Below, piece after piece: positions 1-27,791 of a stretch of DNA of 27,791 nucleotides (within the stretch, counting starts at the first letter, position 1; every line of letters begins with the position of its first letter). The DNA lies in the IMG/VR virus record IMGVR_UViG_3300024355_000380, positions 1-27,791 of that record; one strand, 5' to 3'. The translations under genes and the position numbers were made by a program. This DNA is from a virus. The notes beneath the pieces were generated by a model. That model had not been told where the DNA came from. It was given only the letters and a program-made list of their open reading frames with translations, and did no database searches.

Positions 1-379
1 GCTCTACGTCGCACAATCGGTATTCACACGCGATGGCCTCATAGGTCTGCCAAACGGAATGGCCCAGTAACGGCTCAATCCATTCCGCATATTCAGCAGG
101 CCATTCGCCGGCATCACCAGTCGTCAGAAAATCCTCCAACGCCTTGTGTACTGCCTTCCCACGCGGCTCCCAGATGTGCTTCGTCTCCATGATCCGCCGC
201 ATCGCCCACGGGTCCTTCGTGCCCTTGCACACCTGCGTCACCGAATGATTCAGCCACTGCCCCGTCGGCTCGTGGTAGTAGCGGTGCGCTTCCTCGTTGA
301 ACAGGATCGGGAGGGGTTGCAGCCACCGGGAAGTCTCTTGGGCTGACGACTTCAACGCGCTCTGTTGGTGTGGGCTCAT
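1..379 (-). CDS. PD-(D/E)XK exonuclease-like protein, partial (C-terminus beyond left edge)
   Basis: The frame is open from an ATG at 379-377 to the window edge, about 126 codons. The readable protein includes LPILFNEEAHRYYHEPTG, then GTKDPWAMRRIMETKHIW, then RGKAVHKALEDFL, and near the edge YEAIACEYRLCDVE. The 'GkavHkaLEdfL' helix followed by an acidic E..Y strand is the layout of phage PD-(D/E)XK (RecB/Cas4-like) exonucleases, which act in recombination or DNA processing. The reading is convincing as protein, unlike the competing frame on the same strand. The start is less certain: no clear Shine-Dalgarno site precedes the ATG, and it lies 266 bases inside the frame of the upstream gene (114-554). 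The gene is the last visible member of the leftward early operon. The family assignment is by recognised pattern, and the catalytic lysine segment is outside the window. Confidence 0.7.
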   Translation of the reverse strand, partial: MSPHQQSALKSSAQETSRWLQPLPILFNEEAHRYYHEPTGQWLNHSVTQVCKGTKDPWAMRRIMETKHIWEPRGKAVHKALEDFLTTGDAGEWPAEYAEWIEPLLGHSVWQTYEAIACEYRLCDVE

Positions 380-554
380 CTCTGAGGGGATTGCGGTGAA
401 TCGGTGGTGTGAAACCGGGAATGCGCTTGGCATCCTCCATTGTGATGACCCAGCCCTGTGATGGCACGTCTAGATCCTCGATGGTTATGTAATTTTTATC
501 AACCATTCGCCGTAATAAAATGCGGACCGTAGCCAAATCAAATGCTTTCTTCAT
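114..554 (-). CDS. small hypothetical protein, C-terminal half probably a run-on
   Basis: The ATG at 554-552 overlaps the TGA of the HNH gene upstream (ATGA), so translational coupling is likely. The first ~62 residues (MKKAFDLATVRILLRRMV, then YITIEDLDVPSQGW, ending ...RNPLRDEPT) read like a real small protein. No function is recognised. After about position 370 the frame becomes Ala/Gly/Pro/Asp-rich and runs antiparallel to nothing recognisable, while another minus-strand frame there encodes the exonuclease. I infer that the gene once stopped near residue 60-70 and that loss of the stop gave the 146-residue frame. The start is fairly secure; the C-terminal half is doubtful. Confidence 0.5.
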   Translation of the reverse strand: MKKAFDLATVRILLRRMVDKNYITIEDLDVPSQGWVITMEDAKRIPGFTPPIHRNPLRDEPTPTERVEVVSPRDFPVAATPPDPVQRGSAPLLPRADGAVAESFGDAGVQGHEGPVGDAADHGDEAHLGAAWEGSTQGVGGFSDDW

Positions 555-1153
555 GCACAATTACTCCACTGAGTCCCTTTTATTAAATTATCTTTAGCCC
601 AAAGCGGCTGCAAGTTTGTAAAGTGAAAACAAGCTTTTCGCTGCTCTACATCGCTTAAGTCAAAACTTGCGCATGGCCTTATGTGATCCAAATGCCACTG
701 GCCGTAATTGTCCCAAGTCATGCCATCTGTAAACATTTTTTCCAAATAATCCATTAACTCAAGTGGTGTCATTCCGACCAGTTCAATAAATTTCTCACTT
801 TTAGATAAACCATTTCTTTTGAGAACCCTAATAATTCTTTGGCGAGCATTGAACTCAAATCTGCCAGCGCTGGTCTGGGATTTTCTTTTTATATAATCAA
901 TTCTTCTTTTTGATTCAAGCGCTTTTGCGCAATCGTCAGAGCAAGTTTTATATCTGTATCTTCCATAAAAAATAGACCCGCAGTTACGGCATGTTTTCTT
1001 TGCCTTTCTTGCCGCTTGATTTTCTTTTTCACAAACGACACAAACGCCATTTTGGGTTCTTCGAGTGCTTCCGTGCCCTTTCGAGCATTGACTGCCTGTG
1101 TAAAACATTTCACCATTTGCAATGGCCAAGGCTCTCGCTCCAGATTTCGCCAT
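551..1153 (-). CDS. HNH homing-type endonuclease (HNH-1)
   Basis: This is a 200-residue protein. The N-terminal half carries two Cys-rich zinc-ribbon-like blocks (CSKGHG...CVVC and CRNCG...CSDDC, about residues 22-76). The C-terminal HNH block begins with MTWDNYGQWHLDHIRP at about residues 147-162 and ends with FHFTNLQPLWAKDN, giving the DH...N...N metal-site pattern. The chosen ATG at 1153-1151 overlaps the stop of the preceding gene (TGATG), and its own TGA overlaps the next start (ATGA), so it sits seamlessly in the leftward operon. It is clearly homologous to the endonuclease at 2651-3229, sharing the ...DHIRPCASFDL...FTNLQPLW... block. The stretch looks more AT-rich than its neighbours, which suits a mobile gene. 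Its DNA target is unknown. Confidence 0.85.
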   Translation of the reverse strand: MAKSGARALAIANGEMFYTGSQCSKGHGSTRRTQNGVCVVCEKENQAARKAKKTCRNCGSIFYGRYRYKTCSDDCAKALESKRRIDYIKRKSQTSAGRFEFNARQRIIRVLKRNGLSKSEKFIELVGMTPLELMDYLEKMFTDGMTWDNYGQWHLDHIRPCASFDLSDVEQRKACFHFTNLQPLWAKDNLIKGTQWSNCA

Positions 1154-1440
1154 CAGATGTGGCTCCAAAGCCGTTCCTTGTCTGCGTTGTCACGTTCTGA
1201 CGCAGCAAGGGGATGCACGACATAACGCGCTGCCAGCGGGCTCTTGGGGTCATCAGCGCCCACGTTCGGGCAGAAGGTCATGTACAAGCCCTGGTCGTCG
1301 TATTTCCCCATCGGGTGCCCGTAGCAGGCGTTTGGCGGTGGCGTGCGGCTGGTGGTCACGGAGTAGCTGACCTGTCTGGTCTTCTCGTCCGATACCTGCC
1401 ACACGTATTTCCCTTTGGCATCGGGCTGATAAAGCTTCAT
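1153..1440 (-). CDS. hypothetical protein (95 aa)
   Basis: The frame opens at an ATG at 1440-1438 (MKLYQPDAKGKYVWQVSDEK) and ends by sharing a base with the HNH-1 start (TGATG). A longer frame to 1512 exists, but its extra residues would overlap the replication-like gene, so the ATG is preferred. The protein is rich in aromatic residues and Pro, with a central SRTPPPNACYGHPMGKY segment and two cysteines. No membrane segment or known domain is recognised. It lies between the replication-like protein and HNH-1 in the same leftward operon, so a DNA-metabolism or early role is possible but not shown. Confidence 0.6.
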   Translation of the reverse strand: MKLYQPDAKGKYVWQVSDEKTRQVSYSVTTSRTPPPNACYGHPMGKYDDQGLYMTFCPNVGADDPKSPLAARYVVHPLAASERDNADKERLWSHI

Positions 1441-1472
1441 GGTGAGTCTCAGATGATTAACAAGGGACAGGA

Positions 1473-2081
1473 TCAGTCGTCGTAAACCCAGCAGCCCATC
1501 TCCGCGTTCCACACCGGGCCAACCTGCTGCTGCTTGTGCCCTTCGAGATACACCTCGTACTTCCCATCACGAAGCCAGCGAAACAGGTCAGGAAGGCTGC
1601 CCACGAACTCCCCGGCGCCCTTCTTGCGCTTCTGCTCGTCAATCGCCCTTCCTGCGGCTTCTAGGAGGGTCTCAGGGCCTTCAAGGGCAACGATGGCCTT
1701 CCACTCGTCAAATGCCTTGGGTTTCGTCTGAGATGAGACGCGATCAGGCGCAGATTGGTACAGCTTCCAAAAGGCCTCAAACTCCTCGGTGTAGGCCGGC
1801 TTTTTCCTCGATTTGCCGATTTTGGGCTCTTTTTCGGCGTTTTCCTTAACTTTTTCCGACCGTTCTATATTATTTAGATTATAAGATTCTTTATTAGTAA
1901 TACTAGAAGAAGAATTAGAGGCTTCGCTCCCTGTCGGTCGCTCCGCCAGCGTAACCTCCCTGTCAACCCCTAGTTCGATCAAAAAGGCGCAATACCCAGT
2001 CAGGGACATCGTTTTGGGTTTGTAACGCTCCAAGTCACAAATCAAATCCTCGGGAAGGCGCAGAAAAACAGGTTTGCTCAT
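1473..2081 (-). CDS. ribbon-helix-helix / replication-protein-like fusion
   Basis: This 202-residue protein starts at the ATG at 2081-2079. Residues 1-45 (MSKPVFLRLPEDLICDLERY...LTGYCAFLIELGV) resemble a ribbon-helix-helix DNA-binding domain: a short basic strand followed by two helices. Residues ~46-95 are a Ser/Asn/Lys/Glu-rich linker. Residues ~98-180 (YTEEFEAFWKLYQSA...KAFDEWKAIV...LPDLFRWLRDGKYEVYLE) follow the 'FE.FW..Y....K..A...W' pattern seen near the C-termini of phage O-like/DnaD-like replication proteins. It is the first gene of the leftward operon. Twelve-base direct repeats overlap its start codon, suggesting self-regulation or an initiator/iteron arrangement. A longer frame to 2147 would read through those repeats and is less likely. 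The replication role is inferred from pattern and place. Confidence 0.65.
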   Translation of the reverse strand: MSKPVFLRLPEDLICDLERYKPKTMSLTGYCAFLIELGVDREVTLAERPTGSEASNSSSSITNKESYNLNNIERSEKVKENAEKEPKIGKSRKKPAYTEEFEAFWKLYQSAPDRVSSQTKPKAFDEWKAIVALEGPETLLEAAGRAIDEQKRKKGAGEFVGSLPDLFRWLRDGKYEVYLEGHKQQQVGPVWNAEMGCWVYDD

Positions 2082-2145
2082 GCTTGCAAAAAATTGCTTT
2101 GTGCTAGTGATGCTTGCAAAAGCTAGCGTTTTGACGCAAAAACGC
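2080..2145. repeat. direct repeats and inverted repeat over the early-operon start
   Basis: The 12-mer ATGCTTGCAAAA occurs at 2080-2091 and again at 2110-2121, exactly 30 bases (about three helical turns) apart. The first copy overlaps the start codon of the ribbon-helix-helix protein. Next to them lies a perfect 7-base inverted repeat, GCGTTTT (2126-2132) and AAAACGC (2139-2145), and ACGCAAA occurs at 2134-2140 and 2142-2148. These fit operator sites or short iterons. Which protein binds is not visible from sequence. Confidence 0.6.
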
Positions 2146-2154
2146 AAATGTGCC

Positions 2155-2197
2155 TGTGGACAGTGTGATAATCGTCCTAAATCGAGGGTTTTCCACA
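2155..2197. other. pair of DnaA-box-like 9-mers in the divergent intergenic region
   Basis: TTTTCCACA stands at 2189-2197, a form I recall as a cyanobacterial DnaA box. TGTGGACAG stands at 2155-2163 and reads CTGTCCACA on the other strand. They face each other between the repeats at 2080-2145 and an AT-rich stretch at about 2231-2280. The whole 2082-2279 gap separates the two divergent operons and must also hold their promoters, although no convincing -35/-10 pair was found. Confidence 0.35.
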
Positions 2198-2279
2198 GCC
2201 CGCTCGTCTCACTTGCGTCTCACGCCTCGCCATTTATTGCTTTTGGGTTTATCCTTTATTCATTCGTTTTTCTGCAACA

Positions 2280-2597
2280 TTGGCGCGTTCAACCGCTGCC
2301 GAAGTCAACTTCCGTGTTGACACTATTTACGGTCTTTTGACCGAAGGACAATCCCGTGGACAAATTGTTCAATTCGGGTCGAAACAATGGAATATCACTC
2401 CCCGTCAAGTTGATGAATACATTCAACGCGCAAGAATCCGCCTAGAAGAAGACGCCGCCATGACGCGCCCCTCATGGATCGCTGAAGCCCTAGGTCGTGC
2501 TCGCACCTACGAACAGTCCGCCTACAAACGCGGTCAAACGCAGGTCGCACTCAACGCCATCCAGCTCCAAGCCAAACTGATCGGCCTTGAAATTTGA
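2280..2597 (+). CDS. terS: candidate terminase small subunit
   Basis: This is a 105-residue helical protein. Near the N-terminus, VDTIYGLLTEGQSRGQIVQF followed by WNITPRQVDEYIQRARIR reads as a helix-turn-helix, and the rest is charged helix. TerS proteins are DNA-recognition subunits with an N-terminal HTH and a helical oligomerisation region. Its place just upstream of an HNH gene and the large terminase supports the call. The start is the TTG at 2280-2282; there is no ATG in a sensible position and no strong Shine-Dalgarno site, so the true start may differ. It ends by overlapping the region before HNH-2. The alternative is an unrelated HTH regulator. Confidence 0.6.
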   Translation: MARSTAAEVNFRVDTIYGLLTEGQSRGQIVQFGSKQWNITPRQVDEYIQRARIRLEEDAAMTRPSWIAEALGRARTYEQSAYKRGQTQVALNAIQLQAKLIGLEI

Positions 2598-2650
2598 GCC
2601 TGCTCTTACCCGGTCTTACCTTCCTCGCCGTCACGGGCTACTATAAAGGA

Positions 2651-3229
2651 ATGGCAAAGCTTACGACCGCGCAGTTCGTTGAACGCGCAAAAGCCGCCCA
2701 TGGCGACCGATTTGACTACTCCTGTTCTGATTACCAAGGCGCACTTACGAAAATTGCCATCGTTTGCCCTTCTCACGGGCTGTTTATGCAATTGCCTACA
2801 AATCACTGGCGCGGTGCAGGCTGCAAGGAATGCAGGAAAACAAGCAGCCCCGAAATTCGTCGCACCAATGCAGCCAAAAGGCAAGCAAGAATGCGCGAAC
2901 GCCAGCGGCATACGCCTGAATACAAGATCGCCAATTTTTCCCGTGTTCGTCTTTACAAGGCTTTGTCTTCTCAAGGCATAAGAAAAAATTGCCGTACTGC
3001 CGATTGGCTTGGTTGTTCACCTACTGAACTTCGTGATTACATTGCTGCCAAGTTTGAGGACGGTATGACTTGGGAAAATTTCGGTGAATGGGAGGTTGAT
3101 CACATTCGTCCTTGCGCCAGTTTTGATTTAACCGATCCCGTGCAACGACTTTCTTGTTTCCATTTCACAAACCTTCAACCGCTTTGGAGGGGCGACAATC
3201 GCCGCAAAAGCGCCAAGTTGCTGGCATGA
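2651..3229 (+). CDS. HNH homing-type endonuclease between terS and terL (HNH-2)
   Basis: This 192-residue protein starts at the ATG at 2651. A TTG at 2594 overlapping the terS stop would add 19 unconvincing residues. Residues 1-60 form the zinc-ribbon module often fused to phage endonucleases (FVERAKAAHGDRFDYS...IAIVCPSHG...GCKEC). The C-terminal HNH block reads MTWENFGEWEVDHIRP...CFHFTNLQPLWRGDNRRK. It overlaps the terL start by four bases (ATGA), so the two are probably translationally coupled. HNH proteins beside terminase genes are known to assist packaging in some HK97-like phages. The close likeness to HNH-1 instead points to a homing gene, so both roles are possible. Confidence 0.85.
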   Translation: MAKLTTAQFVERAKAAHGDRFDYSCSDYQGALTKIAIVCPSHGLFMQLPTNHWRGAGCKECRKTSSPEIRRTNAAKRQARMRERQRHTPEYKIANFSRVRLYKALSSQGIRKNCRTADWLGCSPTELRDYIAAKFEDGMTWENFGEWEVDHIRPCASFDLTDPVQRLSCFHFTNLQPLWRGDNRRKSAKLLA

Positions 3230-4551
3230 GCCCATCCATACTTGACGGCTGTCCTGGCGGCTTTTTACTTGAAGCTCCGATCACAGTTTGCAACGAAAGG
3301 GATTGGACTCCTTTCGCGGAACGTCTTTACGATTCGCTAACTCCACCACAGCGAGAAGTGTGGAACGCGCCAGAACGCTTCAAACTTCTTTGTTCTGGTC
3401 GTCGTTTTGGTAAAACCTACCTTTGCATTGCCCGTTTGGTCGCTTGGGCAATTGAGCATCCAAATTCCCTTAATTGGTACTGCACGCAAACCTATAAATC
3501 GGCAAAACAAATTGCGTGGCGCCAGCTTCGTGCCATGGTGCCGCCCGAAATGTTTGCCAGAAAAAACGAATCCGAACTGTCCGTTGAATTGAGCAACGGC
3601 AGCGTGATCGCCTTGAAAGGTGCCGAGTCCGCCGATGCCCTCCGTGGTGTATCGCTCAGCAGCCTGATCGTTGACGAAGCCGCATACGTCAAGCAGGAAG
3701 CATGGGAGATGGTGCTGCGCCCAGCCTTGTCTGATCAAGGTGGCCCCGCATGGTTTATCACCACCCCTGCTGGCCTGAACTGGTTTCACGATCTATGGGA
3801 ACAGGCGCAAGACCAACCCGACTGGTCAACCTTCAGTTACACCACGATCCAAGGCGGCAACGTTCCCGAGGATGAGGTTGAGGCTGCCCGTCGCACGCTT
3901 GATGACCGCACCTTCCGCCAGGAATACCTTGCCAGCTTTGAAACCCTCTCGGGCCGTGTCTACCCCGATTTCAGCGACGACAACATTTCCGATACTGTCT
4001 GCGATACCGGCGGTCCGATCCTGTGGGGCACTGACTTCAACGTGAGCGTGCTGGCCGGTGTGCTCGGTAGCCGCGTGGGCGACACACTCCATATATGGGA
4101 TGAGGTGTCGGTAACGCAGACCAACACCGATGAGGTGTGCGCCATGCTGCGTGAGCGGTTCAGAGATCGAAAGCTGATCGCCTACCCGGATCCAACCGGT
4201 AGTGCCCGCAAGACTTCATCGGCTGGCCGCACTGACCACGAGATCATTCGCCAGTACGGGTTTGGCTGCGTCAGCCCCAAGGCGCCCTGGGCAGTGAAGG
4301 ACAAGATCAACGCCACTAACAGCCTGATCCGTAACGCCAATGGCCAGATCCGCCTGTTCGTTCACCCGCGCTGCAAGAACACGATCAAGGCGCTGCGCAA
4401 CGTGACCTACAAGCAGGGGGCTGATGATTACGTGATCGACAAGTCGGCTGGTATCGAGCACTGGACAGACGGGCTGGGGTATCTGGTCATGTCGGAGTAC
4501 AACCCGCTGTACGCCAACGCGGGCAAGGGCACGGGCATCAGGCTATATTGA
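3226..4551 (+). CDS. terL: terminase large subunit (ATPase-nuclease)
   Basis: This 441-residue DNA-packaging motor has Walker A GRRFGKT (residues 58-64), Walker B LIVDEA (147-152) and a coupling motif TTPAG (179-183), followed by an RNase H-like nuclease half. Candidate metal-binding acidic residues there are D270 (WGTDFNVS), D322 (YPDPTGS) and D415 (HWTDGLGY). It translocates DNA through the portal and cuts concatemers at the capsid vertex. The ATG at 3226 overlaps the HNH-2 stop. An in-frame extension upstream to 3154 would read through the HNH block and is rejected. All motifs are intact, and length is usual for the family. Confidence 0.95.
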   Translation: MSPSILDGCPGGFLLEAPITVCNERDWTPFAERLYDSLTPPQREVWNAPERFKLLCSGRRFGKTYLCIARLVAWAIEHPNSLNWYCTQTYKSAKQIAWRQLRAMVPPEMFARKNESELSVELSNGSVIALKGAESADALRGVSLSSLIVDEAAYVKQEAWEMVLRPALSDQGGPAWFITTPAGLNWFHDLWEQAQDQPDWSTFSYTTIQGGNVPEDEVEAARRTLDDRTFRQEYLASFETLSGRVYPDFSDDNISDTVCDTGGPILWGTDFNVSVLAGVLGSRVGDTLHIWDEVSVTQTNTDEVCAMLRERFRDRKLIAYPDPTGSARKTSSAGRTDHEIIRQYGFGCVSPKAPWAVKDKINATNSLIRNANGQIRLFVHPRCKNTIKALRNVTYKQGADDYVIDKSAGIEHWTDGLGYLVMSEYNPLYANAGKGTGIRLY

Positions 4552-4709
4552 CGCCACCAGCAAAGTCCCCTGCTGGGTGCTGTCAGAAGTCGGATCAACA
4601 CACGCCTTGCGTCTGTCCCGAGGGAAGCCAGCCAACTGAAACTGAAGTCGGGCAACCGCTGCGTGCGATCCAAGGGATGGTTCAGATTCACCTGCGTCGG
4701 GCGAGAGAG

Positions 4710-4736
4710 CCCCTGCTCAAGCGGGGGTTTTCTTTT
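4710..4736 (+). terminator. rho-independent terminator after terL
   Basis: The stem CCCCTGC (4710-4716) pairs with GCGGGGG (4721-4727), with one T-G wobble, around a TCAA loop, and is followed by TTTTCTTTT. It lies about 160 bases after the terL stop and just before a promoter. The intervening 4552-4709 holds no convincing gene. Confidence 0.85.
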
Positions 4737-4741
4737 GCCTG

Positions 4742-4771
4742 TTGACGGATGACAGGGGTATACCCCATAAT
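4742..4771 (+). promoter_or_regulatory. sigma70-type promoter with a palindrome in the spacer
   Basis: The -35 TTGACG (4742-4747) and -10 CATAAT (4766-4771) are separated by 18 bases. The spacer ends with the perfect 12-base palindrome GGGGTATACCCC (4755-4766), which reaches the first base of the -10 box and is followed by another GGGG at 4774. A repressor bound there would block the polymerase, so it is a candidate operator. The promoter drives the gene at 4808. Confidence 0.65.
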
Positions 4772-4807
4772 TAGGGGAGAGGGGGCGACCCCACCACACA
4801 CAAGACC

Positions 4808-5080
4808 ATGACCCGCACTTCCATCACCGACAACATGACCGCCGCTGAGCTGGCCGCATGGAAGGAAAACAACCGCAAGCAAGCACACTGCGGCACGATC
4901 ATCATTGAAACCGCCAAGCCTGTCCGCAAGTCACAGCGCCAACAATGGCAAGAGTTCCGCACCGAAACCCTTGGCATGATCGAAGCCGCGAAGCGTGAGC
5001 GTCACTTCCACATCCTTCCTCAACTGATCCAGCGCCTGAACACCGCAAACGAAATGCTCAACAATCGCGCACTGTCCTGA
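4808..5080 (+). CDS. hypothetical protein (90 aa), first gene behind the internal promoter
   Basis: The ATG at 4808 lies about 30 bases downstream of the expected transcription start, with only a purine-rich tract as a possible ribosome site. The protein is hydrophilic and probably helical: an N-terminal TAAELAAWKENNRKQ helix, a short CGTIIIETAKPVRKSQRQQW segment, then a helix ending LIQRLNTANEMLNN. There is no membrane segment. It has its own promoter and terminator (5089-5111), so it forms a one-gene unit. No function is recognised; a moron-like accessory gene is possible. Confidence 0.65.
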   Translation: MTRTSITDNMTAAELAAWKENNRKQAHCGTIIIETAKPVRKSQRQQWQEFRTETLGMIEAAKRERHFHILPQLIQRLNTANEMLNNRALS

Positions 5081-5088
5081 ACGTCACC

Positions 5089-5111
5089 GGCCCCTTCGGG
5101 GGCCTTTTCTT
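5089..5111 (+). terminator. terminator hairpin directly in front of the next start codon
   Basis: GGCCCC (5089-5094), loop TTCG, GGGGCC (5099-5104), then TTTTCTT. This is a textbook C(UUCG)G-loop terminator. The ATG of the next gene begins at 5112, right after the T-run. Confidence 0.9.
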
Positions 5112-5501
5112 ATGACACAACAACATCCCATCACCCCACCGCCGGAGCTGGTGCAGCAGTGGGACCGCGAATGGAGGGAGCAGCAAAACGCACCAGTTAT
5201 CGGCTGGTCGGCCAATCTTCTTGCCTATGTCGCCACCCGCGCCGCCCAATGGGGCGCAGATCAAGAGCTGGAGGCGTGCTGTGAGTGGCTTCACTGGCAA
5301 AACCTGGCCACACATCCCGAACTGATCCCTTCGCTCCGCGCCGACCGCCGCCCCAAGCCGCCGAGCTTGAAGGAGCAGGCGCTAGCGCTCGTTGAGCAGC
5401 ACGAAGACGGCTGGCGGCCGTCACCCAAGGACTGGGACACCATCCGCCGCGCATTGGAGGCACTGCCCGACAGCATTGTTGTATTTCCTTCTCAGTGTTA
5501 A
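5112..5501 (+). CDS. picocyanobacterial/cyanophage small conserved protein
   Basis: This is a 129-residue protein. ITPPPELVQQWDREW near the N-terminus, AAQWGADQELEACCEWL in the middle and RPKPPSLKEQALALVE followed by DTIRRALEALPD toward the C-terminus form a word pattern I recall from many Synechococcus/Cyanobium genomes and their phages. Its biochemical role is unknown. The conserved block begins at residue 7, so the ATG at 5112 must be about right, yet the terminator hairpin stands where a Shine-Dalgarno site would be. Expression may need read-through, or the hairpin may act as an attenuator. It is one of the better clues to the host group. Confidence 0.8.
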   Translation: MTQQHPITPPPELVQQWDREWREQQNAPVIGWSANLLAYVATRAAQWGADQELEACCEWLHWQNLATHPELIPSLRADRRPKPPSLKEQALALVEQHEDGWRPSPKDWDTIRRALEALPDSIVVFPSQC

Positions 5502-5678
5502 AAGCATTAAAAAGCGGCAGGATGTCACCCCCACCGCTCTTGCAACTGGATCTCACTCCAGTCGCTTTGCTGCTTTCTGATCAGCCCCAGCACTGTAGCA
5601 CACGGCAGGTATCAGCATGTATTACCTGAAAACAGGAATCAGCTAATACTTGCCCGCTTACGACCCGTCTCAATTTCC
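5502..5678 (+). other. 177-base intergenic stretch with a short hairpin and a possible 35-codon ORF
   Basis: A perfect inverted repeat ACTGGA (5545-5550) / TCCAGT (5557-5562) has a six-base loop. A short ATG frame, 5522-5629 (MSPPPLLQLDLTPVALLLSD...), has GGCAGG right before it. Neither is strong enough to call as a gene or RNA. No promoter is recognised. Confidence 0.25.
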
Positions 5679-5924
5679 ATGTCTGAACTTTCCTCCGCCG
5701 CGCAGGCGGTGATTACTGCCAGCAACTGTGCTGGGTCTCGAATCGTGCAGTTGCACATTGCCGCCGCCCTGCGAGCTGCTGCGGATCAGGTGGCGCCTCT
5801 GCAGCTCCCACCCGAAGGCGCTGTTGATGCCAAGCACCCAACAGTTGAATGGCACGTCTGGAACGCTGAGCAGCAAGCTCGATTCGCCCTCTTGGCTATT
5901 GCCACCGAACTAGAAGCCCAGTAG
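5679..5924 (+). CDS. small conserved protein of picocyanobacterial type
   Basis: This 81-residue protein is Ala-rich and helical: LSSAAQAVITAS near the start, then IAAALRAAADQVAPLQLPPE, and a final helix FALLAIATELEAQ. The 'S.AAQAV..A...AAALRAAADQV.P' pattern is one I recall from short proteins scattered through Synechococcus and Cyanobium genomes and phages. Function is unknown. There is no membrane span. The ATG at 5679 has no clear Shine-Dalgarno site, as with its neighbours in this accessory cluster. Confidence 0.75.
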   Translation: MSELSSAAQAVITASNCAGSRIVQLHIAAALRAAADQVAPLQLPPEGAVDAKHPTVEWHVWNAEQQARFALLAIATELEAQ

Positions 5925-5987
5925 TCAGACCCACTAACCTGATCCTGTTCCCGCTCTGCCTCGGCATCGGGCTGCCACATCCGACTC

Positions 5988-6179
5988 ATGGCCAAGCACC
6001 TCTGGCACGATCTTCAAGGCGCCTTTGACTCCGCCGTTGATTCCGACGGTGATTACGAATTCAGCCTTGCCGCCGCTGCCATGCTCACCGCTGTTCAGCA
6101 GTGGCTATATGACGAAGGCTTTGACGAAGCTGGCGACGCCCTAGACGAAGAAATTCAAACCGCCGAAGCCCACGGTTAA
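5988..6179 (+). CDS. hypothetical protein (63 aa, acidic)
   Basis: The ATG at 5988 opens a 63-residue acidic helical protein: HLWHDLQGAFDSAVDSDGDY, then AAAAMLTAVQQWLYDEGFDE, then ALDEEIQTAEAHG. No domain is recognised. It is the last of the small accessory genes before the portal. About 120 bases (6180-6302) separate it from the portal start; that gap holds no gene or convincing promoter. The coding call rests on composition and context only. Confidence 0.55.
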   Translation: MAKHLWHDLQGAFDSAVDSDGDYEFSLAAAAMLTAVQQWLYDEGFDEAGDALDEEIQTAEAHG

Positions 6180-6302
6180 ATTCAATCTGCTGGGTCGGTT
6201 CTGACCGTAAGGCTGAACGCCGTGTGTGGCGGTATCGGAGGCCCAGCCATCATTCACGATTAACCTATACCCATAGACTTTGTGCATGGCTAGGCGCAAA
6301 AG

Positions 6303-7802
6303 ATGACGTACACCGGTTTCAGGCACTACGACCGGAATCTGACGCGCACGGCCACGCAGGTTCAAGATCCCAACGCAGCTTGGCAGGCACAAGAGGCCCA
6401 TTGGATCCTGATCGAAGATCTCTTGCAGGGCACCTATGGAATGCGCCGTAAACACCGGCGTTACCTGCCGCAGGAACCACGCGAGCAAGACGACAGCTAC
6501 GACAACCGCCTAGCGCGTTCTGTTTGTCCGCCGTACTACCAGCGGCTTGAACGCATGTTGGCGGGCATGTTGACCCGTAAGCCTGTGCGTCTTGACGACG
6601 TGCCCGATGTTATTCGTGAGCAACTATTTGACGTAGACCTTCAGGGCAATGACCTGAACATTTACGTCTACGAATTAGCGCGAAAAATTATTCGGTACGG
6701 CCACGCTGGTGTTCTTGTTGATTTCCCTAGCCAAGACGACAGCGAGCTGCAAAACATCACCGACGTCTCTGCATTGCGTCCTTATTGGGTTACCTATACG
6801 CCGCGTGACATTCTTGGTTGGCGTTCGGAGGTGGTAAACGGCGCACAACAACTCACTCAACTGCGTCTGATGGAGCGCGTAACCATCGCTGACGGTGAAT
6901 ACGGCGAAAAGGTTGTTGAACAGGTGCGTGTACTGAAGCCAGGCTCTTATGCATTGTTCCGTCAAGATGACACACGCGGAAGCTTTGAAAAAGTGGCTGA
7001 AGGCACCACCAGCCTTGATTACATTCCGTTCGCCACTGCCTACTCAAACCGCGTTGGCCTGTTGGAATCACGCCCGCCGCTGGAAGACATTGCTGAACTG
7101 AACCTCAAGACCTACCAAATCCAGAGCGATCTGGACAACATGTTGCACATCTCGGCAGTGCCGATGCTGGCATTCTTCGGCTTCCCGTCCAGTGCTGAGG
7201 AAGTAAGCGCCGGTCCTGGTGAGGCCATCGCCTTCCCGTCTGAAGGCCGTGCCGAATACATCGAACCCAGCGGCAACAGCTTCAAGTCGCAGTTTGATCG
7301 TCTTGCTCAACTGGCAGCGCAGATCAATGAACTTGGCCTGTCCGCCATCCTTGGCCAAAAGCTAAGTGCCGAAACTGCCGAGGCAAAGCGCATTGATCGG
7401 AGCCAAGGCGATTCCACCATGATGGTGATTGCACAGCAGGTGCAAGATCTAATTGATAACTGCCTGCGCTATCACGCTGACTACCTGGGCCAAGCGCAAT
7501 CCGGCAGCAGCTATGTCAACCGTGACTTTATCGGTGCACGTCTTGAACCTGCCGAAATCACCGCGTTGCTGCAGACTTACACCGCCGGCGTGATCAGTCA
7601 GAAAACCTTGCTTGATCAGCTCGCTCAAGGTGAAGTGCTGGGCGATGACTTCGATGTTGAGGAAGAACTAGAAGCCACGCAATCTGGTGGATTGATTGAG
7701 CTTGGCGGCCCTGAAAACCTTGGCTCTGAAGACGTGATGGGCGAAGAAATGCCCAACGATCAGAGCTATGAAGATCAAAGTTCTAACGATCAAATGCAAT
7801 GA
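6303..7802 (+). CDS. portal protein (DUF4055 type)
   Basis: This is a 499-residue portal subunit. The dodecameric portal is the DNA channel at one capsid vertex and the docking site for TerL and the neck. Pattern matches to DUF4055 portals include an early LERMLAGMLTRKPVRLDD segment, YTPRDILGWRSEVVNG in the clip/stem region, and RPPLEDIAELNLKTYQIQSD followed by a DNMLHISAVPML stretch. A final acidic, Gln/Asn/Ser-rich tail ends ...NDQMQ. The stop overlaps the MuF start (ATGA), as is usual for portal-MuF pairs. The ATG at 6303 follows GGCGCAAAAG with no strong ribosome site. Length is usual for the family. Confidence 0.88.
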   Translation: MTYTGFRHYDRNLTRTATQVQDPNAAWQAQEAHWILIEDLLQGTYGMRRKHRRYLPQEPREQDDSYDNRLARSVCPPYYQRLERMLAGMLTRKPVRLDDVPDVIREQLFDVDLQGNDLNIYVYELARKIIRYGHAGVLVDFPSQDDSELQNITDVSALRPYWVTYTPRDILGWRSEVVNGAQQLTQLRLMERVTIADGEYGEKVVEQVRVLKPGSYALFRQDDTRGSFEKVAEGTTSLDYIPFATAYSNRVGLLESRPPLEDIAELNLKTYQIQSDLDNMLHISAVPMLAFFGFPSSAEEVSAGPGEAIAFPSEGRAEYIEPSGNSFKSQFDRLAQLAAQINELGLSAILGQKLSAETAEAKRIDRSQGDSTMMVIAQQVQDLIDNCLRYHADYLGQAQSGSSYVNRDFIGARLEPAEITALLQTYTAGVISQKTLLDQLAQGEVLGDDFDVEEELEATQSGGLIELGGPENLGSEDVMGEEMPNDQSYEDQSSNDQMQ

Positions 7803-9922
7803 CGCAATCGGGCGTTACACCTCGCCTGCTCAACGTTGAGCAATTCAAGCGGAAGATTGACCGCAGCAATCCTGTTGCCAACATCTACCGAAACGCCATT
7901 GATCTGAACCGCTTCAGCAATGCTGTCGCCCGTCAGATTGTGCGGGATTACAACGCCATCATCCTGAGCGCCGTTGACGATCTAAAGCGCATTGATTTTG
8001 GCGAAGCCACAGCAGGCGCAGGCATTGTCAGCCCGTCATCGGTGCAGGCGCAGCGTCTACGTGTGATCCTTGCTCAGCTCAAGCAATCACTAGATGGCTG
8101 GGCAGATCGCAGCACGGCTTATGCCTCTCGTGAATTACAAGGTTTGGCTGAGCTGCAAACAGAATTTGTCACCGAACAGCTTCGCCTTGCTGTAGCCGGT
8201 GGCGAGGTTGGTGGCCGTGGCATTGAGCCCAGCGTCGTAGCTCAGCAGGCAGTTAATACCGTTGAGGTTGCGCCGAACTTTGCGGCCAGTGTCGCCAGCG
8301 TTGACCCCACGGATTTGAACTTCACGCTCCCAGGTACGGGGCAGTTCAATCTGACTGCAGCGCAGGGTTCAGCTATCACATTGCCCAATGGCGAGGTGGT
8401 GCAAAAAGCGTTTCGTGGATTGGCCGAGTCGCAAGCGCAGCGGTTCAACACCATCGTGCGCACCGGAATCTTGTCAGGTGAACCGACACCGCAGATCGCT
8501 CGGCGCATGGTTGGGAGCCTTGAATTTGGCCAGCTCGCCAAGACTGCACGGCAACAGGCATTAGCCGGTGGTGAGCTTACCCGCATGGCTGATCATCAGG
8601 TATTGACCGTTGTGCGTACAAGCGTGCAACAAGTGGCGAATGAAGCCAGCCAACAGGTCTACCGCGCCAATGAGGAAGTCACCAAGAAATACCGCTACCT
8701 CGCCACGTTGGATAGCCGCACCTCAGCGATTTGCCGCAGCCTTGACGGCAAGGAATTCAAATACGGTGAAGGCCCGATGCCTCCCGTTCACTTCAACTGC
8801 TTACCGGGTGAAGCGCGTGTATCGGCCAGTAGTCAAATCGCGGCGGTTTACCGTCGGCCATATCAAGGCTTTTTGTGTGTCATCAGCACCACCGATGGTG
8901 ACGTGCTCAGAGTCACCCCAAACCACCCTGTATTGACGAATGTCGGCTGGAAGACTGCGCAAAGCGTGCAAATTGGTGATCAGGTTTTCCGCAGCAGTGC
9001 TGTTCCATTGGAAGCTTTTGCAGGCGACCAAAAAAACGACGCTGTAACCACTGCCGAGGATGTATTTAGTGCGTTCGGAAAATCGCCTTCTGTGTTCTCC
9101 GTAGAAGTGCCAATTTCCGCCCCAGATTTCCACGGCGATGTTGCCGCAGAGGATGTCGCAGTTGTACTTGCCAATCGGGAATTGTTGCTCGCAGTGAATC
9201 CCGAACTTTTCAAGATGCTGCGCAACATCAGCCTCCAAGGGTCCGACTCTACGGGCTCTGGCGTTGGCCATTTTGCGCAAAGTTTCCTCGCTGTTGGTGG
9301 TTCCGCGTTTAGCGACGTGAGCGGCGGAAGCCAAAGCCTTTCTTTCAGCGGGGGTGGCTCTGGCCATGCGAGCGAATTGCTGTTCGCTTCTATTTCTGAG
9401 GGTGCGGCCAGAACTCAGGATGATGCGCTCTATGGGACGTGGCGAGACGTTGAACTGCTGAGCGATTCCACGGATCCCGATTCCGTCGTCGTAAAGGGCA
9501 ATGATGCGGTGAAGGTCGTCGGGATTGGACGGGAGCCATTTAGCGGGCATGTCTACAACTTCGAGACCGAAAGCGGCCTGTACTGGGCTGACTCCATTTT
9601 AACCCACAACTGCCGTAGCACCACAATTCCGGTCATTGATTACCGCGCCCTTGGCTTGCGGTCACCCGAGGATGTGATTGGCGAAGCAAAGCGCGCCGCA
9701 CAAGGCGGTGAGGTTTCCGCAGATACAAACTACGGGCAATGGCTACAGCGTCAGCCCAAGGAATATCAAGCCGAAGTGCTCGGCAAGTCGCGTCTGCCGT
9801 ACTTTGAAAAACTCAGCAAAGAACTAGGTCCGCAGCAGGCACTTGCTCGTTTTGTGCGTGAAGACGGCAGCGAAGTTAGCCTGAAACAGTTGCAGCAAAG
9901 ATATGGCAAACCCGACGCTTAA
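7799..9922 (+). CDS. MuF-like minor head protein interrupted by an intein
   Basis: The precursor is 707 residues. Residues 1-333 plus 605-707 form a 436-residue MuF/SPP1 gp7-like protein, which associates with the portal and is carried inside the capsid. The MuF core is seen in VVRTSVQQVANEASQQVYRA, the TLDSRTSAICRSLDGKEF block and PMPPVHFN|CRSTTIPV, where the bar marks the intein insertion. The C-extein has the usual YGQWLQRQPKEYQAEVLGKS tail. Splicing should rejoin N333 to C605 and restore the conserved HxNCR motif. The start ATG overlaps the portal stop by four bases. Because the frame stays open across the insertion, a functional head protein should depend on protein splicing. Confidence 0.9.
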   Translation: MTQSGVTPRLLNVEQFKRKIDRSNPVANIYRNAIDLNRFSNAVARQIVRDYNAIILSAVDDLKRIDFGEATAGAGIVSPSSVQAQRLRVILAQLKQSLDGWADRSTAYASRELQGLAELQTEFVTEQLRLAVAGGEVGGRGIEPSVVAQQAVNTVEVAPNFAASVASVDPTDLNFTLPGTGQFNLTAAQGSAITLPNGEVVQKAFRGLAESQAQRFNTIVRTGILSGEPTPQIARRMVGSLEFGQLAKTARQQALAGGELTRMADHQVLTVVRTSVQQVANEASQQVYRANEEVTKKYRYLATLDSRTSAICRSLDGKEFKYGEGPMPPVHFNCLPGEARVSASSQIAAVYRRPYQGFLCVISTTDGDVLRVTPNHPVLTNVGWKTAQSVQIGDQVFRSSAVPLEAFAGDQKNDAVTTAEDVFSAFGKSPSVFSVEVPISAPDFHGDVAAEDVAVVLANRELLLAVNPELFKMLRNISLQGSDSTGSGVGHFAQSFLAVGGSAFSDVSGGSQSLSFSGGGSGHASELLFASISEGAARTQDDALYGTWRDVELLSDSTDPDSVVVKGNDAVKVVGIGREPFSGHVYNFETESGLYWADSILTHNCRSTTIPVIDYRALGLRSPEDVIGEAKRAAQGGEVSADTNYGQWLQRQPKEYQAEVLGKSRLPYFEKLSKELGPQQALARFVREDGSEVSLKQLQQRYGKPDA
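8798..9610 (+). mobile_element. intein in the MuF gene (271 residues, C334-N604)
   Basis: The splicing blocks are complete. Block A is CLPGEARV with nucleophile C334. Block B is RVTPNHPVLT with T373 and H376. Block F reads GHVYNFETESGLYWADS, and block G is ILTHN with penultimate H603 and terminal N604, followed by the +1 residue C605. The element is placed exactly before the conserved Cys of the MuF HxNCR motif. The residues between blocks B and F are low in recognisable structure (Ser/Gly/Ala/Val/Asp-rich) and contain no LAGLIDADG motif on this strand. The opposite strand of this stretch encodes the endonuclease. The boundaries are set by the block motifs and by the restored extein. Confidence 0.92.
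8801..9550 (-). CDS. Vsr-like (EDxHD-type) homing endonuclease, antisense within the intein
   Basis: This 249-residue protein is read opposite the intein. Residues 13-45 form a resolvase-like helix-turn-helix (YDDGIGIRGIAQQFNVSPRP). Residues ~65-100 are a basic linker. Residues ~103-180 form the nuclease core: PLEADVAQHLEKFGI (E106), GKYNCDILCGNIAVEIWGG (D132, E141), NWHFYGEH (H148), then a hydrophobic YSVVFLVACKS strand. This fits the Vsr-fold EDxHD family known from split-intein loci. QYRVVWGD (residues 206-213) is antisense to intein block B. The ATG complements 9548-9550, and the TAA complements 8801-8803, immediately after the intein's first Cys codon. Codons are in exact register with the sense codons. 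A weak GAAG lies upstream; no promoter is recognised. Confidence 0.8.
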   Translation of the reverse strand: MPAKWLPSNPDDLHRIIALYDDGIGIRGIAQQFNVSPRPIERIILSSGRTLRNRSEQQFARMARATPAERKALASAAHVAKRGTTNSEETLRKMANARARRVGPLEADVAQHLEKFGIHCEQQFPIGKYNCDILCGNIAVEIWGGNWHFYGEHRRRFSERTKYILGSGYSVVFLVACKSFQWNSTAAENLITNLHALRSLPADIRQYRVVWGDSEHVTIGGADDTQKALIWPTVNRRDLTTGRYTRFTR

Positions 9923-10184
9923 ATGTTTTGTTGACGGTTATTTAAGGAGTGACTGCGTTTTAGCTCTTATTGGTGAGGCTTGGGTTGAAGCCATCTACAC
10001 CAACCACGGCTGGTTCACTTCCGATCTAACTACTAAATTGGATGCAGTCACAGAATGGCGTGATGGCCAAGAAACCGACCAAAGCCGAGAAGAAAATCGG
10101 CAAGGTGATGAGCGAGTACAAGGCCGGAACGCTGAAAAGTGGCAAGCCAGGCCCCGGCAAAGGCCCAACCGTCAAAAGCCGTAA
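9903..10184 (+). CDS. hypothetical protein, only the first ~56 residues convincing
   Basis: The ATG at 9903 lies 20 bases inside the MuF 3' end. The first part (MANPTLKCFVDGYLRSDCVL, then GEAWVEAIYTNHGWFTSD) looks like a compact protein. From about 10065 on, the frame runs over the strongly coding gene at 10063 and becomes a Gln/Arg/Glu-rich shadow. A good AAGGAG at 9944-9949 sits inside this frame but has no suitable in-frame start after it. No function is recognised. The gene may be real but shorter or restarted. Confidence 0.4.
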   Translation: MANPTLKCFVDGYLRSDCVLALIGEAWVEAIYTNHGWFTSDLTTKLDAVTEWRDGQETDQSREENRQGDERVQGRNAEKWQARPRQRPNRQKP

Positions 10185-10248
10185 ACAGGCCATCGCCATC
10201 GCTCTGTCTGAAGCCGGCAAGGCCCGTAAGCCCAAAGGCAAGAAGTGA
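10063..10248 (+). CDS. small basic DUF6496-like protein
   Basis: The ATG at 10063 gives a 61-residue, very basic protein: KPTKAEKKIGKVMSEYKAG, a Gly/Lys/Pro turn, then SRKQAIAIALSEAGKARKPK. The 'K.mhEfk.G.L.SG.g...tsRkQAiAIALSEaGk' pattern is that of DUF6496-type proteins found in phages and bacteria. Its charge suggests nucleic-acid binding, but the role is not established. The stop overlaps the next start (TGATG), so these small genes are probably cotranslated. A start 21 bases upstream is possible but less likely. Confidence 0.8.
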   Translation: MAKKPTKAEKKIGKVMSEYKAGTLKSGKPGPGKGPTVKSRKQAIAIALSEAGKARKPKGKK

Positions 10249-10478
10249 TGGCTATCGGCATCGGCTCCCGCGTCAGCTGGACCTATCAAGGCAAGACCAC
10301 CTACGGCACTGTGACCGGCAAGGCTGGCAATCGCGCCACCATTGAAGGTCCAACCGGCGGCAAGGTCACCCGCGTCGGCACAGAAGCTGACCCGGTATTG
10401 CGCATTCAATCTGAATCGACTGGCAACCCAGTTCTGAAAAAGCGATCAGAATTGAAGGAAGCCACGAAGCGCAAATGA
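10248..10478 (+). CDS. TUDOR-like (hypervirulence-associated protein type) small protein
   Basis: This 76-residue protein begins at the ATG at 10248, sharing a base with the preceding stop; a GTG directly upstream is an alternative. GSRVSWTYQGKTTYGTVTGK, then GKVTRVGTEADPVLRIQSES, ending VLKKRSEL, is the strand pattern of the short HVA1-type TUDOR domain (v.W.yG..t.GtV......t...G..v.r..se.dPvylV...dG..vlk..seL). Such domains are small beta-barrels that may bind protein or nucleic acid. Its role in a phage head module is unknown. The stop overlaps the next start (ATGA). Confidence 0.75.
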   Translation: MAIGIGSRVSWTYQGKTTYGTVTGKAGNRATIEGPTGGKVTRVGTEADPVLRIQSESTGNPVLKKRSELKEATKRK

Positions 10479-10666
10479 AAGGCAAGATCTGGGAAGGAAG
10501 CTGCACTTACCTCAAGTGTGCCGATGGCCTGATTGAGGGTCGGTTTCTTTTCCCAGTGCCGAATTCACCTGAGGGTCTTGGTGCATTGATGGGCCGTTTA
10601 GCCGAAGGTGTTGAGGTTATTACCTGCACTGAAAACGACGACGATGAGGAGGAAGACGATGATTGA
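10475..10666 (+). CDS. small hypothetical protein with an acidic tail
   Basis: This 63-residue protein starts at the ATG at 10475, overlapping the preceding stop. The body, MKGKIWEGSCTYLKCADGLI then EGRFLFPVPNSPEGLGALMG, is followed by a tail of almost only Asp and Glu (ENDDDEEEDDD). The codons of that tail contain GAGGAGG, which also serves as the ribosome site of the next gene at 10659, so amino-acid composition and translation signal overlap. No domain is recognised. Confidence 0.65.
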   Translation: MKGKIWEGSCTYLKCADGLIEGRFLFPVPNSPEGLGALMGRLAEGVEVITCTENDDDEEEDDD

Positions 10667-10931
10667 GTACCGGGGCGAAAAGTTTGAGGGCTACAACAAG
10701 CCCAAGCGCACGCCAAACCATCCGACCAAATCACACGTTGTCCTAGCGAAGGAAGGCGACAAGGTGAAAATGATCAGGTTCGGTCAGCAGGGCGTGTCAG
10801 GCTCACCGCCACGAAAAGGAGAATCGGCACAAGCGCAAACAAGAAGATCATCGTTTAAGGCACGCCATGCGGCCAATATCGCCAAGGGCAAAATGTCAGC
10901 GGCGTGGTGGTCAAGCAACACAAAATGGTGA
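10659..10931 (+). CDS. conserved phage protein (GYNKPKRTPNHPTKSH family)
   Basis: The ATG at 10659 follows GAGGAGGAAGAC, a strong ribosome site, and gives 90 residues. The patterns FEGYNKPKRTPNHPTKSH, KVKMIRFGQQGVSGS and RSSFKARHAANIAKGKMSAA, ending WWSSNTKW, belong to a widespread small protein of podo- and siphophages, cyanophages included. It is basic, and its function is not known to me. It often lies near portal, scaffold or capsid genes, as here. An upstream in-frame start at 10608 would add residues that are only a shadow of the preceding gene. It ends one base before the convergent minus-strand gene. Confidence 0.85.
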   Translation: MIEYRGEKFEGYNKPKRTPNHPTKSHVVLAKEGDKVKMIRFGQQGVSGSPPRKGESAQAQTRRSSFKARHAANIAKGKMSAAWWSSNTKW

Positions 10932-10932
10932 G

Positions 10933-11127
10933 CTACTGACGTTCCGCCGCGTGGATTCGGTCTTTTAGCTCTGCCACGTACTTACGCAACGCGTTGGCAT
11001 TTTCAGCGTGCCATCTGTCGCCAGTCTTCAAGTAAGCCTGCGTGTGCAGGTCAATCGCCTTCAACATCTGGTGAATCACGGGGTTCCACGGCTCACGAAT
11101 TGGCGTATCCCACTCACGCCGGGACAT
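10933..11127 (-). CDS. small hypothetical protein on the opposite strand of the head module
   Basis: This is a 64-residue protein read leftward from the ATG at 11127-11125: MSRREWDTPIREPWNPVIHQ, then KAIDLHTQAYLKTGDRWHAE, then ANALRKYVAELKDRIHAAER. It is amphipathic and helical, with no membrane span. Its stop lies one base after the stop of the plus-strand gene ending at 10931 (tail to tail), and its start is 57 bases from the divergent scaffold start. The protein looks real by composition, but no function is recognised. An antisense moron or regulator is possible. Confidence 0.65.
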   Translation of the reverse strand: MSRREWDTPIREPWNPVIHQMLKAIDLHTQAYLKTGDRWHAENANALRKYVAELKDRIHAAERQ

Positions 11128-11184
11128 GACGTGCAAAAAGCATCTTTTACTTATACAGTTTGGTGGTAAACCCTACGGGTCACA

Positions 11185-11880
11185 ATGTCTGACGAACAAC
11201 TGCAGGAAGCTACGCAGACTGCAAGCAACGACGAACTGGAAAAGCTCAAGCGAAGCATTGAAGGTTTAGAACGCAAAAACTTTGAGCTGATCGGCAAGCT
11301 TAAGGAGCAGAAAGAAAAGGCACCAGCACTTCCTGACGGCATTGATGTTCAGGAGTTGTTGGAATTCAAGCGCAAGAAAGAACAAGAAGAGCTTGAGTCA
11401 AAGGGCAAGTACGAAGAGGCCCTCAAGCAATACGCTCAGCAGTTTCAAGAACGGGAAGATGGCTACAAAAAGCGCATCGCTGAACTTGAATCAAAGCTGA
11501 CCTTTAATCAACTGGACAACCGCGTGGTGGCAATCCTCGCTGAGCAGGGTGCCCACAATCCACACGATGCACTACGCCTTGTGCGTGATCAGCTCAAGCT
11601 TGACGAAAACGGTAACCCCGTGGCTGTTGACGGCTACAACGAGGTTCCCATGGATCAGTGGGTAGAACGTCTGAAGGCTGAACGCGGCTATCTGTTCAAG
11701 GCGCCTACGGTCAAAGGTTCCGGCGCACCTGTCGGCGCTCGTGCAAGCTCTGGCGAAGTGCCGGCCGGCACCAAAAACCCGTTCACCCGTGAATACTTCA
11801 ACCTCACAGAGCAGTCACGGCTGTATCGCACTGACCGTGATTTGTACGAACGGTTGAAGGCTGCAGCAAACAATGCTTAA
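11185..11880 (+). CDS. capsid scaffold protein
   Basis: This 231-residue protein begins at the ATG at 11185. Residues ~15-110 are a highly charged coiled coil (DELEKLKRSIEGLERKNFEL, then LEFKRKKEQEELESKGKYEE, then KKRIAELESKL). The second half is mixed and ends ...NPFTREYFNLTEQSRLYRTD. Length, coiled coil, acidic start and place directly before the major capsid gene fit the internal scaffold that guides HK97-fold shell assembly and then leaves. There is no protease motif here or next door. The upstream 57-base gap between divergent starts must hold its promoter if it has one; a TATACA at 11152-11157 lacks a good -35. Confidence 0.85.
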   Translation: MSDEQLQEATQTASNDELEKLKRSIEGLERKNFELIGKLKEQKEKAPALPDGIDVQELLEFKRKKEQEELESKGKYEEALKQYAQQFQEREDGYKKRIAELESKLTFNQLDNRVVAILAEQGAHNPHDALRLVRDQLKLDENGNPVAVDGYNEVPMDQWVERLKAERGYLFKAPTVKGSGAPVGARASSGEVPAGTKNPFTREYFNLTEQSRLYRTDRDLYERLKAAANNA

Positions 11881-11900
11881 TATGTAACCGTTAGACGTGA

Positions 11901-11957
11901 ATGGCTACGCCGTCCGTCATTGGGTTACGCCCGCACCGTAAACATTTCTGGTACTAA
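11901..11957 (+). CDS. possible 18-residue leader ORF before the capsid gene
   Basis: An ATG at 11901 opens MATPSVIGLRPHRKHFWY, whose TAA (11955-11957) ends two bases before the capsid ATG. The spacing would allow a terminating ribosome to restart on the capsid gene, which has no visible Shine-Dalgarno site of its own. It may be chance in an 80-base gap. Confidence 0.3.
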   Translation: MATPSVIGLRPHRKHFWY

Positions 11958-11959
11958 CA

Positions 11960-12976
11960 ATGGCCACGCTCCGCTCGGACGTGATCATTCCCGAAATTTT
12001 TACGCCCTACGTCATTGAGCAAAGCACCCAAAAGAACGCCTTCCTGGCGAGTGGTGTTGCTCAGCCCATGGCTGAACTCAATGCAACTGAGGGCGGCGAT
12101 TTCGTGAATGTTCCTTTCTGGAAAGCCAACCTCTCTGGCGATCTGGAAGTTCTTTCTGATTCCACCAGCCTTACCCCCGGCAAAATCACTGCTGATAAGC
12201 AAATCGGCGTGATCCTGCACCGTGGCCGTGCCTTTGAGGCCCGCGACCTTGCTGCTCTGGCTGCAGGTTCCGACCCCATGGCTGCCATCGGCGCCAAAGT
12301 TGGTGAGTACGTTGCTAACCAGCAGCAGGCTGACCTGTACAAGTGTCTGGAAGGTGTGTTCGGCGCCCTGACCGGCGGTGACTCCCCTGCCTTCGATGCC
12401 CTGCGCTTCGATACCAGCACCCAAACTGCTCTGAGCCCCCGCCACGTGGCTAAGGCCCGTGCACTGCTGGGTGATCAAGGCGAGAAGCTGTCTGCTGTGG
12501 CTCTGCACAGCGCTTGTTACTACGACCTTGTTGAGCGCAAGGCCATTGATTACGTTCTGGCTTCGGATCTGGGTATTAGCCCCGATACCTCCATGCCTGA
12601 CGCCTTCGGTGGTTCTGTGGCTTCTGCCTACAGCGCCGACTATCGCGTTCCTACCTATATGGGTATGCGCGTGATTGTGTCCGATGACATCACCAATTCC
12701 GGTGGTGTGTATGCCGCTTATTTCTTCACCAACGGCGCTATTGCCACCGGTGAGCAAGCTGCAATGCGCACTGAAACCGACCGCGACATCCTCGCCAAGT
12801 CGGACGCAATGTCTCTGGACATGCACTACATCTACCACCCCGTTGGTGCCAAGTGGGCCGTGACCACCACGAACCCCACCCGCGCCCAACTGGCCACGGT
12901 AGGTAACTGGAGCAAGGTGTACGAAACCAAGAACATTGGCATCGTGCGTGCTTCGGTCAGCTCCAATTACGACTGA
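11960..12976 (+). CDS. major capsid protein (HK97-like fold expected)
   Basis: This 338-residue protein starts at the ATG at 11960. Features typical of phage coat proteins of this class are the start RSDVIIPEIFTPYVIEQSTQ, GDFVNVPFWKANLSGDLEVL, the spine-helix-like LAAGSDPMAAIGAKVGEYVA, and near the C-terminus YRVPTYMGMRVIVSDD followed by AYFFTNGAIATGEQ, the P-domain/A-loop pattern. It forms the icosahedral shell. Codon choice is visibly GC-richer and more uniform than in the tail-tip genes, as expected for the most highly expressed phage protein. It follows the scaffold and precedes the decoration protein. Confidence 0.92.
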   Translation: MATLRSDVIIPEIFTPYVIEQSTQKNAFLASGVAQPMAELNATEGGDFVNVPFWKANLSGDLEVLSDSTSLTPGKITADKQIGVILHRGRAFEARDLAALAAGSDPMAAIGAKVGEYVANQQQADLYKCLEGVFGALTGGDSPAFDALRFDTSTQTALSPRHVAKARALLGDQGEKLSAVALHSACYYDLVERKAIDYVLASDLGISPDTSMPDAFGGSVASAYSADYRVPTYMGMRVIVSDDITNSGGVYAAYFFTNGAIATGEQAAMRTETDRDILAKSDAMSLDMHYIYHPVGAKWAVTTTNPTRAQLATVGNWSKVYETKNIGIVRASVSSNYD

Positions 12977-12991
12977 TAGGAGCAACTAACC

Positions 12992-13360
12992 ATGGCTTCC
13001 CTTTTTGAAGTAACCGCAGGCAAGTCGATTGGCTATGTCAGCGGTACTGGCGGTGCTGTTACCCAGGCCACCAGCAAGTCCACTGGCGTCACGCTGAATA
13101 AGCCCTGTGGCGCCATCACCATGCACAACGCTTCGCTTGCCGGCGACGCTGAGGTTTCCTTCACGGTGACCAACAGCGAAGTGGCCGCGACTGATGTTGT
13201 GCTGGTTTCGGTCAAGTCTGGTGCTACCACTGGTAAGTACCTGCCTTTCGTGACCGCCACTGCCGCCGGCAGCTTTGAGATCACTGTTTCCAACGTTGGT
13301 TCTACCGCTGGCGAAGCTGTGGTGCTCAACTTTGCTGTGATCAAGGCAGCTGCTGCCTGA
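12992..13360 (+). CDS. capsid decoration/stabilisation protein
   Basis: This 122-residue protein begins at an ATG preceded by a good ribosome site (AGGAG, about 10 bases upstream). It is rich in Ala, Ser, Thr, Val and Gly, nearly all beta-strand: LFEVTAGKSIGYVSGTGGAV, then EVSFTVTNSEVAATDVVLVS, then SFEITVSNVGSTAGEAVVLN. Size, composition and place directly after the major capsid gene, with a terminator following, fit an outer-surface decoration protein or head-fibre base. The call rests on position and composition; no specific fold is proven. Confidence 0.7.
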   Translation: MASLFEVTAGKSIGYVSGTGGAVTQATSKSTGVTLNKPCGAITMHNASLAGDAEVSFTVTNSEVAATDVVLVSVKSGATTGKYLPFVTATAAGSFEITVSNVGSTAGEAVVLNFAVIKAAAA

Positions 13361-13383
13361 TTGATTTTTCAGGCGAAACAACG

Positions 13384-13407
13384 GAGGGGTTTTTACCCCT
13401 CTTTTTT
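13384..13407 (+). terminator. terminator after the capsid-decoration pair
   Basis: GAGGGG (13384-13389), loop TTTTTA, CCCCTC (13396-13401), then TTTTTT. On the minus strand the stem also falls at the end of the antisense endonuclease gene, whose stop is in the loop. Confidence 0.9.
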
Positions 13408-13890
13408 ATGTTTGCGTTTATTTGAGGCTTGAATTGTCCAAGTCGCCCAACGGCAATTTTGAGGCTCATAATTTCCATATGGGTCAATTCTGTCCAGTGT
13501 TGTTTGCCCCGGTCTAGGGCCCATATCTTCAATGAATGCGGTAAAACTTTCCCATCTCTGACAAACCTTTACGCCCGAGCCTCCGTAGTAACGAAATGCG
13601 GCGTGGTTTGGGTTGTTGCAACGCTCTCTCATGCCTTGCCAAATCCGATACTCAGGTATTGCGCTTAATCCGTGAAATTCATATCGCGGAACACCGGCAA
13701 CGCATCCGCAAGACTTTGAACGTCCACGTTTCAAGGAAGTTCCTTGAATTTCCCTTTGTCTACCGCACACACAGCGGCACAGCCAATAACAACGCTTGGC
13801 CCCGTTAGGCATTGTTCGCTTTATTGGTGCGTCACCAATGACAGTCCAATTGCCAAAGGTTTGGCCCGCAAGCCATAATGGAGTTCTCAT
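13393..13890 (-). CDS. AP2/HNH-like homing endonuclease-type protein (HNH-3)
   Basis: This 165-residue protein is read leftward from the ATG at 13890-13888, with GGAACAGG just upstream. The N-terminal module LWLAGQTFGNWTVIGDAP, then CYWLCRCVCG, then GRSKSCGC is the zinc-binding/AP2-like block of these proteins. The C-terminal block YRIWQGMRERCNNPNH, YYGGSGVKVCQRW, LDRIDPYGNYEPQNCRWATW is the usual HNH-like end. Such genes are freestanding phage mobile genes. It lies antisense between the decoration and adaptor genes and ends inside the terminator hairpin. It is not similar to HNH-1 or HNH-2. A frame extension to 13944 is possible but covers non-family residues. Confidence 0.82.
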   Translation of the reverse strand: MRTPLWLAGQTFGNWTVIGDAPIKRTMPNGAKRCYWLCRCVCGRQREIQGTSLKRGRSKSCGCVAGVPRYEFHGLSAIPEYRIWQGMRERCNNPNHAAFRYYGGSGVKVCQRWESFTAFIEDMGPRPGQTTLDRIDPYGNYEPQNCRWATWTIQASNKRKHKKEG

Positions 13891-14126
13891 CCTGTTCCGA
13901 GCAGGGTGCGCAAGGCTGGGAGCGCCAACTCGCCAGCCCAACAATTTTACAGCAAGGGAGCAAGATCATCGGACTTTTTGCTTTCCGCAGGCGCCAAGAG
14001 AACAAAGCGGCCAACAAGATCCAAGATCAAGAAACTGCACCTAAACTTGATACAGAAGAGCCGGCGCCTAAAAAGCGTCGCACTGTGAAGTCCAAAGTGG
14101 AGCCCACCGATGGCCATCTCGATTGA
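13878..14126 (+). CDS. small basic/acidic hypothetical protein, start uncertain
   Basis: The coding end is fairly convincing: FAFRRRQENKAANKIQDQET followed by PKKRRTVKSKVEPTDGHLD, overlapping the next gene by 17 bases. The start is not. The ATG at 13878 gives 82 residues but overlaps the first 13 bases of the antisense HNH-3 gene. A strong AAGGGAG at 13951-13957 is followed at proper spacing by an in-frame ATC-ATC (13965), giving (I)IGLFAFRRRQ..., so either a non-standard start or a mutated ATG is possible. The role is unknown. Insertion of HNH-3 may have removed its original 5' end. Confidence 0.45.
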   Translation: MEFSSCSEQGAQGWERQLASPTILQQGSKIIGLFAFRRRQENKAANKIQDQETAPKLDTEEPAPKKRRTVKSKVEPTDGHLD

Positions 14127-14676
14127 CGCCACTGTTGGTGGGGCCTCGGCAAATTCCTACCTGACACTGGCGGCAGCTGAACTGATAGTTGAGGGTTTCG
14201 TTCAAGACGATGACGTAGCCGCTTGGGCGTCAGCCACGAACGATCAGAAGAATCGGGCGCTGTACACCGCAACGCAGCGCCTTGATCGTGAACGCTTTCT
14301 TGGCGCACGGGCTACCGATACTCAAGCTTTGCAATGGCCGCGTACTGGCGTGCGCAAGCCTGACACGTACATCAATACGTACGCTGTTGGGTTCCCGTTC
14401 CGCATCACTACGGACTATTACACCGACACCGAAATTCCTGATCAGATCAAAAAGGCTCAGGTCGTTCTCGCCGTTTACCTGAACAACAACAAAGACGGCA
14501 TGGGCCTGAGCGGCATTGAAGATTACAAGTCGGTTCAGATCGGCACATTGCGTGTGGAGTCTGCGGGCGCCAGCAGCATGGCCACCGGAGCTGATCGTGT
14601 GCCGCCGTTGTTTGAACGCTATCTGACCGGGCTTAGAATCAGTGGACCGGGCAACTTTTCTATCAAACGGAGTTGA
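14110..14676 (+). CDS. head-tail adaptor (DnaT-like / gp6-like connector)
   Basis: This 188-residue protein starts at the ATG at 14110. ASANSYLTLAAAELIVEGFV, then QKNRALYTATQRLDRERFLG, then QALQWPRTGV follows the 'sYatl.eAd.y......W......K..AL..At..ld...w.G.r....Q.L.wPR.g' pattern of the connector proteins annotated as DnaT-like or adaptor Ad1. These bind under the portal and begin head completion. The end, FERYLTGLRISGPGNFSIKR, is also usual. It is the first of the neck genes; three small paralogous genes separate it from the next connector. Confidence 0.8.
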   Translation: MAISIDATVGGASANSYLTLAAAELIVEGFVQDDDVAAWASATNDQKNRALYTATQRLDRERFLGARATDTQALQWPRTGVRKPDTYINTYAVGFPFRITTDYYTDTEIPDQIKKAQVVLAVYLNNNKDGMGLSGIEDYKSVQIGTLRVESAGASSMATGADRVPPLFERYLTGLRISGPGNFSIKRS

Positions 14677-14678
14677 AC

Positions 14679-14915
14679 ATGGCCGATAGCGACTCCTACA
14701 ACATTGGTTTTGAGTACATCAGTGATACTGCTGCTCACACCGGCCGGTTTTACAAGCTGTATGCCTTGGCCGATGCCGTGATCAGTACAGCCACTGTGCA
14801 GAACGCCAGCGGCAATACCTTCACCTCTGTGCCTCTTACCGCAGGCGACAGCATTGAAGGCGTATTCACCAGTGTGACACTGGCATCCGGCAAGATTGTC
14901 GCCTACAAGATCTGA
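14679..14915 (+). CDS. tandem paralogue 1 (AYKI-ending small beta protein)
   Basis: The ATG at 14679, preceded by CGGAG, gives a 78-residue protein; a TTG two codons earlier is less likely. It is the first of three adjacent paralogues. They share a SDTAAHTGRF-like motif near residue 15-25, a G-rich middle, and a common end (GVFTSVTLASGKIVAYKI here). The composition is beta-rich. Small proteins with this 'G.F.s..L.sG.viAYk' end occur in many phage head/tail modules, and their role is uncertain. Candidates are shell decoration or short fibres. Tight packing with the neck genes suggests a structural role. Confidence 0.75.
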   Translation: MADSDSYNIGFEYISDTAAHTGRFYKLYALADAVISTATVQNASGNTFTSVPLTAGDSIEGVFTSVTLASGKIVAYKI

Positions 14916-14917
14916 TC

Positions 14918-15172
14918 ATGGCCAACACCAACAGCATTGATCCGAGCTACAGCATCGGTGCCGACTTTGTGAATACCACTGCGGCAAAGACTGGCCGGTG
15001 GGATCGCATCGTGATCGCCAAAAACAATACGTCGTTCACTGCCATCACAGCGCAGAACTACACGGGCAATACTTTGGTTGGTGAATCGTTCCCGGCTGGG
15101 TTTGAACTGCAAGGCGTCTTTACCGCGTTTACGCTGGCTTCGGCTGGCGCTGTCATTGCCTACAAGATCTGA
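14918..15172 (+). CDS. tandem paralogue 2 (AYKI-ending small beta protein)
   Basis: This 84-residue protein starts at the ATG at 14918, two bases after the preceding stop. It aligns with its neighbours: NTTAAKTGRWDRIVIAKNNT, then TAQNYTGNTLVGESFPAGFE, and the shared end GVFTAFTLASAGAVIAYKI. The DNA at its end (GCCTACAAGATCTGATCATG) is identical to that at the end of paralogue 1, a sign of recent tandem duplication. The function is presumably the same as paralogue 1, but the middle has diverged. Confidence 0.75.
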   Translation: MANTNSIDPSYSIGADFVNTTAAKTGRWDRIVIAKNNTSFTAITAQNYTGNTLVGESFPAGFELQGVFTAFTLASAGAVIAYKI

Positions 15173-15174
15173 TC

Positions 15175-15429
15175 ATGGCAAAAGCACGGGGCGGCGCATC
15201 TGTTGTTGACTACGCGGTTGGCGCCGAGGTGATTACCGACACTGTTGCCCATACCGGCAGGTTTAGTCATATCGACTTCTACGAAAACAGCACGGTTGAC
15301 GCGATCATTTCGACCAACGTGATCGACAATAATTTTGCCGGTGCTGCCATTGATTCCGGTGCTCACCTGACTGGTTATTTCACCAGTATCAAACTTACAA
15401 ACGGCGCCTGCATCGCCTACAAAATCTGA
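15175..15429 (+). CDS. tandem paralogue 3 (AYKI-ending small beta protein)
   Basis: This 84-residue protein starts at the ATG at 15175, again two bases after the stop of paralogue 2. The shared frame is DTVAHTGRFSHIDFYENST, then a diverged middle, then GYFTSIKLTNGACIAYKI. It is the most divergent in the middle and N-terminus. Its TGA overlaps the next connector's ATG (TGATG), so the three paralogues are embedded in the neck operon and not on a separate transcript. Three non-identical copies suggest either a mixed oligomer or divergence of a surface-exposed protein. Confidence 0.75.
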   Translation: MAKARGGASVVDYAVGAEVITDTVAHTGRFSHIDFYENSTVDAIISTNVIDNNFAGAAIDSGAHLTGYFTSIKLTNGACIAYKI

Positions 15430-15785
15430 TGGCACTTGCAACCTCATTGCGGAAGACCGCCAGCAAGCTGATGCTGAAATTTGGTGGCCAAGTCACCATC
15501 CGACGTATTACCACCGGCGCTTACAACCCAACCACAGGCGTGGCAACACCAACAGCATCGGAAACCGTTGTGCGTGGCGTGCTTGAAGATGTGATTGAGC
15601 GCGAGATCAACGATCTGGTAAAGAGCACCGATAAGAAGCTCACAATCGCCGCCGCTGATCTTGCCTACGAGCCTGCAGTGTCTGATCAGGTGACTGTATC
15701 TAGCCGCATTATGCAGGTGGTTGAGGTGCGCAAAATCGAGCAGGACAATACGCCTATTGTGTTTGAAGTATTCCTGAGAGAGTGA
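15429..15785 (+). CDS. head closure / head-tail connector protein
   Basis: This 118-residue protein starts at the ATG at 15429. LMLKFGGQVTIRRITTGAYN, then ATPTASETVVRGVLEDVIER, then VSDQVTVSSRIMQVVEVRKI fits small beta-barrel head-closure proteins (SPP1 gp16/HK97 Hc1 type): an early 'G..vti.r...g.y.p.tG' strand pair and a central beta barrel. These seal the connector after packaging and offer the surface to which the tail binds. Its place between adaptor and gp10-like protein matches the usual order. Confidence 0.75.
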   Translation: MALATSLRKTASKLMLKFGGQVTIRRITTGAYNPTTGVATPTASETVVRGVLEDVIEREINDLVKSTDKKLTIAAADLAYEPAVSDQVTVSSRIMQVVEVRKIEQDNTPIVFEVFLRE

Positions 15786-15786
15786 C

Positions 15787-16191
15787 ATGGCACGCACCAT
15801 CAGGGTTGGTGAGATCGGTGATTACGCGGAACGTCAGTTAAATCTGTTGGTTAAAGCCGCTGTGTTGACCGCTGATCAACGATTGAAGCTTGCCAGCCCT
15901 GTAGATACAGGTCGCTTTCGTGCTAGTTGGGCGATTGGCGAAAACGCAGCACCTTCAAAAGGGCAGCCAGAGGGCGAGTATCCAAGTAACCCGGCGCCAA
16001 CTGCAGTCAATTACAGCCTTGGCAACGAGCGTATCGGGAATGTTTACAGCATTCACAACAACCTGATTTACGCCGAACCCCTTGCACGGGGGCACAGCAA
16101 ACAGGCGGAAGACGGCTGGGTTGATTCGATTGCCAAAGACGTTCAGACTTACGTCAACGCCGAAGCGGACCGGATTGGTCGATCATCATGA
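15787..16191 (+). CDS. HK97 gp10-like neck/tail-completion protein
   Basis: This is a 134-residue protein. The centre, KLASPVDTGRFRASWAIGEN, and the later YSIHNNLIYAEPLARGHSKQ, followed by GWVDSIAKDV, are the marks of HK97 gp10-like proteins (Pv.tGrlr.s......N...Ya..le.G.s.qap.Gmv). They take part in joining head and tail, probably at the neck. The ATG at 15787 is one base after the preceding stop, and the 3' end overlaps the next start by four bases (ATGA). Confidence 0.88.
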   Translation: MARTIRVGEIGDYAERQLNLLVKAAVLTADQRLKLASPVDTGRFRASWAIGENAAPSKGQPEGEYPSNPAPTAVNYSLGNERIGNVYSIHNNLIYAEPLARGHSKQAEDGWVDSIAKDVQTYVNAEADRIGRSS

Positions 16192-16619
16192 GCCTTAACA
16201 CCGTCCGCGCCTACATCGAAAATCGGATCGCAACGGAGTTTGCCGCTTCGCCTGCTATTCAGGTTGCCTATCAGAACGTCCCTTTTACGCCGCCGAACAA
16301 CGCAAGCTGGATTCAAACCAGCATTATCTGGGGTGACTCTGCCTACATGACGATCCTTACAACGTCATCGCGTGGCACTGGTGCAGGCTTTGATCGTCGT
16401 AACGGCACTCTTGTGTTCAACATCTTTGCTCCGCGTGGTGGTGGTCCTGGTGCTGGCCTGACGATTGCTCAGCGTTGCATCACCCTATTTTCACGTTTGC
16501 AGCTTGAAAATATAAAGTTTGACGCCGCAAATGGTCCGCGCACCATTGAACCATCGTCACCGGAAGGGTTTTCGCAAACGCAGGTCGTCATAACTTTTGA
16601 AGCTTATGAGCAAAGCTAG
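16188..16619 (+). CDS. tail terminator protein
   Basis: This 143-residue protein starts at the ATG at 16188. Its layout is that of lambda gpU-like/DUF4128-type terminators: a first helix TVRAYIENRIATEFAASPAI, then YQNVPFTPPNNASWIQTSII, then the strand GTLVFNIFAPRGGGPGAGLT, and the helix TIAQRCITLFSRL. Tail terminators cap the finished tube and stop its growth at the length set by the tape measure, then bind the neck. It lies between the gp10-like and tail-tube genes, the usual order. Confidence 0.8.
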   Translation: MSLNTVRAYIENRIATEFAASPAIQVAYQNVPFTPPNNASWIQTSIIWGDSAYMTILTTSSRGTGAGFDRRNGTLVFNIFAPRGGGPGAGLTIAQRCITLFSRLQLENIKFDAANGPRTIEPSSPEGFSQTQVVITFEAYEQS

Positions 16620-16648
16620 AATCTGATCAGCCAATACCGTTCACAACA

Positions 16649-17407
16649 ATGGCTGTCACTGTTCTGTCCGGTACGTCCGGCGCCCTTTACTACAAGCCCG
16701 CTGGAACCACCGGAACTTTCGGTGAGTCTGGTGTGAATACTTCTACTGAAACCATCACGGTTGAGCCTTACCTGAATTTCAAGGTTGGCGATCCCGTCAA
16801 GTTCCGTGTTGTTAATAGCCAGACTGGCGAAGCTGGCACTGGCACCCTGCCCGCTGGCCTTTCTGCTGGTACTACCTATTACGTAATTGCCTACACCGCC
16901 AGCTCTGGTGCTCTGCAGGTTTCCGCTTCTGCTGGCGGTGCTGCTGTCAACATCACTGATGATGGCACTGCTGCTGCACCTAACGAGTTTGAGGTGTATT
17001 ACGCCGATTATGCCGCCGTGGGCCAAGTTCAGTCCTGGGGCTTTGAAATTTCACGTTCGGAAATTGATGTTACAACCATCGGTCAAACCGCTGGGCAGTA
17101 CGCACCTTTCCGTGCTTATATCCCCGGTTTCGCTGATGGCACTGGCACTGCCACTGTGTACGTCACCAACGAAGACAGCGCCCTGTCTAACCGCATGGTG
17201 GAAGACGTGCTGCAGCGTCAGCAAGTTGGTTGTGCCTTCAAGCTGTACACCGACAAGCAAAGCTCTGAGGCCCTCAGTCGCTCCATTGCCATGGATGCTG
17301 TGCTGCTGACCGCAAGCCTGAACGTCAACCCCGACGACGCTCAACAGGTTGAAATCACCTTCCGCCCTGCTGGCGTGCCGACCTTCGATTTCAGCACCTC
17401 CGCCTGA
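16649..17407 (+). CDS. major tail tube protein with an inserted domain
   Basis: This 252-residue protein starts at the ATG at 16649. Tube-fold signs are VGQVQSWGFEISRSEIDVTT, then FRAYIPGFADGTGTATVYVT, then the ending QQVEITFRPAGVPTF. An extra segment between about residues 45 and 110 (FKVGDPVKFRVVNS..., LPAGLSAGTTYYVIAY, then SGALQVSASAGGAAVNITDD) resembles the 'GDpV.f...lP.gl..gt.YyVia....' modules seen in tail and fibre proteins and probably projects from the tube. It polymerises around the tape measure. Its position before the chaperone genes and the terminator after it support major-tube status. Confidence 0.82.
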   Translation: MAVTVLSGTSGALYYKPAGTTGTFGESGVNTSTETITVEPYLNFKVGDPVKFRVVNSQTGEAGTGTLPAGLSAGTTYYVIAYTASSGALQVSASAGGAAVNITDDGTAAAPNEFEVYYADYAAVGQVQSWGFEISRSEIDVTTIGQTAGQYAPFRAYIPGFADGTGTATVYVTNEDSALSNRMVEDVLQRQQVGCAFKLYTDKQSSEALSRSIAMDAVLLTASLNVNPDDAQQVEITFRPAGVPTFDFSTSA

Positions 17408-17433
17408 TAGGCTTGCGAGGAATGTTCAGATCG

Positions 17434-17461
17434 GCCCCTGGGTTGCACCGGGGGCTTTTTT
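17434..17461 (+). terminator. terminator after the tail tube gene
   Basis: GCCCCTGG (17434-17441), loop GTTGCA, CCGGGGGC (17448-17455) with one wobble pair, then TTTTTT. It would limit chaperone expression relative to the tube. Confidence 0.9.
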
Positions 17462-17493
17462 GTGTCTAAAGTGATAACAAGCACCTGATTTTT

Positions 17494-17853
17494 ATGCCCG
17501 CACCCGCATCGTCAGCTCTTGCCCGCCTGAAAAAGGCCGCCAATCTGACGCCCGTGAAGCGTGTGGTGACCTTGGCAAACGGCGACGTGTTTGAGTTTTA
17601 CAGCGCCCCGTTGACGATGGCCGAGCGCGAGCGTGCGCAGAAGATGCCTGGCGGTGATGATCCAAATGGTTTTGCGCTGAACCTACTGGTGACAAAGGCT
17701 GTTGACGATGCCGGGCAGCGCCTGTTTCAGGCCGGTGAGATTGCCGAGCTGAAGAACGAAGTGATGGATGCCGACCTGCAGGCTTTGATGCTGGCGATCA
17801 TCACGAATCCTGAGGAAGAAAAAGACCTAGACATGAAAAGCCGTAAAGGCTGA
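17494..17853 (+). CDS. tail assembly chaperone, short form (G)
   Basis: This 119-residue protein starts at the ATG at 17494. LKKAANLTPVKRVVTLANGD, then YSAPLTMAERERAQKM, then NEVMDADLQALMLAIITNPE is the layout of siphophage tail chaperones, small helical proteins lying between tube and tape measure. The 'P.t..er......' motif is seen in many of them. They bind the tape measure and recruit tube subunits and are absent from the finished tail. The frame ends KDLDMKSRKG and stops at 17851-17853. A second conserved block follows in another frame (next entry). The start has no strong ribosome site. Confidence 0.85.
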   Translation: MPAPASSALARLKKAANLTPVKRVVTLANGDVFEFYSAPLTMAERERAQKMPGGDDPNGFALNLLVTKAVDDAGQRLFQAGEIAELKNEVMDADLQALMLAIITNPEEEKDLDMKSRKG

Positions 17854-18022
17854 GCTAAAAAAAGACAACCTGCTGTTGCTGCAGCTTGGGGTCGCCAAGG
17901 AGTTGGGATATACATTGGCTCGCCTGAATCAGGAGGTGACGCTAGAAGAACTGTTGATTTGGTCTAGTTATTTTGAGCTGCAAAACGAAGAGCAAGAACG
18001 TCAGATGAAGCGACGCCGGTAG
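17494..18022 (+). CDS. tail assembly chaperone, frameshifted long form (GT)
   Basis: Downstream of the G stop, a different frame is open from 17837 to the TAG at 18020-18022. It reads AELKKDNLLLLQLGVAKELG, then YTLARLNQEVTLEELLIWSS, then YFELQNEEQERQMKRRR, a typical T domain. There is no ATG or GTG near its beginning, so it is expected as a fusion. The frame relation needs +1 (or -2), not the common -1. The best sites are AAA-A at 17836-17839, where tRNA-Lys can re-pair perfectly one base on, and AAA-G at 17845-17848. Shifting at the first skips one base and gives about 175 residues. A sequencing error at an A-run is an alternative. Confidence 0.75.
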
Positions 18023-18048
18023 ACTGCTGATAGCAAAAGGGTTGTGCC

Positions 18049-20418
18049 GTGTCTGTCGTCGCCAACGTTGCCATCAATGTTGATAGCCGTGGCGCAACTC
18101 AGAAGCTGCGTGAGGTTCAGCAAGCAGCTCAACAAGCGCAAAGAGCATTAGAGGATATTGGCGGCGCTTCAGGTGCCAAGCCTTTTCGAGCCGCGAGTAG
18201 CTCTGCGTCTGAGCTGATCGGCGTATTAGGTCGATTATCAGCAGCATATCTTGGCTTAAGAACGGCACAACAGGCTGTTCAGGCTGGCATCCAACGCGAA
18301 GAATCAGTACGTCGGCTCACGTTTTTAGCAAAAGGTTATGGCGAAGTTGCGAGAGCGCAGGAATTAGCGGCGCAATCTGGAAGAACATTTGGCTTAAGCG
18401 CCAGCGAAAGTAACCAACAATTTGCTCAGCTGTACGGGCGGCTGCGTCCACTCAATGTCAGCCTTGAAGATATTAACGCTGCTTTTGTTGGCTTTAATAC
18501 TGCCGCAAAAGTAAGCGGTGCTACAACCGCAGAAAGTGCCGGAGCTTTGCTGCAATTAACACAAGCTCTTGGTTCTGGTGTTTTAAGAGGACAGGAACTT
18601 AATTCTGTTCTTGAACAAGCGCCCGGATTGGTTATTGCATTAACCAAGGAGCTTGGCAAGCCGGTTAGCGAAATCAGGAAACTTGCCGAACAAGGCGAAA
18701 TTACGTCTGACGTTGTTATCCGTGCATTGAAACGTGCGGGCACAGAAGGTGCTGATGAACTTGCGGCTGCAATGAACGGACCCGCTCAGGCGGTTAAAAA
18801 TCTACAGAATGAGTTTGAGAATTTTCAGGTAGCAGCGACCCAAGATCTGATACCGACAATTGTTGACGCGATGAAGGGATTGCGTGAACTACTTATATCG
18901 CTAGGTCCAATCATTAGGGGAATTGGCGGAATTGCTGCCCAGACAATTGGAACAATTACAGATGTTATTAATGCGGCAACAAGGCCCGGGGCAACCGCTG
19001 CTGCTGTAGCAATTAAAGGCGGCCGCTTGCCTTTGGCGGGACTTGGTGGCATGTCTGGTGCCGGTGAGTTGTTCAAAGGCACAAGTGGAGCGTTTGGTAC
19101 GGGGCTGACTGGGCTCAAGGCTGAAGCAGCTTTTCTTGCCAGGCAACGGCGCCAGCCTGTCACTGATGTTTTGTTGCAGTTAATGCAAAATCGTCTTCAG
19201 CGCATGGAGACACCTGCCGAAGTATCAACACCAGATCTACCGGCCACTTTCATTTCCTCTGGCGCCACAGACGGAAAAAAGGCAAAAGGAAAAACTGATG
19301 CAGAACGAGCAGCGGAAAGACTGAAAAAAGAAATTGAGCAATCTCTTGAGTTAGGCGATCGCTTGGGCACTGAATTCAAGCGCCAAGTGATTTTGCTCGA
19401 TACAAGTTCAGAGATTGAGCGAAAAAGACTACAAATTCAATTTGACTTTGAAGATCGTGCCAAGCAAATTGGCGAACTAAAAAATGCGGAGCAACGGGTC
19501 AATCTGACCACTCTGAACAAAGAAATTAAACGACTTGACACGCTCAAGCTTCAAACCGAAGAGCTGAAAAAGCAAATTGAAGAATTTGGTAAGCGTGCTG
19601 GTTTGACCTTTGGGGAGCCGTTGCGCGGTGGTGCCGGTGCATTTAGAACTGATATCAATCTTGGTCCGGTAGATGATGCCACCAAGAAAACAGAAGAACT
19701 GAAAAAGCGTTTTGAAGAGTTGATTGATCCCGTCAATATGGCGATAACTGGTGCCCAAGGTATTGGCAGCGCATTCAGCAGCGCGTTTCAATCAATCATC
19801 ACCGGTGCTCAGTCAACAAAACAAGTATTGGCTGATTTCTTCAAAGGTATTGGCGATGCTTTCGTTCAAATGGCAACGGAGATCATTGCTCAGATGGTTG
19901 TCATGTTTGCCTTTAAGCAATTGCTGGGCTTGTTTGGTGGTGGCGGCGGTGGCGCTGGGATGTTTAGTGGGCAAGGGCCCGTAACGATGCCTGCCGCTGG
20001 CGTTGGTGGCGGAGCATCAATGTTTGGTGCCGGTGCGCCTAGCTTTTTTGCGGAAGGCGGTTTTGTCACAGGACCAACTCGTGCACTTATTGGCGAAGGT
20101 GGTGAGCCCGAATACGTTATTCCCGCCAGCAAGATGCGTACCGCAATGGGTCGTTATGCGGCTGGTGCTCGTGGTGCTGCTGTCATCCCAGGCAAAGGCG
20201 GGACACAGGCTGGCGAAACCGGCGCTGGTGCCGCCACAATGGAGCCAATCGACGTGCGCTACAGCATCGAACGCATCAACAGCGTGGATTACGTCACTGC
20301 AGACCAATTCCAGCGCGGAATGCAGCAGGCTGCAACTAAGGGCGCTCTCGAAGGTGAACGCCGTACACTACTTCGTCTGCAACAATCACCAAATACTCGT
20401 AGCAGGATTGGAATCTAA
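18049..20418 (+). CDS. tape measure protein
   Basis: This 789-residue protein starts at a GTG at 18049 with AAAAGGG seven bases upstream. The N-terminal third is helical, with FLAKGYGEVARAQELAAQSG and VLRGQELNSVLEQAPGLVIA typical of the tape_meas_nterm domain. A charged coiled coil follows at about residues 415-545. The C-terminal third has a hydrophobic helix (MATEIIAQMVVMFAFKQLLG) and a Gly-rich turn. The end, FAEGGFVTGPTRALIGEGGE then PEYVIPASKM, is the usual tape-measure tail. Tail length scales with it: about 0.15 nm per residue gives a tail near 115-120 nm. Its TAA overlaps the next ATG. Confidence 0.93.
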   Translation: MSVVANVAINVDSRGATQKLREVQQAAQQAQRALEDIGGASGAKPFRAASSSASELIGVLGRLSAAYLGLRTAQQAVQAGIQREESVRRLTFLAKGYGEVARAQELAAQSGRTFGLSASESNQQFAQLYGRLRPLNVSLEDINAAFVGFNTAAKVSGATTAESAGALLQLTQALGSGVLRGQELNSVLEQAPGLVIALTKELGKPVSEIRKLAEQGEITSDVVIRALKRAGTEGADELAAAMNGPAQAVKNLQNEFENFQVAATQDLIPTIVDAMKGLRELLISLGPIIRGIGGIAAQTIGTITDVINAATRPGATAAAVAIKGGRLPLAGLGGMSGAGELFKGTSGAFGTGLTGLKAEAAFLARQRRQPVTDVLLQLMQNRLQRMETPAEVSTPDLPATFISSGATDGKKAKGKTDAERAAERLKKEIEQSLELGDRLGTEFKRQVILLDTSSEIERKRLQIQFDFEDRAKQIGELKNAEQRVNLTTLNKEIKRLDTLKLQTEELKKQIEEFGKRAGLTFGEPLRGGAGAFRTDINLGPVDDATKKTEELKKRFEELIDPVNMAITGAQGIGSAFSSAFQSIITGAQSTKQVLADFFKGIGDAFVQMATEIIAQMVVMFAFKQLLGLFGGGGGGAGMFSGQGPVTMPAAGVGGGASMFGAGAPSFFAEGGFVTGPTRALIGEGGEPEYVIPASKMRTAMGRYAAGARGAAVIPGKGGTQAGETGAGAATMEPIDVRYSIERINSVDYVTADQFQRGMQQAATKGALEGERRTLLRLQQSPNTRSRIGI

Positions 20419-20879
20419 TGGAATTCAACCTGGGGCATTTACTAGAAGCAACCGCCCAAAACGGCACTATTTACCGTTTTCAAAATTTTGCTGTTAGCAC
20501 AGATGTTACATATCTTGAACAGACTTTCGCATTTATACCGTTTGGTTTTTCCGGGGCAACTGCCAGCCTCACAGGAGATAACTTGGATGCCTCAATCATC
20601 CTTACCCAATCAAATTTGGCGCGAGCATGGGCGGAACAAGCTATCGCTGAACGTTGGTTAGGCGAAATCAGTGTTTGTCTTGTGAATCCAGAAACAAGAA
20701 CCGTTTCCCGAGTTCTATACGAATATGTCGGCACTGTTGCCAATGGTGGGTGGTCGCCAGAGCGGATTGAGTTAAGACTCAACACTGTTATGGATTCTGT
20801 TAAGGCTTCGATCCCAAACCGCAGGTTGTTGCGTAATTTGGTTGGTAATCTTCCTATCACGGGCCAGGTTCGTGTGTGA
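20418..20879 (+). CDS. minor tail protein (distal tail / tip hub-associated)
   Basis: This 153-residue protein starts at the ATG overlapping the tape-measure stop (TAATG). The layout is beta-rich: RFQNFAVSTDVTYLEQTFAF, then LTGDNLDASIILTQSNLARA, then RVLYEYVGTVANGGWSPERI, and a C-terminal VKASIPNRRLLRNLVGNLPI. The 'iPnr.ll.nlvG.lP' end and position match the small minor tail proteins (lambda gpM/gpL-like) between tape measure and the NlpC/P60 protein in cyanophage tails. The family call is by pattern and place. Confidence 0.7.
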   Translation: MEFNLGHLLEATAQNGTIYRFQNFAVSTDVTYLEQTFAFIPFGFSGATASLTGDNLDASIILTQSNLARAWAEQAIAERWLGEISVCLVNPETRTVSRVLYEYVGTVANGGWSPERIELRLNTVMDSVKASIPNRRLLRNLVGNLPITGQVRV

Positions 20880-21234
20880 AAACCTAATAGGTCTGAAATA
20901 TCGCCTTGGCGCAGATGGCAGCAATGGCGAGATTGACTGCATCCATCTTGTACTACAAGCGTTGCGCAACATGGGGTTTGATGCGCCCGACTGTGATCGT
21001 CGCTGGTATCGAATGTCAAAAAGCGCTATTTTGGAAGAACTTCAGCGTTACACAGATCAGGTTGCGCACCCCGTCTACAATGGCGACATTGCCGCTTGGC
21101 ACGATCAGCGGCCTGCGTTTGGCGTAACATGGGAAACCGGGATTCTATTCGTCAATCAGCAAACCAAGCGCGTGGACTGGAAGCCGGTGGACGCCTTTAC
21201 GATCCACCATTGCTTCCGTATGAAATCGATTTAA
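20872..21234 (+). CDS. NlpC/P60-like tail-tip peptidase (lambda gpK-like)
   Basis: The GTG at 20872, overlapping the preceding stop by eight bases, gives 120 residues: CENLIGLKYRLGADGSNGEI-D-C-IHLVLQ. The Gly-rich turn followed by Asp22-Cys23 is the nucleophile motif of NlpC/P60 amidases, which cut cell-wall peptides and in lambda-type tails sit at the tip. A later strand, YNGDIAAWHDQRPAFGVTWE, takes the place of the usual 'GDiv.....HvGi' segment. The catalytic His is not clearly at its normal place, so activity is uncertain. A TTG start at 20842 is possible but less likely. The 3' end overlaps the next gene. Confidence 0.75.
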   Translation: MCENLIGLKYRLGADGSNGEIDCIHLVLQALRNMGFDAPDCDRRWYRMSKSAILEELQRYTDQVAHPVYNGDIAAWHDQRPAFGVTWETGILFVNQQTKRVDWKPVDAFTIHHCFRMKSI

Positions 21235-24200
21235 TTTATACGCTTGGCTGCACAGAGGAAGAATACAAAAAGTTTGTTCGTTTTGTAAAAGAAAACGCGT
21301 GTATTAGGCCCTCGGACTACGAGCATATCCCAGATATTGTTGCGGGTCCTATTACACCTGTTGCCGCAATTTTTATCAATTTGGCTGTTGGTGTAGCCTT
21401 AACAGCAGTCTCAGCCTTATTAGCGCCAAAACCTGATATTGGAGCTTTTGAAGAGCGCAAACGTGTTCGCAGTGCTCGCCTGCCAAATCAAGTTGGACCG
21501 TCACGATTTAATCAGACATCTGCCTTTGATAGCGTTTCTGCTTTGGCAGAGTATGGCGATATTATCCCCATCCCGTTTGGAAAAATGGGGACGGATAGTG
21601 ATGGCACATTAACTGGCGGTCTTGTACTTGCTCCTGCACTTGTTTGGAGTAGGTGTTTTTCTGAGGGCACACAACAACGCTTCAAGGGTCTTTATTGCAC
21701 GGGAGAATATGGAATTGCTGCCCCAACGCTAAAAGGCCTTTGGCTTGGCACTACGCCAATCAGTGCCCTTGGAACACGAGAATACTGTGTTTATTGGAAG
21801 TCAAGAGCTGGGTCAAATAGAATTACAACAAGCGATCGAATTGCTGGTACAAATATTGACGTTGATTCAGGCGATCCGTTAGAGCTTGATGGTATTACAG
21901 ACCCATTTGTTGCGCCAGTTGCCAATGCTTTTTTGGATGCTGGTTTTTGTATGGCGTATAACCCGAATGCCAAATCGACATTTGGGCAATACAACCCAAT
22001 TCATAACGGCAGCGCATTTCGATTTAACTGGGAAGTCGTAAGTCTGCCTAAGTCACTTCGTTCTGATGACGAAGGAATGCGTGAAGCGCGTTCGTTACGA
22101 AGAAAAATTTCAGGCGATGATGGCGATCAACCCCTGGGTGGACAACCCGGCACTGGACGCGCCTACGGCCGTCGCATGGGCTTAATTCGTCATACCCCCG
22201 TTGGAGGGGAAATGACCGAGTATCAAGATCGGACAGAAATCAATGTAAAAGCAAATGACACAATTGTATTTCGTATCAATAGTCTTGACTGGAATGATTT
22301 TGCGGCTAGCGATTATGTAAGTAACGACAAGAATATCGGAAAATCGTTGAAACAGTATGGCCACAATCTAAAAGATTTAACCAGTGCCGCAGATACATGG
22401 CGCGTTAGAGCAGACAATTTGCTAACCGTTGGCAGTCGTTGGATGATCGGCGCAAGTCAATGGGTTGTCATTTCTAGGGATGCCTCATCACCAAAGAAAA
22501 TCTGGGAACGTGGTTACAACGTCAATGTAACTCTTAAGTGTGTAAGCACTACTGGCACGGCCAAAATTGGCATTGCTGGTATGCGTGCATCAACCGAGCC
22601 TCTAGGAGGAGATGAGGGCACCGCAAAAAATCCCACAAAACATTGTGGGGCAGCTTTCTATAACCTTGTTCAATATGATGTTGCCACTGTGCGCATGGTG
22701 CGCATTGCGGACACCATTGAAGTAGGGATTAAATCACAGGTATGGAATCGCGCTAGCGGATTGTGCAATTTCAATGCTATTCCTAGCCCAGAAACACTAA
22801 AAAGAAAAGACGATAAAGAGATACAGCTTAATACGCCAAGAATGGATAAATATTTCGAGCGCACTTCATGTTTTTCAATATGGGTGCGTCCAATTCCAGA
22901 GTGGAAAGAAACCGATCAGCCTTTGCAGGCGTGGTCAAGAATTCCGATTATTTTTTGCGTAACAGGTAATTCTCCTGTTGACATGTATAACTATGTTCGT
23001 ATCAGACCACGCAATCGCGGCCGCTACGAGTTTCGATTTATTCCCCACAGCGGCAGCGATATTGCCATTTTTCAAGGAAAAGACACTATTTTTTGGCGGC
23101 TAAATAAACAGGTTGGCACAACCATTGGAGAGGACTTTGAAACAACATACGGAAAATTCAGGATGACAATTGTTGGGGACAAGGTAGCCCAATCTGCCAT
23201 TGCCATCAATCCCGAGCTTGTAGCTGATCCCAATAAAACAATTTCTGAAACAACGACAACTGAATCCAAGCCTAAATCTATATCCGTTGAAGCTTTTGTT
23301 GCAGATAATCTCAATGCAAATTTTGTTCTTGTTGCCTACATGGATCAGGCGCTAGGAGACGCGGCCACACAAGCTGGCGAAACAAAGAGCGTAAACCTTA
23401 CTTTCAATGGTGGGACTGGCAGGACAATTACCGTTAAGTTGACAGCTACATCAACCGAAGCTTCTTCTGGGCCAAAGCACATTGAGCTTTTTGGCAATAA
23501 GTGGAGTTGGGTTGGGAGTTATTCGTTCACTATTGTGTCGTCTACCGGTTCATGGGCCGCTAATGATGCAGCGTGGAATACGCAAGTTTTAACACGAACA
23601 AAATACAGCCAACATTATGGATACAAGGAAGTTGCCGTAAAACTGAAGATTGACTCAGTAACAGCTGGGACAACCGTCACTTCGGTAAGCGTTGACGAAG
23701 AGGGCCGCATTTTTGAAGAGAATAGTCAAGTCAGTGATTGCAGCCATTACGTTGAACTTGAAAAATCTTGCGAGCAAGGCCCTGAACATCAAATCGTTTA
23801 TGTGAACGAGGCGATCGCCGATGACACAGTGGCCCAGTACGAAGATATGAGCATGATCGGTTTAAGCATCAAATCCAGTACCAGCCTTAAAACTGTTGAT
23901 CAACTGCGGGCATGGATAGAAACAGGCATTGATGTTGTTCGTTTGAATGACGATGATGCCGTTGGCCCAAGCAATCAGTTTACGGATCTTGTTTACTATC
24001 TCCTCACCAATAAAAAACAAGGTGTTGGCGGCCTGGTCAATTCTTCGCTTATTGATGTTGAATCCCTTCGGACAACAGGCACATTTTTACGTGCAAATAA
24101 AATTCAATACAATACTGTGCTAGAGACACCGCAGAACTTCCGTGAGTTCATGGCGAGCCAAGCGCCATTGCTACTGTGCAATTTTATTATTAAAAACGGC

Positions 24201-24980
24201 AAATTTGGCATGATGCCAGCGCTGCCAACAAATACAGATGGCACGATTAATACGAATGCTGTTGTTGTAGAGCAAATCTTTAGCGCAGGCAACATCATTG
24301 AAGGCAGTTTCAGCCTCTCATATTTAGAGGCGGCACAACGTGAACCTTTGAGCATTTCTGTTCGGTATCGCGATGCAATTCCTTACGAACTGCCCTCAGA
24401 ACTATCTTCAATCGTAAGTTACAACACCAATAAATATGGAACAACGATAACGGAAAATTATGATCTTACGGCATTTTGTTGCAGCAAAACACAGGCATTG
24501 CTTACCGCACGGTTTTTACTTGCTGTCAGAAAACACGTTGATCACACTATCAACTTCAAAACTGTTCCGGATGGGCTTTCGATTGGTCCAGGATCATACA
24601 TTCGCGTATTAACGGAAGACACTACATACAGTGCTGGTAACAATGCGCTCGTTTCACCAAATGGAACAATAACTAGCGTGAGTCTGATTCCAAATGGAAC
24701 GTATCAGGCATATGTCTATGCTCCTGGAAGCACAGAAGTAACTACCCAAACCATCACAATTTCAAACGGAGTTGTAACGCCTGCTTTGGATACAGGAACA
24801 ACTTTGATCAGCATCCAAAACACAAATTACAGAAAAGGCGTTTATCAGGTGGAGCAGTTGACGCTTGACGAAGATGGTTTGGTTGAAGTCGCCGCTGTGG
24901 CTGTACCGACAGACGCTGATGGTCGCAGTAAAGTGGCTGTGGACGTAATGGATTCGTCATTGTTTGAATACCTTGACTAA
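21129..24980 (+). CDS. tail tip / central fibre protein (gpJ-like, TipJ)
   Basis: The ATG at 21129 gives 1283 residues, overlapping the NlpC gene by 106 bases. Later starts (TTG near 21208) would shorten it without losing the core. After a short YEIDLIYTLGCTEEEYKKFV segment comes a hydrophobic stretch at ~72-100 (TPVAAIFINLAVGVALTAVS then ALLAPKP), as in lambda gpI. The rest has the gpJ-like order: repeated beta domains, LAEYGDIIPIPFGKMGTDSD near the start of the hub part, YEDMSMIGLSIKSSTSLKTV, and NFREFMASQAPLLLCNFIIK toward the C-terminus. This protein recognises the receptor or holds the receptor-binding fibre. The gene is more AT-rich than the head genes. Confidence 0.88.
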   Translation: MGNRDSIRQSANQARGLEAGGRLYDPPLLPYEIDLIYTLGCTEEEYKKFVRFVKENACIRPSDYEHIPDIVAGPITPVAAIFINLAVGVALTAVSALLAPKPDIGAFEERKRVRSARLPNQVGPSRFNQTSAFDSVSALAEYGDIIPIPFGKMGTDSDGTLTGGLVLAPALVWSRCFSEGTQQRFKGLYCTGEYGIAAPTLKGLWLGTTPISALGTREYCVYWKSRAGSNRITTSDRIAGTNIDVDSGDPLELDGITDPFVAPVANAFLDAGFCMAYNPNAKSTFGQYNPIHNGSAFRFNWEVVSLPKSLRSDDEGMREARSLRRKISGDDGDQPLGGQPGTGRAYGRRMGLIRHTPVGGEMTEYQDRTEINVKANDTIVFRINSLDWNDFAASDYVSNDKNIGKSLKQYGHNLKDLTSAADTWRVRADNLLTVGSRWMIGASQWVVISRDASSPKKIWERGYNVNVTLKCVSTTGTAKIGIAGMRASTEPLGGDEGTAKNPTKHCGAAFYNLVQYDVATVRMVRIADTIEVGIKSQVWNRASGLCNFNAIPSPETLKRKDDKEIQLNTPRMDKYFERTSCFSIWVRPIPEWKETDQPLQAWSRIPIIFCVTGNSPVDMYNYVRIRPRNRGRYEFRFIPHSGSDIAIFQGKDTIFWRLNKQVGTTIGEDFETTYGKFRMTIVGDKVAQSAIAINPELVADPNKTISETTTTESKPKSISVEAFVADNLNANFVLVAYMDQALGDAATQAGETKSVNLTFNGGTGRTITVKLTATSTEASSGPKHIELFGNKWSWVGSYSFTIVSSTGSWAANDAAWNTQVLTRTKYSQHYGYKEVAVKLKIDSVTAGTTVTSVSVDEEGRIFEENSQVSDCSHYVELEKSCEQGPEHQIVYVNEAIADDTVAQYEDMSMIGLSIKSSTSLKTVDQLRAWIETGIDVVRLNDDDAVGPSNQFTDLVYYLLTNKKQGVGGLVNSSLIDVESLRTTGTFLRANKIQYNTVLETPQNFREFMASQAPLLLCNFIIKNGKFGMMPALPTNTDGTINTNAVVVEQIFSAGNIIEGSFSLSYLEAAQREPLSISVRYRDAIPYELPSELSSIVSYNTNKYGTTITENYDLTAFCCSKTQALLTARFLLAVRKHVDHTINFKTVPDGLSIGPGSYIRVLTEDTTYSAGNNALVSPNGTITSVSLIPNGTYQAYVYAPGSTEVTTQTITISNGVVTPALDTGTTLISIQNTNYRKGVYQVEQLTLDEDGLVEVAAVAVPTDADGRSKVAVDVMDSSLFEYLD

Positions 24981-25354
24981 TGCCCTATCCAACGCTTGCT
25001 CCTTCAACCCGCGATTACGCTCCAGGTGATTGGCCGGTCAAGGTTTTTCCTGCGCAATCTGGAGCAGAAGTACGCATCCGGTACGGCAACCAGCGAACAA
25101 ACCCAACTTTGGCGCTGAGTTACGACAACATTACGGATGCCAATGCCGACGCTTTCCTTGTTCATTACAATGAAACACAAGGCACCTTTTTGACTTTTAC
25201 CTTGCCAACAGAGGCGCTTACTGGCTGGAGGGGTGCTGCGTTAAATGCAGGTAGCGGCACCAATGCTGCTTGGCGTTATTCGTCGCCACCGCAGGTGACC
25301 AATATTCGCCCTGGGATTTCCAGCGTTAGAGTTGAACTGGTGGGAGTCATCTAA
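24980..25354 (+). CDS. minor tail protein (gpM-like)
   Basis: This 124-residue protein starts at the ATG overlapping the tail-tip stop (TAATG). APSTRDYAPGDWPVKVFPAQ, then RTNPTLALSYDNITDANADA, then TFTLPTEALTGWRGAALNAG, and a final RPGISSVRVELVGVI fits the gpM-like minor tail or 'Phage_tail_3' proteins, which pack against the tail tip. It is beta-rich with no signal or membrane segment. It is translationally coupled on both sides. Confidence 0.7.
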   Translation: MPYPTLAPSTRDYAPGDWPVKVFPAQSGAEVRIRYGNQRTNPTLALSYDNITDANADAFLVHYNETQGTFLTFTLPTEALTGWRGAALNAGSGTNAAWRYSSPPQVTNIRPGISSVRVELVGVI

Positions 25355-25779
25355 TGGCTAAGGTCTATACCGGTCGCGATGGACGCCTGCTAATCGACGG
25401 CGTTTCCCAGCTCAAGGTCAGCAACTGGACTTTGACTGGCTCCCTCGAAGTTCTTGAGACAACCACACTGGGACAAGCACAGCGTAGTTATGTACCTGGC
25501 GTTCAGGAATTTAACGGCAGTGCCACACTTCTGTATTACAAAGACGACGAAGATCGTAACGATGCCGCTACGGCATTGAAAAAAATTCTACGTGTTGATG
25601 GTGTAGCCAGTACAGACACTGTTACGTTACGTCTTCGCCTTAGAGACGGAACAATTGTCAATGATGTTGAACTAACTGCATACATTACAAGCGTAAGTTT
25701 TGGTGCCAGTGTTGGGGAAGTTACTCGTGCAGAGATTTCTTTCCAAGGCACAGGGGCCCTCACTGCGGTGACAATCTAA
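25354..25779 (+). CDS. second tail-tube-like protein
   Basis: This 141-residue protein starts at the ATG overlapping the previous stop. GRDGRLLIDGVSQLKVSNWT, then GSLEVLETTTLGQAQRSYVP, then GVQEFNGSATLLYYKDDEDR, then GEVTRAEISFQGTGAL is the strand order of phage tail tube proteins. It aligns with the fold part of the larger tube protein at 16649, without that protein's inserted domain. It may form a special ring near the tip, or it may be a minor tube or fibre-attachment subunit. The call as tube fold is strong; its place in the virion is inferred. Confidence 0.75.
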   Translation: MAKVYTGRDGRLLIDGVSQLKVSNWTLTGSLEVLETTTLGQAQRSYVPGVQEFNGSATLLYYKDDEDRNDAATALKKILRVDGVASTDTVTLRLRLRDGTIVNDVELTAYITSVSFGASVGEVTRAEISFQGTGALTAVTI

Positions 25780-26675
25780 TGGGACTTTATTTAGGCAATG
25801 TCGGCAATATTGAGCTGACGCGCAAATCATTGGAAGGCAATAAAACTTCTATCGTTAATCCATCCGATGTAAATGCGAATAGGGATCGTTTTAGCTTCGA
25901 TTTTGATTCTGGTTTTTTAATCAGTGGCGATCTACTGGAGCTTTCGACAACTGACGGCACAAATTTAGATTTTGTTGCAGCAAGCGGATGGGCCAATAAT
26001 ACAGTTCAAACAAGCGGGAACTGGTACGCCTACGTTGATGATTTGGGCGGAATTAAGTTGTACAGCAGTTTTGATGCGAGCCTAGAAGGCGGTTCAACTG
26101 GCTTGATCCCACTTACTGCTATCGCACGCGACATTCCAATTCGCGCCGTAATTCGTGATCGTGATTCGCGACTATTGGCATCGGTAACAGAGTACGAACT
26201 GAACACTAATCGTGAAGTTGTTGATATTACAACTCTTAGTGACGAGCATCGCCAGCAATACAGCAGTTTGATCACTGGAAGTGGACGACTGACCGCCCAA
26301 TGGGATTACGTTAATAATGGCGAAGTAGAGCCTGTCAATTATTTAATGCAGTTAGTGCTTAGGACTGAAATTGGATCCGCATTTCACGGTAAATTTTATA
26401 TTAAATACCCCAATACGACTGCACATGCTGGGTCGTTTGCGGCAACTCAGATCAATGACGCCCTATGGTGGGAATTTGATGCTCTTGTGACTGCTAGTGC
26501 GGTCAGCTTTACCACTGATGCACTTGTGGTCGGCACAATTGATTTTGTTGCCACTGGACCGATTCGACTTAAGGCTCAGATATTGCCCAACCGCTATCTG
26601 TTGCAGGAAGACACAGGCAAGATCGAGCTGGAGCAGGATCCAGATTCCTTTATGCTGTTGGAAGAACGGGAGTAA
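25779..26675 (+). CDS. cyanophage-type tail structural protein, tube-like C-terminal half
   Basis: This 298-residue protein starts at the ATG overlapping the previous stop (TAATG). The first half begins MGLYLGNVGNIELTRKS and has RDRFSFDFDSGFLISGDLLE, then AYVDDLGGIKLYSSFDASLE. The second half, TEYELNTNREVVDITTLSDE then HRQQYSSLITGSGRLTAQWD, followed by VVGTIDFVATGPIRL, echoes the 'E..dtTTLg.....y.pG....G..t..y' pattern of tube folds. The C-terminus is acidic (EQDPDSFMLLEERE). I recall similar cyanophage proteins of unknown function next to tail fibres. It probably links tail tip and fibre. Confidence 0.7.
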   Translation: MGLYLGNVGNIELTRKSLEGNKTSIVNPSDVNANRDRFSFDFDSGFLISGDLLELSTTDGTNLDFVAASGWANNTVQTSGNWYAYVDDLGGIKLYSSFDASLEGGSTGLIPLTAIARDIPIRAVIRDRDSRLLASVTEYELNTNREVVDITTLSDEHRQQYSSLITGSGRLTAQWDYVNNGEVEPVNYLMQLVLRTEIGSAFHGKFYIKYPNTTAHAGSFAATQINDALWWEFDALVTASAVSFTTDALVVGTIDFVATGPIRLKAQILPNRYLLQEDTGKIELEQDPDSFMLLEERE

Positions 26676-26720
26676 GACTTAGACTCGGTGTAACTGTAAT
26701 CGTCACACAGGCACTGAGGC

Positions 26721-27791
26721 ATGGCCGACCTTCGTATCAGCGAACTAGCGGCACTTGCTGGTAATGACCTTGCCGCAGGTGATCTTCTGCCGATCGCAGA
26801 CGTAAGCGCTAGTGAAACCAAGCGAATCACTGTTACCGATCTGGTGGGCAATGCCACCACACTGATTGCTGACGCCACAATTCCCGGCGCCAAAATTCTC
26901 TTCAATAACAATACTGTTGCTGGTGCGGCCCTTCAGAACAGCAGCGTTACAGAAACTCAGTTAGCGAATGACGCAGTAACAGCCGCAAAGCTGGCCGACG
27001 AATCCAGCGTTGATCTCGTTACCACTCTTCCCGCTAGTGGCGCTTTTGTCGGTCAAATTGCCTTGGATACCGATGACAGCAAAATTTATTGCTGGGATGG
27101 TACAAGTTGGATCAGCCTTAAAGCAGCTGGATCGATTAACAGCGTTCTTGGTAGCAGCAGTGGAGTAGTCAATATCAGTGTTAGTACATCTGGGGATGAA
27201 GTCACCATAAGCACAACACTTGATAACACCGGTGCTGCAGCTCAATTTTTAGCCGGTCCAACTGGAGGCGCTGGCGCAGTAAGTTACCGCACGATTGCTT
27301 CAACGGATCTTCCTACTGCAACAACTTCCACTAAGGGCGCCGTAATTGTTAGTGGAAACGGCTTAACCCTAAGTGGCGATACCATTGCAATCAATAATAC
27401 TGTAAGCAGTAGTGCCACAAGACATCTTGTTACATATACAGCCAACGGTTTGATCACCGACGGAGGCATAATTGGGCCATCTGATTTGCCTATTGCGACA
27501 GAAAGTACCGTTGGGGCAATTAAACCCGGGACTGGACTTGGTGTTGACGTTACTGGTTTTCTGAATCACGCAAATACAGTTACCGCCACTACGGGCACCA
27601 AAATTACATATGACACTGAAGGCCATGTAACCGCATCTGAAGGTCTAATTGCTACAGATATTCCAGATCTAGATACCGCAAAAATTACAACGGGAACTTT
27701 CCCAACAACTCGTATCGCTAATGCGGCTATTGTTGCAAATAAACTTGCTAACTATTCTGTAACAGCGATTGGTGAAACTCAACCGGTTGCA
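26721..27791 (+). CDS. tail fibre, partial (C-terminus beyond right edge)
   Basis: The ATG at 26721 opens a frame still open at the window end, 357 codons visible. It begins MADLRISELAALAGNDLAAG and continues DLLPIADVSASETKRITVTD, an N-terminus I recall from cyanophage fibres. Next come Ala/Thr-rich VTETQLANDAVTAAKLADES, a collagen-free SKIYCWDGTSWISL tryptophan block, and repeated beta segments such as GDTIAINNTVSSSATRHLVT and TTGTFPTTRIANAAIVANKL. The N-terminal part should bind the tail; the receptor-binding C-terminus is not visible. A start further upstream is not available. Confidence 0.85.
   Translation, partial: MADLRISELAALAGNDLAAGDLLPIADVSASETKRITVTDLVGNATTLIADATIPGAKILFNNNTVAGAALQNSSVTETQLANDAVTAAKLADESSVDLVTTLPASGAFVGQIALDTDDSKIYCWDGTSWISLKAAGSINSVLGSSSGVVNISVSTSGDEVTISTTLDNTGAAAQFLAGPTGGAGAVSYRTIASTDLPTATTSTKGAVIVSGNGLTLSGDTIAINNTVSSSATRHLVTYTANGLITDGGIIGPSDLPIATESTVGAIKPGTGLGVDVTGFLNHANTVTATTGTKITYDTEGHVTASEGLIATDIPDLDTAKITTGTFPTTRIANAAIVANKLANYSVTAIGETQPVA

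Follow-up and report, generated by a model that had tools for sequence, protein, structure and literature searches.

The three small genes at positions 14,679 to 15,429 of the window, as we call the whole 27,791-base virus record analysed here, are true paralogues that fill a slot between the head-tail adaptor and head closure genes, and in related viruses the content of this slot is partly inherited and often replaced. On balance, we think that they probably encode small virion surface proteins housed in an exchangeable appendage slot, which would form a spike base or knob on the head vertex or the neck, a reading that draws on predicted structures and on analogy with described particles. The analysis gives a function hypothesis for phrog_34166, a PHROG family with no assigned function and with many members in a viral contig collection, and points to a slot among the neck genes in which relatives of Synechococcus and Prochlorococcus siphophages have exchanged appendage-like sets; if these sets are appendages, their exchange would bear on how phages alter host attachment. 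We regard this as helpful in pursuing a family without an assigned function, and not as a new kind of system.

Three paralogues between the adaptor and head closure genes

The window contains genes for terminase, portal, head morphogenesis, scaffold, capsid, neck, tail and tape-measure proteins. Its major capsid protein (phrog_247; 11960..12976, plus strand) shares 73% identity with its counterpart in Synechococcus phage KBS-S-2A and 71% with the one in S-H1, which makes a cyanobacterium the likely host of this virus. The left border of the slot is the head-tail adaptor gene Ad1 (phrog_477; 14110..14676) and the right border is the head closure gene Hc1 (phrog_161; 15429..15785), followed by the genes for the tail completion protein Neck1 (phrog_169; 15787..16191) and the tail terminator (phrog_179; 16188..16619), all on the plus strand. 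Between the two borders, on the same strand, lie copy 1 (14679..14915; 78 aa), which adjoins Ad1, copy 2 (14918..15172; 84 aa) and copy 3 (15175..15429; 84 aa), the stop codon of which overlaps the start of Hc1 by one base; these belong to groups 1, 2 and 3, respectively, of the family tree described below.

Pairwise alignment of the three proteins gave scores of 142, 126 and 112, compared with maxima of 26, 28 and 25 in 2000 shuffles per pair (z over the shuffles, 11.5–15.1), with 35/78, 33/74 and 32/80 residues identical between copies and whole-gene DNA identities of 63–66%. The first-pass annotation, which had described three tandem paralogues within the neck gene run, was therefore borne out and had placed them correctly, and the shared features that it listed were also present: all three copies contain a T.A.TGR motif (TAAHTGRF, TAAKTGRW and TVAHTGRF) and end in AYKI, and two bases separate copy 1 from copy 2 and copy 2 from copy 3 (TGA-TC-ATG in both cases), as they do Ad1 from copy 1 (TGA-AC-ATG).

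The same annotation had drawn attention to identical 20-base junctions, and these are real at both boundaries: the 20-mer GCCTACAAGATCTGATCATG occurs exactly twice, at the end of copy 1 and start of copy 2 (14901..14920, plus strand) and at the end of copy 2 and start of copy 3 (15158..15177, plus strand). There is, however, nothing special about them, as the match was perfect in only 4 of 63 three-copy loci (the window, L001, L002 and L085), a set that includes contigs fetched twice, L002 and L085 being one contig; the other loci matched at 12–19 of the 20 bases. Copy 2 of L001 and of L002 is 100% identical to copy 2 of the window. A role for the junction as a recombination site was dropped after this comparison, and in our reading the junction would be the product of a conserved A-Y-K-[IL] end, a TGA stop and the two-base gap to the next ATG, with no separate repeat element.

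Several observations concern the genes around the slot. An HNH endonuclease open reading frame (13393-13944, minus strand; phrog_374, E 4e-57) lies between the post-capsid gene and Ad1, on the opposite strand to them, and among 95 sequences with both of these genes a gap of more than 350 nt separated them only in the window and L001 (752 nt). Relatives of this endonuclease were also seen in L002/L085 and L118, with weaker ones in L008 and L173, and an annotated endonuclease lies within the adaptor/head closure slot of KBS-S-2A (L081, 12192-12860), so that two different phages have nuclease genes within the slot or close to it. The post-capsid gene itself (12992-13360; phrog_18251) has relatives at the same place in KBS-S-2A and MED4-184 and no match there in S-H1. 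Three open reading frames matched major tail protein PHROGs (16649-17407, phrog_158; 25354-25779, phrog_1407; and 25779-26675, phrog_158, weakly at E 5.6e-4), the latter two lying far downstream, past a 1294-aa tail gene.

Slot contents and selection among related viruses

Significant matches to phrog_34166 (PHROGs v4) over most of the length of the 81-position profile were obtained with all three copies: residues 14-76 of copy 1 aligned with positions 15-79 (E 9.6e-12), residues 17-82 of copy 2 with 14-79 (E 3.9e-5) and residues 17-82 of copy 3 with 12-79 (E 8.8e-7). Searches of Pfam and NCBIfam with the three copies returned no match, and neither did a DNA search of the three genes against the phage collection. 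Among 50,697 phage records, copies 2 and 3 found nothing at E 0.01 and copy 1 found five records of the MED4-184/MED4-117/P-HS2 group; with the MED4-184 protein and copy 1 of L087 as further queries, extra rows appeared only at E 2 to 4, such that all matches at E ≤0.01 fell in MED4-184, MED4-117 and P-HS2, at one place each. Copy 1 of the window had no relative among host genome contigs, and copy 1 of L087 had one there, L184, on a contig labelled Prochlorococcus sp. AG-355-N18; this divergent single copy (8001-8219; 59% to L087 copy 1) perhaps came from an infecting phage. Scans of the viral contig collection for the adaptor and for the family each gave at least 600 rows.

As the first-pass annotation had proposed, we compared copy number among relatives. 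With copy 2 as the query, viral contigs yielded 95 relatives, and we retained the best 80 loci; in 85 sequences (these 80 plus L081-L084 and the window) there were three copies in 45, two in 36, one in 2 and none in 2, and wherever both border genes were present the copies were situated between Ad1 and Hc1. Since this set is biased by its query, copy number was taken instead from loci recruited with an adaptor alignment (the best 80 of 583), 74 of which have both borders; L090, L111, L130, L138, L142 and L157 lack a border gene and were left out. The slot varied from zero to three copies in these 74 loci, with three in 12, two in 44, one in 16 and none in 2. Over all loci, none of 391 family members was on the minus strand.

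A tree of 81 representatives divided the family into group 1 (17 rows), group 2 (25), group 3 (28) and two further groups that we labelled X (7) and Y (4). Groups 1, 2, 3 and X formed starred sets and Y did not form a single set, on a tree that has few columns, unsettled bootstrap values and long branches meeting between groups 1 and 2, and from which members shorter than 70 aa were left out. The MED4-184 and L184 proteins were long branches within group 1. A group Y member (L143, 6308-6559) resembles group 3 by eye in its N- and C-terminal parts and group 2 in its middle, as would a mosaic or an ancestral form.

Among the same 74 loci (best 80 of 583), the slot most often held group 1 with X (19 loci), the pair 2-3 (15), group 1 with an insert of other genes (14), groups 1, 2 and 3 as in the window (12), or group 1 with Y (7), and more rarely an insert followed by 2-3 (3), an insert only (2) or group 1 alone (2). 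Groups 2 and 3 co-occurred in 30 of 30 loci. Group 1 was present in 54 of the 74, was the first gene in every one of these, and had exactly one kind of partner in 52 and none in 2; the pair 2-3 was retained in the absence of group 1 in 18.

Sorted by motif, the 14 inserts that accompany group 1 comprised 8 with a 177-aa protein that starts with NPFT, as do the slot proteins of KBS-S-2A and S-H1, plus a gene of approximately 70 aa, 4 with an LtfC-like and a fibre-like gene, and 2 unclassified (L125 and L144). All three inserts that precede 2-3 contained a lectin-like gene of 587 or 596 aa, and the two loci with zero copies held a lectin-like and an LtfC-like gene (L139) or two small open reading frames (L152). 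"Fibre" is in part our own label for these inserts, and family searches covered the genes of five loci (L134, L136, L139, L144 and L147). In these, phrog_5939 ("tail protein") was matched by the 587-aa protein of L147 (E 3.9e-81) and a 445-aa protein of L139 (E 2.9e-77), the 113-aa protein of L136 matched LtfC (PF23926; 29.4 bits, cut-off 27) and phrog_3304, and the 326-aa protein of L136 matched a tail-fibre family over its 43 C-terminal residues only (E 1.5e-4). No tail family was matched by the 177-aa NPFT-start protein from L134 or by that of 188 aa from L144.

On an adaptor tree of 78 rows (the 74 loci, drawn from the best 80 of 583, plus the window, L081, L082 and L083), slot content changed 29 times over 8 states, or 24 times when the last module only was counted, compared with an average of 49.1 changes when labels were shuffled; this tree is poorly resolved, with 12 of 55 inner branches starred, and many of its loci are short contigs, some of them near copies. 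Slot content is therefore partly inherited and frequently replaced. Two sets of identical adaptors had different slot contents, and the cluster to which copy 1 of the window belongs (88% identity or more, 18 loci) was paired with 2-3 in 5 loci, with X in 11 and with inserts in 2.

The divergence of the copies, which had earlier been taken to suggest a surface-exposed family, was not supported as a mark of a rapidly changing exposed surface. In 45 three-copy loci with distinct copy-2 DNA, median orthologue identity was 0.75, 0.77 and 0.75 for copies 1, 2 and 3; among neighbouring genes, for some of which fewer loci were available, it was 0.82 for capsid (17 loci), 0.81 for Ad1 (39), 0.69 for the post-capsid gene (26), 0.53 for Hc1 (44) and 0.47 for the tail terminator (28). 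Median dN/dS, from pairs with dS of 0.1-1.5 only, was 0.15, 0.10 and 0.10 for copies 1–3, 0.08 for Ad1, 0.12 for capsid and 0.14 for Hc1. Copies within one locus had a median identity of 0.35-0.41. Groups 1–3 are thus under purifying selection and are conserved above the level of Hc1 and the tail terminator, and the divergence among copies is old and has been kept; as far as sequence comparison can tell, this speaks for separate fixed roles of the copies, rather than antigen-like drift.

Predicted fold and candidate functions

AlphaFold2 predicted an all-beta fold, with six strands in copy 1 (pLDDT 86.2, pTM 0.73) and five in copy 2 (pLDDT 81.5, pTM 0.69); the N-terminal arm of copy 1 was of low confidence (pLDDT 53 for residues 1-10). 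In Foldseek searches of the PDB neither model had a match at E 0.001 or better, and in BFVD the copy 2 model had 10 such matches, none with a named function. Structural comparison of the two models gave VIA Z scores of 5.6 and 6.5 to 6tb9_A1, an 84-aa chain of the capsid of the gene transfer agent RcGTA, and there was a further match to 8cjz_h, an 87-aa chain of the Carin-1 capsid (Z 5.7, rmsd 3.0, 73 aligned residues; Foldseek TM 0.56/0.51). These phage and GTA chains are tied with thiamine pyrophosphokinase (Z 6.0-6.5), Clp1 and gamma-carboxylase are within about one Z unit, and cupins and RmlC-like proteins were also among the matches. Single-protein PDB searches gave nothing useful, and beta-lactamase inhibitory protein II, which profile searches of the PDB matched, was set aside because the matches rest on an 18-residue stretch repeated within it.

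In the reading that we prefer, the copies would be small beta-sandwich or jelly-roll surface proteins produced together with the neck proteins, and the slot between Ad1 and Hc1 would be an exchangeable appendage module, with group 1 as its usual first gene and, as the partner, the 2-3 pair, one of the small paralogues X and Y, or a set of fibre-like genes. The proteins may serve as a spike base or a knob, situated at the head vertices or at the neck and anchored through their variable N-terminal arm, and the partner may be the exposed part that contacts the host surface. A surface role is suggested by the fibre-like, LtfC-like and lectin-like genes that occupy the same slot and by the resemblance of the models to capsid-attached phage and GTA chains; the earlier proposal of a surface-exposed family in the neck and head region therefore retains its paralogy, its neck location and, by context and predicted fold, its surface role. 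A limited literature search for virion proteomics of MED4-117, MED4-184, P-HS2 or phrog_34166 yielded no direct evidence that the proteins are virion components, and the term "mass spectrometry" occurred zero times in the available part of PMC7852597. Our reading encloses two forms, head vertex and neck, that differ only in the site on the particle and cannot be told apart from sequence.

The first form, which we hold tentatively, is that the proteins would be the bases of head-vertex spikes, as homo- or mixed pentamers on capsid pentons, that share descent with the RcGTA protein Rcc01079 and the 87-aa Carin-1 chain. The length of the copies, the predicted six-strand fold, the low-confidence N-terminal arm and the matches to 6tb9_A1 and 8cjz_h are consistent with this. 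The accessible portion of PMC7296036 describes the RcGTA base protein as a pentameric six-strand jelly roll that sits by its N-terminus on capsid pentons and bears a head fibre, of which only residues 2-10 were resolved. Given that limited resolution of the fibre and the 84-residue length of the matched chain, we take 6tb9_A1, by inference, to be Rcc01079, the base protein. However, the matches to phage and GTA chains tie with those to unrelated folds, profile searches of the PDB (A1 and A4) gave no 6tb9 or 8cjz chain up to E 10, and the genes are grouped with neck genes. The window, a partial genome, also lacks an RcGTA-like fibre start of alternating hydrophobic residues and glycine, a pattern that fits 3 of 21253 open reading frames over all loci.

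The second form, to which we give slightly less credence, is that the proteins may be parts of a neck (collar) appendage, as beads or adaptors of neck fibres docked on the adaptor ring in the manner of gp82/gp81/gp80 of cyanophage A-1(L). The genes lie between the adaptor and head closure genes, where fibre-like genes replace them in other loci, and the neck of A-1(L) carries five bead-chain fibres built of small repeated parts, according to the available text of PMC10966104. The place of a gene need not tell where its product sits on the particle, however, and the A-1(L) fibre parts gp80-82 are numbered apart from the neck proteins gp5 and gp7 in the same source. The carbohydrate-binding tip of these fibres did not bind the host (PMC10966104, as far as available), which counts against assuming host contact in our preferred reading as a whole.

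A more specific version of the appendage reading, and again a tentative one, is that the slot is a plug-in port, in which the conserved group 1 protein would be a socket that takes interchangeable tops (fibres, LtfC-type sets, or fibre-less knobs made from X, Y or 2-3), so that a phage could change from fibre to knob adhesion, or back, by replacing one cassette while keeping its adaptor. Contrary to a socket with a top, the pair 2-3 is accompanied by neither group 1 nor an insert in 15 of the 74 loci (best 80 of 583), and group 1 is alone in 2, as it is in MED4-184. In loci where no group 1 gene precedes it, the pair 2-3 occurs by itself or after a lectin-like gene.

We consider it unlikely that the copies are assembly factors, such as chaperones or plugs, that serve the joining of adaptor and head closure proteins and are absent from the finished particle. 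Their position between two connector genes, a two-base spacing that suggests coupled translation, and strong purifying selection would all suit such factors. However, the annotated adaptor gene directly adjoins the head closure gene in Bacillus phage 049ML001 (capsid 36% identical), and in the 74 loci (best 80 of 583) two have no copy and 18 have 2-3 and no group 1; no copy therefore seems indispensable to the joint.

Small cupin-like enzymes or binding proteins encoded as accessory genes are less likely still. Cupin enzymes have conserved metal-binding His and Glu residues; the cupins and RmlC-like proteins among the fold matches would fit this possibility, but the invariant residues of 80 aligned family members were T, G, G, T, L, A and Y, none of the positions being invariant or close to invariant for His, Asp, Glu or Cys, and on the lack of any invariant residue of catalytic type we judged an enzyme unlikely. 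Pfam, NCBIfam and PHROGs likewise gave no match to an enzyme family for the window copies, and in the loci examined the copies lie in the slot on the strand of the structural genes. No single-copy relative with an enzymatic role was seen; MED4-184 was the one scanned, with no match in NCBIfam.

Comparison with known systems

Whiskers, which had been suggested for the family, do not fit in the T4 sense of the word: the fibritin of T4-type whiskers is a long trimeric coiled coil, whereas the copies are proteins of 78–84 aa with beta models and no long helix. The RcGTA base protein Rcc01079 resembles them in length and in its N-terminal arm and may resemble them in fold, as predicted (with Z tied to unrelated folds), but had no detectable sequence link to them in the PDB profile searches up to E 10, and the window, a partial genome, lacks the matching fibre start; because of the tie we keep this relationship as a lead only. 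Chain 8cjz_h of Carin-1, a podophage of Cobetia marina, is similar in length and in its modelled superposition as given above, and likewise differs in having no sequence link in the PDB profile searches; the accessible parts of PMC11440229, PMC13317679 and PMC11476376 do not describe it. The neck fibres of the Anabaena phage A-1(L) may be comparable as small repeated appendage parts at a cyanophage neck, a likeness by description on their side and by gene position in the window; A-1(L) differs in being a myophage with trimeric parts, of which gp82 has 241 residues (available text of PMC10966104).

Further comparisons are with cyanophages that have the same slot. KBS-S-2A and S-H1 carry fibre-like sets at the position of the window copies, in each case a gene of 68 or 82 aa and an NPFTG-start protein of 280 or 491 aa, annotated "tail fiber protein" in S-H1; these sets have no family-profile match. 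The Prochlorococcus phages MED4-184 and MED4-117 resemble the window in having a relative of the copies between Ad1 and a gene that matches Hc1, and P-HS2, also a Prochlorococcus phage, matches the family as well; in these phages, however, the family is represented by one group 1 copy, which forms a long branch in the tree, whereas the window has three copies from different groups.
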